Below, one piece after another: positions 1-64,000 of a stretch of DNA of 64,000 nucleotides. The stretch is from the NCBI RefSeq assembly GCF_900155365.1, contig NZ_LT699742.1:81729-145728 (forward strand). The letters are read 5' to 3'. A program made the position numbers and the translations under genes. Source of the DNA: Collinsella bouchesdurhonensis (GTDB taxonomy: Bacteria; Actinomycetota; Coriobacteriia; Coriobacteriales; Coriobacteriaceae). The notes below the pieces were generated by a model that was given only the letters and a program-made list of their open reading frames with translations, did not search any database and was not told where the DNA came from. The first letter of the stretch is position 1; each line of letters starts with the position of its first letter.

Positions 1-115
1 CCGCCATACATCGCCCTCAGGAAGGACGACATGAACATATCTAAACACCGAAACGCACGATTACCCGCCACACATCGTTACCAAACGGGGGTACAACCGT
101 ACGCTTCGACGCAAA

Positions 116-152
116 AAGGGCGGCCACCGGCATCTCACCGGTGACCGCCCTT
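116..152 (-). terminator. Rho-independent terminator of typA
   Basis: A strong GC-rich inverted repeat with arms around GGGCGG(T)CACCGG is followed on the minus strand by a run of T. It lies about 30 bp past the typA stop. The first 115 bases of the window show no supported gene. Confidence 0.85.
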
Positions 153-181
153 TCAATAAGACGGACCGTGTCCGAACAACC

Positions 182-2020
182 CTACTTGCTCATATTGGCA
201 GCGCGAACGGCGGCCTTCTTACGATCGATCGCATTGAGCAGACGCTTACGCAGGCGAATGTGCTTGGGCGTGACCTCGACCAGCTCGTCGTCGACGATGT
301 ACTCCAGCGCCTCCTCGAGCGTGAAGGTGCGAGGCGGAACCAGCTGGACGGAAATATCGGACGTGGAAGAACGCTGGTTACCCAGATTCTTGGTACGCGC
401 AATGTTGACCACCATGTCACCCGGCTTGGAGCGCTCGCCCACGAGCATACCCTCATAGCACTCGGTGCCTGGCTCCACAAACAGCTGGCCGCGCTCCTGA
501 AGCGTTCCGAGAGCATAGGCAACTGCCTTCTCGGTAGTCATCGAAATCATGGCGCCGTTGTTGCGGCCGCCGATATCGCCAGCGAAAGGACCATACTCAA
601 GGAAGGTGTGATAGAACACGCCCTCACCGTGCGTAACGTTCATGATGCGGTTCTTGAGGCCCATGATGCCACGGGTCGGGATCTTGAACTCAAGATGCGT
701 AACCGTACCGCTGGCGTCCATGTTGGTCATGATGCCACCGGCATTACCAAAGACCTCGACGACCTTACCCGAATACTCGTCGGGGCACTCGACAACAGCC
801 TGCTCCACCGGCTCCATCTTGTTGCCGTTGGAATCCTGCTTAAACAGCACGCGGGGACGACCAACCTGGAACTCAAAGCCCTCGCGACGCATAGTCTCCA
901 TCAGAACGGAGAGATGCAGGATGCCGCGGCCGGAAACCTCGACGCCGGTCTTATCGGGCAGCTCCTCGATCTTCATGGTCACGTTGTTCTCGCGCTCGTT
1001 AAACAGACGCTCCTTGAGCTGACGGCCGCCGACGATGTCGCCGTCACGACCAACGAGCGGGGAAGTCGAAGGCTCAAAAACAATGGAAAGAGTCGGGGGA
1101 TCGATCTCGATGGGATCAAGCTCAACGGGATTCTCGGGGTCGGTGTAGACGTCGCCGATATCGGTGGAATCAATGCCCACGACAGCGGCGATGTCGCCCG
1201 CGCCAACTTCTTTGCACTCAGTGCGGCCCAGATAGTCGAAGGTGAACAGCTGCTTGACCTGAGCGGTCTTTCGCTCGCCATCATTCTTGACCACAAGGAT
1301 GTTGTCGCCGTCATGGATAGTACCGGAGTACACGCGGCCGATGCCAATGCGTCCGACAAAGTTCGAGTGATCGATGGTCACGCACTGCATGGCAAGAGGG
1401 CCATCCACATCGACCTCGGGAGCGGGCATGTCGTCGACAATCATGTCGAGCAGCGGATACATGTCCATGTTGCCATCGTTGGAGTCAAGGCGGGCAAAGC
1501 CGTTCATAGCGCTTGCGTAAACCACGTGCTCCATGGCGAATTCGAGCTGTTCGTCGGTAGCGCCCAGGTCGGCCATGAGGTCGAGGCAGTCGTTATACGC
1601 CTTCTCGGGATCGGCGCCAGGACGGTCGATCTTATTGATGACGATCATGATAGAAAGGCCGGTGTCGATAGCATGACGCAGCACGAACCTGGTCTGGGGC
1701 ATAGGACCCTCAAACGCATCGACCAGCAACAGGGCACCATCGGCCATGCGCAGCACGCGCTCGACCTCACCGCCAAAATCGGCATGGCCCGGGGTGTCAA
1801 GAACGTTAATCTTCACGCCCTTGTACTCGATAGAGATGTTCTTGGCCAAGATAGTGATGCCGCGCTCGCGCTCCTGGTCGTTGGAGTCCAGCACGCGCTC
1901 CTGCACCTGCTGGTTGGCACGGAAGGCATCCGTTGCACGCAACAGCTTATCGACCAGCGTGGTCTTGCCGTGGTCAACGTGAGCGATGATCGCGATGTCC
2001 CTCAAGTGCTCTACACGCAT
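182..2020 (-). CDS. typA: Ribosome-associated translational GTPase TypA/BipA
   Basis: This is an EF-G-like GTPase that binds the 70S ribosome and affects stress-related translation and ribosome assembly. The 612-residue length is normal for the family. The G1 motif AHVDHGKTT is at about residues 14-22, the switch II region DTPGHADF near 75, and NKID near 130. The domain II/V and TypA-specific C-terminal regions follow. The start is fixed by AAGGGGAACTGT just before the ATG. It is a single gene with its own terminator. EF-G and LepA are excluded by the short length and the N-terminal sequence [20 protein letters not shown], which is typical of TypA. Confidence 0.97.
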
Positions 2021-2091
2021 ACAGTTCCCCTTTGTCTACTATCGACATAACATGCAGCCAAAGCATAGGCGCTTCGACTGCGATTCGGCAT

Positions 2092-2121
2092 AAAAAACTT
2101 CTCTATAGTAATAGAGTTTTA
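2092..2121 (-). terminator. Terminator of the J-domain operon
   Basis: On the minus strand CTCTAT-TACT-ATAGAG is followed by AAGTTTTTT. The 5' arm overlaps the stop codon of the preceding 149-residue gene. The stem is short and AT-rich, so strength is uncertain. Confidence 0.6.
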
Positions 2122-2568
2122 TAGCAATGGAGGTTCTTCACCTGCGGGTTCAGGGTCGCTCCACATAAAGTTTTCGCCCTCGCCGGCATGTGAGAACAAA
2201 ACATACGCCGAATAGGCGACGTCCATGCCGCATTCAAAGAAGCTCACCATGATGGCATCCTCGTAGCAGCCGTCGATATCGACGGCGCCCGTGTAGGCGA
2301 TAGCATAGCGTTCGATGGGCCCCACGCCCTCTTCGCTGTAACCCTGGGCATGACCCTGCACAAAAGCCTCCGCAGCATCCAGACATTGTTCTTCACCGTC
2401 ATCGGTAAATGCCGCCTGGAAGCAGTTGCTCTGAGCGTCCTCTATAGCCAGGACAACACCGGGGTCCTCCCCTTCAGCAAGGGAATCAAGATAGGCCCCC
2501 AACAGGTTACACACCATGCCATCGAGGGCTTCGGATACCGATCCGGTATCGCTTGGATTTTGTGCCAT
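2119..2568 (-). CDS. Acidic hypothetical protein, partner of J-domain protein
   Basis: I do not recognise this 149-residue protein. It is strongly acidic (many Asp and Glu, few Lys and Arg), has no clear membrane segment, and carries five Cys between about residues 20 and 115. The sequence suggests a small soluble helical domain. The ATG is preceded by AGGAAGGGA at a rather long spacing. It lies 24 bp downstream of the membrane J-domain gene in the same direction and ends in a terminator, so the two probably form an operon and may act together. Any role as a client or cochaperone partner is inference from position only. Confidence 0.7.
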   Translation of the reverse strand: MAQNPSDTGSVSEALDGMVCNLLGAYLDSLAEGEDPGVVLAIEDAQSNCFQAAFTDDGEEQCLDAAEAFVQGHAQGYSEEGVGPIERYAIAYTGAVDIDGCYEDAIMVSFFECGMDVAYSAYVLFSHAGEGENFMWSDPEPAGEEPPLL

Positions 2569-2592
2569 CGAGCAAGTCCCTTCCTGTTTGTC

Positions 2593-3159
2593 TTAGAGCT
2601 CCTGTGCCTGCTGGGCAATCTCCCGTGCACGGTCGCGCGTTCGCAGCAGCTCGAGAGAGCGCTGCTTTAATACACGGATCTGATTTCCGAGCATCACCAC
2701 ATCAACCCCGCCCCATAGGACAAGCATGGATGAAATGGAAAAGGCCAGCGCACCAACTGTACCACGAAGACGCGAGCTTACGAGTGCGACAACAAGGGAG
2801 ATAACGAGCATGGTGATCCTGCCTTGACGCCGCTCCCTCATCGTGCGAAGGGAGGTAACCACCGCAAGACGCGCCGTCTCGGCAGCACGGGCGCGGATAG
2901 TCGCTTCGATATAGATATCTTGAGCCGTGGCGGTTGCAGAAGTAGATGCCGGGCGTCTTACCGCACGACCCCGCAAGAGTGTATCGCGCGCCTCGTTGAT
3001 AACACGCATTTGCTGCTCCGCACGCTCGCGCAGACGTTTGCTCGTGCCGTACTTATCGGGATGGAGCATTTGAGCAAGCTCGCGATAGGCTGCCGTGATT
3101 TCATCTTGAGTAGCATCGCCCTCGAGCCCCAGCGCCGTCAATGCCTCTTCCCGCGTCAT
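2593..3159 (-). CDS. Membrane-anchored J-domain (DnaJ-like) protein
   Basis: The N-terminal J-domain (about residues 1-65 from the chosen start) begins MTREEALTALGL and has the HPD motif in MLHPDK, the triad that stimulates Hsp70 ATPase activity. There are no G/F-rich or zinc-finger regions, so this is a class C J-protein and not DnaJ itself. Two hydrophobic stretches follow at about residues 115-130 and 135-160, then a basic helical tail, so it is probably membrane-bound with the J-domain in the cytoplasm. I chose the ATG at 3159 because AGGAGGTGCT lies directly before it; an ATG 14 codons upstream has no ribosome site. Confidence 0.85.
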   Translation of the reverse strand: MTREEALTALGLEGDATQDEITAAYRELAQMLHPDKYGTSKRLRERAEQQMRVINEARDTLLRGRAVRRPASTSATATAQDIYIEATIRARAAETARLAVVTSLRTMRERRQGRITMLVISLVVALVSSRLRGTVGALAFSISSMLVLWGGVDVVMLGNQIRVLKQRSLELLRTRDRAREIAQQAQEL

Positions 3160-3290
3160 AGCACCTCCTAAATGCAACGATGTATCGATAGTAATTGTCA
3201 CATAACGCCGGCACGAGCTTACGCGCGGCAGGTTTCTCCACTCAAAGGGTGGACAGACGCATGAGCTTTATATCTCCGGAGAATGGCGCA

Positions 3291-3382
3291 CTCACGGGGT
3301 TCGATCCCGTGCACGGGTAACAAAAAAGCCGCAACCTCTCGGCTGCGGCCTTAATTTCAAATGGTGGAGGTTAGGGGGATCG
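3291..3382 (-). repeat. Direct repeat, distal copy: tRNA-Ala 3' end, terminator and tail
   Basis: These 92 bp repeat positions 3472-3563 with one mismatch (3318 versus 3499). In tRNA orientation the copy starts inside the tRNA-Ala T-loop, runs through the acceptor 3' strand and CCA, then the terminator hairpin (3322-3349) and a tail containing an inverted T-arm sequence. It is a 21-nt tRNA remnant plus a second terminator, not a tRNA gene. Confidence 0.95.
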
Positions 3383-3471
3383 CGCGCGGCGGGCCGCGCG
3401 GTGCGCTGCGGCGCGTGCGCGCCTTGCGTGCTGCGCTGGCGAACGCTTTCGCGTTCACTCAGCTCCGCACC
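3383..3471 (-). repeat. GC-rich hairpin core of tRNA-Ala-linked element
   Basis: This 89 bp core lies between the two direct repeats and has a clear relative at 51043-51137 behind tRNA-Lys. In tRNA orientation it shows GGAGCTGA, then an 8-bp hairpin with a GAAA tetraloop (3439-3458), then CAGCGCAGC, a second GGCGC/GCGCC hairpin, and a third CGCGCGG/CCGCGCG hairpin. No credible coding frame is present. The shared order of parts between the two loci indicates common descent of a structured element. Confidence 0.85.
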
Positions 3472-3563
3472 CTCACGGGGTTCGATCCCGTGCACGGGCA
3501 ACAAAAAAGCCGCAACCTCTCGGCTGCGGCCTTAATTTCAAATGGTGGAGGTTAGGGGGATCG
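3472..3563 (-). repeat. Direct repeat, proximal copy: tRNA-Ala 3' end, terminator and tail
   Basis: This is the copy that contains the 3' end of the intact tRNA-Ala gene. It holds the terminator at 3503-3530 and the tail with GGGGTTCGATCCC on the plus strand, which is the tRNA's own T-arm sequence in inverted orientation. Confidence 0.95.
3503..3530 (-). terminator. Terminator of tRNA-Ala
   Basis: On the minus strand GCCGCAGCC-GAGA-GGTTGCGGC is followed by six T. An identical second copy lies at 3322-3349 in the distal direct repeat. Confidence 0.9.
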
Positions 3564-3618
3564 AACCCCTGACCTCAGGCTTGCAAAGCCCGCGCTCTCC
3601 CAGCTGAGCTAAACCCCC
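3543..3618 (-). tRNA. tRNA-Ala(TGC)
   Basis: The 76-nt cloverleaf has acceptor GGGGGTT/AACCTCC, D-arm GCTCAGCTGGGAGAGC, anticodon TGC in loop TTTGCAA, T-arm with GGGGTTCGATCCCC, and an encoded CCA. It lies 66 bp downstream of tRNA-Ile. The Ile-Ala order is that found in many rRNA spacers, but no rRNA genes are present here. Confidence 0.97.
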
Positions 3619-3631
3619 ACATCAGTAATAA

Positions 3632-3666
3632 ACACCCCAGCGGCGACTCGGCTCTCGCTGGGGTGT
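3632..3666 (-). terminator. Hairpin between tRNA-Ile and tRNA-Ala
   Basis: Eleven-base arms ACACCCCAGCG and CGCTGGGGTGT flank a 13-nt loop. On the minus strand it is followed by TTATTACTG, which is only a weak U tract. It may attenuate rather than fully stop transcription, or serve as a processing structure. Confidence 0.6.
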
Positions 3667-3684
3667 CTATTGCGAAAGAAAAGG

Positions 3685-3761
3685 TGGTGGACCTGACAAG
3701 ATTCGAACTTGTGACCTCCCGGTTATCAGCCGGACGCTCTAACCAACTGAGCTACAGGTCC
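3685..3761 (-). tRNA. tRNA-Ile(GAT)
   Basis: The 77-nt gene has acceptor GGACCTG/CAGGTCC, anticodon GAT in loop CTGATAA, T-arm AAGTTCGAATCTT and an encoded CCA. A good promoter lies just upstream, so it is probably cotranscribed with tRNA-Ala. Confidence 0.97.
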
Positions 3762-3775
3762 ATCGCGCGGTGACT

Positions 3776-3805
3776 ATATTAGCCCAGGCCGTTTTTCTAA
3801 GTCAA
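3776..3805 (-). promoter_or_regulatory. Promoter of the tRNA-Ile/tRNA-Ala unit
   Basis: On the minus strand TTGACT (3805-3800) and TAATAT (3781-3776) are separated by 18 bp, and the -10 ends 14 bp before the tRNA-Ile 5' end. This fits a housekeeping sigma-A promoter. Confidence 0.75.
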
Positions 3806-3943
3806 CGACTTTTTTAAAAAATTTTTTAGTTGGCTCATATATCGAAATCGCACGCGCTTTCCCCTTATTTTGGGTACTATTACTATCCGATTCAAGCAGG
3901 TGAAATATTCCTATCCCATCATCGTCTATAAGGAGGTGCCATA

Positions 3944-4444
3944 ATGATCCGCGTTGATATCGAAACCATCGTTATGGCCGCCGGTCCACATCCGTCCCTC
4001 ATCGTCCTACGCGAGCGCGAAACCTCAGAGTCAAACGAAGCCCCTCTTCGCGCCCTCTCCATCCAGACTGGGTCCTTCGAGGCCGCTGCGCTGAGCCAGG
4101 GAATTGACGGGAAGAACCCCGGACGACCTATCACACACGATTTCACCGTCAATGCCGTTAAAAAGCTTGGCGCCAAAATCGCTCGCGTTGAGATTTCCCA
4201 CATGGAAACCCCGGTTTTCTTCGCCAACGTCATCATTCTCGATCAAAATGGCAAAGAGCACGCAGTCGATGCGCGCCCAAGCGATGCACTCGCTTTTGCT
4301 GTGCGCGTAAACGCCCCCATCTATGTTGAGGACGACATTATGAACCGCGCGGGCACCTTCTCATACCAGACCGACACGAACGATGAGGCGGAGCAGCAAA
4401 AATTCGACGAGTTCGTCCACACGCTCTCCCCCGACGACTTCTAG
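3944..4444 (+). CDS. Bifunctional nuclease (BFN/DUF151) family protein
   Basis: The 166-residue protein belongs to the DUF151 family, named for plant and bacterial proteins reported to cleave RNA and DNA. The typical block is visible: RPITHDFTVNAVKKLGA at about residues 62-78, FFANVIILDQNG near 90-102, and DARPSDALAFAVRVNAPIYV near 107-126. AAGGAGGTGCC precedes the ATG. It stands alone, convergent with gyrA across a bidirectional terminator, and is the only plus-strand gene in the leftward block. The biochemical role in bacteria is not well established. Confidence 0.9.
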   Translation: MIRVDIETIVMAAGPHPSLIVLRERETSESNEAPLRALSIQTGSFEAAALSQGIDGKNPGRPITHDFTVNAVKKLGAKIARVEISHMETPVFFANVIILDQNGKEHAVDARPSDALAFAVRVNAPIYVEDDIMNRAGTFSYQTDTNDEAEQQKFDEFVHTLSPDDF

Positions 4445-4489
4445 TCGACCCAGCTTTCTTACAGCAACATAAACCCTCGCCTCAAACAC

Positions 4490-4519
4490 GAAGGGCCCAT
4501 CCAATGGATGGACCCTTCT
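4490..4519. terminator. Bidirectional terminator between BFN gene and gyrA
   Basis: The inverted repeat GAAGGGcCCATCC / GGATGGaCCCTTC has short T tracts on both sides and lies between two convergent stop codons. Confidence 0.8.
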
Positions 4520-4550
4520 TTAGTCATCTTCTATGTCGACGATAAACCGG

Positions 4551-7277
4551 CTATTCGTCAATCAAATCCCCGGCAGGCTCTTCTGCCGCGCCATCGTCGC
4601 CAGAAGCCTCCTCGGGCTTTTCCTCGGCCTCTCCGGAAGCCTCAGCCTTCTCTGTAGCGCTCTCCATACGCGCAACGGCAGTCACGCGGTCGCCATCCGC
4701 CACAGTCATCATCTTGACACCCTGTGTCGCGCGACCAGTCTGAGAAATCTCGTCGGTCTTCACGCGAATCACCGTGGCTCCCTCGGTGACAATAAACAGC
4801 TCATGCTGCGGCCCCACGGTCTTCATTGCCGCCAGCTGGCCCTTGCGGTCGGTCATCTGAATGGTGAAGACGCCCTGGCCGCCGCGGTTTTGCTCAGGAT
4901 AGTCGGCGACCGGAGTTCGTTTGCCAAAGCCGTGCTCGGTGATGACAAAGAGGTCGCCCGTACCGTTGGAAACCTCCATGCCCAGGACACTTGCGCCGTC
5001 TTTCATAGTGATGCCGCGCACACCGCTGGTATCGCGGCCGGTGACACGCACTTGATCCTCGCCGAAAACGATAGCCTTGCCCGCGGTCGTCGCCATGATG
5101 ATCTTGTCGCCCTCGCGCACGCGGCGAACGTTGAGCAACGCATCGCCATCTTTTAGGTTGATGGCGATAATGCCATCGCGACGGCTGCGGTCGTAAGCGC
5201 TCATAACTGTCTTCTTAATCATGCCGCTGCTGGTTGCAAACAGCAGATATTCATCTTCGGGGAACTCGCGGCAAGAAATCACACTGGCAATCTTCTCGCC
5301 CTCTTCGAACGGCAGCAGGTTAACGATCGCCGTTCCGCGCGCCTGACGCGAACCTTCGGGAAGCTCGTGAACCTTAAGGCGATACACCTTGCCACGGTTG
5401 GAGAAGAAGAGCACGTACTCATGAGTACTGGCGATAAACATCTCTTCGATGACATCGTCTTCTTTCAAGCTCACGCCCGTGACGCCCTTGCCGCCGCGCT
5501 TTTGAGCACGATAGGCAGCCACAGGAATACGCTTGACGTAACCGGTATGGGTGATGGTGACGACCATATCCTCATCGGCAATGAGGTCCTCTACATCGAG
5601 GTTGCGCTCCGCCGCTGCGATCTTGGTGCGGCGCTTATCGCCAAACTTACGGGAGATCTCGCGCATCTCCTCTTTAATCACACCCAGAATCTTCTCCTCA
5701 TGGGCAAGAAGGTCCTCGTAGTAGGCAATGGCGCGGCGCAGACCGTCCAGTTCTTCTTGGATCTTATCGCGCTCAAGACCGGTCAGGCGACGCAGCTTCA
5801 TCTCAAGAATGGCGGTGGTCTGTTCGGTCGTGAAACCAAAGCGCTCGATCAGGCGAGCAGAAGCCTCGGAATCGGTACGCGAAGAACGGATAATCGAGAT
5901 TACCTCGTCGATATGGTCGAGAGCCATGAGATAGCCCTCGAGGATGTGCGCGCGAGCTTGAGCCTTCTTAAGGTCAAAGCGCGTGCGGCGGGTAACGACA
6001 TCAACCTGATGATCGATGTAGTACTGCAACATCTCGCGCAGGGAGAGACACTTGGGTACGCCGTTGACAAGCGCCAGGTTGTTGGCGCCAAACGTGGTCT
6101 GTAGCGAGGTGTACTTATAGAGGTTATTGAGAACAACCTGCGGGATAACATTCTTCTTGAGCTCGATGACAAGACGAATACCCTTCTGGTTCGACTCATC
6201 GCGCATATCGGAAATACCCTCGACGCGCTTCTCGTTAACCAGCTGAGCGATCTTTTCCTGCAGGGTGCCCTTGTTGACCATATAGGGGATCTCGGTGAAC
6301 ACCAGACGGTTGCGGCCCGTCTTGGTGGTCTCGACATGAGCCTTGGCGCGCACGGTGATGGAACCGCGACCAGTCTCATAGCTTTGACGAATACCGTCGG
6401 AGCCCATGATGATGGCGCCTGTCGGGAAATCGGGTCCCGGCATGATTTGCATGAGCTCGTCGACCGTCGCGTCTGGATTGTCGATGAGGTAGCAGGTCGC
6501 CTCAATTGCCTCGGTAAGGTTGTGCGGAGCGATATTCGTCGCCATGCCAACAGCAATACCCTGGCTGCCGTTGACCAGCAAGTTGGGGAAACGCGCCGGC
6601 AGGGCAACAGGCTCTGCCAGGGATTCGTCGTAGTTGGGCTGCCAGTCAACGGTGTCCTTTTGCAAATCGCGCAGGAGCTCCATGGCGGGTTTCGCCAAAC
6701 GGCTCTCGGTGTAACGCATGGCAGCCGCGGAGTCGCCATCGATGTTGCCAAAGTTGCCATGGCCGTCGATGAGCGGGGTGCGCATCGAGAACCACTGGGC
6801 AAGACGCACCATCGTTTCGTAGACCGCCGAGTCACCGTGCGGGTGGTACTTACCGATTACTTCACCGACGGTCCAGGCAGACTTCTTGTGCGGGCGGTTG
6901 GGATAGATACCGCTCTCGTTCATCGCGTATAGGATACGACGGTGAACCGGCTTCAAGCCGTCACGAACATCCGGCAGGGCGCGGGCGGTGATGACCGACA
7001 TCGAATACTCGATGAAGGACTGCTTCATTTCCTGACCGAACTCGGAAATCTGCAGCTGACCACCGTTGATATCCTCGCCGGCATCGGTACCGCGGTCCAC
7101 GGCACCAAAGCTCTCCTCGAGCTCCGCGTCATCATCCTCTTCTTCGTCTTCGGCGTCGGGGTTATAGGAGTCGGGATCTCCGTCCTCTCCCTGTTCTGCC
7201 CGCGCGAGCAAACGGCGCAGATCGTCGGGCATGCCCTCCGACTGCTTGTTGTCGTTATTGTTCATATCTTCCGCCAC
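4551..7277 (-). CDS. gyrA: DNA gyrase subunit A
   Basis: This is the breakage-reunion subunit of gyrase, which introduces negative supercoils with GyrB. The active-site Tyr is Y189 in [20 protein letters not shown] places Ser150 and Glu154 at the quinolone positions (E. coli S83 and D87), so the Ser is wild type. The GyrA box QKRGGKG marks the DNA-wrapping C-terminal domain, followed by an acidic Glu/Ala tail. The N-terminus carries about 67 extra residues, very acidic, before the usual start. The start is GTG at 7277 with AAGGAGG six bases upstream. At 908 residues it is longer than usual because of both acidic ends. Confidence 0.97.
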
Positions 7278-7387
7278 GTACTACCTCCTTGGTTGGTCGT
7301 GGTTACGTTCATTCATGCAGCTGCTCAATCAACCCGTCCCAGAACTTTCACCGAGAGAAAAACGCTATCCTCCCGACAACGAAGACG

Positions 7388-7490
7388 GGTTTTCCAGGTG
7401 CCCGAGATTGCCTTGAAAGAGGAGGGAAGCGTACTTAGGTACGCGACCGTCGATTGAAGAGCAAGGTCGGGTGCCTGGGAAAGCCGCGCA
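7388..7490. other. Structured spacer between gyrB and gyrA
   Basis: The 215-bp gap between gyrB stop and gyrA start holds a long imperfect inverted repeat: TTTTCCAGGTGCCCGAG (from about 7392) faces a TCGGGTGCCTGGGAAAG block ending near 7484. Inside it GCGTAC-TTAG-GTACGC (7429-7444) is a perfect 6-bp hairpin. It lacks a clear U tract, so it is not an ordinary terminator. It could be a transcript-processing structure or a dispersed repeat. Confidence 0.55.
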
Positions 7491-7492
7491 GG

Positions 7493-9523
7493 TTAGGCAT
7501 CCAGGAAGCGAGCGTCGTGGGCATGCTTCTCGATATACTCACGGCGATAGCTAACCTCGGAGCCCATGAGCTCTCGCACGGCGCGGTCGGCAGTGATGGC
7601 ATCCTCGATAGTCACGCGCTGCAGAATACGGGTCTTGGGGTCCATGGTGGTCGAGGCAAGCTGCTTGGGATCCATCTCTCCCAGACCCTTGTAGCGCTGA
7701 ACGGTGTAGCCCTTGCGCTTCTTGGTGATCTTGCCGCCCTCGGCCCTACCTTCTTCATCGCCATCGTCGGGGTTGAGGCCAAGACTGCGGATGGTATCGG
7801 CCAAGATCTCGTCTTCGGGCTGCCTGCCGTTGGGATAGACATAGTGAATCTTGTTGCGCACCTTGATGCCAAAGATCGGCGGGCACGCCACGTAGACATA
7901 GCCGGCATCGATCAACGGACGCATGTACTTGTAGAAAAACGTAAGCAGCAGGATACGGATATGGGCGCCGTCGACATCCGCATCGGTCATGATGATGATC
8001 TTGTGGTAGCGGGCCTTGGTGATATCAAAATCTCCGCCATCGCCCGAACCCGTAGTCACGCCGCAGCCAATGGCCGTGATGAGCGACTGAATGGTGTCGG
8101 AGGAGAAAGCTCGGTGATCGCCCACGCGCTCGACGTTCAAGATTTTGCCGCGCAGGGGCAAGATGGCTTGGATGTCTCGGCGGCGGCCGTCCTTAGCGGA
8201 GCCACCTGCCGAGTCGCCCTCTACAATGAAGAGCTCGGTCATCTCGGCATCACGCACCGAGCAGTCGGCAAGCTTTCCAGGGAGCGACGCGGTCTCGAGT
8301 AAGCTCTTGCGGCGCGTCGCCTCGCGTGCCTTGCGTGCCGCGTTGCGAGCTTTGGATGCCTGCTGGGCCTTCTTGACGATTTCACGACCCTGCTTGGGGT
8401 GCTCCTCAAGGTAATCGGTCAGACCGTCGGTGACGATCTTGAGCACCAGCGTACGCATAAAAGAGCTGCCGAGCTTAGCCTTGGTCTGACCCTCGAACTG
8501 CGGGTCGGCAAGCTTGACGGAGATGACGGCAGAAAGGCCCTCGCGCACGTCATCACCTGTGAGGTTGGATTCTTTCTCCTTGAGGATGCCCTGCTTGCGT
8601 GCATAGTCGTTGATCACACGTGTAAGCGCGGTGCGGAATCCTTCGAGATGCATACCTCCCTCGGGGGTGTAGATATCGTTGGCAAAGCTCATGACCGTCT
8701 CGGAATACGACGTATTCCACTGCAGGGCAACCTCGACATCTCCCATCCTATCAGTAGGAACTCCCTCTTCGGACGTTCCCTCGATATAGATGGGGTCCTT
8801 TAGGGCCTCAGGGACATCCTTGCCCTCATTGAGGAATTTGACGAAGTCGATAATACCTCCGGCATAGCAAAATTCCTCTACGCGCGGTGTGCTCTCACGC
8901 TCATCGGTGAGGACGATCTCGAGATTCTTATTCAAAAACGCCGTTTCCTGCAGGCGATTATGCAGGATGTCGAAGTCATAAACGGTGGTCTCGAAGATCT
9001 CCCCGTCAGGCCAGAAGGTCACGGACGTACCCGTTTCCTGGGAAGTTCCAACTTCCTTCATCTTTTCCACGGTATTGCCACGCGAGAACTGCATCTCGTA
9101 GATTTTGCCATCGCGCCTAACCTGTACGACCATCTTCTTTGACAAGGCATTAACAACCGAAACGCCAACGCCGTGCAAGCCACCCGACACCTTATAGGCG
9201 GAGTTATCAAACTTGCCGCCGGCATGCAGGATGGTCATAACGACCTCGAGAGTCGGGATCTTCTTGACCGGGTGCTCATCCACAGGAATACCGCGGCCAT
9301 TGTCAACAACGGTGATGGAGTTGTCAGCATGCACCGTCACCAAAATCTTGGAGCAATACCCCGCCATGGCCTCGTCGACCGCGTTATCGACGATCTCCCA
9401 TACCAGATGATGCAATCCGGAAGAGCTCGTCGAGCCGATATACATACCCGGACGCTTGCGAACGGCCTCAAGACCCTCAAGGATCTTAATTTCGTTGCCA
9501 TCGTATGACTCTTCTTTAGCCAC
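7493..9523 (-). CDS. gyrB: DNA gyrase subunit B
   Basis: This is the ATPase subunit of gyrase. The GHKL site is clear: EIVDNAVDEA near residues 43-52, DNGRGIP near 74-80 and GGLHGVGVSVVNAL near 114-126. The TOPRIM domain begins at EGDSAGG (E435), with the metal-binding DADVDG downstream, and the C-terminus has RYKGLGEM. The 676-residue length is standard for the short actinobacterial form. It starts at GTG (9523) after GAGGGAG. gyrA follows 215 bp downstream on the same strand, and a DciA-like gene lies upstream, as in other actinobacteria. Confidence 0.97.
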   Translation of the reverse strand: MAKEESYDGNEIKILEGLEAVRKRPGMYIGSTSSSGLHHLVWEIVDNAVDEAMAGYCSKILVTVHADNSITVVDNGRGIPVDEHPVKKIPTLEVVMTILHAGGKFDNSAYKVSGGLHGVGVSVVNALSKKMVVQVRRDGKIYEMQFSRGNTVEKMKEVGTSQETGTSVTFWPDGEIFETTVYDFDILHNRLQETAFLNKNLEIVLTDERESTPRVEEFCYAGGIIDFVKFLNEGKDVPEALKDPIYIEGTSEEGVPTDRMGDVEVALQWNTSYSETVMSFANDIYTPEGGMHLEGFRTALTRVINDYARKQGILKEKESNLTGDDVREGLSAVISVKLADPQFEGQTKAKLGSSFMRTLVLKIVTDGLTDYLEEHPKQGREIVKKAQQASKARNAARKAREATRRKSLLETASLPGKLADCSVRDAEMTELFIVEGDSAGGSAKDGRRRDIQAILPLRGKILNVERVGDHRAFSSDTIQSLITAIGCGVTTGSGDGGDFDITKARYHKIIIMTDADVDGAHIRILLLTFFYKYMRPLIDAGYVYVACPPIFGIKVRNKIHYVYPNGRQPEDEILADTIRSLGLNPDDGDEEGRAEGGKITKKRKGYTVQRYKGLGEMDPKQLASTTMDPKTRILQRVTIEDAITADRAVRELMGSEVSYRREYIEKHAHDARFLDA

Positions 9524-9637
9524 GCGCCAACTCCCTCTCTTTACGCAAATAGAGATAACCTTGCATATTCTAGCCTACATTCAGGGTCCTACATAAGGTA
9601 CAAATAGCGCTCTGGGGCCACCAGAGGCCGAATATGG

Positions 9638-10198
9638 CTATTTCGTTGATTTGCGGGTCTTGTCTAGCGAAAGCCCCGCGCCCATCGCAGATTTAAGCGC
9701 TCTTTGAAGACCTTCATCCTTGATATGGGAAACACGAGCATCGATTGCGGCAACATCGGCAGAGGAAAGTTCGGCTCGAGGCAGACCTGCGCAAGGCGAG
9801 GACTTGACCTTGTTCGCAACGGAAGATGCCGCGCGCGGGGCTTCATATCCCTTTCGGGACAGTTTGAACACCAGAGCCGAGACGCGCACCCCACACGCCT
9901 CCATACGCGCACGGATAATCTCGCGCAAAACGGTGAGTTCGTTGACCCACGAGGAGCCGTCGACGTACACGATGAGCTCCCGCGTCTCGGGGACAAAGTG
10001 CAGGCCGCACACATGCTGACCCTCGCGCGTGCGGGCGCAAACGGTATTCCAGGCACGGTAAACCTCCCACGCCCGTTCTGCCTCTAAAAATGCTTCGCGC
10101 TTGGCAGGGGTTGCATCGTCGTAAATGCGGCGCCTCTCCTGCTCGAGGATGCTTCCGAGCCCCTGCGTGGCGCCAAAGCGATCACTTCTTCTCGCCAT
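9638..10198 (-). CDS. DUF721 / DciA-like protein (putative helicase loader)
   Basis: The 186-residue protein carries a DUF721 domain at about residues 40-115 (VYRAWNTVC, ETRELIVYVDGSSWVNEL, LREIIRARM). DciA of this family helps place the replicative helicase DnaB in bacteria lacking DnaC or DnaI. The ATG overlaps the recF stop by 17 bp, so the two are translationally coupled, and the recF-DUF721-gyrB order is the usual actinobacterial arrangement. The C-terminal 70 residues are less conserved and probably flexible. Helicase loading is inferred from family and position. Confidence 0.85.
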   Translation of the reverse strand: MARRSDRFGATQGLGSILEQERRRIYDDATPAKREAFLEAERAWEVYRAWNTVCARTREGQHVCGLHFVPETRELIVYVDGSSWVNELTVLREIIRARMEACGVRVSALVFKLSRKGYEAPRAASSVANKVKSSPCAGLPRAELSSADVAAIDARVSHIKDEGLQRALKSAMGAGLSLDKTRKSTK

Positions 10199-11279
10199 CG
10201 ATATGCACCACCTTCGCGCGGTCTATAACATCGTTGGAAAAATAGCCCAGATTCGTCGTGGTGATGATCGTCTGAATCTCGCCTCGCACAAACCCGGTTA
10301 TCGCCTCGCGGCGGCGCGCATCGAGCTCGCTCATCACGTCATCCAGGAGCAACATGGGGTATCTACCTAAAATATCGCTCGCCACCTCCGCCTCGGCGAT
10401 TTTCCAAGCAAGCACAAGGCTTCTTTGCTGCCCTTGACTCGCAAAGTCGCGCGCTTCCCTTCCATCGATGGAAAAGGAGATCTCGTCACGATGCGGCCCC
10501 ACCACCGTGATACCGCGGCGGCGCTCGTCCTCGGCTGCGCGGCCCAGGGCGCCACGGAAGAGCTCCTCTATCTCGGCACGCGAAGTCGATATGTCAATTT
10601 CTCCCACCGTCGACTGATAGGAAAGGCCGAGGGCTTCGGTGGGCGCGATGGCACGGTAGGCGTCAACCATGCGCAAGCGAATGCGCTCGAGTAGCGACAG
10701 CCGATGGGAAAGCAGGGCGGAGCCCGTCTGTACCAACGCTTCGTCCCATGCCCCCAACAAGTCGGTGGGAACGGGATATTCTTTGAGCAGACTGTTGCGC
10801 TGCTCGACGATGCGAGCATATGACGAAACCAGATGGGCGTAGCGATCGTTGAGCTGAATGCCGAAATCGTCGAGCGCAGCCCTGCGATGCGAAGCTGCGC
10901 GCTTGATCATATCGAGGTGGTCGGGGCAGAACAATATGCTTGGAACCAAGCCCCGCATCCCGGCGGCCGAAGTACGTTTGCCGTTTGAGAAGAAGCTCTT
11001 CTTTCCCTCGGAACAGACAAGCGCGTGCTCGACCCGCCGTCCCTCGCCCGTAAACGAAAGATCGATACGACAAGTGCCCTCGCCGTTGCGCACCAGCTGA
11101 GATGCCGTGGGACGGCGAAACGATTGTCCCGCCGTCAACAGCTGAACCGACTCTATGAGGTTGGTCTTCCCCACCGCATTGCGGCCGATGAGAATCGTGA
11201 TATCGGGGTCGAGCTCGACATCAAATTCCTTAAAGCTGCGGTAGTTATGCACCGAAAGAGTGCGTGCGAGCACATCCAT
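10182..11279 (-). CDS. recF: DNA replication and repair protein RecF
   Basis: RecF is an SMC-like ATPase that binds DNA gap junctions and helps load RecA with RecO and RecR. Walker A GRNAVGKT is at residues 32-39, the ABC signature FASQGQQRSLVLAW lies near 275-290, and Walker B LLLDDVMSEL follows. The 365-residue length is typical. Its ATG overlaps the dnaN stop in TAATG, and its own end overlaps the next gene, so dnaN-recF-DUF721 form a tightly coupled operon. Confidence 0.97.
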   Translation of the reverse strand: MDVLARTLSVHNYRSFKEFDVELDPDITILIGRNAVGKTNLIESVQLLTAGQSFRRPTASQLVRNGEGTCRIDLSFTGEGRRVEHALVCSEGKKSFFSNGKRTSAAGMRGLVPSILFCPDHLDMIKRAASHRRAALDDFGIQLNDRYAHLVSSYARIVEQRNSLLKEYPVPTDLLGAWDEALVQTGSALLSHRLSLLERIRLRMVDAYRAIAPTEALGLSYQSTVGEIDISTSRAEIEELFRGALGRAAEDERRRGITVVGPHRDEISFSIDGREARDFASQGQQRSLVLAWKIAEAEVASDILGRYPMLLLDDVMSELDARRREAITGFVRGEIQTIITTTNLGYFSNDVIDRAKVVHIDGEKK

Positions 11280-12379
11280 TAGACACGAACGGGCATGACC
11301 AGATAGATGTAGTTGATCTTGTCATAAGACTTAAAGACGCCCGGACGTCCCTCGGTAAGCTCAAGCGTGATCTCTTTCTCGTGGCCAAGCGCATTCAGGC
11401 AACCAAAGATGTAGCTGTAGTTGAATCCAACCATGCAGTTGGTTCCCTCAACAGCGGTCTCGATCGTCTCGCTCGCCTGATCTTGATCGCTGGAGTACGC
11501 AGACAGCGTAAGGGTGTTTGCATCGGTGTCCACATCGAAGCGAACGGCAGAGTTCGAAGGCGCAACAACGGTGACGCGCTTGAGTACAGCATTAAAAGAG
11601 GAGACGTCGAGATTGACCGAAGTCGAACAGGTATCAGGCAAAAGACCCTTATAGTCCGGGAACATACCCTCGATGCGGCGCGCCACATATGTCGTGTTCT
11701 CGGCCATGAAAACAACTTGGTTGTCGGTGGCGCCCACAGTGATGGTGCCATGGGCGGGAGCGATGGACAGGGCATCATTGAAGGCGTCGGAAGGAACAAT
11801 GAGCTCAAAGCTCCCCTCGAGCGAGGAAGTCTCCACCTGCGTATCGCACACCGCAAGACGATATGCGTCGGTGGCCACCAGGCGCAGCATGTTATTTTCA
11901 ACCGTCATCTGCACGCCGGTGAGAACCTGACGGTTCTTATCGGTAGAGGTGACGCGCCAAACACGCGATACCATTTCGGACAAAATGTCGGTAGGAAGTT
12001 CGACAGAACGCTCAAGAGCAAGTGTGGGGAACTCTGGGAAATCGACTGCATCGAGCGTGTTCAACCTAAAGGAGCTCTTGGCGCAGGTGATGGAAACCTG
12101 TCGATCTTCCACAACAAAGTTAACCGGCGCGTCAGGAAGCGTCTTTGTAATACTGGCGAGCATCTTGCAGGGAACAACCACGCGACCAGGTTCATCCACA
12201 CGGGCGGCAACACGATGACGAATAGAGATGGTGTAGTTGCTTGTTTGGAACTCAAGAACACCGTCTTCCGCTTTGATGAGAACGCCGGAGAGGATGGGAA
12301 GTGTAGATGCACTCGCAATGCCCTTTTGTACGATGGCGAGAGCATCTGCGAGAGAAGACTGACTGACGGTGAAGCGCAT
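11279..12379 (-). CDS. dnaN: DNA polymerase III beta subunit (sliding clamp)
   Basis: This protein forms the dimeric ring that tethers DNA polymerase III and many repair factors. The 366 residues cover three clamp folds, start with MRFTVSQSSLADALAIVQ and end with the hallmark YLVMPVRV motif. AGAAAGGTAATAGAG precedes the ATG. It lies downstream of dnaA with a 228-bp gap that probably has its own promoter, and its stop overlaps recF by one base. Confidence 0.97.
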   Translation of the reverse strand: MRFTVSQSSLADALAIVQKGIASASTLPILSGVLIKAEDGVLEFQTSNYTISIRHRVAARVDEPGRVVVPCKMLASITKTLPDAPVNFVVEDRQVSITCAKSSFRLNTLDAVDFPEFPTLALERSVELPTDILSEMVSRVWRVTSTDKNRQVLTGVQMTVENNMLRLVATDAYRLAVCDTQVETSSLEGSFELIVPSDAFNDALSIAPAHGTITVGATDNQVVFMAENTTYVARRIEGMFPDYKGLLPDTCSTSVNLDVSSFNAVLKRVTVVAPSNSAVRFDVDTDANTLTLSAYSSDQDQASETIETAVEGTNCMVGFNYSYIFGCLNALGHEKEITLELTEGRPGVFKSYDKINYIYLVMPVRV

Positions 12380-12607
12380 CTCTATTACCTTTCTTCTATA
12401 TATAGATAAATCTAATAATAGTAATAAGACGGTGGAAGAAGTTGACTACTGGCATTTTCGCAGGTAAAAGGCTTTTTCTTTTCAGCTTTCCACCTGTTGA
12501 CAACGCCCGTTCTTTTCAACAGCCTGCACGCGCACGAAATCTTTCAACGCGTTCCCAGAAGTTGCCGACAAGTTTCCCTCTTCTTTTCCGTTACTTTTCA
12601 ACAATGA
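12380..12607. other. dnaA-dnaN spacer with TTTTCAACA motifs
   Basis: No gene is seen in this AT-rich spacer. It holds TTTTCAACA at 12513-12521 and 12595-12603 and the shorter TTTCAAC at 12542-12548, the same words found in the gap upstream of the dnaA operon. They resemble DnaA boxes with two changes from TTATCCACA. This could be a second DnaA-binding cluster for autoregulation or part of a bipartite origin. Confidence 0.5.
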
Positions 12608-14302
12608 TTATGACTTAAGGATGATCTTGTTCTTGAGCTGTGCGAGCTCCTCGCCAAAATTAGCATCCTCTCGAAGTTTTCCTTCCACGACGCTGATACT
12701 GTGGACAATGGTGGCGTGGTCTCGTCCAAATACTGCTCCGAGGGCGGCCTGGGATTTCACATCACACATGTCATTTACCAGGTAGATAGCAACATGACGG
12801 GCAAACGCGATTGTTTTTTGCCTCTTTCTGCCAATCATGTCCTCATGGCTGATGTTGTAATAGCCTTCCACGACAGACTGCACGGTTTTGGGCGCAATAA
12901 CCTTTCTCGCTGTATCGAAGTACTCGTTTGCCACCGCATCGATATCCTCTGCGGACAGCTCTTTTCCAGCCTGTTCTTTTTCATAAGAGAGGCTGGCGCA
13001 GCGCTCGCAGAAGCTTTCGAGCTCGCGGATGTTGTTGCCCGATACCTCCGCCATATGCTTGAGATGATCTTCGGTGAGGTGCCCTTCGTGCATCTGCAAG
13101 TTGGAGAAAATCGATGGCACACCGGCTGCGGGAAGTTCGTGCGTATTGGAAGCCATTCGCTTGCAATAGTTTTGCAAGATGAGGTACTTCATTTCGAATC
13201 CAGGCTCAGAGATAAGGCAGAGCATGCCGGAGCTAAAGCGGCTCGTGAGGCGCTCATCCATGCCAAGGTCTTTTGGCGCGCGGTCTGAGGCGATGACGAT
13301 TTTCTTGTTTTCGCGAATGTATTCGTCCATCAAGCTAAAAAAGTAGTCGATGCTCGCCTGCTTACCGATGATGTTTTGAATATCGTCGATGATCAAGACG
13401 TTGGCCTCGTGATATTCGCGAAGGATGCTGTGCCCGTCGTTTTTTTGCTTGGCAACTTCGTTAATAAAGTCATCGATATAGGTCTGGCTATTGGCGTATT
13501 TAACCGTGATCTCGGGTTTGTCGACCGCCAAGAAGTTTTTGATTGCAAACAGAAGATGCGTTTTGCCCAAGCCCGATTTTCCGTAGATGAAAAGTGATGT
13601 GCACTCGCCCGGCACCTCCACGCTTGCTGTGAAACGTAGAGCGGATTGATACGCATGCCTGTTTTCCACACCTGGGACGAAGGTGTCGAAGGTGAACTTC
13701 GAGTTAATGCCCGTGGCGGGCCCGATTGTCTTTGCCTGTTGAGGTTCTTCGACAGGTGTGGTTTCACGTGAAGCAATCGGTGCCGTCTCCTGCTGTTTTA
13801 TGCTGTTCATCATGCGCTGAAACATCTCGGGCGTCATCGTGTTGTTGACTTTGACGCTTGTGGGCTCTGCGTCTCGGTTGGTCCGATGCGGCATCGGTAT
13901 ATCGGAAAACGCGCTCGCTTGCGCTGCGAAGCCGCGGTTTTCAACTGATTTTGAAGATACGTTCGCCTCTTGGGCTGCGGGTGCTGCCGCTGGTGAATAT
14001 GCTGCTTGGACAGATGCCTGGGGCACCGGCGGCTGTACTTGTGCCGGCGCGGGCATCGCGGGGACCTCGACTCTGAGTGCCATCGGTGCAAAGGTAATCT
14101 CTTCCAGATAGCGCTCTATCGTCTCCTGCTGCTTGAGCAGGTAGGTTGATGCAAACCTGCTTGGAACCTGCAGAGTGAGAGACTCGTCGTCCAGCGACAC
14201 GGGGACGGATTGACCGAGCATGTTGATGAGTCGCGTGTCGAGCCCATCGCGCTGGCAAAACGAGATGATGTCATCGAGGAGAATCTGGGCCTCGTTATCC
14301 AT
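12608..14302 (-). CDS. dnaA: Chromosomal replication initiator DnaA
   Basis: DnaA binds oriC boxes and opens the duplex. Domain I is about residues 1-80, followed by a long Pro/Ala/Gln-rich domain II (80-195) and the AAA+ domain III with SKFTFDTFVPG near 201, Walker A GKSGLGKT at 241-248 and Walker B VLIIDDIQ. Domain IV ends with the signature FGRDHATIVHS, where many DnaA proteins have DHST or DHTT, so a DNA-contacting position is Ala530. The 564 residues are long because of domain II. GAGGATGTGAACA precedes the ATG. The start overlaps the upstream GHKL gene by 8 bp, so expression is coupled to it. Confidence 0.97.
   Translation of the reverse strand: MDNEAQILLDDIISFCQRDGLDTRLINMLGQSVPVSLDDESLTLQVPSRFASTYLLKQQETIERYLEEITFAPMALRVEVPAMPAPAQVQPPVPQASVQAAYSPAAAPAAQEANVSSKSVENRGFAAQASAFSDIPMPHRTNRDAEPTSVKVNNTMTPEMFQRMMNSIKQQETAPIASRETTPVEEPQQAKTIGPATGINSKFTFDTFVPGVENRHAYQSALRFTASVEVPGECTSLFIYGKSGLGKTHLLFAIKNFLAVDKPEITVKYANSQTYIDDFINEVAKQKNDGHSILREYHEANVLIIDDIQNIIGKQASIDYFFSLMDEYIRENKKIVIASDRAPKDLGMDERLTSRFSSGMLCLISEPGFEMKYLILQNYCKRMASNTHELPAAGVPSIFSNLQMHEGHLTEDHLKHMAEVSGNNIRELESFCERCASLSYEKEQAGKELSAEDIDAVANEYFDTARKVIAPKTVQSVVEGYYNISHEDMIGRKRQKTIAFARHVAIYLVNDMCDVKSQAALGAVFGRDHATIVHSISVVEGKLREDANFGEELAQLKNKIILKS
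13760..13775. promoter_or_regulatory. parS-like site inside dnaA
   Basis: GGTTTCACGTGAAGCA differs from the consensus TGTTTCACGTGAAACA at two positions. It encodes IASRET in the unconstrained domain II linker of DnaA, where a binding site could be tolerated without harming the protein. Confidence 0.7.
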
Positions 14303-15512
14303 TGTTCACATCCTCTCGGGGCATCTGTTCTTCCATCCATGCTCGGCCTGTGTCGGTGAGCATGTACTTTTGACCGTGCTTGTGGATAAAGCCCGATCTT
14401 TGAAGGTTGGAGAGCTCTCGTGACCATGTGGCCGGAGACGATCCAAATACGTGTCCTAGGTCGGTGGGTCCGCAGGTGGCGTTGGACATCAGGAAAGATA
14501 GGGCCTGCTGACCGCGGGGGCTGACAAAAATTGCATTCGCCTGCACTGCCGGCCCGCCCATTGTGGGCATGCCCATTGCGGGCGTTGCCTGCTGGTATGC
14601 CTGTTGGGGAACCGCTGGGTATCCTTGCTGGGGAAATCCCGGCGTCGTGTATCCCTGTTGAGGAAATCCCTGCTGAGGGTAGGCGGCGGGGATGTATGCG
14701 CCTTGCATTCTGTAGGGTTGTTGATACGGGGGCTGCATGCCCTGCTGGCCATATTGCATCTGATATTGCCATGCTCCCGGCTGCTGCGGCATCATCTGCT
14801 GCCATTGCTGCTGCATGCCCGCGGTGGGCATCCCCGGCGCCCCCATTGCCCCTGTCGCTCCCGCGCCCGTGGACATATCCATGGGGTGAGGTACCGCGCC
14901 CCTGATTGCCCCCGATGTATGGGACATCGAGATCTCGTTTACACGAGCCGGGTCGAGCGTGACTGTCACCACGGTTCCGCCATTGAGGTTGTCCTCGATA
15001 GAAACGATCCCCCCTGCATTTTCAAGATATTGTTGAACCAGGGGAAAGCCCGCTCCCGTGCCGCGGATATAACGCTTTTGGTCGCTATCGGCAGATGTGA
15101 TGCCAAACTCGAAGGCTAGCTCTTTATCCTCGATTCCCGGTCCCTGATCTGCAAAACGAATTGTGTTTCCCCCATCGAGAATCGAGATGATCGGTTCCAT
15201 GAAATGGGCGTGGATGAAGTTTTCCACGATTTCACGGATAACCATCACCGAGATGGAGCCGCCTTGCTCTTTCATATTTTTATACACCGTGTTGGTGATT
15301 TCCTCGAGGTAGGGGCGTGTTGCCTGCGGGGAGATGACAATGACGCGCGGTGTCGAGAACATATCGTCATAGATAGCGATGCGCGTGGCGTAGCTCACGC
15401 TCGCGGTCTCCTCCTGCTCGGAGGCGTGATGTTGTTGCGCTTTACCGGTGAGATGGGCGTTATCGGGTGCCGGATCCCCCGAGTCCACAAAGGGGTAGAA
15501 ATCGTCTGACAT
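14295..15512 (-). CDS. GHKL ATPase with C-terminal winged helix, coupled to dnaA
   Basis: I know of no characterised homologue. The 405-residue protein has a GHKL/HATPase_c domain at about residues 45-205 with an N-box (REIVENFIHAH), G1 (DQGPGIED) and G2 (GTGAGFPLV), all intact. There is no histidine-kinase dimerisation domain, sensor or membrane segment, so it resembles anti-sigma-type ATPases more than sensor kinases. A low-complexity linker rich in Gln, Pro, Met and Tyr with repeated PQQG[YF] follows (about 225-330). A winged-helix-like domain closes the protein (RGQQALSFLM, SPATWSRELSNLQRSGFI, YMLTDTGRAWM). I chose ATG 15512 because GAGAAAG precedes it; an in-frame ATG at 15566 has no ribosome site. 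It leads dnaA with an 8-bp overlap, suggesting a role in controlling initiation. Confidence 0.75.
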   Translation of the reverse strand: MSDDFYPFVDSGDPAPDNAHLTGKAQQHHASEQEETASVSYATRIAIYDDMFSTPRVIVISPQATRPYLEEITNTVYKNMKEQGGSISVMVIREIVENFIHAHFMEPIISILDGGNTIRFADQGPGIEDKELAFEFGITSADSDQKRYIRGTGAGFPLVQQYLENAGGIVSIEDNLNGGTVVTVTLDPARVNEISMSHTSGAIRGAVPHPMDMSTGAGATGAMGAPGMPTAGMQQQWQQMMPQQPGAWQYQMQYGQQGMQPPYQQPYRMQGAYIPAAYPQQGFPQQGYTTPGFPQQGYPAVPQQAYQQATPAMGMPTMGGPAVQANAIFVSPRGQQALSFLMSNATCGPTDLGHVFGSSPATWSRELSNLQRSGFIHKHGQKYMLTDTGRAWMEEQMPREDVNNG

Positions 15513-15771
15513 CGTTTTCTTTCTCAACAGTTTTCTCGTGTCTTCAAGGATAGCAGCAACGTGCATAAGGTTTTTTCAGTTTTCAACAACTTTTCCCAAA
15601 TGGATGAAAAGTGAAAAAACGCAATGAAAAGTTATCAACGCTTTCAACGTGAGCTGTTGAAAACTTGAGAAAAAAGCATGAAAAAGTGTGAAAACAATCG
15701 TTGAGTGTTTTAAAAGGTTTGAAAAACGTGAAGAAACCTATGGTGACTTGGGTTCTTTTAGATTCTTTTGA
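15513..15771. other. Probable replication origin (oriC)
   Basis: This AT-rich gap separates leftward genes (dnaA block) from rightward genes (rpmH block), the usual strand switch at an origin. It carries clustered DnaA-box-like words: TTTTCAACA at 15580-15588, TTATCAACG at 15632-15640, TTTCAACG at 15642-15649 and TGTTGAAAA at 15655-15663 in the opposite orientation, with further TGAAAA-type words. No perfect TTATCCACA was seen, so the box assignment is by density and position. Confidence 0.7.
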
Positions 15772-15801
15772 TTGACATCGGCGCATCATATTCCCTACAA
15801 T
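15772..15801 (+). promoter_or_regulatory. Promoter of rpmH operon
   Basis: TTGACA (15772-15777) and TACAAT (15796-15801) with an 18-bp spacer lie about 60 bp upstream of rpmH. Confidence 0.85.
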
Positions 15802-15859
15802 TTCAAAGCTCAGGTGTCTAAATCGTGAACTCACGAAATGCAGCAGGAGGATTTTTACC

Positions 15860-16003
15860 ATGAAGCGTACTTACCAACCTAATAAGCGCAAGCGTGCTAA
15901 GACTCACGGCTTCCGTGCTCGTATGGCTACCAAGGGCGGCCGCGCCGTGCTCGCTCGCCGTCGTGCCAAGGGCCGCAAGCGTCTGACCGTCAGCGATAAA
16001 TAA
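15860..16003 (+). CDS. rpmH: 50S ribosomal protein L34
   Basis: The 47-residue basic protein [18 protein letters not shown]... has the L34 signature including [29 protein letters not shown] lies upstream of the ATG. It starts the conserved rpmH-rnpA-yidD-yidC-jag cluster to the right of the origin. Confidence 0.98.
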
Positions 16004-16018
16004 GCGCATGCTTCTCGC

Positions 16019-16348
16019 ATGAGGACATTGAAGTCTCGAAAAGATTTCGAGCATGTGTTCACGCAGGGGAAGCGGTATAACCATCCCCTGATAAGAATGG
16101 TTATATGTGGTTCAAGCAACGAAGGCGATCCAGGTCGGGTCGCCTTCGTTGCTGCCAAAAGGCTGGGTTGCGCCGTTGTGCGCAATCGCTCTAAGCGCGT
16201 TTTGAGAGAAGCCGCACGTACGTGTCGCCTACCGAGAGATGGGTACGAGATCATTCTATTTGCAACCCCCAAGACCCGCACATCCTCTCCCGCAGAGATG
16301 ACGGCGGCTCTTGAGTCCTTATGTGTTCGGGCTGGTTTGGATGGATAG
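16019..16348 (+). CDS. rnpA: Ribonuclease P protein component
   Basis: RnpA is the protein cofactor of RNase P, which matures tRNA 5' ends. The 109 residues begin [19 protein letters not shown] and contain the RNR motif block ([20 protein letters not shown]) that contacts the RNA. The gene lies 15 bp after rpmH. The start has no good ribosome site, so translation probably depends on coupling to rpmH. The stop overlaps the yidD start by 8 bp. Confidence 0.96.
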
Positions 16349-16574
16349 TGCGCGTCGGTCGCCTCTTCAGCGCGCGGCCATAGCGCTCATTCGGTGCTAT
16401 CAGCGTTATATTTCACCCCTCCTACCCGATTCATGTATATACTTCCCCACATGTTCGCAATATGCTGTCGAAGCTGTGGGCAAGTATGGTGTTCTTAAAG
16501 GCTGCTGGCTTGGATTGCGCCGCATTCTTCGGTGCAATCCCTTGCATGACGGCGGCTATGATCCCGTGCCGTGA
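16341..16574 (+). CDS. yidD: Membrane protein insertion efficiency factor YidD
   Basis: YidD is a small inner-face membrane protein that assists YidC-dependent insertion. The 77-residue protein has the family core [20 protein letters not shown] near residues 20-40, [24 protein letters not shown] at the end, and an amphipathic N-terminus. I chose ATG 16341, which overlaps rnpA; a TTG at 16311 would add ten unlike residues. It lies 28 bp before yidC. Confidence 0.95.
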
Positions 16575-16602
16575 GGCATGATTCGTATCGGAGGATTATT
16601 AC

Positions 16603-17373
16603 ATGTGGGATTGGATCGTTAACGTCCTTTTTCAGATTCTTGCGTTGATTCAGCAGTTTGCTGTCGACTGGGGTCTGTCCATCATCATCTTGGTTGTCAT
16701 CATTCGTTTGCTCTTGACGCCGCTGATGATCAAGTCGAGCAAGTCTACCGCTCGCATGCAGGTGCTTACTCCTAAGATTCAGGAGATTCAGGAGCGCTAT
16801 GCCGACGACCCACAGCGTCAGTCGCGGGAGATGCAGAAGTTTTACGCCGAGAATAAGTTCAGCCCCTTTGGCGGCTGCTTGCCTTTGCTGATTCAGATGC
16901 CCATCCTGTGCGCCCTGTTTACGCTTCTCCAGCACCTTGGTGATTACTTTGACGGAGAGACCTTCTCCTTCTATGGCATCCTTCCCAACCTTCAGACCTC
17001 TGTTGCCGCTACCTTGCCTCAGGGTTTTGGCGTTGCCGCACCGTATGTCGTCGCGTTGCTGCTTTTTGCCGTTCTGACGCTTATTCCGCAGCTCTATATG
17101 TCTCGCAACCAGACGGGCGCTCAGGCTCAGACCGTAAAGACCACGGCCATCATCATGTCTTTCTTCATGCTGTTCATTGGCTGGAGCCTTCCTGCCGGTG
17201 TTCTTCTGTACTACGATGTATCCTCCGCTTGGCAGGTTGTCCAGCAGATCTTCGTTACCCAGAAGGTTATCGATAAGGCGAAGGCCGAGGAAGAGGAGCG
17301 TATGGCCAATGCTCCTATCGAGGTCGATGTTGTTCGCCGTGAGCACAAGCCGCGTCCGCACAAGAAGAAGTAA
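16603..17373 (+). CDS. yidC: Membrane protein insertase YidC
   Basis: YidC/Oxa1 inserts and folds inner-membrane proteins alone or with SecYEG. The 256 residues are of the Gram-positive type, without the large periplasmic domain of proteobacteria. Hydrophobic segments lie at about 5-45, 90-112, 140-165 and 185-215. The conserved positively charged groove residue is the Arg in VVIIRLLLTPL. The basic tail (KPRPHKKK) fits ribosome binding. GGAGG precedes the ATG. The stop codon is embedded in a perfect 22-bp palindrome before jag. Confidence 0.96.
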   Translation: MWDWIVNVLFQILALIQQFAVDWGLSIIILVVIIRLLLTPLMIKSSKSTARMQVLTPKIQEIQERYADDPQRQSREMQKFYAENKFSPFGGCLPLLIQMPILCALFTLLQHLGDYFDGETFSFYGILPNLQTSVAATLPQGFGVAAPYVVALLLFAVLTLIPQLYMSRNQTGAQAQTVKTTAIIMSFFMLFIGWSLPAGVLLYYDVSSAWQVVQQIFVTQKVIDKAKAEEEERMANAPIEVDVVRREHKPRPHKKK

Positions 17374-17393
17374 TTATTAGGTACCTAATAATT
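17372..17393. repeat. Perfect 22-bp palindrome between yidC and jag
   Basis: AATTATTAGGT followed by its exact reverse complement, centred on GGTACC, overlaps the yidC TAA stop and ends 10 bp before the jag ATG. It could form a hairpin that limits read-through or influences jag translation. Confidence 0.8.
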
Positions 17394-17403
17394 GGAGTGT
17401 TTC

Positions 17404-17958
17404 ATGTCTGATATCAACGAGGAAACGTCTACTGAGTATTCAGGTGACTATCCGGAAATCGCCGCAGCATATAAAGCAGGCGAAGAGCTCACTGATGAGC
17501 AGCTCGACACCATCGCTGATGTTGCTATCTCTATTCTTCGTTCTATCCTTGGCTATTTTGACGCTTCCGATTCCCCCATCGATGAGTATGAGGGTGATGA
17601 AGGAGAGCTCATTCTCGATGTGACCGCCCCCGATCTTGCGGTTCTTATCGGTCGTCATGGCCGTACCCTGGAATCCCTTCAGACGATGTTTTCGCTTCTG
17701 GTGAGTCGTCGTCTTGGGTTCCGCTATCCGGTTTCTGTTGACGTCGAGGGATATAAGAGCCGTCGTCATGACAAGGTTATTTCCATGGCTCACTCCGCTG
17801 CCGCACGCGCAGTGCGTCAGCATTCCACTGTTAGCCTTCCGCCTATGAGTGCTTATGAGCGTCGTCTTGTTCATATCGCTCTTCGTGAGAACAAGAAGGT
17901 CGATACTCACTCCGAAGGTTCGGACCCCGAGCGTCGTGTTGTTATTACCGTGGCATAA
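17404..17958 (+). CDS. jag: KH/R3H RNA-binding protein Jag (KhpB)
   Basis: The protein is an RNA-binding partner of KhpA that influences cell division and wall synthesis in Gram-positive bacteria. The 184 residues contain a KH-type motif, LIGRHGRTLESLQTM near residues 80-95, and a C-terminal R3H domain with SAYERRLVHIALRE. An N-terminal Jag domain is absent; instead there is an acidic leader. I chose ATG 17404 behind TTGGAGTG; the TTG at 17392 overlaps the upstream palindrome. It is followed by a strong terminator that ends the rpmH operon. Confidence 0.93.
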   Translation: MSDINEETSTEYSGDYPEIAAAYKAGEELTDEQLDTIADVAISILRSILGYFDASDSPIDEYEGDEGELILDVTAPDLAVLIGRHGRTLESLQTMFSLLVSRRLGFRYPVSVDVEGYKSRRHDKVISMAHSAAARAVRQHSTVSLPPMSAYERRLVHIALRENKKVDTHSEGSDPERRVVITVA

Positions 17959-17979
17959 GTATTTATTTATATGCTTGAA

Positions 17980-18007
17980 AGAGGGTCAGTAATGACCCTC
18001 TTTTTTT
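17980..18007 (+). terminator. Terminator of rpmH-jag operon
   Basis: AGAGGGTCA-GTAA-TGACCCTCT is followed by seven T. Confidence 0.95.
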
Positions 18008-18038
18008 GACTGAAATTCTTGTTACACTGATTTCAGTC
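18008..18038. promoter_or_regulatory. Inverted repeat upstream of rsmG
   Basis: GACTGAAAT and ATTTCAGTC are perfect 9-bp arms with a 13-bp spacer, lying between the jag terminator and the rsmG ribosome site, where the rsmG-par promoter should be. It could be an operator or a leader hairpin. Confidence 0.55.
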
Positions 18039-18059
18039 AAAATTGATTAAGGAGTAGCT

Positions 18060-18821
18060 ATGTCTGGTCGCCCCATCGTTCTGCAAGAGCTTGAGTATAC
18101 GGACCAGGAGATCAAGGTTTTGACGGAAAAGCTCCTTGATGCCTGTTCGAGCTTTAATATCACTCTTACTTCTCGACAAGCTCAAGATTGTCTTATGCAT
18201 CTTCTCTATGTTGAGCAGGTCAATTCTTACATTAATCTCACGCGTATTACCGATCTTGATGAAGCGATTATTCTTCATCTTCTTGATTCTCTTGTCCTTG
18301 CTCGGTATTTTGATTCCTCTGATCTTACCTATCTCGATATGGGCACTGGTGCTGGTTTCCCAGGTATTCCATTGGCTATTGCTACCGGGGCCACGGGGAC
18401 GCTTATTGACTCTGTCGGAAAGAAAATAAATGCTGTTAACGCTATTATTCGGAAGCTTCAGCTTGATCGGGCAACTGCTGTTCATACTCGCATCGAGGAA
18501 TATGCGATTCAAAATAAAGGATGCTTTGATATCGTTGTTGCAAGAGCTCTTGCAAGCATGCCGATCCTTATTGAATATGCAACCCCTTTTTTACGTGAAC
18601 GAGGACGTCTCATTATTTCAAAAGGCAACCCAGAAGATAATGAGTTGGTTTCTGCCCAGCAGGCTGCTTCCATCTGTGGTCTTACATTGGTTCGAACCGA
18701 TACATTTGACCTTCCTTTTGATTTAGGTCATCGAGAATTTTTCTTGTTTGAACGTGTTTCCAAGCCCTCCATTTCCTTACCTCGTCAAAATGGAATGGCT
18801 CGTAAGAATCCTCTTGCATAA
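18060..18821 (+). CDS. rsmG: 16S rRNA m7G527 methyltransferase RsmG
   Basis: RsmG (GidB) methylates N7 of G527 in 16S rRNA with SAM. The 253 residues contain VNLTRI-like YINLTRITD near 58-66, HLLDSL near 73-78, and the SAM-binding loop DMGTGAGFPGIPLAI near 93-107. The C-terminus has about 20 extra basic residues. AAGGAG lies five bases before the ATG. Third-codon positions are richer in A and T than in the genes left of the origin. It is the standard gene before parA/parB. Confidence 0.96.
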   Translation: MSGRPIVLQELEYTDQEIKVLTEKLLDACSSFNITLTSRQAQDCLMHLLYVEQVNSYINLTRITDLDEAIILHLLDSLVLARYFDSSDLTYLDMGTGAGFPGIPLAIATGATGTLIDSVGKKINAVNAIIRKLQLDRATAVHTRIEEYAIQNKGCFDIVVARALASMPILIEYATPFLRERGRLIISKGNPEDNELVSAQQAASICGLTLVRTDTFDLPFDLGHREFFLFERVSKPSISLPRQNGMARKNPLA

Positions 18822-18837
18822 TGTTTCACGTGAAACA
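18822..18837. promoter_or_regulatory. parS site 1 (perfect)
   Basis: TGTTTCACGTGAAACA matches the parS consensus at all 16 positions. It begins at the base after the rsmG stop codon. Confidence 0.97.
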
Positions 18838-18972
18838 ATCAAACGAGACTGTTTTTTATCATTGATTTAGTTTATCTTTGCTAAATCCAGTAAAGCACTT
18901 GGATCTATATACGAGCGCTTATTTTTATTCAGTTAAAAAGAACAAGTTGATCAATTAAATGATGGAGCTCTA

Positions 18973-19086
18973 ATGCACGAACCCTATAGAGACTTTAGTA
19001 ACCTTCTCTGTTCTTGCGGTTTATGCACTGCGGCTTATGAATATTCTCTTGCATGTTTGTTTCACGTAAAACATAATGAGCAATAG
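18973..19086 (+). CDS. Possible 37-residue Cys-rich small protein
   Basis: An ATG with GGAG five bases upstream opens a 38-codon frame ending in TAG. The product has four Cys, including CSCGLC at residues 13-18, which looks like a metal-binding or redox motif. A parS-like site (19058-19073) lies inside its 3' part. I do not recognise it. It sits in the 330-bp rsmG-parA gap, and a chance frame in AT-rich DNA cannot be excluded. Confidence 0.35.
   Translation: MHEPYRDFSNLLCSCGLCTAAYEYSLACLFHVKHNEQ
19058..19073. promoter_or_regulatory. parS site 2 (one mismatch)
   Basis: TGTTTCACGTAAAACA differs from the consensus only at position 11. Confidence 0.9.
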
Positions 19087-19095
19087 AAATTGAAT

Positions 19096-19111
19096 TGTTT
19101 CACGTGAAACA
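19096..19111. promoter_or_regulatory. parS site 3 (perfect)
   Basis: TGTTTCACGTGAAACA, perfect match, about 100 bp upstream of parA. Confidence 0.97.
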
Positions 19112-19135
19112 TGGGTCTGATGGTTAGAAACCAAT

Positions 19136-19151
19136 CGTTTCGCATGAAACA
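19136..19151. promoter_or_regulatory. Degenerate parS-like site
   Basis: CGTTTCGCATGAAACA has three mismatches and keeps both GTTTC and GAAAC arms. It lies just before parA and may be a weak site or the remains of one. Confidence 0.5.
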
Positions 19152-19195
19152 ATATGATCACTCAAAATGAAGTTCAATTAAACAAGGAGGGTGAC

Positions 19196-19996
19196 GTGGG
19201 CTTTAGAGACGTTAAGCGATCTAAAAGCGCAAAAAACACGCGTGTAATTGCGATCATCAATCAAAAGGGTGGCGTAGGTAAATCCACTACGGCAGTAAAT
19301 CTAGCGGCAGCGCTCGGTGAGCAAAATAAAAAGGTGCTCATTGTGGATTTTGATCCGCAGGGAAATACAACAAGCGGCTTTGGAATCGATAAAGAGCAGC
19401 TTGAGGCGTGTGTTTATGATTCGCTTCTTCATGATGTTCCCGCTGAGGAGATTATTCAGTCCACCGAATGTAAGCGAGTGTTTGTAATTCCTGCAACTAT
19501 CCAGCTTGCTGGTGCAGAAATTGAACTCGTTTCTGCAATGGCGCGAGAAACACGCCTTAAGGATCTTCTAGAACCGATTGTTGATGAGTTTGATTTCATC
19601 TTTATCGATTGCCCTCCGTCACTTGGACTTCTAACGATTAATGCATTGACAGCGGCAGACAGCGTGTTAATTCCAATTCAGTGTGAGTACTACGCGCTCG
19701 AGGGAGTTACAAAGCTTCTGGAGTCGATGCGCATGGTTAAAACGCGTATCAATAAAGAGCTTGAAACCTACGGCGTTCTTCTGACGATGTACGATTCTCG
19801 TACTTCGCTTTCAAATCAGGTTGTTGATGAAGTTAAGGGATTCTTTGGCGATAAGGCGTTTAAAACCTGTATTCCGCGATCTGTAAAAGTATCCGAGGCT
19901 CCCTCTTTTGGAATGCCAGTGATTACTTACGCACCAAACAATAAGGGTTCTAAAGCATACATGGATCTTGCCAAAGAGGTGATTCGTCGTGCCTAG
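19196..19996 (+). CDS. parA: Chromosome partitioning ATPase ParA (Soj)
   Basis: ParA is a Walker-type ATPase that moves ParB-parS complexes over the nucleoid and can modulate DnaA. From the chosen start the deviant Walker A KGGVGKST is near residues 25-32, the A' motif VDFDPQGN near 58-65 and the Walker B-type IDCPPSLG near 138-145. I chose GTG 19196 because AAGGAGG lies five bases upstream (266 residues). The ATG at 19154 would add 14 residues but lacks a ribosome site. The gene overlaps parB by 8 bp. Confidence 0.96.
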   Translation: MGFRDVKRSKSAKNTRVIAIINQKGGVGKSTTAVNLAAALGEQNKKVLIVDFDPQGNTTSGFGIDKEQLEACVYDSLLHDVPAEEIIQSTECKRVFVIPATIQLAGAEIELVSAMARETRLKDLLEPIVDEFDFIFIDCPPSLGLLTINALTAADSVLIPIQCEYYALEGVTKLLESMRMVKTRINKELETYGVLLTMYDSRTSLSNQVVDEVKGFFGDKAFKTCIPRSVKVSEAPSFGMPVITYAPNNKGSKAYMDLAKEVIRRA

Positions 19997-20858
19997 TCCT
20001 AAGAAGAAACAGGCGCTTGGTCGTGGTCTGAACGCTTTAATGGGTGAAGCTCAAACTGAAACCGGGAGTGTTGCGTCTGATACGCTTATAGATATCACTA
20101 AGATTCAACCCAACCCCAATCAGCCTCGCACGCATTTCAATGAGACTCTTTTGCAGGAGCTCAGCGAGTCTATTCGGGAGAATGGTGTATTGCAGCCGTT
20201 GCTGGTTCGCAAAAAAGGACAGAAATACGAAATCATTGCTGGAGAACGTAGGTACCAGGCATCGAAGTTGGCCGGTATCGAAAAGCTTCCCGTGATTATC
20301 AAAGACGTTGATGATCAAAAGATGCTTGAGCTTGCTTTGATTGAAAATCTGCAGCGTTCAGATTTGAATCCCATCGAAGAGGCTAAAGGATATAAGCAGC
20401 TTCTAAAGGAAAGCGGAATGACTCAAGAAGCCCTTTCTAAAGCTGTTTCGAGGTCTCGTTCTGCGATCACCAATTCGCTTCGCCTTCTCGATCTTCCTGA
20501 TGAAGTGCAGCAATTTCTCTTTGATGGAAAGATGACAGCCGGTCATGCGCGAGCAATCCTCGCAGTTCCCTTTGAGGATGCTAGGATTCGTCTTGCTCAG
20601 AAGGTTGTAAATGAGGGATTGTCTGTTCGTGCGACTGAAAACCTTGCTCCGTTGTTTTCTGTCGGAGAAGAGCCTAAGAAGCCTAAATCTGTGACACCAC
20701 AGTCGTACAAGAAGGCGGCACGCGCTTTGCGTCAAGTTTTTAATACAAACGTTAAGGTGAAGTCGTCGCGTGGGAAGAACAAGATTGAAATTGAGTTTAA
20801 AGATGAGGAGGAACTCTCGCAGATTCTATCCGTTGTTATGAATAGTGCGGAGGAATAA
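19989..20858 (+). CDS. parB: Chromosome partitioning CTPase ParB (Spo0J)
   Basis: ParB binds parS and spreads as a CTP-dependent clamp. The 289 residues have the GRGLNALMGE leader at about 11-20, the CTP-binding GERRYQA near 79-85, ENLQRSDLNPIEEA near 118-131, a helix-turn-helix with SQ-like TQEALSKAVSRSRSAITN near 144-161, and a C-terminal dimer domain. It starts at GTG inside the parA stop region. The stop overlaps the next gene as TAATG. Confidence 0.97.
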   Translation: MPSPKKKQALGRGLNALMGEAQTETGSVASDTLIDITKIQPNPNQPRTHFNETLLQELSESIRENGVLQPLLVRKKGQKYEIIAGERRYQASKLAGIEKLPVIIKDVDDQKMLELALIENLQRSDLNPIEEAKGYKQLLKESGMTQEALSKAVSRSRSAITNSLRLLDLPDEVQQFLFDGKMTAGHARAILAVPFEDARIRLAQKVVNEGLSVRATENLAPLFSVGEEPKKPKSVTPQSYKKAARALRQVFNTNVKVKSSRGKNKIEIEFKDEEELSQILSVVMNSAEE

Positions 20859-21109
20859 TGAAAAAGATAATTGGATATCTTGGCCTTGGTGCAATTGTTG
20901 TTGCTGGATCGCTCTTTGGCTATAAGATTGCGACTGATAACGAGTTTCGCGGACGATTGACGCGCGGAGCACAAGATATGTATAAAGAATCAAAAAAGAA
21001 GGTTGATAGTGTTACGGAAGATGTAGCATTAAAGACAGCGCAAATGACCAAAAATCCAAAGGTAAATCAGGACTGGGTTTCCAACCAATGGGATATGATC
21101 GGTTATTAA
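20858..21109 (+). CDS. Small membrane protein coupled to parB
   Basis: The 83-residue protein has one N-terminal hydrophobic segment (about residues 4-22, GYLGLGAIVVAGSLFGY) and a basic amphipathic tail, similar in layout to YtxH-like proteins. Its ATG overlaps the parB stop by one base, so it is translated with parAB. It ends MTKNPKVNQDWVSNQWDMIGY. Function is unknown; it could be a membrane-linked accessory of segregation or cell division, but only the coupling supports this. Confidence 0.75.
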   Translation: MKKIIGYLGLGAIVVAGSLFGYKIATDNEFRGRLTRGAQDMYKESKKKVDSVTEDVALKTAQMTKNPKVNQDWVSNQWDMIGY

Positions 21110-21118
21110 GGTACCTTA
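21107..21118. repeat. GGTACC-centred palindrome on a stop codon
   Basis: TAAGGTACCTTA is a perfect palindrome starting in the stop codon of the small gene after parB, a layout like that at the yidC stop. Confidence 0.7.
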
Positions 21119-21152
21119 CTATATACAAGCTCGTTTATTAAGTTGAGTGAAT

Positions 21153-21187
21153 AAAAGGGATGAGGGCATCAGCTCCATCCCTTTTTT
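21153..21187 (+). terminator. Terminator of parAB operon
   Basis: AAAAGGGATG pairs with CATCCCTTTT and is followed by T. Confidence 0.9.
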
Positions 21188-21222
21188 GTAATCAATCCCG
21201 CATGGATAACAGAGTGAGCAAA

Positions 21223-21260
21223 GAAAAAAATGCCGTCGCTCAATCGCGAGCGGCGGCATT
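21223..21260 (-). terminator. Terminator of rlmN
   Basis: On the minus strand, 13-base arms (AATGCCGCCGCTC) with one wobble pair are followed by seven T. Confidence 0.92.
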
Positions 21261-21263
21261 ACA

Positions 21264-21279
21264 TGTTTCATGTGAAACG
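21264..21279. promoter_or_regulatory. parS-like site between parAB and rlmN
   Basis: TGTTTCATGTGAAACG has two mismatches to consensus and lies just past the rlmN stop codon. Confidence 0.75.
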
Positions 21280-21283
21280 ATGT

Positions 21284-22336
21284 TTAAGATTCGTTGCTCT
21301 TGAAGCGACGCTGCTTAAGCTGGCCGCACGCGGCATCGATGTCTCCCCCGCGTGAATTGCGGATCGTAGTTTCAACACCGTGCTTGGATAGACGACGCTG
21401 GAGCTCTTCGACCTTTGAGATGGGAGAAGGCTTGAGTGGGCTGCTCACGATGTTGTTCAGTTGGATAAGGTTGACGTGACAGAGTGTCCCCTCGCAGAAC
21501 TCAACAAGAGCATTCATCTCGGGATTGTTGTCGTTGATACCGTCAATCATGGCGTATTCATATGTGGGCCTACGGCCAGTCTTTTCGACATAGAGCTGGA
21601 TTGCTTCGTGAAGACGCGGCAGAGTGAACTTTTTAACGCCGGGCATCAACTGGTTGCGCGTAGATTGAATGGCAGAGTGCAGGGAAATGGCGAGGGTGAA
21701 TTGCTCGGGAAGGTCTGCAAAGCGACGGATTCCGGGAATAATACCGCTGGTAGAAACGGTAAGATGGCGTGCTCCGATAGCGAGGCCCTCAGGGTCGTTA
21801 AGGGTGCGAAGCGCTTCGAGAACGTTATCAAAATTATTGAAGGGTTCGCCCTGCCCCATAAAGACGACACTAGTCACGCGCTCGCCAAAGTCCTGAGAAA
21901 CGTGAAGAACCTGGTCGACAATTTCGCGGGCTGTAAGGGAGCGAGTGAGGCCGGAGAGTCCAGTTGCGCAAAAGGCGCAACCCATTCCGCATCCAGCTTG
22001 GGTCGAGACACAGACCGAGAGTTTATTGCGCGTGGGCATACCGACCGTCTCAACGGAAACGCCGTCAGAGAACTCAAGAAGATACTTACGCGATCCATCG
22101 CGGGAAACCTGCTTAACGATTTCCTTGGGAGTGTTGAAGCAATACTCTTCCTCGAGCGCAGCACGGAGAGTTTTGGGAAGGTTCGTCATTTCGTCAAACG
22201 AACATACGTTCTTAATAGAAATCCACTCATGCAGCTGCTTAGTGCGAAATGCGGGCTGACCGCATGACGAGACAATCTCGGCGAGTTCGGCATAGGTAAG
22301 ATCACGAATATCCCGTTTACGGACAATCTGCTCCAT
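21284..22336 (-). CDS. rlmN: Dual-specificity 23S rRNA/tRNA C2-adenosine methyltransferase RlmN
   Basis: RlmN is a radical SAM enzyme that methylates C2 of A2503 in 23S rRNA and A37 in some tRNAs. The cluster motif CGMGCAFCATG is near residues 115-125, preceded by SVCVSTQAG; the conserved C-terminal Cys lies in DIDAACGQLK. The 350-residue length is normal. AAAGGGGCATC precedes the ATG. It reads against parAB and diverges from ddl across about 140 bp holding both promoters. Confidence 0.95.
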   Translation of the reverse strand: MEQIVRKRDIRDLTYAELAEIVSSCGQPAFRTKQLHEWISIKNVCSFDEMTNLPKTLRAALEEEYCFNTPKEIVKQVSRDGSRKYLLEFSDGVSVETVGMPTRNKLSVCVSTQAGCGMGCAFCATGLSGLTRSLTAREIVDQVLHVSQDFGERVTSVVFMGQGEPFNNFDNVLEALRTLNDPEGLAIGARHLTVSTSGIIPGIRRFADLPEQFTLAISLHSAIQSTRNQLMPGVKKFTLPRLHEAIQLYVEKTGRRPTYEYAMIDGINDNNPEMNALVEFCEGTLCHVNLIQLNNIVSSPLKPSPISKVEELQRRLSKHGVETTIRNSRGGDIDAACGQLKQRRFKSNES

Positions 22337-22474
22337 GATGCCCCTTTCAATACGCTACAAAACAAAGTTACTTCTACAATAAAGTATCTCTGCGAAATAA
22401 AAGGAGCAGGGAGGCGCGAGATACGTAAAAGTACATCGTGTATGAGGTCTTTTTTGCTGTTGAGTGGGGGAACG

Positions 22475-23434
22475 ATGCAAACCCAGGCCATCGATAAGAA
22501 TCTTCGCATTGCAGTTCTTGCGGGGGGGAGCTCATCGGAGCGAGAGGTTTCGCTCAAATCGGGTGAAAATGCAAGAGATGCCCTGCGGGCAGCTGAGTTT
22601 AAGAAGGTTGACCTGCTCGATCCGGCAGACAAAATGTTTATAGACTGCATTCGCGACTACGACTTGGCGTTTCTTGCCATGCATGGAGCCGGTGGCGAAG
22701 ATGGGGAGATTCAGCACGTTCTCGATTATCTGGGTATCCCCTACACGGCGTCAGATGCGTTTTCGAGTGCGTGCGGCGCGGACAAGGACGTCTCAAAGCT
22801 CATCTATGCCAATGCGGGCATTCCTATCGCAAAGGGCGTTACCTTGAAGAAGGACGATCCCATAACCGTTGAGGATATCGTTGCGGTTGTGGGGGAAGAG
22901 AGTTTCGTGAAACCAGCGGTAAATGGATCGAGTTACGGCATCTCTCTTGTTAAAAATCCTTCGGAACTGCCTTGTGCCATTGAGAAGGCGTTTAAATACA
23001 GCGACAAGGTTCTTATCGAGCAGCGCCTCGTGGGCACCGAGATTACCGTTGGAGTATTTGGGGACAGCGAGACGCTTAAGCCCCTTCCGGTTGTTGAGAT
23101 TTGCTGCCCTGAGCAGAGTGATTTTTACGATTTGGATGTGAAGTATGTCGACCCCACCGATATTCATCGCATTCCTGCCAGGATTAGCAAAGAAGATTAC
23201 GAAAAGGCGCAAGATCTAGCCTGCCGTGCCCATGAGGCTTTGGGTTGTTTTGGCATTTCACGCAGTGACTTTATCGTGACGTCCTCAGGACCTGTTATTC
23301 TCGAAACCAATACTATTCCCGGCATGACCGATGCCTCGTTGTTCCCAGACGAGCTGCGTCATGCCAACATCGAGTTTTCCGATGCTTGTGCGAGCTTGGT
23401 TGAGATGGCTCTTGCGCGAGCGGGAAGGCGATAA
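22475..23434 (+). CDS. ddl: D-alanine--D-alanine ligase
   Basis: The enzyme joins two D-Ala for the peptidoglycan stem. The 319-residue ATP-grasp protein has VLAGGSSSEREVSLKSG at about 15-31, HGAGGEDGEIQ near 70-80, KPAVNGSSYGISLV near 147-160 and ETNTIPGMTDASLFP near 285-299. I chose ATG 22475 with GGGGGAACG upstream rather than ATG 22442, which has none. The helicase gene follows 17 bp downstream. Confidence 0.95.
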   Translation: MQTQAIDKNLRIAVLAGGSSSEREVSLKSGENARDALRAAEFKKVDLLDPADKMFIDCIRDYDLAFLAMHGAGGEDGEIQHVLDYLGIPYTASDAFSSACGADKDVSKLIYANAGIPIAKGVTLKKDDPITVEDIVAVVGEESFVKPAVNGSSYGISLVKNPSELPCAIEKAFKYSDKVLIEQRLVGTEITVGVFGDSETLKPLPVVEICCPEQSDFYDLDVKYVDPTDIHRIPARISKEDYEKAQDLACRAHEALGCFGISRSDFIVTSSGPVILETNTIPGMTDASLFPDELRHANIEFSDACASLVEMALARAGRR

Positions 23435-23451
23435 GGAGAAATACAGCCCTT

Positions 23452-26343
23452 ATGCTCATGAAAGACGCGGTTTTACCCGGTACACCCGATTATGTGATCG
23501 AAGCATACGAGACGCTCGCCGATCGCGCGAAAACGCGTTCTTTTGGACTGATAGAAGATGATGTGATTGTTCTCGATACCGAGACGACCGGACTTTCGCT
23601 GCAGGACAATAAGCTGATTGAGATATCTGCAGCCCGCATGCACGGCCGCGAGGTGGTAGAGAGATTTGATACTTTTGTTCATCCGGGCTGCCCAATACCG
23701 GCGGAAATCACGCGATTGACAAGCATCACCGATGCCGATGTTGTCACCGCGCCGAGTGCCGAAGAGGCAGTAGCGGCGCTGGAAGAGTTTGTTGGGGGAT
23801 GCCCCGTCATCGCTCATAACGCGACATTCGATAGGTCCTTTATCGAATCGGTAAAGGGCGGAGTGCGCGTAAGTGACATCTGGATCGACTCCCTTGCGCT
23901 TTCTCGTATAGCATTGCCGCGTCTTGCTTCCCACAAGTTATCGTTTATGGCCGATCTGTTTGGTTGCGATGCGGTATCTCATCGTGCGGATGCGGATGTT
24001 GAGGCGCTGTGCGGTGTCTGGCGCATTCTTCTTACGGCGTTGGCCGACTTGCCTGCGGGTCTTTTATCTCATCTCGCCGACATGCATCCAGATGTCAGCT
24101 GGTCGTACCGTCCGATTTTTTCCTATCTTGCGGCGGAAAATCCGGGTGCCGCTTTCTCCCTGGTGGCGGAGAGACAGCGTGTTGTTCATGCCGATCTCTC
24201 CCCCGAATGCGTCGATGCTGATGATGCGCCAAACATCGAGATGCCCTCGCGTGAAGAGATTGAGGCGGAGTTTCTTCCCGGCGGTAAAGTCGCATCGATG
24301 TACGAGGGGTTTGAAGCTCGCGCCGAGCAAGTTGAGATGGCGCAGGAGGTGCGCGATGCCTTTGCATTGCGCGGACATCGCGTTATTGAGGCCGGAACAG
24401 GCGTCGGCAAATCGATTGCATACCTTTTGCCCGCGGCGGAGGCGGCAAAACGCAACCATATCACCGTTGGCATCGCCACAAAATCGAACAATCTGGCCGA
24501 TCAGCTCATGTTCCACGAGCTTCCCAGGCTAGCCGCACAATATAATGGCGACCTTTCCTTTACCGCGCTCAAGGGTTACGACCACTACCCCTGTTTACGC
24601 AAGCTTGAACGTCTGAGTCGCTCATCGAGCGAAATCAAAACGGATAAAGACCCGGCGGATACTCTCACGGCAATTGCGGTTATTTATGCCTTTGCCTGCC
24701 AATCTCCCGATGGGGACCTTGATGGAGTGGGCATACGCTGGCGCAGTGTGAACCGCGGCGATCTCACAACTGCATCGCGTGAGTGTGCGCGACGCCTCTG
24801 TCCGTTCTTCCCAGACGGTTGTTTGGTTCATGGTGCACGCCGCCGCGCGGCCCGTGCCGATATCGTGGTCACAAACCATTCTCTTCTCTTTAGAAATGTC
24901 GCGGCGGACGGAAAGATTTTGCCTCCCATTCGTCACTGGATTGTCGATGAGGCCCATTCGGTGGAGCGTGAGGCGCGCAGACAGTGGGCTCAAACGGTTT
25001 CTGCCGATGAATCCCGGACGGTCTTTGAGCGTTTGGGTGGCGAGCGCATGGGCGCCCTTGGGCAGCTGACGCATCAGCTTGCCGGGTCGGATGCGGCGAC
25101 GCTCTATATGGGTCTTACGGCAAAAGCGGTGGTGAGCACGCGCCGCGCTTCGCTTGCCATGGTTAATTTATTTGATGCTGTCCGTGACCTTTCGCGTACT
25201 CAGCGCGGGGGTTCCTACGATATGGTCAACCTTTGGATCGGTCCCGATTTGAGGGAAAGCGCGGCATGGGACGAATTCCTCGCCCCGGCAAATACGGCGC
25301 TTTCTGCTCTCGATGAGGCAGCAAAGAATTTAGCCTCACTGGTGGAGGCCGTGGTTGCAGATAAGCCGGACCTTGTTGTTGAGGCTGCCGACGGCGCACG
25401 CCGCCTTAAAGAGATGAAGGAAACCCTTTCCCTTATCGTTGAGGGTACCGACGAGCGCTATGTGTTCTCGCTGCGGGTGAATCGTCGCCTCAAGGCGGGT
25501 GGAGAAGCGCTTTCTGCCGAACTTCTTGACATCGGGGAAGCGCTGGCAGAGCGTTGGCTTCCGGAGATGCAGTCGGTCGTGTTTACTTCTGCAACTATTT
25601 CGATTGCGGACAATTTTTCTCACTTCACAAAGTCTGTCGGCCTCAATCGTCTTCCCTCGGGATTAACCAAGACCGTGCATTTGGATTCAAGCTATAACTT
25701 TGATGAGAACATGACGGTTGTGGTGGCGGGCGATGTTCCCGACCCGCGAAGCCGCGATGCGTATCTTGATACCTTGGAAAAGTTGCTCGTCGATGTGCAC
25801 CTTGCCATGGGCGGATCGGCACTGACGCTATTTACCAATAGGCGAGACATGGAAGACCTCTATGCTCGCGTGGAACCAAAGCTCGCGGCAGAAGGCCTGG
25901 AGCTTGTGTGTCAACAGCGCAATTCTTCGCCGCGCTATCTTCGCGATCATTTTATTGCAGAGAAATCGTCGTCTCTTTTTGCCTTAAAAGCATTTTGGGA
26001 GGGTTTTGATGCCTCGGGTGATACGTTGCGTTGCGTGGTGATTCCCAAGCTCCCCTTTGCGAGCCCCACCGATCCGTTGGCTCAAGAGCGAGATCTTCGC
26101 GAAGAGCGGGCCTGGGCACAGTATGCATTGCCCGATGCGGTGCTTGAGGTTAAGCAGGCGGCGGGGCGTCTTATCCGTACGTCCTCGGATGTAGGGGTCC
26201 TTGTGCTTGCCGATTCCCGTCTGGTGACAAAGGGATACGGGAAGAAGTTTTTGCAATCGCTTCCAACTTCTGGATATCAAAAAATCGAGTCCAATCAGGT
26301 TGGACGCTATCTTGAGTTGTGGCGGCGCGCGAGGTCGAAGTAA
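23452..26343 (+). CDS. DnaQ-type exonuclease fused to DinG-family helicase
   Basis: The 963-residue protein joins an N-terminal DEDD exonuclease (about residues 30-200: VLDTETTGL, HNATFDRSFI, HRADADVEAL) to an XPD/DinG-type superfamily 2 helicase. The helicase shows Walker A EAGTGVGKS near 325, DEAH (VDEAHSVE) near 505, and four Cys (CLRKL, CARRLCP, DGC) fitting an iron-sulfur cluster. DinG-like helicases unwind R-loops, D-loops and forked DNA. Whether the exonuclease is active needs testing, but DTET, the HNATFD Asp and the HRADAD Asp are present. It ends 2 bp from convergent pafC. Confidence 0.9.
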   Translation: MLMKDAVLPGTPDYVIEAYETLADRAKTRSFGLIEDDVIVLDTETTGLSLQDNKLIEISAARMHGREVVERFDTFVHPGCPIPAEITRLTSITDADVVTAPSAEEAVAALEEFVGGCPVIAHNATFDRSFIESVKGGVRVSDIWIDSLALSRIALPRLASHKLSFMADLFGCDAVSHRADADVEALCGVWRILLTALADLPAGLLSHLADMHPDVSWSYRPIFSYLAAENPGAAFSLVAERQRVVHADLSPECVDADDAPNIEMPSREEIEAEFLPGGKVASMYEGFEARAEQVEMAQEVRDAFALRGHRVIEAGTGVGKSIAYLLPAAEAAKRNHITVGIATKSNNLADQLMFHELPRLAAQYNGDLSFTALKGYDHYPCLRKLERLSRSSSEIKTDKDPADTLTAIAVIYAFACQSPDGDLDGVGIRWRSVNRGDLTTASRECARRLCPFFPDGCLVHGARRRAARADIVVTNHSLLFRNVAADGKILPPIRHWIVDEAHSVEREARRQWAQTVSADESRTVFERLGGERMGALGQLTHQLAGSDAATLYMGLTAKAVVSTRRASLAMVNLFDAVRDLSRTQRGGSYDMVNLWIGPDLRESAAWDEFLAPANTALSALDEAAKNLASLVEAVVADKPDLVVEAADGARRLKEMKETLSLIVEGTDERYVFSLRVNRRLKAGGEALSAELLDIGEALAERWLPEMQSVVFTSATISIADNFSHFTKSVGLNRLPSGLTKTVHLDSSYNFDENMTVVVAGDVPDPRSRDAYLDTLEKLLVDVHLAMGGSALTLFTNRRDMEDLYARVEPKLAAEGLELVCQQRNSSPRYLRDHFIAEKSSSLFALKAFWEGFDASGDTLRCVVIPKLPFASPTDPLAQERDLREERAWAQYALPDAVLEVKQAAGRLIRTSSDVGVLVLADSRLVTKGYGKKFLQSLPTSGYQKIESNQVGRYLELWRRARSK

Positions 26344-26345
26344 TC

Positions 26346-27272
26346 TTACGGTTCGGGGAGGATCAAGCGCTCTGCATAGGATATGAATTCCGTGCGCAGC
26401 TCTTGGGGCTCCAAGATCAAAAGGTTGCCCGCTGCAGCAAGAACCTGGTCAAACAACCAAGATTTAGAGGCCAGATATATTTCGAGTACGACCGTCTCGT
26501 CATCTTGGTCTTCGGTGCGCATGATACCGGACCAGGTGATGAGGGGCAGGTAGGACTTGTTGCATCGCACCAGCGCCCGGACACCTGATTTTTCGAGACT
26601 TTCCTGTATATCGGTCCGATCAAACGGGTGATGTATCGCCGATTCTTCCGTCACCTCGAGAGAGGAGATGCGGTCGAGGCGGTACTTACGCTGTGCGTCC
26701 TGCTCGACATCCCAAGCATCGAGATAGGTCGCCGATTCCTCGCTCACCAGACGGTAGGGATCGATGGTGCGAACATGTGGCTCCTTTTCATCGATAGAGC
26801 GATACCCCATACGGAGTCGCACGCCATCCTCGATCGCTTCGAGTAGTTTTTGATAGAACGAACCGTAGCGCGCTGGTTCTGCTAGGGAAATCATCTGGGT
26901 TTGGAGTTGCGACGGGTCATCGAGTGCCGCCTGGATGCGAAGACGGGTGCTTTGATCGATATTCAGCGAGGCGAGAACATATCTCAATACGGCAGCGTCA
27001 TTGATAGAGAGCCTCAGCGGCACGAGGCGGGCGGCATCTCCGCCGAGAGATATTGTTTTTTCGTCCATATCGATAATGGCCCTCACGCCAGTGGAGCGGT
27101 CCGAGAGGCTCGAGACGATTTCGACGATTCGATCGAGATCGGAAACTTGGACCCCTAGTGCAGAACAGGCACGGGCGATGGATACCGATTGGTTTGGCGC
27201 AGCGGTGAGCAGTTGAAGGAGTCTGATGCCGCCGGCGACGATTTGATCGGCTTTAAGTTTAGATTCGGCCAT
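26346..27272 (-). CDS. pafC: WYL-domain transcriptional regulator PafC-like
   Basis: PafB and PafC form a WYL-domain activator of the SOS-independent DNA damage response in mycobacteria. The 308 residues have a winged-helix-like N-terminus (MAESKLKADQIVAGGIRLLQLL) and a WYL region near 145-215, including RMGYRSIDEKEPHVRTIDPYRL. I chose ATG 27272, which overlaps pafB by 14 bp; the longer frame to 27347 reads through pafB in a different frame. Target genes are unknown here, but the neighbour is a repair-type helicase. Confidence 0.82.
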   Translation of the reverse strand: MAESKLKADQIVAGGIRLLQLLTAAPNQSVSIARACSALGVQVSDLDRIVEIVSSLSDRSTGVRAIIDMDEKTISLGGDAARLVPLRLSINDAAVLRYVLASLNIDQSTRLRIQAALDDPSQLQTQMISLAEPARYGSFYQKLLEAIEDGVRLRMGYRSIDEKEPHVRTIDPYRLVSEESATYLDAWDVEQDAQRKYRLDRISSLEVTEESAIHHPFDRTDIQESLEKSGVRALVRCNKSYLPLITWSGIMRTEDQDDETVVLEIYLASKSWLFDQVLAAAGNLLILEPQELRTEFISYAERLILPEP

Positions 27273-28293
27273 GGGCCTCCACCGCCTTGGTGATTGTTGA
27301 GTTCCAAAGGGAAACGAGGGACGCCGGGGAACAGGGACGCATGCCAAGGGAGGCGTTTTTAAGGGCCATGGCTACGGCGGCGTCTGGATTTTTCACTGCG
27401 ATGTTCCAGCGCAAGGATTTATCCGGCTGTATTTCAAGCGTTCCCCTTCCATGTGTGAGCACCTCGATTTCTCCAGCTACGGATTGTGCGGGAAAAGCGA
27501 AGGTCGCTTGAATTTCCTCCTCATCGCCTAAATCGAAGGGGAGAAACTGAAAAGCGCTGAGGGAAAAATCATGGGGGATGGTGTAGGATCCGCGGGGCTT
27601 GTTCATGCGTGTGACGCGGTCGGTGCGGAAGGTTCGAACCTTGCCGGAAAGGTTGTCGAGACCGACGAAATAGCACTGATTTGCCTGGTTAACAACGCCG
27701 TAGATCGATACCGTTCTCTTGGATTCTTTCCCCTTTGCATCTCGATAGCAGAAGGGAAGGGACTTTCGTGAACAATAAGCTGCCCACACGGTATCGAGCA
27801 CGTTTTGAATCTGCTCGTTTACCTGCTCGACATCATCGACGCTCTCGTCCTGCTCGGCATCGGTATCGATTGCCGCTGCGACGGCTCGGATGCGCAGCAA
27901 TGCGGAGCGGAAGGATATCTTTGTACGCGCCAGATACTCATCGACGGCATGTACGAGCATATCGGCGTCATCTTGGGTGACGACGGCTGTATCTATATGG
28001 GTGCGTTCGCGGTCGATCTCCCAGCGGCTCTCTTCGGTTTCGCTGGCTCCACTCTCTTTAACTTCACGGATGTGGACACCGTACTCTTCGAGTTTTTTGC
28101 GATCGCGTTGGAATTTTTTCTTTTCGCTCTCAATACCCGCCATTCCATACCCAAGATCGCTATCGGTGATGATCTCGGTGGTTGTGAGGGGTCTCGAGGT
28201 GCAATTTAGGATAAAGAGTAGGTTGAGAATGCGCCGAGCGGATTCATTGCGCTCATTTGAGCCATCCATCGAATGAATTGTTGTTTCAGCCAT
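27259..28293 (-). CDS. pafB: WYL-domain transcriptional regulator PafB-like
   Basis: The 344 residues have an N-terminal helix-turn-helix (RRILNLLFILNCTSRPLTTTEI near 20-41), a middle helical region, and a WYL domain near 175-235 (SLPFCYRDAKGKESKRTVSIYGVV). It is upstream of and overlapping with the PafC-like gene, the order found in actinobacteria. No Pup/proteasome genes accompany the pair in this window. The names rest on paired WYL architecture. Confidence 0.82.
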   Translation of the reverse strand: MAETTIHSMDGSNERNESARRILNLLFILNCTSRPLTTTEIITDSDLGYGMAGIESEKKKFQRDRKKLEEYGVHIREVKESGASETEESRWEIDRERTHIDTAVVTQDDADMLVHAVDEYLARTKISFRSALLRIRAVAAAIDTDAEQDESVDDVEQVNEQIQNVLDTVWAAYCSRKSLPFCYRDAKGKESKRTVSIYGVVNQANQCYFVGLDNLSGKVRTFRTDRVTRMNKPRGSYTIPHDFSLSAFQFLPFDLGDEEEIQATFAFPAQSVAGEIEVLTHGRGTLEIQPDKSLRWNIAVKNPDAAVAMALKNASLGMRPCSPASLVSLWNSTITKAVEAHGRI

Positions 28294-28505
28294 AAGATGC
28301 GCAACCCCTTCCGCAGCGGACCATCTCGTCGCAACGGCACCATTTTAATCGATATGGAGTCTCGCGGGGAAAATGTGCCAAGGGGGCTGGCATCCGGGCT
28401 CGGCGCTGCAGCTAGAGATAAGTAAGGGTATACTTTCGCCTATACAGGCTTACCGTGGGAGCGGTATGCCTGCATGCATTAAGCAACCGCGATATGGAGC
28501 CCTAC

Positions 28506-31500
28506 ATGGCTAACAGTAAAAAATATTTGAATCATCTTCTGCAGCGCACGGAGATTACCCCTGCCTGCAGCGAGGAAGAACGCACCGCTGCAGATGTCAT
28601 CGCACGTATTTTCACCGACCACGGTTTTAATCCCGAGATACAGGAATTTACCGCTTCTTCGTCTCGAAAAAACGTTTCTGCCATTGCGGGAATCGTACTG
28701 TTTGTTGCCACGCTTTTTATGGGAATCGGCGGGGCATTGGGTATTTTTGGCTTCCTGCTTGTTCTTGCGTTGGGCGTTCTGTACGTGCTTATTCGTTTGG
28801 ATAAGATCTCTGTCCCTGCGATTGGGGCAAACGGTCTTTCTCAAAACGTTATCGCCTATCATCAGGCATCTGGCCCCCTTGCTTCTCCTCGCAATCGTCC
28901 GGTTGTCGTAGTTGCGCATTATGATTCTTCTCGTGCCGATCTTTTGAGCCGCGAACCGTTTGCAAGCTATCGTGCGCTTATCAACAAGCTCTTCCCGGTT
29001 GCTATGGTGCTTCCTGCAGCCGTTGCCATCCTTCGCCTGCTTCCTCTCCCGGGTGCTCTCAAAGCGGTACTTTGGGTTATTGCCATCCTGTTCTCCTTAA
29101 TTCCCCTTTTGCGTTCTGTTGCGTTTCTTTTTGATCGCTTTGCCATGCCCTACACCACGGGTGCAATCTGCAACAAATCCTCCGTGGCTGCCATGCTGGG
29201 CGTTATGGACACGGTTGCGCCGTCGTCTCGTGCCGATGAATTCCCGGAGGATGTCCCATTTGAGGAGTATTTGGATTCGCTGAGCGGTGCGTATCAGAGT
29301 TCCTATACGGCAGAAGTCGAGGACGAGCCTCTTTACCAGGAAGAATCCGGGCAGGCAGAGCTTGGTGATGCTGAGGCGAGCACTGCAGACGAGATGCCCA
29401 TTTCGCAACCGCAGTTGCCCGTTCAGGAGGAACCGGTTGTTGCTTTTGAACAGCCGGAGCAGGATTCCTCGGTGGCTACCGAGGAGACTCAGGCTGACGA
29501 TGAGACGGTCGACGATACATTTGCCAATGACGATCTCTTGCCGGTGGATAGTACTCCCGCTGCGACCGATGCTGTTGCGGATACTGTTGCAGATGCTGCG
29601 GAGCAGGCGCCGGTCTTGCCTCTTAACGCTGCTGGCAATTTGCGATTTGGCAAGGACACCATTCGTGCTCTGGGCATGATTCCTGCCGAGTGCGACCTGG
29701 AGTACGATGAGGGTCAGTTCCCCGTGGATGAGCCCGCTGCCGCTTCGGTGGATAATCTCGTTGTTGCTTCCGTGGATGAGCCTGTTGTCGCTTCCGTGGA
29801 TGAGCCCGTTGCCGTTCCTGTCGAAACGCAGGGTGAGGAAGCGGTCGAGGAGACTCCCGGCGCGGTTTCCGACGAACATGCCGATGCCGTTGCTGCGCCT
29901 GTCCCCGCTCCCGCGGTCGTCCCGATTGCTCCTTCGCTGTTTGACGAAGAGGTGACCGAAGAAGAGGAGGTCCTCGCGATTCCCGCCGTTGTGGCAGAGC
30001 TTGCCGATGGCGAGAATACAGAGACTGATGAAGCCGCAGATGAGCCGGCTGTCTTTGATGAGCAGGTTGAAGAACAGGCCGATGAAGAGTCCTTCGACGC
30101 CTCACAGACGTCGATTGTTCCGCCCATTCCAAACGAGCTTGTTGAAGATCAGCCCGTCGATGCCTCTCAAACTTCTATTGTGGCTCCCATTCCGGATGAG
30201 CTTGTTGAGGAGACTCCCCTGCCTGCCGCCTCCGAAGAACAGCCGCTTGTGCTTACGGGCGAAGAGGATTTTGAGGAGATCATCCCCACTGATGATATGG
30301 AGATTGTCGAGGCCGATTTTGAGCTGGTCGAGGACGAACCTCTCCCGCTCGATGAGGTTGATCAGCCTGCGGAGGAGTCTGAGGACGGCATCGCTGCTGA
30401 GGATGTTGCCCAACATGAGGCGGACGAGGTCGAAGAGGAGCAGGTGCTGCCCGCGCCCGATGAGACGGTTTCCGTTGATATGGCTCAGGTAATGGATGAG
30501 CAGGAAGATAACGTTGAACAAGGGAACAACGACGTGCCTTTGACCGATGGCTCCGAAGGGACCACTGTCGAGTCTACGCAGGTCTTTGTTCCTGTAGAGG
30601 AGATTTCGGCTGGGGGCACACAGGCCATCCCCGCGCAGTCTCAGGGGACCCAGGCCATGCCTGTACAGCATCAAGGAACCCAGGCTATGCCTGCACAGGT
30701 CGAGACCGTCGATTCTTTGATGGCGCAGATTACTCCCGCACCGGCTCCGGCACCGCGTCCCCAACGACAGCTCAATATTCCGTCGCTTGATTCGGTTCCT
30801 GCATCCCCCGCAGTGGCGTCAACTCAAATCCCGCCGGTGACTCCGACGGTTCGTGCGAACCCCATGGCAAATCGGTCTTCGCTTTTTGACCTGCCCGATC
30901 CTTCCGCCAAGCCGGTGGATCCTTTCTCCTCCATTCCGGCTCCAGTTGACATGGACCAGCCCGTCGCGGCAAAGCCGACGTTTACCGTTATTGATTCGAC
31001 TGATGTGGTGTCGCCTGTCCCGCAGCAGCAATTCGAGACCATCCATGCGGTGACTCCTGTGTCCGCCACTCCTGCCAAGAAGCGTCGTGGCTTGTTTGGA
31101 CGCAAAAAGAAGGAAGAGACCAGCATGAGCGATTGGCTCGGCGTGGATGAGGACTTCGATGCGAAGCGTTCTGGCCGCGACATTGGTTCGTGGGATAACT
31201 TCGAAGGCGACGATGGCTGGAAGGGCGGTGCCGCTGGCGAGGGAAATGAGGATGAGCTTCGCCAGGCAGTGACGTCTTTGGGAGACGACGAGCTTTTGGG
31301 TCACGACATCTGGTTTGTTGCAACCGGCGCTACCGAGAACGACAATGCCGGCATGAAGGCGTTTCTCGATGAGCATCGCGACAAGCTTCGCGGTGTCTTT
31401 ATCATCAACCTCAAGTGCGTGGGCGCCGGCCAGCTCTCCATGATTACGACTGAGGGCGAACATCGTACTTTGAAGGCCGACAGGCGCATCACGGGTCTCT

Positions 31501-31733
31501 TCTCGCGCGTGGCGTCCGATTTCCATCGTCCGCTCGCTTCGGTCGAGATGCCCTATGTCGACACCGATGCGCACGCCGCAATGGAGAGGAGCCTGCGCGC
31601 AATGACGCTTGCTGGCGTTGAGGGGTCGAGTTTTGCTTGCGCTTACACCGAGCAAGATCATCCCATCAATCTTAATGCCGACAACGTTAACTACGCAGCC
31701 GATTTGGTTACCGAGGTTATTCGTAGATCGTAG
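28506..31733 (+). CDS. Membrane M28-peptidase-like protein with giant acidic insert
   Basis: The 1075-residue protein looks like an M28 aminopeptidase split by an insert. Residues 1-235 have the N-terminal helix, hydrophobic segments near 60-95 and 160-215, and HYDSS (H138, D140), the first metal site. About 690 residues of acidic, Pro- and Val-rich low-complexity sequence follow, with repeats such as DASQTSIV.PIP.ELVE, ASVDEPV and GTQAMP.Q. The M28 C-terminus resumes near 934 (DIWFVATG). Other ligands are changed: the bridging Asp is Cys222, the general-base Glu is Thr943 and the third-site Asp is Lys970. Probably a non-catalytic scaffold. I chose ATG 28506 with GGAG six bases upstream. Confidence 0.72.
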   Translation: MANSKKYLNHLLQRTEITPACSEEERTAADVIARIFTDHGFNPEIQEFTASSSRKNVSAIAGIVLFVATLFMGIGGALGIFGFLLVLALGVLYVLIRLDKISVPAIGANGLSQNVIAYHQASGPLASPRNRPVVVVAHYDSSRADLLSREPFASYRALINKLFPVAMVLPAAVAILRLLPLPGALKAVLWVIAILFSLIPLLRSVAFLFDRFAMPYTTGAICNKSSVAAMLGVMDTVAPSSRADEFPEDVPFEEYLDSLSGAYQSSYTAEVEDEPLYQEESGQAELGDAEASTADEMPISQPQLPVQEEPVVAFEQPEQDSSVATEETQADDETVDDTFANDDLLPVDSTPAATDAVADTVADAAEQAPVLPLNAAGNLRFGKDTIRALGMIPAECDLEYDEGQFPVDEPAAASVDNLVVASVDEPVVASVDEPVAVPVETQGEEAVEETPGAVSDEHADAVAAPVPAPAVVPIAPSLFDEEVTEEEEVLAIPAVVAELADGENTETDEAADEPAVFDEQVEEQADEESFDASQTSIVPPIPNELVEDQPVDASQTSIVAPIPDELVEETPLPAASEEQPLVLTGEEDFEEIIPTDDMEIVEADFELVEDEPLPLDEVDQPAEESEDGIAAEDVAQHEADEVEEEQVLPAPDETVSVDMAQVMDEQEDNVEQGNNDVPLTDGSEGTTVESTQVFVPVEEISAGGTQAIPAQSQGTQAMPVQHQGTQAMPAQVETVDSLMAQITPAPAPAPRPQRQLNIPSLDSVPASPAVASTQIPPVTPTVRANPMANRSSLFDLPDPSAKPVDPFSSIPAPVDMDQPVAAKPTFTVIDSTDVVSPVPQQQFETIHAVTPVSATPAKKRRGLFGRKKKEETSMSDWLGVDEDFDAKRSGRDIGSWDNFEGDDGWKGGAAGEGNEDELRQAVTSLGDDELLGHDIWFVATGATENDNAGMKAFLDEHRDKLRGVFIINLKCVGAGQLSMITTEGEHRTLKADRRITGLFSRVASDFHRPLASVEMPYVDTDAHAAMERSLRAMTLAGVEGSSFACAYTEQDHPINLNADNVNYAADLVTEVIRRS

Positions 31734-31757
31734 GCTGTTGTCAAACAAAGATTGCTC

Positions 31758-31789
31758 GCCCGCTTCCTTATGGAAGCGGGCTTCTTTTT
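31758..31789 (+). terminator. Terminator after the M28-like gene
   Basis: GCCCGCTTCC-TTAT-GGAAGCGGGC is followed by TTCTTTTT. Confidence 0.93.
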
Positions 31790-31865
31790 GAATCGATATC
31801 GCATATGCTGCATGCGCCTTTAGAAAAGCTGCTACGATAGCCGTATCCAAGTTTCAGGAGGAACC

Positions 31866-32093
31866 GTGCTTTCTTTTATTCGTCGCCATTGGGTCGCCTA
31901 TACCGTAGGAGCTGCACTTGCTCTTTTGCTCGGTTTTGGTGCTGCTTGGTTTGTTGGCGTTAAATGCTCGACTCCTGAAGACGTCCGTGCCGAACGCATC
32001 AAGGCAGAGCAAGCCGCAACTCAAGCCGACAAGCAGCTTGAGAAGGATACGGCTGGTTCAAACGAAGTATCGGATACAGGCTCGGCGCTCTAA
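31866..32093 (+). CDS. Small single-pass membrane protein
   Basis: The 75-residue protein has one hydrophobic helix (about residues 10-31, AYTVGAALALLLGFGAAWFVG) and a charged, Ala- and Gln-rich tail that could form a short coiled coil. It starts at GTG with AGGAGGAACC directly upstream. It follows a terminator, so it is its own unit, convergent with the sortase gene 5 bp away. I do not recognise it. The Cys after the helix (VKCST) does not fit a lipobox. Confidence 0.7.
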   Translation: MLSFIRRHWVAYTVGAALALLLGFGAAWFVGVKCSTPEDVRAERIKAEQAATQADKQLEKDTAGSNEVSDTGSAL

Positions 32094-32098
32094 ACATA

Positions 32099-32857
32099 TC
32101 AGCGTGAAAAAACGATAAGCGTTCGCTCTTGCTGTCCTGCTACTGCATTCGAGCAGGTGGCGAGTGTTAGGACTTGCCGTGCTTTATGGGCGTCTTCCTG
32201 AGCGGTTTGGGCTTTTGTTTCTGCCTGGTCAAGAATGAGGGAGAGCCAGTTGCGCATTTCGTCGGCGTCCGGCCATGCAAATCGCTGAACGAGTTCGTAG
32301 TTTTTCTCGACACGCAGTGCACAGAGCGGCTTAAAGCGAAAAATAAGGTTATCGACGGTTTCGATATTCGCCGACCCGAGTGTCTGAAACACGTTGCTCT
32401 TCCAGGCTGATGCGAGGCTGCTGAACATCAGTTTGGTCGATCCAAGATGATGGCCAAAGACCAAGACATGCTGGGAAGAGACTGTACACCTGTCGTCAAT
32501 GAAGGGGCACCCTGCTACGTCCTTTTGATTCCAAAAATTATGATGGAGATACCAATCTTTGTTTTTAGGTGATGCCTGAACGAGGGGATAGGATACCGCC
32601 GTGTTCTCAACGACGAGCCAGCCCGCGGCGTCTTTGTTTTGATCAAGCAGGTTGGCTACCTCTTTGCTCGAGGCCGAGGTTGCGGTCGAGGTGGAGCGAG
32701 GCGTTGCGTTTGCCACCGCGGGCGTCTTGCTCTGCAGCTGCCTGTAAGCGAGCTGAGATGCAAGACGCTGTGCGGATTCTATCCCAGCGGAACCGATCCA
32801 AAGGAGCGATGCGACGCCGCAGGATGCCAGAAACGCTCTTCGGGTTGTGCATATCAT
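32099..32857 (-). CDS. Class B sortase
   Basis: Sortases are membrane transpeptidases that anchor surface proteins to peptidoglycan. The 252 residues have an N-terminal signal anchor (about 8-25), then the catalytic domain with LHHNFW near 105, VFGHHLGS (catalytic His136), TLATC (Cys235) and ERTLIVF (Arg245). The class B call rests on the extended region between the His and Cys and on the GWLVVENTAVSYPLVQ strand. The ATG overlaps the adhesin stop as ATGA, so it is a dedicated partner of that protein, whose signal is LAQTG. Confidence 0.9.
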   Translation of the reverse strand: MICTTRRAFLASCGVASLLWIGSAGIESAQRLASQLAYRQLQSKTPAVANATPRSTSTATSASSKEVANLLDQNKDAAGWLVVENTAVSYPLVQASPKNKDWYLHHNFWNQKDVAGCPFIDDRCTVSSQHVLVFGHHLGSTKLMFSSLASAWKSNVFQTLGSANIETVDNLIFRFKPLCALRVEKNYELVQRFAWPDADEMRNWLSLILDQAETKAQTAQEDAHKARQVLTLATCSNAVAGQQERTLIVFSR

Positions 32858-35800
32858 CGTTTAGTCCTGCTCGATTTGCGCACGATGCTGGGGAAGAGGA
32901 TGACTGCTATAAAGGCGAAGCTGCAAAGGATACTTGCAAGCAAGGGGATTAAATCGGAGTCGACACCGGTTTGTGCAAGAGGCCGCCCGATGATCTGTTT
33001 AACCTTATCTTTATCGTGATCCTCAAGGTTGGGGCCTCCGCCGTTTCGGTAGAGGTCGATAACCGCACTGTTGAGAAGAGAGCTCCCGCCTTCCCATCGC
33101 TTTTTTGTTGAGAGCTGGATAATCGCGGGCGCAAGGTCGCCTTCTTGTGTCTTATTGGGGGCTTTATCGTAGGAGTCGTTTTCGCTCTTTAGATCGGAGC
33201 GCGTCCATCCGTCCTTTTGCGTGGTAAACGAATCCGCAACGCTGCCGAATTCAAAGCGAATTGCGCAGATGTGCTGGCTCTCCTTAAGATCAAGATCGAG
33301 AACGTCAAGAATCCTTGCTTGTGTAGCGTCGATATTTTGCTCCCAAAGATGCCAATGTGAATAGTCGAGCTTGCGACCTTCGCCTTCGAGCCAAGGATTT
33401 TCGTGACCGTCTTCGAGGGTTGCGTTGGCGTTTGATTCGTTGAGGTAATCATCGTCGTTGGAAAGTTGATACCAAACGTTGAGTTTGCCGTCGTAATCCC
33501 CTTGAGCGACGGGCGTTATCACGCCGGTTACTTCTGCCATTCCTTGAGCTACGCAATCGAGCGGATCGGTAACCGTGCATTCGTCGACCCAGGTGTTGCT
33601 TGTGTTTCGCATATCAAGCAAATACGTATATACACGGCCCTCGCCTGCTTCCGTGAGGCGCTGTTGGCGCTTGTCAATTTCTCCAGTGATTTGAATGGGC
33701 TGGTCATACATGGCAATAGCTTGGATTTCGCCGCTTTCCTCAACGGTGAACGTGATGCTTTTTGCTACATCGTGTCCTTGGGGCGACTGCGTCTCGGTGA
33801 GTGTATAAGATCCTGGCGCAAGCGCTTCAATCCGATGGGGCTCAGTGGTCGAAGTCCATTCATCGACGATAGTTCCGTCGGAATCGGTGACGGTAAGATG
33901 CGCGCCGGCAAGCTCGCTTTCGTTGGTGATATCTCGTTTTGAGACATCGATTTTAGTGAAATCGTTTTCGATAACAATCTTATAGGACTCCTCGCCATCG
34001 ATACGTCCGTATTCGTCAACGGTGAATTCGCGAATAAGGGGATCGAGAAGAAAGCCGTTGGCCGTGTTTGTTTCCTTGATGCGCCAAATGCCAGGCTGCA
34101 GGTGAATCGCGCGGCAGATGCCGTTTTGATCGGTCGTGATCGTAAGCGGCAAACAACCCTCTTTGAGTTGGGGAATATCGTGGGAGTCGTTATGGTCTTT
34201 GACGATGTCGTTGCTTTCGGCGGGTTTGCCGGGCTCGGGTGTCTGCTCGTCTTCCAGGCGCCAGAGGGTGAACTGCACGCCGGGGACAGGTGCATCGGTC
34301 CCTGCTTTTATCTTTTTGATTTCAACCGTTGTCGGTATGTTCGATATCGCACAGCTTGTACTGACAAGCGGGGTGTCTTGGTTCTCGTAGGTAAGCGTGA
34401 AAACAATCGGGTTGCTTGCGAGCACATGGCCGGGTGCAGGTTTTGTTTCAACAAACTCATAGGTTGCCTTACCGTTGCCGAGTGGGAGTTTTGTTGTCGT
34501 TGTACGTCCTTCTTCGTTGGTTTTTACATGGTCAACAACGGTCCCCGCGCTCAAGAGGACCGATCCGTTCGGGGCGATAATATCCTCATGAACGCGCACA
34601 TCAAACTCGGCTTCACCAAGAGCCGCACCGTCTTCGGAGCAGGTTTTGACAAGCTGGGCGATTCCTGTGGCGGGGGAGTTGGCAACAGTGGCTATGCAAA
34701 GCGGCTCATCACCACTAATTTCGATTTGTACGTCTTCTCCGGCAAGGACATAGGGCTGCGCTGCTGTGATTTCTCGGATGTAATACGTTCCCGTTGCTAG
34801 TTGCTCGGGCAGCGTGACGCTTCCGTCGTCGCCCGTGGTAAAGGTGTCGATGCTTGATTGGGCCGGATACCAGACACTTTGGGAAATAAGGTTCTTGTTG
34901 TTGTCGAGAAGCTGGAAAGAAAATCCGGCAAGAGGAATGCGTTCCCCGGATTTTGCATCGACCTTAACGATCTGCAACCGACTCATCTTTCGATGGTTGT
35001 TGATGATGTACTTCAATGTGCAATTGTCGATTATTTGGTCAGCAGCGATCGTCCAATCTTCAATTGCTGCAAAGCCGTCGGGGATGGTCTGCTCATCCTC
35101 GTGGATGGTATAGCCCGCGGGGTCGTAGGGAATCGCCCCATGAGCGACGTGGGAGTTCGAACCGTTCCCAAACCATGCGCCCTTACTTGTGGCATATCCG
35201 TCTTTATCGGTTGTGATCGATCCGATTGCTTTGCCTGTGGTATTGGAGATGATCTGGAAGCACACCCCCTCAGCAGGAATCTCTTGCTTCGAGGAGCCCT
35301 CATCGCCTTCGTCTTTGAATTTTGCAATCTCGATATCAAATGCGACGGGTATCTCATCAAAATCGCTTTCGGGGATGAGTCTTAACGTGGCGTTTTCATC
35401 AAGATTGTCGGCCCCAACATGGTAGATGTGGTCTTCTGTGTCTAGGAGATAACCTTGCGGAGCTTTAGTTTCCCGTACATGGATGGTACCGAGAGGGATG
35501 TTTTCAAACGAGGCAACACCTTCTTTGTTCGTGGTAGCTGTCGCATGAAACCCTGGCGCGCTATCCGAGGTTAGCTCATACTCCGCCCCTTCGAACGAGC
35601 ATCCTGCCTGTGCCGCACCTGCGCTTATGGCGTCATGTTTGCAAACAACAAGGGTGAACGTACCAGGTTTGTCGGTGGTCGAAACAAGGCTGTTGAGCCC
35701 TGCGGTTGTAAATTCGATTCGTTCTTCGTTTATGGCAAAACCCTTTGGAGCCTTTGTTTCCTGGGCATAGTAGGCAGTATTGGGCTTGAGGGCAAGTTCG

Positions 35801-36657
35801 GCGTGTCCATTTGCATCGGTGACAACGGTGTCTGCTAGTGAAGAATCTGATGCGTGATAGATTGCGTACTCTGCCCCTTCAAGTGCGTACTCTTCGTTAT
35901 TTGCGCTGATGCTTGCGTCTGCAGAGGTTTTCGAAAAAATCACGCGGGTCTTTTTCTCGCTGGTGACGAGACTTTGATATCCAAACGTTTTATTCTCGCC
36001 TTTTGGTGTGCGATTGATCCATAGGATAGCGCACCCCTCTTCGATACCTCCTCCACCAGCTTGAGCATAGACGATTGCCTGCTGGTAGAGGTTCCAAGAG
36101 GCTTCTTTGATGTGAGGGTCTTTGATGGCTTCCCATCGTTCCTTATAAGCTTTGTTTCCATGCCAGGGAGGGTCGTATTTGGGAACAAAATTGAGAAGGT
36201 CAGGCCGTTTGTCACCAATGGCAAGCCAGATTGCTGCCATAGTGGCAGATTCAGACTTGCCTTTATCGAGTCCCGCAACCGAAGTGACGACTTTTCCGTC
36301 GTATCCATGATAGGCAACGTAGTCGAGCTCGGGGATTTTTGGCGAACCGTATCGAGTGAGTTTTTGGCCCACTTCGGGATAGGAAAGAAATCCCTGTGCG
36401 CAATAGGCGACGTTTTGTCCTTCGACGCGAATGAGCTTGCCGTGTCCGTCAGAGGAGTTGGGGTTGTGAACCAGGTCGCTTACGGTGATGGAGTCGCTGT
36501 TGGCGTGCGCGCCGATGAGCGCACTGCCAACAGCGCATGTCGCTCCGAGAAGGGCGATAGCGAGAACAACGAAAAGCGGCACCGGTCTGCGGCGTCCTAT
36601 GGAGCGGTTGTCGTTCGTGTTGCGCCAGGGGAATCGGCGTGCCTTGCTGTGATTCAC
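32854..36657 (-). CDS. LAQTG-anchored surface adhesin with thioester-like and Cna-B/SpaA domains
   Basis: The 1267-residue protein has a basic N-terminus and signal peptide (about 25-52). An N-terminal domain like Gram-positive thioester domains follows: Cys86 in VAYCAQG, and ATMAAIW near 139-144, where the expected Gln of TQ.AIW is Met140. Several Cna-B/SpaA repeats follow, each ending in an E-box such as RETKAPQGY, QETKAPKGF, VETKPAPGH, KETNTANGF and TETQSPQGH, with Lys and Asn positions suited to isopeptide bonds. The C-terminus is LAQTG (residue 1227 on), a hydrophobic helix and a basic tail. I chose GTG 36657 with GGGAGGACGATT upstream. It is coupled to the sortase gene. Confidence 0.9.
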   Translation of the reverse strand: MNHSKARRFPWRNTNDNRSIGRRRPVPLFVVLAIALLGATCAVGSALIGAHANSDSITVSDLVHNPNSSDGHGKLIRVEGQNVAYCAQGFLSYPEVGQKLTRYGSPKIPELDYVAYHGYDGKVVTSVAGLDKGKSESATMAAIWLAIGDKRPDLLNFVPKYDPPWHGNKAYKERWEAIKDPHIKEASWNLYQQAIVYAQAGGGGIEEGCAILWINRTPKGENKTFGYQSLVTSEKKTRVIFSKTSADASISANNEEYALEGAEYAIYHASDSSLADTVVTDANGHAELALKPNTAYYAQETKAPKGFAINEERIEFTTAGLNSLVSTTDKPGTFTLVVCKHDAISAGAAQAGCSFEGAEYELTSDSAPGFHATATTNKEGVASFENIPLGTIHVRETKAPQGYLLDTEDHIYHVGADNLDENATLRLIPESDFDEIPVAFDIEIAKFKDEGDEGSSKQEIPAEGVCFQIISNTTGKAIGSITTDKDGYATSKGAWFGNGSNSHVAHGAIPYDPAGYTIHEDEQTIPDGFAAIEDWTIAADQIIDNCTLKYIINNHRKMSRLQIVKVDAKSGERIPLAGFSFQLLDNNKNLISQSVWYPAQSSIDTFTTGDDGSVTLPEQLATGTYYIREITAAQPYVLAGEDVQIEISGDEPLCIATVANSPATGIAQLVKTCSEDGAALGEAEFDVRVHEDIIAPNGSVLLSAGTVVDHVKTNEEGRTTTTKLPLGNGKATYEFVETKPAPGHVLASNPIVFTLTYENQDTPLVSTSCAISNIPTTVEIKKIKAGTDAPVPGVQFTLWRLEDEQTPEPGKPAESNDIVKDHNDSHDIPQLKEGCLPLTITTDQNGICRAIHLQPGIWRIKETNTANGFLLDPLIREFTVDEYGRIDGEESYKIVIENDFTKIDVSKRDITNESELAGAHLTVTDSDGTIVDEWTSTTEPHRIEALAPGSYTLTETQSPQGHDVAKSITFTVEESGEIQAIAMYDQPIQITGEIDKRQQRLTEAGEGRVYTYLLDMRNTSNTWVDECTVTDPLDCVAQGMAEVTGVITPVAQGDYDGKLNVWYQLSNDDDYLNESNANATLEDGHENPWLEGEGRKLDYSHWHLWEQNIDATQARILDVLDLDLKESQHICAIRFEFGSVADSFTTQKDGWTRSDLKSENDSYDKAPNKTQEGDLAPAIIQLSTKKRWEGGSSLLNSAVIDLYRNGGGPNLEDHDKDKVKQIIGRPLAQTGVDSDLIPLLASILCSFAFIAVILFPSIVRKSSRTKR

Positions 36658-36924
36658 AATCGTCCTCCCTCGAATCGATGGGAGTCGAGCGTATAAGGAC
36701 ACATTCCCCGTTAGTTCCATCTATGCTTACAAAAGAGAACGCATCGATTCCCCTTATTCTTGCCAGTTTCTAACAAGGCAGGTGAAACGGGGTAAATATC
36801 AGCGGTGTTAAGCCCCTTAGCTTTGATTGCGACGACTGTCATCACAAAAAGAGGCGCGCATCTCCATGATCTTCGATGGGCTCTCGGTCTTCTCGCGCAG
36901 TTTTATCGTGGACTGGTACGTTTC

Positions 36925-36954
36925 TTGCTCCATAGGAACAATGCAGGTTATACT
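36925..36954 (+). promoter_or_regulatory. Promoter of tRNA-Gly
   Basis: TTGCTC and TATACT with an 18-bp spacer end 29 bp before the tRNA. The 263-bp gap between the adhesin and this tRNA otherwise shows nothing I can name. Confidence 0.6.
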
Positions 36955-36983
36955 AACTACCGCGCATTCACTGCGTCGTATAT

Positions 36984-37055
36984 GCGGGCATCGCCAAGTG
37001 GTAAGGCATCAGCTTCCCAAGCTGACACTCGCGGGTTCGAGTCCCGTTGCCCGCT
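36984..37055 (+). tRNA. tRNA-Gly(CCC)
   Basis: The 72-nt gene has acceptor GCGGGCA/TGCCCGC, anticodon CCC in loop TTCCCAA, and T-arm CGCGGGTTCGAGTCCCG. CCA is not encoded. Confidence 0.95.
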
Positions 37056-37070
37056 CCCATTCGAATTTCA

Positions 37071-37102
37071 GGCACGGTAACGTTTCGCTACCGTGCCTTT
37101 TT
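37071..37102 (+). terminator. Terminator of tRNA-Gly
   Basis: GGCACGGTA and TACCGTGCC flank a 9-nt loop, followed by five T. Confidence 0.95.
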
Positions 37103-37110
37103 GATAAAGT

Positions 37111-37143
37111 GCCGAGACTCGAACCCGACAGGGTGCGAGCGCC
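37111..37143 (+). repeat. Shortened tRNA-linked element behind tRNA-Gly
   Basis: ACTCGAACCCGACAGGGTGC lines up with the tail and first bases of the core found behind tRNA-Ala and tRNA-Lys. Read on the minus strand it contains CGGGTTCGAGTC, the T-arm sequence of this tRNA-Gly. The hairpin core and the second terminator copy are missing. Confidence 0.6.
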
Positions 37144-37166
37144 TACAACGGCTGTTTTGTCGCGCC

Positions 37167-39407
37167 CTAGTCAAACAAGCTCGGCATGTCGTTTTCCTTC
37201 ATGAGAGCGCCGGCAGACGGCAAGGCCTGTGCGCAGAATCGCTCCGTCGAGGCTTCGCTTCCCAGGAAGTCTTCTGCCGCGCCCACAGCGGTGACGATAC
37301 GATTCTTCTTTGCCGTGAACGCCTGGACGCCCTGGGTGCTGGTGGTTGTTTTGGTCTTGAGTAGCGACGTGTTGAAGCTCATTAGGCGGCCGTCGTTTGA
37401 GGCAAGCGCCAGGTCGCGGTCCTCCTTGAGCACCTGGGCAAACAGCAGTTTGCTGCCGCCGTAGATGGCATTCTTGAGGCGCTTGCGGTTGGTTTTGGTC
37501 ACATAACCGGCAAGCGCGACGCGCACGACGCGGCCATTCTCGAAGACAAACAGCACGTCTGCCTTGTAATCCTCGGGGTCGATTACCCAGATTACAGACT
37601 CGTCGGGGTCCATCTCAAGATCGGTGGGCAGATAGGAGCCAAGCTGTGCTGACTTGGTGTCCTCGAACGACGCAACCTTGCACTTGTACACCTGGCTCTT
37701 ATCGGTGAATACCAGCAGCTCGTGCGTATTGGAGGAGGGGAACTCGATAAAGGGCTTGTCCCCGTCTTTGTACTTGAGGGCGGCGCCCGTCTTAAGCACG
37801 CGATCCGTTAGTTTCTTGAGGTAGCCTTCGTGCGAGAGCATGATCGTAACCGGATATTCCTCGACCTCCGGCTCCAAACTCACTTCGATGACGTCCGCAG
37901 GATCGATCCTGCCCGTGCGGCGCGGCATCACGTACTTTTTATTAACCGCGGCAAGCTCGTCGCTGATGACCTGCTTGATTTTATCCTCGCTCGACAAGAT
38001 ATCCTCGAGCTCGGCAATCTCGCCTTCGAGCTTCTCGATATCCTTGGTGCGGTTGAGGATGTACTCCTCGTTGATGTTGCGGAGCTTGATTTCGGCAACA
38101 AACTCCGCCTGGGTCTCGTCGATATCAAAGCCGCGCATCAGGTTGGGCACGACCTCAGCCTCGAGCTTGGTTCCGCGGATGATGGCGATGGCCTTGTCGA
38201 TATCGAGTAAAATCGCCTCGAGGCCATGCAAAAGATGTAGACGCTCGGACTTCTTGCCCAGGTCAAAGCTCACGCGGCGACGTGTCGACTCCACGCGCCA
38301 GGCAACCCACTCGTGTAGGATTTGACGCACGCCCATGACGCGCGGGTAACCGTCGACCAGCACGTTGAAGTTGCACGAGAACGAATCCTGCAGCGTGGTT
38401 GAGCGATAGAGTTTGGCCATGAGCTTGTCCGGGTCGACACCGCGTTTGAGGTCGATGGCGATGCGCAGGCCCGAAAGGTCGGTCTCGTCACGGATATCGG
38501 CGATCTCTTTGACCTTACCCTCTTTGGAGAGCTTGATGATGCGCTCGATGATGACGTCGGTTTTAGTGGTGTAGGGGATCTCGTAGACCTCGATGATGCG
38601 CTCTTCGGGAATCCAGCGCCAGCGCGAGCGAATCTGGAAGCTGCCAAGTCCCGTCTCGATGATGCGCTCCATCTCCTCACGGCGATAGATGATCTCGCCG
38701 CCCGTCGAGAAGTCGGGCATGGGCATGTATTCGAGCAGGTCGCAATCGGGATCTTCGAGATAGTGCATGGTGGCGCAGCAGACCTCGTTGAGGTTAAAAC
38801 CGCAGATGTCGGACGCCATGGCAACGCCGATGCCCTTGTTGGCCGAGACCAGGATGTTGGGGAACGTCGTGGGCAGCAAGCGCGGCTCTTTCATGGCGCC
38901 GTCGTAGCTGTCAACAAAATCCACCGGGTCCTTGTCGATATCCTTAAAGATTTCGGCGCAGATGGGAGAGAGCTTGGCCTCGGTGTAGCGCGAAGCGGCG
39001 TAGCTCAGGTCACCCGAATAATATTTGCCAAAGTTGCCCTTCGACTCCACGAAGGGAGCGAGCAGCGCTTCGTTGCCCGTGGCAAGGCGCACCATCGTTT
39101 CGTAGATGGCGGCATCGCCATGTGGGTTGAGCTTCATGGTCTGACCCACGATGTTGGCGCTTTTCTGACGCTCTCCCTTGAGCAGGCCCATCTTGTACAT
39201 GGTGTAGAGCAGCTTGCGGTGCGAAGGCTTAAAGCCATCGATTTCGGGGAACGCACGCGAGACGTTGGTGCTCATGGCATAGGGCATATAGTTAGTCTCG
39301 AGTGTCTCGGTAATAGGCTGCGCGGTGACCTCAGAATGCAAGCCGATGACGTTGGCGTCGTTGACCTGCTTCTTTTTAGGCTGAGTTTTAGTTTTCTTCT
39401 TTGCCAC
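37167..39407 (-). CDS. Second type IIA topoisomerase subunit A (topoisomerase IV-like)
   Basis: The 746-residue ParC/GyrA homologue has the catalytic Tyr141 in AASRYTEAKL and the winged-helix NPHGDAAIYETMV. The quinolone-binding Ser is Ala99, and Glu103 matches the acidic anchor. No GyrA box is present, which fits a decatenase rather than a supercoiling enzyme. The N-terminus is Lys-rich (MAKKKTKTQPKKK). It forms a pair with the B-subunit gene 48 bp upstream. True parC naming is avoided because this lineage is distinct from classic ParC. Confidence 0.88.
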   Translation of the reverse strand: MAKKKTKTQPKKKQVNDANVIGLHSEVTAQPITETLETNYMPYAMSTNVSRAFPEIDGFKPSHRKLLYTMYKMGLLKGERQKSANIVGQTMKLNPHGDAAIYETMVRLATGNEALLAPFVESKGNFGKYYSGDLSYAASRYTEAKLSPICAEIFKDIDKDPVDFVDSYDGAMKEPRLLPTTFPNILVSANKGIGVAMASDICGFNLNEVCCATMHYLEDPDCDLLEYMPMPDFSTGGEIIYRREEMERIIETGLGSFQIRSRWRWIPEERIIEVYEIPYTTKTDVIIERIIKLSKEGKVKEIADIRDETDLSGLRIAIDLKRGVDPDKLMAKLYRSTTLQDSFSCNFNVLVDGYPRVMGVRQILHEWVAWRVESTRRRVSFDLGKKSERLHLLHGLEAILLDIDKAIAIIRGTKLEAEVVPNLMRGFDIDETQAEFVAEIKLRNINEEYILNRTKDIEKLEGEIAELEDILSSEDKIKQVISDELAAVNKKYVMPRRTGRIDPADVIEVSLEPEVEEYPVTIMLSHEGYLKKLTDRVLKTGAALKYKDGDKPFIEFPSSNTHELLVFTDKSQVYKCKVASFEDTKSAQLGSYLPTDLEMDPDESVIWVIDPEDYKADVLFVFENGRVVRVALAGYVTKTNRKRLKNAIYGGSKLLFAQVLKEDRDLALASNDGRLMSFNTSLLKTKTTTSTQGVQAFTAKKNRIVTAVGAAEDFLGSEASTERFCAQALPSAGALMKENDMPSLFD

Positions 39408-39455
39408 GATTTCCTCTTGTTGCTCTTCTTGGGCCGTTTTGATGTGCGCTGTGCC

Positions 39456-41453
39456 TTATTGCAGGTCCAGCTGGTCTAGATACTCTTTGCCGTGCTGTGC
39501 GATATGGCGCTTGCGCCCCTCGTCGTCGTTGCCCAGCAACAGGTTGAACATGGTTTCCATCTTCGTGACGTCTTCGGGTTCCACCTTGATCAGGCGGCGC
39601 GTCTCGGGGTTCATGGTGGTGAGCCACATCATGTCCGGATCGTTCTCACCAAGACCCTTTGATCGGTTGATGGAGCACTTCTGGTCGCCGATTTCTTTTA
39701 AGATGCCGTTCTTTTCGAGTTCGGTGTAGGCAAAGTAGGTCTTTTCCTTGCAGTTGATCTCGTAGAGCGGTGACTCGGCGATATAGACATAGCCCTCGTC
39801 GATGAGCGTGGGCACCAGGCGATAGAGCATCGTTAAGATGAGCGTTCGGATATGGTAGCCATCGACGTCGGCATCGGTACAGATGATGACCTTGCTCCAG
39901 TTAAGATTATCCAGGTCAAAGGAACCGAGGTTCTTGATGCGCTTATCTTTGATTTCAACGCCGCAGCCCAGCACGCGCATGAGGTCCATGATGATGTCGG
40001 ACTTGAAGATGCGCGGATAATCCTCTTTAAGGCAGTTGAGGATTTTGCCGCGCACCGGCATGACACCCTGGAATTCGGCATCGCGCGAGGTGCGGATGGC
40101 GCCTGCTGCCGAGTCACCCTCTACGATGTAGACTTCACGGCGGGTTTTGTCTTTCGAGCGGCAGTCGATGAACTTCTGCACGCGGTTTGCCATATCGGTC
40201 TTCTGTTGCAGATTGGTTTTGATGCTCTGGCGAGTTTTTTCGGCATTCTCACGGGAGCGCTTGTTGATGAGCACCTGCTCCATGATCTTGTTGGCGGCAT
40301 CTTTGTTCTCGATCAGATAGGTTGAGAGTCGCTCTTTGAAGAATGCCGTCATGGCCTGCTGGATAAAGCGGTTGTTGATGGCCTTCTTGGTCTGGTTTTC
40401 GTAAGACGTCTGGGTGGAGAAGCAGTTGGTCACCAGCACCAGGCAGTCCTGGACGTCTTGCCACTTAATGCCGCTCTCGTTTTTGTTGTACTTGCCCTGT
40501 TGCTTGATATAGGCGTCGATTGCGCTGGTCAGGGCACTGCGGGCCGCCTTCTCGGGCGAACCGCCATTTTCGAGCCATGATGAGTTGTGGTAGTACTCCT
40601 GCATCTGGAAGGTGCGGGAGAAGCACAGGCATGCCGTGATCTTAACGTTGTAGTCGGGCAGGTCCTCACGGTCGCGGCCGCGGCGATCCGCCTCGATAAA
40701 GAAGGGCTCGGTGAGATAGTTGGCGCCGACCTTCTCGAGCACGTAGTCTTCGATGCCGCGCGGGTAGCAGAAATCTTCCTCGGTAAACTCGCCGTCGTCG
40801 CCCTCGATGCGCAGGCGGAAGGTCACGTTGGCGTTGACCACGGCCTGGCGGCGCATGGTCTCACGGTACCACTCGTGGGGGATGTCGATCGAGGTAAAGA
40901 CCTCGAGGTCCGGACGCCATTTGATGGTGGTACCGGTGCGCTCTTCATCGGTGGGTTCGACCTCAAGCGCCTTCTTCTTGGTCCCTACAACCTTGCCCTT
41001 CTTGAAGTGCAAGGAGTACTTGTTGCCGTCGCGCCAGACCGTGACGTCCATGTATTCGGAGGCGTATTGGGTTGCGCATGAGCCCAGGCCATTGGTGCCG
41101 AGCGAGAAATCGTAGTCGCCACCCTCGTTGTTGTTGTACTTGCCGCCAGCATAGAGCTCGCAGAAGACGAGTTCCCAGTTAAAGCGCTTCTCGGAAGGGT
41201 TCCAGTCGAGCGGGCAGCCACGACCGTTGTCTTCTACCTGGATCGATCCATCACGAAAGGCGGTAAGGGTGATGAGCTTGCCAAAACCCTGGCGGGCCTC
41301 GTCGACCGCGTTGGACAAAATCTCGAAGGCGGCGTGGGCGCAGCCGTCGAGGCCGTCCGATCCAAAGATGACAGCGGGGCGCAGGCGCACGCGCTCCTCA
41401 TCTTTGAGCTGACGGATGCTGTCGTTACCATAGTTTGCGGTGTTTTTTGCCAT
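39456..41453 (-). CDS. Second type IIA topoisomerase subunit B (topoisomerase IV-like)
   Basis: The 665-residue ParE/GyrB homologue has the GHKL ATPase (EILSNAVDEA near residues 45-54, EDNGRGCPLD near 74-83, GTNGLGSCATQ near 118-128), a transducer domain, TOPRIM motif EGDSAAGAIR, DADVDGYHI, and a C-terminal SKGLGENDP. It diverges clearly from the GyrB near the origin. The start is ATG 41453. It faces purB across a 330-bp divergent gap. Confidence 0.9.
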   Translation of the reverse strand: MAKNTANYGNDSIRQLKDEERVRLRPAVIFGSDGLDGCAHAAFEILSNAVDEARQGFGKLITLTAFRDGSIQVEDNGRGCPLDWNPSEKRFNWELVFCELYAGGKYNNNEGGDYDFSLGTNGLGSCATQYASEYMDVTVWRDGNKYSLHFKKGKVVGTKKKALEVEPTDEERTGTTIKWRPDLEVFTSIDIPHEWYRETMRRQAVVNANVTFRLRIEGDDGEFTEEDFCYPRGIEDYVLEKVGANYLTEPFFIEADRRGRDREDLPDYNVKITACLCFSRTFQMQEYYHNSSWLENGGSPEKAARSALTSAIDAYIKQQGKYNKNESGIKWQDVQDCLVLVTNCFSTQTSYENQTKKAINNRFIQQAMTAFFKERLSTYLIENKDAANKIMEQVLINKRSRENAEKTRQSIKTNLQQKTDMANRVQKFIDCRSKDKTRREVYIVEGDSAAGAIRTSRDAEFQGVMPVRGKILNCLKEDYPRIFKSDIIMDLMRVLGCGVEIKDKRIKNLGSFDLDNLNWSKVIICTDADVDGYHIRTLILTMLYRLVPTLIDEGYVYIAESPLYEINCKEKTYFAYTELEKNGILKEIGDQKCSINRSKGLGENDPDMMWLTTMNPETRRLIKVEPEDVTKMETMFNLLLGNDDEGRKRHIAQHGKEYLDQLDLQ

Positions 41454-41783
41454 ACTCGCTCTTTCGGTGTCCCTTAACCGGTCCTCGACCTCGGCATTGC
41501 GCGAGGCGTCCTTGCTATTACGTTATCGCATGCTGGGAATCAGGTTGAAATTCTCAGAGAAAGTGCAGCACTGCTGGAAGGCGAATCCCATGTTGCATCC
41601 TGAACCCGAGGCGCTTGCTCGGCATGCAGATGATGGTATCGTACACTCTCCGACGCTTTCGGGCCAAAGCGCCATATCTGTGCTCGTATTGCTCTTCGGG
41701 CGTTTTTATAGAGCGCGTCAGCCTTTTTGCGTCTACGTCGTACAATATGTGCGTTACGTGCCAATAACCAAAAAGGAGCCGCA
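41454..41783. other. Divergent intergenic region, topoisomerase B / purB
   Basis: No gene is supported in these 330 bp. Short frames on both strands look like chance. It must hold divergent promoters; TACAAT at about 41739-41744 could be the purB -10, without a convincing -35. I see no purine riboswitch or clear PurR-type operator. Confidence 0.5.
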
Positions 41784-43130
41784 ATGATCGACCGCTATAC
41801 CCGTCCCGAGATGGGCCATATCTTCTCGCTGGAGAATAAGTACGCCGTCTGGCAGGAGATCGAGGTTCTGGCCTGCGAGGCTCAGGCAGAGCTCGGCAAG
41901 ATCGGCATCACCAAAGACGAGGCCAAGTGGATTCGCGATCACGCCAACTTCGAGAAGGCTAAGGTCGACGAGATCGAAGAGGTCACCCGTCACGACGTCA
42001 TCGCCTTCCTTACCAACATGAAGGAGTACATCGACGCCGATGTCCCGGCCGATGCTCCTAAGCCCAGCCGTTGGGTCCATTACGGCATGACCAGCTCCGA
42101 TCTGGGCGATACGGCGCTTTGCTATCAGCTCACCCAGGCCTGCGACCTCATTATCGAGGATGTTCAGAAGCTCGGTGAGATCTGCAAGCGTCGCGCCTTT
42201 GAGGAGCGCGACACCCTCTGCGCCGGTCGCACCCACGGCATCCATGCCGAGCCCATGACCTTTGGTATGAAGTTTGGCTCTTGGGCATGGGAGCTCAAGC
42301 GCGATCTTGACCGCCTAAAGGATGCTCGTAAGAACGTGGCCTTTGGCGCCATTTCCGGTGCGGTGGGAACCTACAGCTCCATCGACCCGTTTGTCGAGGA
42401 GTACGTCTGCAAGAACCTGGGTCTGGTTCACGATCCGCTGTCCACGCAGGTTATCTCCCGTGACCACCATGCGTATCTCGCCGGTGTTCTTGCCACCACC
42501 GCAGCCACCTGCGAGCGTATTGCAACCGAGGTCCGTAACCTGCAAAAGACCGATACCCTCGAGGCCGAAGAGCCGTTCCGCAAGGGCCAGAAGGGCAGCT
42601 CCGCTATGCCCCATAAGCGCAACCCCATCACCATGGAGAAGGTCTGCGGCCTTTCGCGCGTGGTGAAGGCAAACGCACAGGTTGCCTTTGACAACGTCGC
42701 CCTTTGGCACGAGCGCGATATCTCGCACTCCTCCGCCGAGCGCGTGGCCCAGGCTGATTCCTTCATCGCCCTTGACCATATGTTCCAGTGCCTCATTCGC
42801 GTGATTGACGGCCTGCAGCTCTATCCCAACCGCATGATGGCCAACCTCAACAAGACGCGTGGCCTTATCTTCTCTTCGAAGGTCCTGCTTGCCTTGGTCG
42901 ATACGGGCATTACGCGCGAGGACGCGTATGCCATCGTGCAGGAGAACGCTATGGCTACGTGGCACGAGGTGCAGGACTGCGTGAGCGGCCCCACCTTCAA
43001 GGAGCGCCTCGAGGCCGATCCGCGTTGTACGGTCAGCCAGGAGACCCTCGATGAGATCTTTGATCCTTGGGATTTCCTCACGCGTATCGGCGTGGTGTTC
43101 GATCGCCTGCAGGAGCTGGATTTCGCGTAA
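41784..43130 (+). CDS. purB: Adenylosuccinate lyase
   Basis: PurB cleaves SAICAR to AICAR and adenylosuccinate to AMP, both releasing fumarate. The 448 residues have the fumarase-superfamily signature SSAMPHKRNP near 290-299, TSSDLGDTA near 92-100 and the catalytic His region RTHGIHAEP near 152-160. AAGGAGCCGCA precedes ATG 41784; the longer frame lacks a site. It has its own terminator. purC lies 5 kb further on, so purine genes are scattered. Confidence 0.97.
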   Translation: MIDRYTRPEMGHIFSLENKYAVWQEIEVLACEAQAELGKIGITKDEAKWIRDHANFEKAKVDEIEEVTRHDVIAFLTNMKEYIDADVPADAPKPSRWVHYGMTSSDLGDTALCYQLTQACDLIIEDVQKLGEICKRRAFEERDTLCAGRTHGIHAEPMTFGMKFGSWAWELKRDLDRLKDARKNVAFGAISGAVGTYSSIDPFVEEYVCKNLGLVHDPLSTQVISRDHHAYLAGVLATTAATCERIATEVRNLQKTDTLEAEEPFRKGQKGSSAMPHKRNPITMEKVCGLSRVVKANAQVAFDNVALWHERDISHSSAERVAQADSFIALDHMFQCLIRVIDGLQLYPNRMMANLNKTRGLIFSSKVLLALVDTGITREDAYAIVQENAMATWHEVQDCVSGPTFKERLEADPRCTVSQETLDEIFDPWDFLTRIGVVFDRLQELDFA

Positions 43131-43155
43131 AGATTCTCTCTAAAGACGACTGTGG

Positions 43156-43204
43156 AGCCGCTGCGTACAGTTCCTTACGTAAAGGTCTGTGCGCAGCGGC
43201 TTTT
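43156..43204 (+). terminator. Terminator of purB
   Basis: AGCCGCTGCG(T)ACAG pairs with CTGT(G)CGCAGCGGCT, followed by TTTTG. Confidence 0.85.
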
Positions 43205-43306
43205 GTGTCGAACCCCTGATATCGCCATAACTGCGTGTTCACCTTTACAATGGGTACAACCAACGAACATGTAGACATGAGTAACAAAACGATGGGAGAA
43301 CATATC

Positions 43307-43573
43307 ATGATCGAGTTCGACTTCACACCGCACGGCGTTTGCTCGCGCAACATTCACGTTGCCGTTTCCGACGATGCTCAGACCGTCGAGCACATCGAGT
43401 TCACAGGTGGCTGCAACGGCAACCTCAAGGCAATCTCAAAGCTCGTTGCAGGCCAGCCGGTTCAGCAGATCGTCGATCTTCTTGCTGGCAACACCTGCGG
43501 TCCGCGCCCAACATCTTGTGCCGACCAAATGACTTTGGCGCTTAAAGAGGCAGTTGCCAAGGCAAACGCATGA
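43307..43573 (+). CDS. TSCPD-domain protein
   Basis: The 88-residue protein is a stand-alone TSCPD domain, the fold found at the end of adenosylcobalamin-dependent ribonucleotide reductases. Motifs are HGVCSRNI near residues 8-15, GGCNGNLKAI near 38-47 and the closing CGPRPTSCADQM near 64-75, with four Cys that could bind zinc. I chose ATG 43307 behind GGGAG. The stop overlaps the next gene in ATGA, which ties it to an exported lipoprotein. The role of such single-domain proteins is unknown. Confidence 0.85.
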   Translation: MIEFDFTPHGVCSRNIHVAVSDDAQTVEHIEFTGGCNGNLKAISKLVAGQPVQQIVDLLAGNTCGPRPTSCADQMTLALKEAVAKANA

Positions 43574-44784
43574 GCTTAATTAGTAAATCGGGCATAAGCC
43601 GAAGAGGGTTTCTTGGCGGCGGCATGGCTGCGGCCGCCGCGACCCTGCTTTCTGCCTGCAGCGGAAAAAAGGATAAGGACGACGAGTCGAAGGGCGCCAC
43701 GGGTGAGCCTCAGGTGCTCACCGATGATTCCAAGATCATCGACGCGTTGGATGAGTACGAGAGCGTAGACACAACCCTTACCGCTGCGTACACCTGGAAC
43801 CTTCCCGTGGGAACCGTTCCTTTTTACAGCCAGGGCTCTTGGTCTGCCGCCATGTTTGCGCCCGAGTCTGCTGCCACGCCCAATTCGATTGGAGTGTTCT
43901 CGCTTTCTTCCGGGTCTCCTGTCACGCTTCGGTCCAAGCCGGTTTTGGGCGCGGGCTACGAGTTTTACGACGTGCGTGTGGGCACGGGGGTGTTCTGCTG
44001 GGTAGAGATCAACTACTCTTCGTTTGCCTGGTCTTTGTATGCTCAGGCTTTTGCCGAGGGCCAGGTCTCTGGCGATCCGCAAAAGATCGACCACGGCAAC
44101 GCCGATTGGGAGCCCCCGATGTTTTCGCCGTATGGCGCGTGCGTAATTTGGCAAAAGATGCCCAATTCCTCTGGATCAAAGAGCACGTCTTCCAGTAAGT
44201 GCTATCAGTGGAGTCTGGTCGATGGCAGCAAGACCACGCTCTACACCTCGCCTGGCCGCTTTGCCACCCATCCGCGGGTGTCAAACGACATCCTTACCAT
44301 TTCGCCACGCGTGCATGAGGATGAGGGAACCTATTACGGTATGACGGCGCTGAATCTTGCCGATTCCGCCCATGCCAAAATCGATCAGCTCGTGCTGCCG
44401 GCAGGGGTTCGTCCTTTCGAGGCAGCTTATCTGAACGACGTGTTTGCCTTTGCTATCGAAGCGAGCTATGACGGTGCCGGTAGGCTTGGCAACATGGGAA
44501 CGTTTATCGGGCGCGAAGGAGGTCCCTTCGTTTACATTTCACGCGAGCCCGCGGCGGGTGTGTGCGGCAAGGGTACGCGTTTTTGTCTGAAGACGCGCTC
44601 CTCGACATGCATTGTCGATACCGACGCTCAGGAGTACTCGGTGGTGGCGTGCCCCGATCGTTCTCTCGATTACGGCGACTACCCCGCAAGCGAGGGCGCC
44701 ACGGACAATTTGGTTACCTTCGCCACCATTAAGGATGCCCAGGGTATTCCCGAGAGCGTGTGCGTGCGCGTGTTTTCGTTATAG
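43570..44784 (+). CDS. Tat-exported lipoprotein, probable beta-propeller
   Basis: The 404-residue protein starts with SRRGFLGGG (twin-arginine motif, residues 10-18), a hydrophobic stretch and the lipobox LSAC (Cys30), so it should cross through Tat folded and be lipid-anchored. The mature part is Ser- and Gly-rich with repeated short beta motifs (SGSPVTLRSKP, DGSKTTLYTSP, DTDAQEYSVVACPD) like WD40/TolB-type blades. No catalytic motif is visible. It overlaps the TSCPD gene by 4 bp and its stop codon directly abuts the stop of the opposing gene. Confidence 0.8.
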   Translation: MSLISKSGISRRGFLGGGMAAAAATLLSACSGKKDKDDESKGATGEPQVLTDDSKIIDALDEYESVDTTLTAAYTWNLPVGTVPFYSQGSWSAAMFAPESAATPNSIGVFSLSSGSPVTLRSKPVLGAGYEFYDVRVGTGVFCWVEINYSSFAWSLYAQAFAEGQVSGDPQKIDHGNADWEPPMFSPYGACVIWQKMPNSSGSKSTSSSKCYQWSLVDGSKTTLYTSPGRFATHPRVSNDILTISPRVHEDEGTYYGMTALNLADSAHAKIDQLVLPAGVRPFEAAYLNDVFAFAIEASYDGAGRLGNMGTFIGREGGPFVYISREPAAGVCGKGTRFCLKTRSSTCIVDTDAQEYSVVACPDRSLDYGDYPASEGATDNLVTFATIKDAQGIPESVCVRVFSL

Positions 44785-45390
44785 CTAGCGTTTGTTTAGG
44801 CGTTCGTTTGCCACATCGACGATTCGCATGAGTTCAAGGGTATCAAGGGGCTGTATGGGCTGAGGATTCTCGCCATGCGGCCCTATGTATTTTTCCATCC
44901 ATACCACGTCAAGCCATCGGTCGAACTTGTTGGCGCATTTGATGAAGCGCGCCCGTTCCTCGTATCCGTGTCTGCGATGAAATTCGACCGAAGAATCGTT
45001 TTCGCCGGTTATGCATGCTTCGCTGTTGGTAATGCCTTGAGCTGCCATACAGGATTCCAGGGCGCTGAGTAAAATGGAGCCGGCTCCATGCCCGCGCTCT
45101 TTCTCGGCAAGATAGATGGAAGTCTCGGCCGACCACTGGTATGCGGGACGACTTTTGAACGCGCCGTAGTAGGCATATCCAACGGCACGGCGTTTTGACT
45201 CATCCCCATCCGTTTTCTCAAGAACGAGGTAAGCGTAGCGTTTTTGCGCCTGCTCGATGCGTGCTGCGAATTCTTTGACACTGGGGACGTCAAACTCGAA
45301 TGTCACCGTGGTCTCGCGAACATATGGAGCATAGATTGCTAGCAAATCGGCAGCGTCAGAGGCCTGTGCCGGACGAATGTGAAGAGTCAT
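44785..45390 (-). CDS. GNAT acetyltransferase, phosphinothricin-type
   Basis: The 201-residue protein has the layout of PAT/YncA-like N-acetyltransferases: LHIRPAQASDAADLLAIYAPYV at the start, a FEFDVPSVKEF segment, AETSIYLAEKERGHGAGSILL (acetyl-CoA loop, RGHGAG near 110), and FHRRHGYEERARF near 150. The acceptor may be phosphinothricin, methionine sulfone or another amine; the sequence does not decide. I chose ATG 45390 after CAGGAGATGTC. The longer frame into the response-regulator gene is a shadow. Confidence 0.88.
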   Translation of the reverse strand: MTLHIRPAQASDAADLLAIYAPYVRETTVTFEFDVPSVKEFAARIEQAQKRYAYLVLEKTDGDESKRRAVGYAYYGAFKSRPAYQWSAETSIYLAEKERGHGAGSILLSALESCMAAQGITNSEACITGENDSSVEFHRRHGYEERARFIKCANKFDRWLDVVWMEKYIGPHGENPQPIQPLDTLELMRIVDVANERLNKR

Positions 45391-45547
45391 GACATCTCCT
45401 GGAAGAAATTTGAGAATCTGGGAACAATGTACTCCAGATGCTACCGTTGCCCCAACAACGGACAGCGTTGACACATGAGCGAAACGCAAATGCGTTTTGT
45501 GCGTTAAAATAACGTAGTTTACGGACTTTGAGACAAGGAGGCCTGAT

Positions 45548-46273
45548 ATGGCTTCAGATGCAAGGAAGATCCTTCTGGTCGAGGACGAGAAGGCCATCCG
45601 CGATGCTGTCGCTGCATACCTCGAGCGCGAGGGCTATTGGGTCGTCGGCGTCGGTGACGGTCAGTCCGCTGTTGAGGAGTTTGAGAAGCACCAGTTTGAC
45701 CTGATCGTGCTGGACCTCATGCTTCCCAAGCTTTCGGGCGAGCGCGTGTGTCGTGCCATTCGCGACACCTCCGATGTGCCCATCATCATGCTCACCGCGA
45801 AGGGCGAGGTCGAGGACCGTATCATCGGTCTCGAACTTGGTGCAGACGACTATTTGATTAAACCGTTCTCGCCGCGCGAGCTTGTCGCTCGCGTGCGTGC
45901 CCTCTTCCGTCGTACGCACATCGCCGATGAGCCGCAGGTTGAGGTTCTCGATTTTGGCGATCTGGTCATCGATATTTCCGGTCATAAGATTTTGGTCGAG
46001 AACAAAGAAGTCGACCTCACCGCTTCTGAGTTCAAGCTGCTCACCACCCTGGCTCGTCATCCCGGCCGCGTGTATAACCGCATGGAGCTTGTCGAGAAGG
46101 TTTTGGGCTACGACTTCGAGGGCTATGAGCGCACGATCGACAGTCATGTCAAGAACCTGCGCGCCAAGCTGGGCGATGATCCCAAGAAGCCCAAGTGGCT
46201 CTACACCGTGCATGGCGTGGGCTATCGCTTTGAGGCTCCGCAGGCCACGGCAGACGAGGGCGCTCAGAAGTAA
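45548..46273 (+). CDS. OmpR/PhoB-family response regulator
   Basis: The 241 residues comprise a receiver domain (KILLVEDEKAIRD near 7-19, phospho-acceptor Asp in DLIVLDLMLP near 51-60, Lys in LIKPFSP near 103-109) and a winged-helix DNA-binding domain (about 135-230, ending LYTVHGVGYRFE). CAAGGAGGCCTGAT precedes the ATG. The TAA overlaps the kinase ATG, so the pair is coupled. The target regulon is not evident. Confidence 0.95.
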   Translation: MASDARKILLVEDEKAIRDAVAAYLEREGYWVVGVGDGQSAVEEFEKHQFDLIVLDLMLPKLSGERVCRAIRDTSDVPIIMLTAKGEVEDRIIGLELGADDYLIKPFSPRELVARVRALFRRTHIADEPQVEVLDFGDLVIDISGHKILVENKEVDLTASEFKLLTTLARHPGRVYNRMELVEKVLGYDFEGYERTIDSHVKNLRAKLGDDPKKPKWLYTVHGVGYRFEAPQATADEGAQK

Positions 46274-47949
46274 TGCTTCCCGCTCATATCGTCACCGGAC
46301 AAAAACATAAGTCAGATAACGAGGCGAATTCCCGCGCAAGCTGGAATACGCCTCGTTCCGATTCGCGCTCGGGCTTGAGCTACGGCTCCCGCATGGCGCT
46401 TTCCTTTGCCCTCACATCGCTGATGACGGTGCTCATACTGGTATGCGTCATCATGGTGGTGTGGGGCAGTGCTTTTTCTGAGTATACGCGCGCCAACGTG
46501 ATCGACCTCGCCAAGCTGACGAGCGAGAAGCTCGCCGACAGCTATGAGCAAGATGGCGAGTGGACCGTCGACACGCTGTATGCCATTGCGCAATCGAGCT
46601 CGATATCCGACGACATCGGCCTGCAGGTCCTCGATGCCGAGGGGACCATTCTTTACGACGATACGTGGCCGGTTGCATCGGTTGCCGCCGACGTGAAGAA
46701 ATCCGAGGCCGAACCCGTACCGGATACGGGGTCCGCGGAAGAGGGCTCTGTTGTCGCTACCGATCAAGGGTCTGCCGGGCAAGCGGCCGCAACGTCAGCG
46801 GAGGGTTCCGCCACCGCTGCGGAAGAGGACGAACCAAAGATCAAGTTCGATCGCCATGGCCTGATCTCCACCGCTCCTACCGATGAAGAGGGGGCTATCA
46901 CCGAACCCATTACCACTTCTGATGGCAAGGTAGTGGGTAAGGTTCGCCTGTGGGTCCTGGGCAGCGATGTGTTGCTCACCAAGACCGATACTGCCTTTAG
47001 GGAGAAGACGATCGACGCCATGTTCCTGGCCGCGGCGATCGCTGTTGCCATTTCTGTCATGATCGGCCTATTTGTATCCCGTATGCTCACGAATCCCATT
47101 CGTCGCATCACCGGAACGGCGAAACAGATTCGCGATGGCGATCTGTCCGCGCGTACTAATATGCGTGGCGACGACGAGATCGATCAGCTGGGTGAGACGT
47201 TTGACGAGATGGCCACTTCGCTTGAGAAGGACCTCAAGCATGAGCGCCGTCTGACCTCCGACGTTGCCCATGAGCTTCGTACGCCGCTGATGGCAATGCT
47301 TGCCACCGTAGAGGCTATGCAAGATGGCGTGTATCCTACGGATAACGAGCATCTCGAGACGGTTGCATCCGAGACGCGCCGTCTGGCGCGCCTTGTGCAG
47401 CAGATGCTTGACCTTTCGCGCATGGAAAACCATACGGCGCCCATGAACATCGAGGCTGTCGATATGGTCGAGTTAGTGCGTGGGATCGTCAACGCGCAAG
47501 AGCCCCTGTTCCACGAGCGCGACCTTCGCTTGCGATTCGCGGACGAGACGCAGGGCAAGATGCCCTTTATCAAGGTTGATCCCGATATGATCACGCAGTG
47601 CGTGATTAACCTCATGAGTAACGCCATACGCTACACGCCCGAAGGTGGCTGGGTGATCGTGACCGTGGGCCTCGATCGAAAGCATCTGACGATCTCGGTG
47701 TCGGATACCGGTATTGGCATTGCCAAAGAGGATCTGTCTCGTATCTTTGGTCGTTTTTGGCGCGCCGATGCTAGCCGTGCCCGTGAAGCGGGCGGCTTGG
47801 GCGTGGGTCTTGCCGTGACCAAGCAGATTGTCGAGCGTCACCATGGATTCATTTCGGTGGAGTCGGAACTTGAAAAGGGTACGACTTTTACGATTCATTT
47901 GCCGCGTGAGCAACAGCAGCAGCCCTCTTCTACTACAATAGAGCGTTAG
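46273..47949 (+). CDS. Sensor histidine kinase
   Basis: The 558-residue kinase has a cytoplasmic leader, a first membrane helix near 42-66, an extracytoplasmic domain (67-250) with a Glu/Ala/Ser-rich low-complexity stretch, a second helix near 253-275, HAMP (SRMLTNPIRRI on), the H-box DVAHELRTPLMAML, the N-box NLMSNAIRYTPEGG, and G-boxes SDTGIGI and GGLGVGLAVTK. A Gln-rich tail ends the protein. It phosphorylates the adjacent regulator. The signal is unknown. Confidence 0.94.
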   Translation: MLPAHIVTGQKHKSDNEANSRASWNTPRSDSRSGLSYGSRMALSFALTSLMTVLILVCVIMVVWGSAFSEYTRANVIDLAKLTSEKLADSYEQDGEWTVDTLYAIAQSSSISDDIGLQVLDAEGTILYDDTWPVASVAADVKKSEAEPVPDTGSAEEGSVVATDQGSAGQAAATSAEGSATAAEEDEPKIKFDRHGLISTAPTDEEGAITEPITTSDGKVVGKVRLWVLGSDVLLTKTDTAFREKTIDAMFLAAAIAVAISVMIGLFVSRMLTNPIRRITGTAKQIRDGDLSARTNMRGDDEIDQLGETFDEMATSLEKDLKHERRLTSDVAHELRTPLMAMLATVEAMQDGVYPTDNEHLETVASETRRLARLVQQMLDLSRMENHTAPMNIEAVDMVELVRGIVNAQEPLFHERDLRLRFADETQGKMPFIKVDPDMITQCVINLMSNAIRYTPEGGWVIVTVGLDRKHLTISVSDTGIGIAKEDLSRIFGRFWRADASRAREAGGLGVGLAVTKQIVERHHGFISVESELEKGTTFTIHLPREQQQQPSSTTIER

Positions 47950-48015
47950 CTGCGGCTCAAGGCTTAGTCCGCTGCCGCTGTATTCCAATAAAGCCTACTT
48001 GAGGAGTTGACTTTC

Positions 48016-48903
48016 GTGAGCACGATGGATCTTCGTCCCGATTCCCGCGGCAAGGTTCGCGATATCTATGATGCCGGTGACAACCTGTTGATGGTTGCTA
48101 CCGACCGTATTTCCGCTTTCGATTTCATCCTGCCCGATGAGATTCCCTTTAAGGGTGAGGTTCTGAACCGTATTTCTAAATTCTGGTTCGATAAGTTTTC
48201 TGATATCCTGCCCAACCACATGGTGAGCATCGACCCGGCAGATTTCCCCGAGGAGTTCGCTCAGTATCGTGATTATCTGTGCGGTCGCGCCATGCTGGTG
48301 CGCAAGGCCGAGCCGATTCTTGTCGAGTGCATCGTGCGCGGCTATCTGACCGGCTCTGGCAAAAAGACCTACGACCAGGACGGCACTGTATGCGGCATCA
48401 AGCTGCCCGCCGGCCTTACCGAGGCCTCTAAGCTTCCCGAGCCTTTGTTCACGCCCTCTACCAAGGCGGCTATTGGCGACCACGACGAGAACATCTCCTA
48501 CGAGCAGTGCGTTGACCTGGTGGGCTCCGATATCGCCTCTCAGCTGCGCGACTACTCTTTGAAGATCTACACCGCTGCTGCCGAGTACGCGGCGACCCGC
48601 GGCGTGATTATTGCCGACACCAAGTTCGAGTTTGGCATCATCGATGGCAAGGTTACCCTCATCGATGAGTGCATGACTCCCGACTCCAGCCGCTTCTGGC
48701 CTGCCGATTCCTATGAGGAGGGCAAGGTTCAGTCGAGCTTTGACAAGCAGTATCTGCGCAATTGGCTCCGTGCCAATTGGGATATGACCGGCGAGCCCCC
48801 GCACCTTCCCGAAGAGGTGCTTGAGGGAACGACCCAACGCTACCGTGAGGCTTTCCAGGCTATCACGGGTGAAGAATTTAAGCCCATGAAGGAGAACGCG
48901 TAA
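48016..48903 (+). CDS. purC: SAICAR synthetase (PurC)
   Basis: PurC joins aspartate to CAIR in purine synthesis. The 295 residues show RGKVRDIYDAGDNLLMVATDRISAFD in the first part, the ECIVRGYLTGSG motif near 110, and DTKFEFGIIDGKVTLIDE near 205. I chose GTG 48016 nine bases after GAGGAG; the TTG at 48007 is too close to the site. The next gene starts at the base after its stop. Confidence 0.96.
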   Translation: MSTMDLRPDSRGKVRDIYDAGDNLLMVATDRISAFDFILPDEIPFKGEVLNRISKFWFDKFSDILPNHMVSIDPADFPEEFAQYRDYLCGRAMLVRKAEPILVECIVRGYLTGSGKKTYDQDGTVCGIKLPAGLTEASKLPEPLFTPSTKAAIGDHDENISYEQCVDLVGSDIASQLRDYSLKIYTAAAEYAATRGVIIADTKFEFGIIDGKVTLIDECMTPDSSRFWPADSYEEGKVQSSFDKQYLRNWLRANWDMTGEPPHLPEEVLEGTTQRYREAFQAITGEEFKPMKENA

Positions 48904-49491
48904 GTGAGCACCCGTAGTCCCCAGAACGAACGTAACACCAATCCGGACGCCAAGCCCGGCTATATGCGCAAATCTGCCGCTTCGGCAAAGCCCGCTCGCT
49001 CTGCTGCGAGCTCGGTGCGTGTCGTGCCCGCCAGCTCGAAGGAGAAGCGCAAGCAGGCCGAGCGTGGCGAGAGCCTTGCCGGCTTGAGCAAGGAAGAGAA
49101 GCGCGCCCGCAAGCAGGCCGAGCGTCTGCAGGAGGACCGTCTCTATGCGGCCTCCAACGCGTTGATGCGCAAGGATGAGGATTATTCTCGCCGCCGTAAG
49201 TTCTTCTGGGTGCTGCTCGCAGCTGGTCTCATTGCTATCGTCATCGTGTGGCTCATGATCGGTACCACGAGGGGCCAGGAGATGCAGACGACCCAGATCG
49301 TCGGTATCGTTATCGCGTATGCGTGCATCCTCGGTGCGTTTATCTACGACCTGGTACGCATTCGTCCTATTCGCAACGCATGTCGCAGCAAGGCCGAGGG
49401 TCTTACCGAGAAGCGATTGAATAATTTGATCGAGAAGGACGCGGCTGAGCGTGACGCCAAGAAGGCAAAGCGCGAGAGCAAGAAGAAATAG
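48904..49491 (+). CDS. Basic two-helix membrane protein
   Basis: The 195-residue protein has a Lys/Arg/Ala-rich cytoplasmic N-terminus (1-98) with predicted charged helices, two hydrophobic helices (about 100-120 and 132-152), and another Lys-rich tail. It starts at GTG with no gap after purC, so it is cotranscribed. I do not recognise the family. Charge bias suggests both ends are cytoplasmic. Confidence 0.75.
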   Translation: MSTRSPQNERNTNPDAKPGYMRKSAASAKPARSAASSVRVVPASSKEKRKQAERGESLAGLSKEEKRARKQAERLQEDRLYAASNALMRKDEDYSRRRKFFWVLLAAGLIAIVIVWLMIGTTRGQEMQTTQIVGIVIAYACILGAFIYDLVRIRPIRNACRSKAEGLTEKRLNNLIEKDAAERDAKKAKRESKKK

Positions 49492-49576
49492 CCGAGCCTG
49501 ATATAAGGTTGGTATCATATGGGCGCGTCGTGCAGCAGTGCGGCGTGCCCTTGTTTTGAGAATCCAGGGAGTGGAT

Positions 49577-50857
49577 ATGAAATCATACGGGTTGACGGCG
49601 GCCGATGCACGCGTGGGAATGATAGCGCTGCGTCCGACCATCGAGCGTTATGCACGACTGATCGTGCGCAAGGGCGTGAATGTTCGCGCGGGGCAGGAGG
49701 TTGTTATCAATGCTCCGGTAGAGTGCGCAGAATTCGCGCGTCTTTTGGTGGCACAGGCCTATGCAGCCGGCGCCTGCCATGTAACCATGCTTTGGCATGA
49801 CGACGCCGTGCAGCGTCTGACGTACGAGAACGTTGACGCGGCGTATTTTGAGCAGGTGCCGCAGTGGCAACGCGAGCAGTTGGATTCTCTCGCCCGCGAT
49901 GGTGCATGCTTCATTTTTGTTGAGGGTACCGACCCCGAGGCTTTGCGCGGAATCGATCCCGCGAAGCCTGCGGCTGCCGCTCGCGCACGCAACACGCAGT
50001 GCCGCGAGTATCGTCGTGGTCTGGACTTCAACATCAACCCTTGGTGTATCGCAGGTGCTCCCGTCGTTGCCTGGGCACAGCATGTCTTCCCCGGCGTTGA
50101 CGATGAAGTGGCGGTCTACCTTCTGTGGAAAGCGATTCTTTCCACCGCCCGCGCCGACGGCGCCGATCCCGAGAGCGATTGGGAGCTTCATGACGCAACG
50201 TTCGATAAAAACCTGCGCTTCCTCAACGAGCATCATTTTGATGCGCTGCACTATACGGCCGAAAACGGCACCGATTTGGTTATCGGTATGACCGATCGTC
50301 ATCTGTGGGCCGGCGGTCGCGGTGAGACCCCGCAGGGCCATCCGTTCTTCCCGAATATGCCCACCGAGGAGGTCTTCACCTCTCCGGACTGCGAGCGCGT
50401 GGACGGCATAGTGTATTCCGCTATGCCGCTCGTTCGCCATGGCAATAAGATCGAAAACTTCTGGATGCGTTTTGAGGGCGGCCGCGTGGTCGATTTCGAC
50501 GCTGCGGTGGGTCGCGATACGCTTGCGAGCATCATTGAGACCGATGAGGGCGCTCATCGCCTGGGAGAAGTTGCCTTGATCTCAAAGAATACGCCCATTC
50601 GTCAGAGCAACACGCTGTTTTACGACACGCTGTACGACGAGAACGCCAGCTGCCATCTTGCTTTGGGAATTGGTTTCCCGGAGTGCTACGAGGGTGGCTA
50701 CGAGATGGATCAAGACGAGCTGCGCCGTCGCGGTGTCAATACATCTGCTACACACGTCGATTTCATGATTGGTACCGATGATTTGGACATTATGGGAATC
50801 TGCGCCGATGGCACGGAGGTTCCGGTATTCGTGAACGGCCAATGGAGCTGGGAATAA
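49577..50857 (+). CDS. M29-family aminopeptidase
   Basis: The 426 residues match the thermophilic metalloaminopeptidase (AmpS/PepS) family, which uses two metal ions. Expected ligands are visible in order: Glu in VFTSPDCERV and GEVALI, His in CHLALGIG, His and Asp in THVDFMIG. RYARLIVRKGVNVRAGQEVVI is typical of the N-terminal domain. I chose ATG 49577 after CAGGGAGTGGAT. It is likely a cytoplasmic peptide-recycling enzyme. Confidence 0.93.
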   Translation: MKSYGLTAADARVGMIALRPTIERYARLIVRKGVNVRAGQEVVINAPVECAEFARLLVAQAYAAGACHVTMLWHDDAVQRLTYENVDAAYFEQVPQWQREQLDSLARDGACFIFVEGTDPEALRGIDPAKPAAAARARNTQCREYRRGLDFNINPWCIAGAPVVAWAQHVFPGVDDEVAVYLLWKAILSTARADGADPESDWELHDATFDKNLRFLNEHHFDALHYTAENGTDLVIGMTDRHLWAGGRGETPQGHPFFPNMPTEEVFTSPDCERVDGIVYSAMPLVRHGNKIENFWMRFEGGRVVDFDAAVGRDTLASIIETDEGAHRLGEVALISKNTPIRQSNTLFYDTLYDENASCHLALGIGFPECYEGGYEMDQDELRRRGVNTSATHVDFMIGTDDLDIMGICADGTEVPVFVNGQWSWE

Positions 50858-50896
50858 CGCGATCATAGCGCCCAAGCGTGGTACAATGCCAAACGC

Positions 50897-50969
50897 GGAC
50901 CGTTAGCTCAGCTGGCAGAGCAGGGGACTTTTAATCCCAAGGCCCAGGGTTCGAACCCCTGACGGTCCA
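50897..50969 (+). tRNA. tRNA-Lys(TTT)
   Basis: The 73-nt gene has acceptor GGACCGT/ACGGTCC, D-arm GCTCAGCTGGCAGAGC, anticodon TTT in loop CTTTTAA and T-arm CAGGGTTCGAACCCCTG. CCA is not encoded. TACAAT at 50882-50887 is a possible -10. Confidence 0.96.
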
Positions 50970-51042
50970 CCCTTTACAAGATAGAGCCCGGAGCACGCGC
51001 CCCGGGCTTTTTTGTTACCCGACCATGGGTTCGAACCCTGTT
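50953..51042 (+). repeat. Direct repeat, proximal copy: tRNA-Lys 3' end, terminator and tail
   Basis: These 90 bp match 51138-51227 with four mismatches. The copy begins in the T-loop of the intact tRNA-Lys, includes the terminator (50986-51013) and ends in a tail with GGGTTCGAACCC. Confidence 0.95.
50986..51013 (+). terminator. Terminator of tRNA-Lys
   Basis: GCCCGG and CCGGGC arms are followed by six T. A second copy lies at 51171-51198. Confidence 0.88.
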
Positions 51043-51137
51043 CAGGGGGCGGAGCTGAGGAAACGCGTGAGCGTTTTCCAGCGCAGCCCGCAAGGGCGCG
51101 CAGCGCCCGCAGCGAGTCGCGCGGCGCCGCCGCGCGG
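51043..51137 (+). repeat. GC-rich hairpin core of tRNA-Lys-linked element
   Basis: This 95-bp core matches the tRNA-Ala-linked core (3383-3471, opposite strand) in sequence and order: GGAGCTGA, an 8-bp hairpin with GTGA loop (51059-51078), CAGCGCAGC, a GGGCGC/GCGCCC hairpin and a CGCGCGGC/GCCGCGCG hairpin. Confidence 0.85.
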
Positions 51138-51227
51138 GAACCCCTGACGGTCCACCCTTTACAAGAAAAAGCCCGGAGCACGCGCCCCGGGCTTTTTTGT
51201 TGCCCGCCCATGGGTTCGAACCCTGTT
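51138..51227 (+). repeat. Direct repeat, distal copy: tRNA-Lys 3' end, terminator and tail
   Basis: The copy starts with a 17-base remnant of the tRNA-Lys T-arm and acceptor, then the second terminator (51171-51198) and tail. No core follows it; unrelated sequence begins at 51228. Confidence 0.95.
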
Positions 51228-51241
51228 GCCGTGTCCCTATT

Positions 51242-51312
51242 CCAAATGAAGCAAAAAATCCCATTTAAAGTGGTTCGTAGGCAATCTAAATGGGATTTTC
51301 TGCTTCATTTGG
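51242..51312. repeat. Long inverted repeat (26-bp arms)
   Basis: CCAAATGAAGC... and its complement form 26-bp arms with one mismatch around a 19-nt loop. It is AT-rich, unlike the adjacent core, and could be a miniature repeat element or a small structured RNA. Confidence 0.85.
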
Positions 51313-51360
51313 GATGACGGGGTGACGCCCCGGCATCGTCGGGTCGTCACCCCGTCATCC
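51312..51360. repeat. Second inverted repeat (16-bp perfect arms)
   Basis: GGATGACGGGGTGACG and CGTCACCCCGTCATCC are exact complements around a 17-nt loop. It abuts the previous inverted repeat. Confidence 0.88.
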
Positions 51361-51460
51361 CGCTGTCGTGTCTATCGTGCCTTTGGCGCCTGCGCGACGG
51401 GTCCAATAAAACTCAGCTGACAGCCAAATGGGACGCGCATAGAGAATAGAGCTCATGAGG

Positions 51461-51497
51461 ATAGGGCATCTGCCGTATCATTAACAAGATGCCCTAT
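51461..51497. repeat. Inverted repeat upstream of phosphohexomutase gene
   Basis: ATAGGGCATCT and AGATGCCCTAT are exact 11-bp arms with a 15-bp spacer, ending 30 bp before the ATG. It may be an operator or a leader hairpin. Confidence 0.7.
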
Positions 51498-51526
51498 AGG
51501 CTCAATTAACGGAAAGGTAGCGACTG

Positions 51527-53221
51527 ATGGCTGATGTTTACGCTTTGCTCGACACATGGATCGAGCATGTGAAGGATCCAGAGCTGCTCGCTGAGCTCAC
51601 CAAACTAAAAGAAGACGGTGATACCGGAGCTATCACCGATGCGTTTTTCCAAGACCTCGAGTTTGGAACCGCTGGTCTTCGTGGAACCATCGGCGCTGGC
51701 ACCAATCGGATGAATATCTACACGGTCGGTCGTGCCACGCAGGGCTTTGCCGATTACCTCAACCAGACGTTCGATAATCCTACCGTTGCCATTGCCCGTG
51801 ACAGCCGCAACAAGGGCGAGCTTTTCGTTAAGACAACGGCGTCTATTCTGGCTGCCAACGGCGTGACGTCCTACATCTATCCCAAGATTTCGCCCGTGCC
51901 CACCCTTTCTTGGGCGACGCGCTACCTCAATTGTTCGGGCGGCATCTGCATGACGGCAAGCCATAACCCGGCGCCGTATAACGGTTACAAGGCATATGGT
52001 CCGGATGGTTGCCAGATTACCTCCGAGGCCGCGGCGGCTATTTCTGCGGCGATGCAGGCTACCGACCCCTTTGCCGACGTCAAGACTATGGATTTTGACG
52101 AGGCGGTGGAGCAGGGTCTTGTCAGGTGGATTGACGATTCTTGCCTCGATGCGTACTACGATGCCGTGGTCGCTAAGTCCGTCAATAACCTGACCGACGA
52201 ACAGGTTGCCCAGGCTCCCCTCAAACTTGTCTACACGCCGCTTAACGGTACCGGTTTGATCCCGGTCACCGAGGTCCTTAAGCGCGTTGGCGTGACCGAC
52301 ATCACCATCGTTCCCGAGCAGCGCGATCCTGACGGCAACTTCCCCACCTGCCCGTATCCCAATCCGGAGATCCGCGAGGCGATGCAGAAGGGCATCGAGC
52401 TATGCCAGGAAGTCAAGCCCGATCTTTTGCTTGCAACCGATCCGGATGCCGACCGCGTGGGCGTGGCATGCGCCGACGGCGACGACTACACGCTCATCAC
52501 CGGCAACGAAATGGGTGTCTTGCTGCTTGATTACATCTGCAAGATGCGTCTTGAGCGCGGCGAGGATCTTTCCCATAAAGTGGCGGTCACCACAATCGTA
52601 TCTTCTGCCATGGTTGATGCCCTTGCTCAGGAATACGGCTTTGAGATGCGCCGCTGCCTCACCGGCTTCAAGTACATTGGCGACATCATTACGGGTCTTT
52701 CTGACACAGGTGAAGTCGACCGCTTTATCTTTGGTTTTGAGGAGAGCTACGGCTATCTCTCGGGCGACCATGTACGCGACAAGGACGCTGTCAACGCGTC
52801 GATGCTCATCTGCCAGATGGCTCAGTACTACAAGCTTCAGGGTTTGAATCTGGTTCAGGCCATGCAGGAGCTCTATAAGAAGTACGGCTACTATCACAAC
52901 CGCACGGTTGCTATTGCCTATCCGGGTGCCGAGGGCGCCGACAAGATGGCCTCCATCATGGTTAACCTGCGCAACGAGGTTCCTGCCTGCATTGCAGGTA
53001 TGAAGGTCGAATCCGTTGTCGATTACAAGGACGGCGTGAATGGCCTGCCGAAGGCCAACGTGTTCGAGTACGACCTTGAGGGCGGCAATAAGGCAATCGT
53101 TCGCCCGAGCGGCACCGAGCCCAAGATCAAGCTGTATATCTTTGCTACCGGCAAGGATGCGGCGGAGGCCGATTCGCTGCTTGATGCTATCGAGAAGGGC
53201 GGCCGCGAGCTGCTTTCGTAG
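51527..53221 (+). CDS. Phosphoglucomutase/phosphomannomutase
   Basis: The enzyme interconverts hexose 1- and 6-phosphates for glycogen and cell-envelope sugars. The 564-residue alpha-D-phosphohexomutase has the phosphoserine loop TASHNPAPYNGYK near 142-154, the metal loop TDPDADRVG near 305-313, the sugar-binding GFEESYGYLSG near 404-414, and RPSGTEPKIK near the end. This longer form is closest to PgcA-type enzymes. GGAAAGGTAG precedes the ATG. Three inverted repeats crowd its upstream region. Confidence 0.94.
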   Translation: MADVYALLDTWIEHVKDPELLAELTKLKEDGDTGAITDAFFQDLEFGTAGLRGTIGAGTNRMNIYTVGRATQGFADYLNQTFDNPTVAIARDSRNKGELFVKTTASILAANGVTSYIYPKISPVPTLSWATRYLNCSGGICMTASHNPAPYNGYKAYGPDGCQITSEAAAAISAAMQATDPFADVKTMDFDEAVEQGLVRWIDDSCLDAYYDAVVAKSVNNLTDEQVAQAPLKLVYTPLNGTGLIPVTEVLKRVGVTDITIVPEQRDPDGNFPTCPYPNPEIREAMQKGIELCQEVKPDLLLATDPDADRVGVACADGDDYTLITGNEMGVLLLDYICKMRLERGEDLSHKVAVTTIVSSAMVDALAQEYGFEMRRCLTGFKYIGDIITGLSDTGEVDRFIFGFEESYGYLSGDHVRDKDAVNASMLICQMAQYYKLQGLNLVQAMQELYKKYGYYHNRTVAIAYPGAEGADKMASIMVNLRNEVPACIAGMKVESVVDYKDGVNGLPKANVFEYDLEGGNKAIVRPSGTEPKIKLYIFATGKDAAEADSLLDAIEKGGRELLS

Positions 53222-53246
53222 CCAAGGCGGCAAAGAACAAAAGAAT

Positions 53247-53287
53247 GGGGGCGGAAACGGTTTTGTACCGTTTCCGCCCCCTGTTTT
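53247..53287. terminator. Bidirectional terminator after the phosphohexomutase gene
   Basis: Fifteen-base perfect arms (GGGGGCGGAAACGGT) around a 5-nt loop, with T or A tracts on both sides, separate two convergent genes. Confidence 0.95.
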
Positions 53288-53316
53288 ATCGACAGCATAT
53301 GCTCTCGGCCGCGTCC

Positions 53317-53796
53317 TTAATGGAAAACGAAGACTTTGAGAAGAATCGCCACCACGACAACGATGATTGCGGCCAGAAGAAGGCGTCGATTGCGTTTGCG
53401 AGCGCGCTCTTGGCGGGAAATAAAAATCGATTTACCTGGCTTTGGCGTCTGCAGATAACGCTCGTAATGCACCGTGGCGCGTCCGCCGTCGCGTTCCCTG
53501 CTCGCATTTGGAGAAAGGTGTCCGTTTTTCTCATATCCCGTGGGAGAAAGATATTGAGGATCGCTTGTGGCGGTGCCCATATGCTTGCGACCCCCACGTG
53601 CCTGTTCGAGTGTTACATAGCGTTCGCGCGTGACGTAGCTGGGCTCAACATCGTCGATGGGGGATTGAGTGATATGCGGCGTTTGACGGCGATAGGGCGC
53701 TTTTGCGGCAGGCGGGTTCGGCAACGGCTGCTCGTCGGGGGCCAGCGTATCGTCGCTTTGAGGGTAGCTATTCAGTCCGTCGTCAATGTCGTCCAT
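53317..53796 (-). CDS. Tail-anchored membrane protein, disordered N-terminus
   Basis: The 159-residue protein has a Pro/Asp/Ser-rich, probably disordered part (1-130), a basic patch (RQERARKRNRR) and one C-terminal hydrophobic helix (about 138-157, LLLAAIIVVVVAILLKVFVF). This predicts a cytoplasmic protein anchored by its tail. I recognise no family. It is convergent with the phosphohexomutase gene and diverges from hsp20. Confidence 0.7.
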   Translation of the reverse strand: MDDIDDGLNSYPQSDDTLAPDEQPLPNPPAAKAPYRRQTPHITQSPIDDVEPSYVTRERYVTLEQARGGRKHMGTATSDPQYLSPTGYEKNGHLSPNASRERDGGRATVHYERYLQTPKPGKSIFISRQERARKRNRRLLLAAIIVVVVAILLKVFVFH

Positions 53797-53917
53797 ATCA
53801 CACCTTAGTGAAGCCCGTATCCACGTACATTCTAGGATTTTTGAAAGTGCTTTCGATATGGGGCATAGATCAAAAAACGAATTTAACGAATTTCACAACA
53901 AGGCGGTAGAGCGACGT

Positions 53918-53944
53918 AAATCTAAGTCTACGTAACTTAGATTT
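53918..53944. promoter_or_regulatory. HAIR-like inverted repeat upstream of hsp20
   Basis: AAATCTAAGT and ACTTAGATTT are exact 10-bp arms with a 7-bp spacer. The HspR site of actinobacteria is CTTGAGT-N7-ACTCAAG; the same N7 spacing and A-GT/AC-T core are seen here. The surrounding 280-bp gap holds no gene. Confidence 0.6.
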
Positions 53945-54076
53945 GATGATAGTGTGACGCTTAAAAAATCTGAAATAGGTTGTTTAGAACAGAATTGTCA
54001 GGGCATAACAGAAGTGTTCCAAGAAGCCGCGAGTCATATGAATGGCGCGTGGCAATCACAAAAGGAGTGATTCATT

Positions 54077-54508
54077 ATGGCAAGCATGGTTCCTTATCGT
54101 TCGGTTTTTGGTATTCGTCCGACCGTTCCGGCTTCGCTGTTTGATGCTTTCGACGACATGATGGATTTGACTACTCCGCTGTCCTCCAAGGCATTCCCCA
54201 TCGATGTTGAGGACAAGGGCGACGGCTACGAGGTCAAGGCCTACTTCACCGGCGTTTCGAAGGACGATATCGACGTCGAGCTTAACGAGGGTCGTCTTTC
54301 CATCTCCGTGAACGTCGAGGACAAGGAGGAGGACAAGGACAAGAACTTCTTGCAGAAGGAGTTTGTCTCTTACAGCGCGACGCGCGGTGTCTATCTGAAG
54401 GACGCTTCGAGCGAGGGCCTTTCTGCAAAGTATGCTGACGGCATTCTGACCGTCTCGGTGCCCAAGATTGTCGAGAAGAAGAACGTCACGAAGATTTCCA
54501 TCGACTAG
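54077..54508 (+). CDS. Hsp20 small heat-shock protein
   Basis: The 143-residue alpha-crystallin-type holdase has the core domain at about residues 35-135 (FPIDVEDKGDGYEVKAYFTGVSKDDI, a YADGILTVSVPK strand near the end). It prevents aggregation of unfolded proteins in the cytoplasm without ATP. AAAGGAGTG precedes the ATG. A single gene with its own terminator and an inverted repeat upstream that suggests repressor control. Confidence 0.93.
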   Translation: MASMVPYRSVFGIRPTVPASLFDAFDDMMDLTTPLSSKAFPIDVEDKGDGYEVKAYFTGVSKDDIDVELNEGRLSISVNVEDKEEDKDKNFLQKEFVSYSATRGVYLKDASSEGLSAKYADGILTVSVPKIVEKKNVTKISID

Positions 54509-54548
54509 CTAATTACGGCAAAAGACATGCGCCTGCCTGGCGCGTTTG

Positions 54549-54579
54549 GGGTCCGGCTTTTAGGGGTCGGACCCTTTTT
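54549..54579 (+). terminator. Terminator of hsp20
   Basis: GGGTCCG and CGGACCC flank a 12-nt loop, followed by five T. Confidence 0.88.
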
Positions 54580-54595
54580 GTTGGCACATGGCGTG

Positions 54596-55426
54596 CTACC
54601 AAATGCTGATGGGGCGGTTTTGACCCGCTGCGCGAATGTGAACTGGCTCCCCTGCCGTGCGGACGAGCGTTGCAGAAGATCCAAGCTCGTTATCGAGGGT
54701 TGCCCCGAGAGATTCTGCAAATGCCCGCACGGCGAGACTGGGACGATTGTTTTCCTGCGAGATATGCATGGCGATGACATGCTGCGTGTGGGAACCAACC
54801 AGGGCGGGAAGGGCATCGGCAGCCTGTTGGTTGGAAAGGTGCCCTGTTGATGAGATGATGCGGTCTTGCAAAAAGCGGGGATAGGAACCGCAGCGGAGCA
54901 TGGGAACGTCATGGTTGCTTTCGATCGCCAGGATGCGAGCGTCGGGTAGCGTGGCCTTGGCGCCCTCGGTGATGATTCCCGTATCGGTGATGTATCCGAT
55001 GGAATCATCCTGGTAGGAAAACCTAAATCCCATAGGACCTGCGACGTCGTGCGAGGTGGAAAAGGTATCGATACGCATCCCAGTTACGTTGACGGCACAG
55101 CCGGGTTCGACGGGGGTGAAGGGAAGCTCTTCGAGCGCGGGCTTTGCACAACGCGTTTGCGGGCTGCAAAACATGGAGCCCGACCAGTTCTTGCACCAGA
55201 CGGCGAGCCCCTTGATATGGTCGGAATGTTCATGGGTGAGTACCAGGGCTTTAACGTCTTCAACACGAAGCTTGAGCTCGTCCATGCGCTTGAGCACCTC
55301 GCGCCTCGAAAGACCGTCGTCGATCATGACGAGTCCTTGCGGTCCCTCTATGAACGCGCAGTTGCCCTTCGACCCCGAGGCGAGGATATGAAGGTGGAGA
55401 GGGTGATGCTTACCAAGTGAGTTCAA
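54596..55426 (-). CDS. Metallo-beta-lactamase fold hydrolase, WalJ/YycJ-like
   Basis: The 276 residues have LASGSKGNCAFIE near 15-27, the metal motif THEHSDHIKG near 64-73, a His in FSTSHDVAGPMG near 122-133, Asp in YITDTG and SNHDVPML, and a late His in AMHISQENN, the ligand set of the family. YycJ proteins are tied to cell-wall control or nuclease-type activity. The start is TTG at 55426 with GAGG four bases upstream; no other start fits. It diverges from tilS. Confidence 0.88.
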   Translation of the reverse strand: MNSLGKHHPLHLHILASGSKGNCAFIEGPQGLVMIDDGLSRREVLKRMDELKLRVEDVKALVLTHEHSDHIKGLAVWCKNWSGSMFCSPQTRCAKPALEELPFTPVEPGCAVNVTGMRIDTFSTSHDVAGPMGFRFSYQDDSIGYITDTGIITEGAKATLPDARILAIESNHDVPMLRCGSYPRFLQDRIISSTGHLSNQQAADALPALVGSHTQHVIAMHISQENNRPSLAVRAFAESLGATLDNELGSSATLVRTAGEPVHIRAAGQNRPISIW

Positions 55427-55481
55427 GATGCCTCGAGGCCTTCCAAAAGATACAATGTGTGCGGTTCCAAGGAGGTTTTTG

Positions 55482-57023
55482 ATGCCAACGGTGTCTCAGC
55501 ACTATAACCTGACGACGGGTGATGTCTCAGCTTTAGCATCGGATGATTCCATGCGTGTCGCGCCGCCCGTGGTGCTCATGGTATCAGGTGGCGCAGACTC
55601 TACGGCGCTTCTTTTGATGGCGTGCTCGTCGCGGCTCGATATCGCAGACGGTCGTGGCTGCGCCCCCATCGCGCGGGAGAGGCTGCACGTGCTGCACGTT
55701 AACCATCACTTGCGCGGTGAGGCTTCTGACGGCGACGAGATGTTCGTTCGCGATTTGTGCGAGCGTTTTGGCCTGCCTCTGTGTGTGGAGCACGCTTCCT
55801 TCGAATGCCTTGAGGGGCAAAATCTCGAGGCAGCAGCGCGGGAGGTTCGCTACGCGGCGGCTAAGCGCTACGTGCGTGAGCTTTGCCGAGAGGTTGGCGT
55901 CCCCCGTTCTGCCGCTCGTATTCTTACGGCGCATACGGCGAGCGATCGTGCCGAGACCTTTTTCATGAACGCCATCAAGGGATCGGGGCCGGCCGGACTA
56001 TCGAGCATCCCGCGCCGCCGCAATATCGTCGTGAGGCCCTTGATTGACAAAACCCATGATGAACTTTGCGATTACCTGCGGTGCGCCAACCAGCCTTGGC
56101 GTGAGGACGAAAGCAATAACGATACATCGTACCTGCGTAACTTCGTGCGCCATAACGTGATGCCGCTTGCGCTTGAGCGCAACGGAAACATCGCATCTAC
56201 CATTGGCTCGACCTGTGACATCTTGGGCGATGAGGATGCTTTCCTATCCCAGCTTGCCTCGACGGCGCTTCGCTCTTGCATTCGTCGCCAACAGGAGGGG
56301 CTTGTGGTCCTTGATGGCGATCGTCTTGCTGCGGCGGAGGTAGCGATTGCGCGCCGCATGATTCGCCTTGCAATTCGTATGATTGATTCCGAGGCGCGCC
56401 TTGAGATGCGTCATGTCGAGGCGGTCCTTTCCTGCGTTGCCGCTCGCTCGGGGTCGCGCACGCTGCCGGGAGGCATCGACGCGCGCATGGAGTTTGGCAC
56501 CTTGGCCCTGCGCACGGCTGCTGCGCGCGAGGCTGCTCCCGTGGGATGGCTAAGTGTTCCGGGAACCATGGCGTGCGGTAATGGATGCGTGCTCGAAGCG
56601 TCGGTTATCGAGTTGCCTGCGGTGATTGATTTCGATGCTACGATTCGCGCCGCCGCCCATGATCTCAATGGCTTTCCGGTTCTTCTTGCCGATGCCGAGG
56701 CGCTTGGGTATGGTCCTGCCGATACGGCATCGCTTGCAGAAAAACGCGGGGCGGTTTCTTCGACTCGCGTAAAGGTATGGGTAGATTCTGCCGTCGCGGG
56801 AGATGTGATGTGCCCGCTGGGCATGCACGGACGCTCAAAGAAGGTTTCGGATATTCTCAACGAGGCAAAAATACCCGTTTCCGAGCGAGCTGCCGTGCCT
56901 GTTGTTCGTACCGGTCCCGCCTGCTCGATCGTTTGGGTTGCCGGAGTGCGCGCCGACGACCGCTTTAAGTGCACCGCTGCCACCCGCTATGCCGTGAAAA
57001 TCGTGCTCAAACGAATGGAGTAA
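55482..57023 (+). CDS. tilS: tRNA(Ile) lysidine synthetase
   Basis: TilS converts C34 of tRNA-Ile(CAT) to lysidine so that it reads AUA. The 513-residue protein has the PP-loop VSGGADSTALL near 33-43, HVNHHLRGE near 75-83, HTASDRAETF near 149-158 and the C-terminal RNA-binding region with GRSKKVSDIL near 467. AAGGAGG precedes ATG 55482. hpt and ftsH follow, the usual order. Confidence 0.95.
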   Translation: MPTVSQHYNLTTGDVSALASDDSMRVAPPVVLMVSGGADSTALLLMACSSRLDIADGRGCAPIARERLHVLHVNHHLRGEASDGDEMFVRDLCERFGLPLCVEHASFECLEGQNLEAAAREVRYAAAKRYVRELCREVGVPRSAARILTAHTASDRAETFFMNAIKGSGPAGLSSIPRRRNIVVRPLIDKTHDELCDYLRCANQPWREDESNNDTSYLRNFVRHNVMPLALERNGNIASTIGSTCDILGDEDAFLSQLASTALRSCIRRQQEGLVVLDGDRLAAAEVAIARRMIRLAIRMIDSEARLEMRHVEAVLSCVAARSGSRTLPGGIDARMEFGTLALRTAAAREAAPVGWLSVPGTMACGNGCVLEASVIELPAVIDFDATIRAAAHDLNGFPVLLADAEALGYGPADTASLAEKRGAVSSTRVKVWVDSAVAGDVMCPLGMHGRSKKVSDILNEAKIPVSERAAVPVVRTGPACSIVWVAGVRADDRFKCTAATRYAVKIVLKRME

Positions 57024-57195
57024 CATGGGTGGCGGCACATCAATATGTGTCTTACGCGTGACTGTGCGTCACAGGGCAACTCCCTCTGGTATGCCTGCGT
57101 AAACTGCGCGTAAAATGGACGTTCATCGTTCGCATGCGAATAAACGTGCGTTTTGATGAATATTTTTAGGGATTCACGAGCCAGAAAGGACCGTC

Positions 57196-57744
57196 ATGGA
57201 AGCCATGCATCCCGATGTCGATCACATTCTCTTTACCGAGGAAGAAATCACCGCAATGGTAAAGCGCGTCGGTGCGCAGATCAGCGAGGACTACAAGGAT
57301 AAAGACCTTGTGCTCATCGCCGTTCTTCGCGGCGCCGTTGTGTTCATGGGCGACCTCATGCGCGCTATCGATTGCCCGCTTGCCATCGACTTTATGGCCG
57401 TGTCGAGCTATGGCGACGGCGCTAAGTCGTCGGGCATCGTTCGCATCGTCAAAGACCTCGATATCGATATCAAGGGTCGTGACGTGCTGATCGTCGAGGA
57501 TATTCTCGACTCCGGTATCACCCTTAAGTATCTGATCAAGAACCTGTCGAGCCGCCAGCCCGCCTCCATCGAGGTTGCCACCTTCCTTTGGAAGGATATC
57601 GAGGGTAAGCAGGCTGCCATCAATCCTAAGTATGTGTGCACGCACTGCCCGGACGATTTTGTGGTGGGTTACGGCCTGGACTATGCTCAGCGCTACCGCA
57701 ACCTTCCTTATGTGGGTGTGCTCAAACCGGAGGTCTACTCGTAA
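57196..57744 (+). CDS. hpt: Hypoxanthine phosphoribosyltransferase
   Basis: The enzyme salvages hypoxanthine and guanine with PRPP. The 182 residues have the flexible-loop region VSSYGDG near 74-80, the PRPP motif VLIVEDILDSGITL near 100-113, and the purine-contacting FVVGYGLDYAQRYRNLPYVG near the end. AAAGGA precedes the ATG. In Bacillus HprT and TilS jointly regulate ftsH; the same tilS-hpt-ftsH order is kept here. Confidence 0.95.
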   Translation: MEAMHPDVDHILFTEEEITAMVKRVGAQISEDYKDKDLVLIAVLRGAVVFMGDLMRAIDCPLAIDFMAVSSYGDGAKSSGIVRIVKDLDIDIKGRDVLIVEDILDSGITLKYLIKNLSSRQPASIEVATFLWKDIEGKQAAINPKYVCTHCPDDFVVGYGLDYAQRYRNLPYVGVLKPEVYS

Positions 57745-57745
57745 T

Positions 57746-59959
57746 ATGAGCCTTTCTTATCCCGATACCGAGGCAGCTCCTACGCTGCTTCAAGACCAAG
57801 CACCTCAAGAGCCCAAGCGCCCGCAAGATGACGAGCGCCAGGCTCTGCGCGATGAATATAAGCGCTTGATGGGTCAGGGTGGCAACGGCGGCCCTGGCGG
57901 ACGCAGGCCGTCCGGCCGTGTAAGCTGGCTGTACTTTCTGATCGTTTGTGCTTTGCTTGCCTATCTCTTTATGAATTTGGGCGGCGTTTTTGATGCTGGC
58001 AAGAAGTCTACCGAGCTTGCCACCAGCAGCTTTGTAACCGCAGTCAAGCAAGATCGCGTCAAGACGGTAACGTATACCGTGGCCGATGGTTCGGTTGAGG
58101 GACAGTACTGGAAAAAGAAGTCCGAGATTGGCAAAGCATCCAAACTCGTGACGTTTACCACGCATTATGTTGGTTCCGATTCGCTGGCCGAGCTCATGGC
58201 CAAGCATCCGAAAACCACGTATATCGTGAATACCAACAATCCCGACTTTTGGTCGGATATGTTGATCAACGCCCTGCCGAGCGTGATGCTCATCATCATC
58301 GTCATTTACTTTATGCGTCAGATGATGGGTGCCAACAACAAGAACATGCAGTTTGGCAAGACCAACGCAAAGACCAACGAGTCCACGCGTCCCAAGGTCA
58401 AGTTCTCCGATGTCGCCGGCATCGACGAGGCGGTTGAGGAGCTCGAGGAGATTCGCGACTTCCTGGTCGAGCCCGAGCGTTATCGCAAGCTTGGCGCAAA
58501 GATTCCGCGTGGTGTTTTGCTGGTTGGCCCTCCGGGCACCGGTAAGACGTTGCTCGCCAAGGCTGTTGCTGGCGAGGCTGGTGTGCCGTTCTTTAGCATT
58601 TCCGGCTCCGACTTTGTTGAGATGTTCGTCGGCGTGGGCGCATCGCGCGTGCGCGACCTCTTTAAAGAGGCCAAGGCGCAGGCTCCTTCCATCATTTTCA
58701 TCGACGAGATTGACGCCGTGGGACGTCAGCGTGGCGCTGGTCTGGGCGGCGGCCATGACGAGCGTGAACAGACGCTCAATCAGCTGCTGGTCGAGATGGA
58801 TGGCTTTGAAGAGAGCGAGAGCGTGATTCTTCTTGCTGCGACCAACCGCCCCGATATCTTGGACCCCGCCCTGTTGCGTCCCGGTCGTTTTGATCGCCAG
58901 ATCACGGTTGACCGTCCGGATGTTAAGGGCCGCGAGCATATTCTGGGCGTTCATTCAAAGAACAAGCCTCTGGCTTCCGATGTGCGCCTTGATAAGCTTG
59001 CGCAGCTGACCGTTGGCTTTACCGGTGCAGACTTGGCAAACCTCCTTAACGAATCTGCCTTGCTTACTGCTCGCCGTCGCAAGACGCAGATTGGCATGGA
59101 CGAAATCGAAGAGTCCATGGAGCGTGTCATTGCTGGTCCGCAGCGCAAGGGCCGTGTGATGACCGATGTTGAGCGCACCACGATTGCCTATCACGAGAGC
59201 GGACACGCGCTTGTCGGGCACATTTTGGAGCACTCTGACCCCGTGCACAAGATTTCAATCATCGCGCGAGGCCAGGCGCTTGGCTATACCATGCAGCTGC
59301 CCACCGAGGATCACTTCCTTAAGACCAAAAACGAGATGCTCGATGAGCTTGCCGTATTCTTGGGCGGCCGCGTTGCCGAGGAGCTCATGTGCGACGACAT
59401 CACGTCGGGTGCATCGAACGACCTTGAGCGCGCAACGAAGATGGCCCGCGAGATGGTTACGCGTTTGGGCATGAGCAAGGAGCTGGGCACTCAGGTGTTT
59501 GGCGAGGCTCAGCATCAGGTGTTCTTGGGCCGTGACTATGCCGACCACCAGGATTATTCCGAGGAGACGGCTCGCCGCATTGACACCGAGGTTCAGCGCA
59601 TCATGCGTGAGGCCCATGAGCGTGCAGAGCGCATCCTGGGTGAGCGCCGTGAGCAGCTTGATCTTATGGCCAAGGTGCTTCTTGAGTGCGAGACGGTCGA
59701 AGGTGATGCTGTCGATGCTCTGCTCGACAACAAGTGGGACGAGTACCTTGCCGGCAAAGAGCAAGAGGGGTCTTCTGCAGAGGCGACGTCTTCCCCGGCG
59801 ACGCACCGTCGCGCTCCCCGCATGAGCGAGGAGGAGCTCGCTGCGGACGCTGCTGCATATGCTCGGGCAGCTGTGGAGGCAGAGGCGGCTGCCAACGATT
59901 CGCAAAACGATGGCGCGTCCGATGAAGAAGCGACACCAAAAGATTCGGCGGATTGCTAA
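57746..59959 (+). CDS. ftsH: ATP-dependent zinc metalloprotease FtsH
   Basis: FtsH degrades membrane and regulatory proteins. The 737-residue protein has two membrane helices (about 62-80 and 170-188) around an extracytoplasmic domain, AAA+ Walker A GPPGTGKT near 258-265, [13 protein letters not shown] near 315, and zinc site HESGH near 478-482. The C-terminal 70 residues are Glu/Ala-rich. ATG 57746 lies one base after the hpt stop; the longer frame through hpt is a shadow. Confidence 0.96.
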
Positions 59960-59983
59960 TAGCCCTATCCAGCATTTGATATG

Positions 59984-60015
59984 TGCCCACCGGCAGATTG
60001 GCGGTGGGCATTTTT
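59984..60015 (+). terminator. Terminator of tilS-hpt-ftsH
   Basis: TGCCCACCG and CGGTGGGCA arms are followed by five T. Confidence 0.92.
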
Positions 60016-60112
60016 ATATCTTGATAAATAAGAGTGCTTTACCTTGTTAAAGCGCGTACAATTGCCGCATACAAAATGGCGATGCTTTGCGCATTGCTTG
60101 AAAGGGGATCAT

Positions 60113-61306
60113 ATGATTAACGAAACCATGTATGCGCGTGGAGCCGAGAGCTCAATTATCCGCGAGATTTTTTCCTATGGATTGGAACGCAAGGCGCAGA
60201 TCGGTGCCGAGAACGTGTTTGATTTCTCGCTGGGTAATCCGAGCGTTCCTGCGCCCGCCGCAGTCAACGATTCGATTAAAAGGTCCCTTGAGCTGCCAAG
60301 TGAACAGGTCCATGGCTATACGCCCGCTCCTGGCTTGCCCGCCTGCCGCGCTGCGGTGGCAGAATCCTTGAATCGTCGCTTTGGCACGTCGTACGAGGGC
60401 AAGGACGTGTTCATGACGGTTGGTGCTGCAGCTTCGCTCACATGCACGCTCACTGCTATCACCAATCCCGGCGATGAGGTTATTGTCATCGCTCCGTATT
60501 TTCCCGAGTATCGCGTGTGGATCGAGAAGGCCGGTTGCACCTGTGTCGAAGCGCTTGCGGACGAGGAAACCTTCCAAATAAACGTCGACAACGTCCAGCG
60601 CGCCATTACCAATAAGACTGCCGCCATCATTATCGATTCTCCCAACAATCCCACCGGTGCGGTTTACACGCAAGATACGCTCGAACGCTTGGCGAATATC
60701 CTGCGCGAGGAGAACAAGAAGTGCGATCCCCAAAACCCGATCTATCTCATCTCGGACGAGCCGTATCGCGAGATTGTCTATGGTGCCGAGGTGCCCTGGG
60801 TGCCTGCGCTCTATGAGCACACGATCGTTTGCTATTCGTACTCCAAGTCGCTTTCGCTTCCTGGCGAGCGCGTGGGTTGGGTGCTTGTTCCCAACACTAT
60901 GCCCCAGGCAGAGCGCGTGATGCCAGCCGTCGCGGGCGCGGCACGCACCCTTGGTTTTGTGTGTGCTCCCGCGCTTTTTCAGCGTGTCGTGATGGATTGC
61001 ATCGACGAGCCGAGCGATGTGGACGCCTATGCGCGCAATCGCGAGGCTCTTGCCGGTGCTCTAGGCGAGTACGGCTACACCTATGTTGAGCCGGATGGCG
61101 CCTTTTACCTGTGGGTTAAGGCTCTCGAGCCGGATGCCGAGGCGTTTTGCGAGCGTGCAAAAAAGTATGAGCTTCTGGCCGTTCCCTCCAATAGCTTTGG
61201 CGTACCCGGCTGGTTCCGTTTGGGCTATTGCGTAAGCTACGAGACGATTCAAAACTCCCTGCCCGCTTGGCGCGCTCTTGCCGAGGAATACCTTGCGGTG
61301 AAGTGA
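60113..61306 (+). CDS. PLP-dependent aminotransferase (fold I)
   Basis: The 397-residue class I/II aminotransferase has FSLGNPSVPAP near 40-50, GAAASLTCTL near 103, SPNNPTGAVY near 180, and the PLP lysine in YSYSKSLSLPGERVGW near 243. It is close to aspartate/alanine-type aminotransferases; the exact substrate is not decided by sequence. AAAGGGGATCAT precedes ATG 60113. Single gene after the ftsH terminator. Confidence 0.9.
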   Translation: MINETMYARGAESSIIREIFSYGLERKAQIGAENVFDFSLGNPSVPAPAAVNDSIKRSLELPSEQVHGYTPAPGLPACRAAVAESLNRRFGTSYEGKDVFMTVGAAASLTCTLTAITNPGDEVIVIAPYFPEYRVWIEKAGCTCVEALADEETFQINVDNVQRAITNKTAAIIIDSPNNPTGAVYTQDTLERLANILREENKKCDPQNPIYLISDEPYREIVYGAEVPWVPALYEHTIVCYSYSKSLSLPGERVGWVLVPNTMPQAERVMPAVAGAARTLGFVCAPALFQRVVMDCIDEPSDVDAYARNREALAGALGEYGYTYVEPDGAFYLWVKALEPDAEAFCERAKKYELLAVPSNSFGVPGWFRLGYCVSYETIQNSLPAWRALAEEYLAVK

Positions 61307-61399
61307 TCTCGCCGGCTCTATATTGTCTGATAAGAACGACGGAAGGGCGGGACGCGTCGTCTTACAATGGATGCGAAGTCGAGCGAATGGGAGCATTGC

Positions 61400-62224
61400 A
61401 TGACATATTCCATCAAAGGAGATATCCACACCCACACGCTGTTTTCACGCCATGCGTATTCAACGATTACCGAGAACGTTGCGGCAGCGCGCGAGCGTGG
61501 CCTTGAGGCGCTGGGGTCTGCCGATCACTTTTCGAGCATGATTTCGCCCACGGTTCATATTCGCGACTACCAGTTCTTTATCAATCAGAGCGTCTGGCCG
61601 CGCATGTGGGACGGCGTGATGGTGTTGCGCGGTGCCGAGACCGATATCCTCACACTTGATGGCGGGCTTTTTGGCCAGGATATCGTCTGCCCGGAAAATA
61701 TCGTAGGCCGCGCACTCAAGGACGATCAGACCCTTTTTGAGTTCACGACAAAAAACCTCGACTATTTGGTGGCGAGCATCCATTACGACGAGTTTGCGAA
61801 GGACGCAACGCTTGCGCAGGCTACTCAGATGTATCTGAACGTTTTGGATAACCCTAAGGTGTTCGTGCTGGGTCATACCGGCAGGTCTGGGGTTCCCTAT
61901 GATATCGATGAAGTGGTTCTTGCTGCTAAGGAAAAGCATAAGCTTATCGAGATCAACGAGCATAGCTTTGCCGGAGGTCCTCACGGTTCGTGCGTCGACA
62001 CGTGTCGCAAAATCGCCGAGCGTTGCGCGGAGCTGGGGTGCGGTATCACCGTTTCTACCGATGCCCATATTTCGCTCGATATCGGTGTGTTCCCTCGCAC
62101 GATCTCGCTTCTTGAGGAAATCCATTTCCCCGAGGAACTCATCATGAATCGTGATCGTAAGACCCTCGTAGGCGAAATGGCCGCGGCTGGCGTCTGTGAT
62201 TTGACAAGCTGTCTGAGCGAATAG
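61400..62224 (+). CDS. PHP-domain metal-dependent hydrolase
   Basis: The 274 residues form a PHP fold of the YcdX/histidinol-phosphatase-like type: DIHTHTLFSRHAYST near 8-22, ADHFSS near 41-46, RGAETDI near 77, HYDEF near 128, HTGRSG near 158, and STDAHISLDIG near 219, giving the His/Asp/Glu set for a trinuclear site. Likely a phosphatase or phosphoesterase of unknown substrate. GGGAGCATTGC precedes ATG 61400. A weak hairpin (62261-62290) follows. Confidence 0.88.
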   Translation: MTYSIKGDIHTHTLFSRHAYSTITENVAAARERGLEALGSADHFSSMISPTVHIRDYQFFINQSVWPRMWDGVMVLRGAETDILTLDGGLFGQDIVCPENIVGRALKDDQTLFEFTTKNLDYLVASIHYDEFAKDATLAQATQMYLNVLDNPKVFVLGHTGRSGVPYDIDEVVLAAKEKHKLIEINEHSFAGGPHGSCVDTCRKIAERCAELGCGITVSTDAHISLDIGVFPRTISLLEEIHFPEELIMNRDRKTLVGEMAAAGVCDLTSCLSE

Positions 62225-62260
62225 ATCGTGCACTACCTTTCCATACAAAGCAAAGGAGAT

Positions 62261-62290
62261 AAGCCCGGCAGACATCGAGTCGTCGGGCTT
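62261..62290 (+). terminator. Weak hairpin after PHP gene
   Basis: AAGCCCG and CGGGCTT arms around a 16-nt loop lack a T run, so termination is uncertain. The 240-bp gap up to 62464 also has TATAAT at 62366-62371, a possible -10 for the surface protein gene. Confidence 0.5.
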
Positions 62291-62464
62291 ACTTATGCAA
62301 CAAACGTTTCAAAATAGTCCAGTACTGTGCGCAAAGAGCACATATGGGATTTTGGCGAGGGATAGTATAATGCTGGGTGGATTAATCTGCCTAGTTTTGG
62401 TTTCTCGCCCAGGTGATAGAACGGTTTGCATGCTTGATATGGGTGCATTGGAAAGAGGGAAGAT

Positions 62465-64000
62465 ATGAGATCGAACAATATGTGGCGCCGCTTTTTTGCC
62501 ATGGCGGCTGCAGTTGTGTTTGCGGTAGCCGCTATGGTGCCGGCTGCGGCGATGGCCGACGTTGTTGACGATCTTGCCTCCACGTCGCCGGTGCATGAAA
62601 AAACGCTTGAAGACAATGGTGATGGCACGTATGATCTCACCTTATCGGTCTCGGGCGATGCTGAGCAGACCGATAAGGTCAAGCCTGTTGATATCGTGCT
62701 GGTTGTCGATGTCTCGACGAGCATGAATCAGAAGATTGACGGCATCGGCTCGAAGACCCGTATGCAGGCTGCACATGACGCCGCTGCCGCACTCGCCAAG
62801 GAGCTTCTCACCGCTGAGAATGCCAACCTGTCTCCAGACCAGCAGACCCGGATATCCGTAGTGACCTTTGGCAACAAGGCCTATCTGGAACAGGGATATT
62901 CGACGAATGCGGAGGATATCTCCAACGCTGTTCCTACGAAAGCGAAGTATTTTAAGGGGACGAACTGGGAGGCTGCCCTCATTCTCGCAAACGAGCAGCT
63001 TGGCCGTGCGAACGCCGAGAAGCATGTCATTTTCCTTTCCGATGGTGACCCGACTCTTCGCATGAGCGCGGAGGGATATGGCGCGGGCATCGAGTTGCAC
63101 CCCGCCGACGGTAAAAATCCGGATGGTACGTACGGCACGTATGTCAATGATCCTAAAGGCCGCAACCTCTCTGCTGCTACGAAGGTGGCGACGAAACGTC
63201 CCGCTTCGAGCATGTATGTGGTGAATACCTCGAAGAGTGCTGAGAAGATGGGTATCTTCGCAGAGAAGACGGGGGGCTCGCTCCTCGATGGCACTACTGA
63301 AAATAACCTTGCTGCTGCTTTCTCTCAGATTGGTCAGGTTATTAGGAAGTCTGTTAGCTATCAGGACGTTGCGCTTACCGATCAGCTCTCCTCGTGGGTC
63401 GAGTTTGTTTCGGCCGACAATGGCTCTGTCGGAAACATCCGCTATACCAAAAACGGTAACGACTGGATCGGTGCTCCTCCCGCAAAGATCGACGAAGACA
63501 CGCTCACGTGGAATCTTGGCACGCTCGATAAGGGCACAACCTATTCTGTGACCTTTACCATTCGTCCCAACGCTCAGGCTAAAGCCGATGTTGCCTCTAA
63601 GGGTGTCGACACCGGCTACGTGACGAATAATGCCGATACAAGTGGTGTTGCGTACAAGACCGTGGTGAAAACCCTCGAGGAGGGCGATAAAGTCTCCGGT
63701 CTTCAAAAAAGCCCCTTTGAGGAGAAGCCCATCATCACTTTGACCGCTCCTGCCGCTGCTACCGCTACGCTTTCCGGTACCAAAACGCTCGAGGGCCGCA
63801 CCCTCGAGGACGGCGAGTTTAAGTTTAGGATTTCTGTCGCCGAAGGCTCAGATGAGAACACCCCGCTTCCTGATGAGACGTCTGTAACCAATGCCGCCGA
63901 CGGCTCCATTACCTTTGGCACTATCACCTTTTCTAAAACGGGCACTTATCTCTATGACGTCGTTGAGGATACCTCGGTGCTTCCCGAGGGTGTTTCTGCG
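62465..64000 (+). CDS. Surface protein with von Willebrand A and FctA-like pilin domains (cut by window edge)
   Basis: The frame is open for 512 codons to the window end, so the gene is partial. It starts MRSNNMWRRFFAMAAAVV with a signal peptide cleaved near AMA (residue 31). A VWA domain follows (about 73-290) with MIDAS DVSTS (D82, S84, S86), TNWEAA and SDGDP. A beta-rich region comes next, then near 427-512 a domain like the streptococcal pilin isopeptide (FctA/Spy0128) fold: ATLSGTKTLEGRTLEDGEF and TYLYDVVED. This is the layout of a tip or major pilin anchored by sortase. GAGGGAAGAT precedes the ATG. Confidence 0.88.
   Translation, partial: MRSNNMWRRFFAMAAAVVFAVAAMVPAAAMADVVDDLASTSPVHEKTLEDNGDGTYDLTLSVSGDAEQTDKVKPVDIVLVVDVSTSMNQKIDGIGSKTRMQAAHDAAAALAKELLTAENANLSPDQQTRISVVTFGNKAYLEQGYSTNAEDISNAVPTKAKYFKGTNWEAALILANEQLGRANAEKHVIFLSDGDPTLRMSAEGYGAGIELHPADGKNPDGTYGTYVNDPKGRNLSAATKVATKRPASSMYVVNTSKSAEKMGIFAEKTGGSLLDGTTENNLAAAFSQIGQVIRKSVSYQDVALTDQLSSWVEFVSADNGSVGNIRYTKNGNDWIGAPPAKIDEDTLTWNLGTLDKGTTYSVTFTIRPNAQAKADVASKGVDTGYVTNNADTSGVAYKTVVKTLEEGDKVSGLQKSPFEEKPIITLTAPAAATATLSGTKTLEGRTLEDGEFKFRISVAEGSDENTPLPDETSVTNAADGSITFGTITFSKTGTYLYDVVEDTSVLPEGVSA

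Follow-up and report, generated by a model that had tools for sequence, protein, structure and literature searches.

The window analysed here, a stretch of 64,000 nucleotides in the 1.88-Mb genome of Collinsella bouchesdurhonensis (G000:C14:81729-145728), contained a tRNA-Lys(TTT) gene on the forward strand (50897..50971; ARAGORN and Rfam RF00005), whose 3' half from N59 onwards is the block repeated behind it. On the same strand, the gene was followed by an intrinsic terminator read from the sequence as a GC hairpin with a T-run (50985..51015), an inverted T-arm copy termed I (I1, 51024..51040, core GGGTTCGAACCC at 51027-51038), a GC-rich hairpin element termed E (51039..51137), delimited by folds and covariation and matched by the covariance model R1 at 51027-51107 with 82.8 bits, and a block termed D (51138..51157, N59 at 51140), in which sequence comparison identified the 3' half of tRNA-Lys in direct orientation and with which I1 could pair. 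A second unit comprised a terminator, also read from the sequence (51170..51198), and a second inverted T-arm (I2, 51212..51223), with no E in the sequence 3' of I2. In the Rfam scan, the tRNA alone reached the gathering score.

Two other tRNA genes of the window possessed such tails. Behind tRNA-Ala(TGC) on the reverse strand (3543..3618; ARAGORN and RF00005) lay, on that strand, a terminator (3502..3531), I1 (GGGATCGAACCCC, 3477..3489), E (3383..3476, from folds; R1 match at 3411-3489, 87.6 bits), D (3362..3382) and I2 (3296..3308), the terminator and I2 being read from the sequence and I1 and D established by sequence comparison. Behind tRNA-Gly(CCC) on the forward strand (36984..37057; ARAGORN and RF00005), a single inverted T-arm (GAGACTCGAACCCG, 37114..37127, match 37116-37126) was present without D, followed by a possible remnant of the left end of E, read from the sequence (37128..37145). 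The initial annotation had proposed that the Ala, Lys and Gly tails each hold an inverted copy of the T-arm of their own tRNA, and all three tails were recovered. Against an expectation of 2.4, the window had 14 occurrences of the motif GGGTTCGA. The copy first put forward as an inverted example (51028-51042) gives no information on orientation, since the Lys core GGGTTCGAACCC reads the same on both strands (GGTTCGAACC is likewise palindromic); orientation was settled by the Ala and Gly copies and by a Leu-CAG copy outside the window (GGACTTGAACC).

A second inverted repeat, CCAAATGAAGCA..ATCCCATTTA with its mirror, was located 3' of the Lys tail (51238-51318). It was also found downstream of tRNA-Ala(GGC) (L029) and tRNA-Cys (L019), hence at three tRNAs of the same genome, and is perhaps a MITE-like hairpin favouring tRNA ends.

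The survey of the genome covered 29 stretches around tRNAs, in which ARAGORN detected 48 tRNAs and Rfam 47. An inverted cognate match with a score of at least 10 was present 52-65 bases downstream of 10 of the 48 tRNAs (Thr-CGT, Ser-CGA, Ala-TGC, Gly-CCC, Lys-TTT, Ser-TGA, Leu-CAG, Ala-GGC, Val-TAC and Glu-TTC). Rival tRNAs scored equally well or better in 15 cases for Thr-CGT and 12 for Ala-GGC, because the same T-loop is common to many tRNAs, and in at most one case for each of the other eight. An eleventh tail, matching tRNA-Ser(GCT), was located on another contig (L085 3500-4300, G000:C15:455866 region; L089), about 1 kb from a tyrosine integrase gene. It was probably displaced by a prophage and would represent the attR side, with the tRNA near the end of contig C14.

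Cognacy was further verified across genomes on tails picked by the universal core T[CT]GAACC, a selection blind to positions 59 onwards. The loci had been gathered through Lys-locus, element or model searches, and the sample is not an unbiased one. Of 90 tail matches, four lying within neighbouring tRNA genes were removed, leaving 86 tails of 21 tRNA species. The base of the own tRNA was present at position 59 in all 86 tails and at position 60 in 84, against an expectation of 0.55 at each for non-cognate tRNAs (87 of 90 were cognate at both positions when the four false tails were retained), as the initial annotation had held in arguing that more than the universal TTCRA motif is copied. The comparison with shuffled tRNA pairings that it had suggested gave the same answer: over positions 59-66, the mean number of matches was 5.94 for cognate and 4.42 for permuted tRNA species, and none of 5000 permutations reached the cognate value. 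Position 64 was cognate in 64 of 86 tails (0.33 expected), with a weak excess at positions 65 (34/86 vs 0.26) and 67 (35/86 vs 0.25) and none at 66. On the other side, position 51 was cognate in 94 of 97 tails (0.83 for non-cognate tRNAs), position 50 only weakly so (35/97 vs 0.24), and positions 49-46 carried no signal. At position 57, I was identical to the tRNA in 86 of 86 tails, a count free of preselection bias in which A57 was present in two Leu-CAG tails only. The inverted copy is a block of 12-14 bases centred on the T-loop, covering positions 51-62 and mostly 64 and fading beyond; it was longer at Ser-TGA and Ser-CGA. The existence of cognate inverted T-arm copies behind tRNAs is confirmed.

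Overall, the units followed the order tRNA, terminator, I, E, D, terminator, I, where D is a tandem direct copy of the 3' half of the same tRNA from N59 to CCA, placed behind E. The boundary of D lies in the T-loop: among 54 D copies, which include several genuine neighbouring tandem tRNA copies, 10 matched the tRNA at T55, 31 at C56, 42 at position 57 and 39 at 58, and the right end of E was directly 5' of N59 of D. Among 86 distinct I-E-D elements, which represented 17 tRNA species, D was identical to the tRNA in 83-86 elements at each of positions 59-68 but in only 5, 6, 38, 56 and 53 at positions 54 to 58. In the same set, I was identical to the tRNA in 85 or 86 elements at positions 54-62 and in 47, 60, 31 and 23 at positions 63-66; both I and D had been preselected by score against their own tRNA, and the I counts at 54-60 are biased accordingly. 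These position-wise matches indicate that I mirrors the T-arm core (51-62) and D the 3' half. The two copies overlap at 59-62, where they are complementary, and often or mostly at 64. The reading that I is cognate simply through its pairing with D is weakened by positions 54-58, at which I agrees with the tRNA while D is often different; at position 57, D departed in 25 of 72 cases while I retained the tRNA base. Gaps were near 100 bp between I and D and 80-90 bp between D and I, giving a unit period of about 160 to 190 bp, and the longest arrays reached four I copies (L144). R1 loci lay directly behind a tRNA in 28 of 30 cases (27 by script, L121 by position), and the remaining two (L101 and L108) were found at displaced tRNA-Glu 3' ends beside phage-like genes. 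A tRNA with a tail was present at 36 of 39 named loci, with no tRNA at L161, L174 and L192.

The initial annotation had offered two explanations for the inverted copy, namely that the tail pairs with the T-arm in a read-through transcript and spoils the tRNA fold, or that it is an inverted recombination site. The former is thermodynamically possible: T-arm:tail pairing was predicted for 67 of 90 cognate against 119 of 270 swapped combinations, in unmodified minimum-energy folds and with the four false tails among the 90. That I mirrors the whole T-arm core even where D departs also agrees with antisense pairing. However, the folding method was weak, as the native T-stem was kept in just 49 of the 90 tRNAs folded alone, a T-run of at least four T preceded the tail in 80 of 86 cases, complementarity fades past positions 62-64, I can pair with D instead, and D, E and the shortness of the block are left unexplained. 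An antisense function would thus appear improbable. The recombination-site alternative comes nearer to the data, as the inverted core of the T-arm is complete in I and keeps to the tRNA at positions where D departs, and the other boundary of the module lies in the T-loop.

Tyrosine integrases attach at the T-loop of tRNA genes and restore the tRNA 3' half. The Collinsella units share with such sites the T-loop boundary and the restored 3' half, but differ from them by being short, by having no integrase and by carrying an additional inverted T-arm. No integrase or other element genes were found between the direct repeats of the arrays examined, the exceptions being a TraX gene (4 of 43 genomes) and an insertion sequence at L077. 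The genome under study encoded two Xer-type and three phage-type integrases. It is conceivable from the T-loop boundary, and from the phage-like genes beside some arrays (L085, L101, L108 and L154), that the copies are attL/attR scars of prophage or ICE integration into tRNA genes. At these four loci, however, the phage-like genes lay between the tRNA and the array, and scars would not account for the recurrence, behind many tRNA species, of a similar short unit whose E is conserved and covaries. The element was absent from 50,697 phage records, one IMG/VR contig matched one exact pattern, no attP with I-E-D was seen in either collection, and the single 'plasmid' match was a Collinsella record of 899,693 bp. 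Integration scars thus have little probability as an explanation. At L154 (IMGVR_UViG_2921084881_000004), a phage-type reading frame ended in the 3' end of tRNA-Lys, its last residues resembling a serine recombinase by eye.

Concerning the fold of the elements, minimum-energy folds of 22 elements on the tRNA-sense strand paired I with D over at least four bases in 15 with RNA parameters and in 9 with DNA parameters, against 12 and 9, respectively, on the opposite strand. Three or four hairpin loops were present in 18 of the 22 RNA folds, and the sense strand was the more stable one in 16 (RNA) and 20 (DNA) of 22. According to these predictions, pairing of I with D can close the fold of an I-E-D single strand. 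Hairpin 1 of E, which is conserved across families, comprises 16 pairs with 96.9% of cells paired across 76 distinct sequences. It showed 98 two-sided changes against 19.7 after shuffling (0/500 as high) and paired in 23-60% when slid, although the alignment had been fitted to the covariance model, which favours the model. Its wobbles were 51 G.U against 7 A.C, or 17 against 7 once the single pair 42-70 is left out. This G.U bias points to the tRNA-sense strand, as RNA would; strand-biased C-to-T mutation could also cause it.

The structure of the arrays varied at tRNA-Lys-TTT, where 15 of 19 distinct arrays were built of the terminator types A, B and C. Differing modules occurred there in varied order at one site (A, A-A, A-B, A-C, B-C, C-C, A-A-B, A-TraX/C and B-TraX/C, as well as B-A in L154). 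The terminal Lys module kept I without E and was A, B or C depending on the array, a pattern which requires that I copies are exchanged as well or that homologous recombination contributes. The left end of E was CGTCGGGG six times and CGAAAGGG three times behind A, CGAAAGGG in three of three cases behind B, and one of each behind C. E thus appears loosely tied to the preceding module, and these mixed left ends behind A and C weaken the reading that E travels with its module. In the genome under study, the Thr-CGT and Leu-CAG tails (L006/L026) had a nearly identical unusual start of E, each with its own cognate I; the Leu-CAG E was masked beyond its start in this comparison with Thr-CGT. This shared start implies that E moves or converts between tRNAs. 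Furthermore, the presence of units at one tRNA differed between species, and the single-unit loci L056 and L057 had their chromosome junction in common with the double-unit loci L042 and L043.

One kind of Lys module carried a TraX gene (PF05857, E 8.7e-53) with a GC content of 0.42 against 0.58 upstream. It was present in 4 of 43 genomes, always at the tRNA-Lys locus, while a fifth genome had a distant homologue elsewhere. The start of this TraX-like gene of low GC content lies immediately 3' of D (L066 2586-3383 in G006; also in G004, G009 and G018), and its transcription may, judging from this position, begin at the promoter of the tRNA. Downstream of tRNA-Glu at L077 (G007), an IS3-like transposase gene, recognized by eye, was located within the terminator stem of the second unit; with the gene inside the terminator, L077 was rejected as a cargo module.

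The tyrT repeats of Escherichia coli were compared directly with the Collinsella modules. Behind tyrV, the tRNA-Tyr 3' half recurred at +161, +339 and +517, from N59 and each time after GAGTA, and an inverted copy (GGGGAAGGAT) preceded the hairpins and complemented D (ATCCTTCCCC); the outer helix of the Rfam RtT model (RF00391) is this I:D pairing. At proK, the succession terminator, I, E, D, terminator, I, as in Collinsella, was found in K-12, L212 and L216, and a single unit in L219. The number of RtT-like units at proK differed between E. coli strains, with one in L219 and two in L212, L215 and L216. The lys and arg operons had the same layout in a less exact form. Among 49 K-12 tRNAs in 13 selected stretches, a subset of the full tRNA set, 11 were followed by D from N59, preceded by GAGTA or GAGTC. 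Inverted copies matching 6 nt or more of the 3' half exactly were restricted to Tyr, Pro and argV, with none at Lys or the other Arg genes; the Lys copy had one mismatch by eye. The proK copy and one Tyr copy contained, by eye, GGATGAGAACCTCC / GGGTGAGAACCTTC near their inverted T-arms. A BLAST search with one RtT copy matched 4695 of 5426 E. coli genomes at a median of 3 places. The K-12 annotation carried no RtT feature at the proK, lys and arg operons, the Tyr locus being the sole one among the K-12 stretches examined, while the proK copy was labelled 'RtT sRNA' in two other E. coli records.

The Collinsella elements share with the 178-bp RtT repeats of E. coli tyrT (RF00391; rttR, tpr) the tandem direct copy from N59 to CCA, an inverted copy that could pair with D as an outer helix, and the GC-rich hairpins. 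They differ in the sequence of E, in their spread over 21 tRNA species in Coriobacteriia and in their usual position behind a T-run. At E<=0.01, the RtT covariance model matched none of 42 genomes from the genus, the E. coli control being positive; at E<=10, it matched nothing in the window between 50890 and 51300. The elements are therefore not RtT by the Rfam model and, from their sequence layout, are read as a variant of the RtT kind.

The E. coli data bear on the possibility that the units produce a structured tRNA-trailer RNA, in which read-through and processing would release an I-E-D RNA, comparable to RttR, acting as a small RNA or sponge, with repeats raising its dose. The Rfam RtT family, the rttR annotation of K-12 and its annotation of another tRNA-trailer RNA, 3'ETS-leuZ, support it, as do the covarying hairpin 1, the excess of G.U wobbles on the tRNA-sense strand (51 vs 7) and the closing helix, which RNA parameters gave in 15 of 22 elements and DNA parameters in 9. 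Against it stand the T-runs before I, the terminal Lys-array units that retain I without E, and the differences in unit presence between species at the same tRNA. Such a trailer RNA is possible but seems doubtful. The units may also be passive tandem repeats, BIME-like palindromes at the 3' ends of strongly transcribed genes that would provide extra terminators or affect DNA topology. Each unit does add a terminator, and one study reports rtT similarity for BIME-containing attenuator candidates (PMC2965389), in line with passive repeats. The cognate I, the T-loop boundary of D and the conservation of hairpin 1 across families are left unexplained by passive repeats, which we regard as an unlikely account.

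Within Coriobacteriia, the covariance model R1 matched 51 of 296 genomes from 9 of 125 genera, 46 of these genomes belonging to the same family and five to two other families. In a sample of the phylum it matched 8 of 296 genomes, all of the same family; the stricter filters of Infernal were applied in each of the two runs. R1 had no match in some congeneric relatives (G055 and G015). In named genomes, the element pattern was found at 39 loci, 38 in Collinsella and one in an 'uncultured Coriobacteriaceae'. The pattern GGTTCRAGTCC..GGACTYGAACC was present phylum-wide in 12 of 296 genomes, four of them outside Coriobacteriia, with 0 for the backward control among the matches listed. In other families of Actinomycetota, L200 (tRNA-Ala TGC) and L211 (tRNA-Met CAT) had a cognate inverted copy with no D detected, and ARAGORN found no tRNA at L201 and L202. 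No paper describing the Collinsella modules was found in the open-licence PMC literature, which is weak evidence of absence, as several queries were aimed at integrons or attachment sites.

The variable order of modules at tRNA-Lys recalls an integron cassette array, with one anchor site, reordered modules, inverted boxes around a hairpin and one gene-bearing module. Integron boxes follow the R box consensus, whereas the Collinsella box is, by eye, the T-loop motif TTCRANNCC. In addition, E appears not to be strictly bound to its module, and almost no cargo is present. The integron integrase model TIGR02249 had no match over the cut-off in 43 genomes; sub-threshold matches occurred in all 43, and those of the genome under study were of the Xer type. 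The IntegronFinder 2.0 study lists Actinobacteria as being without complete integrons (PMC9024848), and another study describes integrons as using the bottom strand of attC (PMC2727003), whereas the Collinsella wobble bias points to the tRNA-sense strand. With no IntI over the cut-off, another box and another strand, membership among integrons was rejected and the integron kept as an analogy. By this analogy, tRNA genes would be the entry sites of an integron-like system, with the T-loop acting as attI, the folded I-E-D as attC and a putative, perhaps Xer-type, recombinase inserting, removing and shuffling modules that carry a cognate 3' half; the tyrT, proK, lys and arg repeats of E. coli would be products of the same kind. 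Such a system would explain many features, but no IntI exceeded the cut-off and the link between module and site appears loose, and we consider it rather unlikely.

The explanation we favour, with confidence about evenly balanced, is an RtT-type, tRNA-anchored tandem module that is gained, lost and exchanged at T-arm blocks. It takes in the observed anatomy, the cognate rule, the D boundary in the T-loop, the conserved hairpin 1, the variation in copy number and order, and the same layout in E. coli. Modules would be gained, lost and exchanged by recombination, site-specific or homologous, at the T-arm blocks, and, since a cognate 3' half comes with every module, the tRNA would remain intact. 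Several results argue against a recombination module: folding gave the closing helix in no more than 15 of 22 elements under RNA parameters and 9 under DNA parameters, the terminal module can be A, B or C where simple insertion at the tRNA predicts otherwise, and gene-bearing modules amount to one, at one locus, in 4 of 43 genomes. Much of the shuffling could stem from slippage or from homologous recombination between copies of E. As to what maintains the RtT-type module, we place slightly less than even confidence in its being kept mainly by recombination, as a selfish or gene-carrying unit. That it is kept for an RNA made by read-through, as with RttR in E. coli, is a tentative option, and a role as terminator or in DNA topology has a low probability.

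The tyrT repeats of E. coli, so far an orphan curiosity, share their architecture with tails of 21 tRNA species in Coriobacteriia. A simple rule describes both parts taken from the host tRNA: its T-arm core is copied in inverted orientation and its 3' half, starting at N59, in direct orientation. Where tRNA-trailer repeats come from and what they do can now be tested in E. coli K-12, and the covariance model finds them in Coriobacteriaceae.
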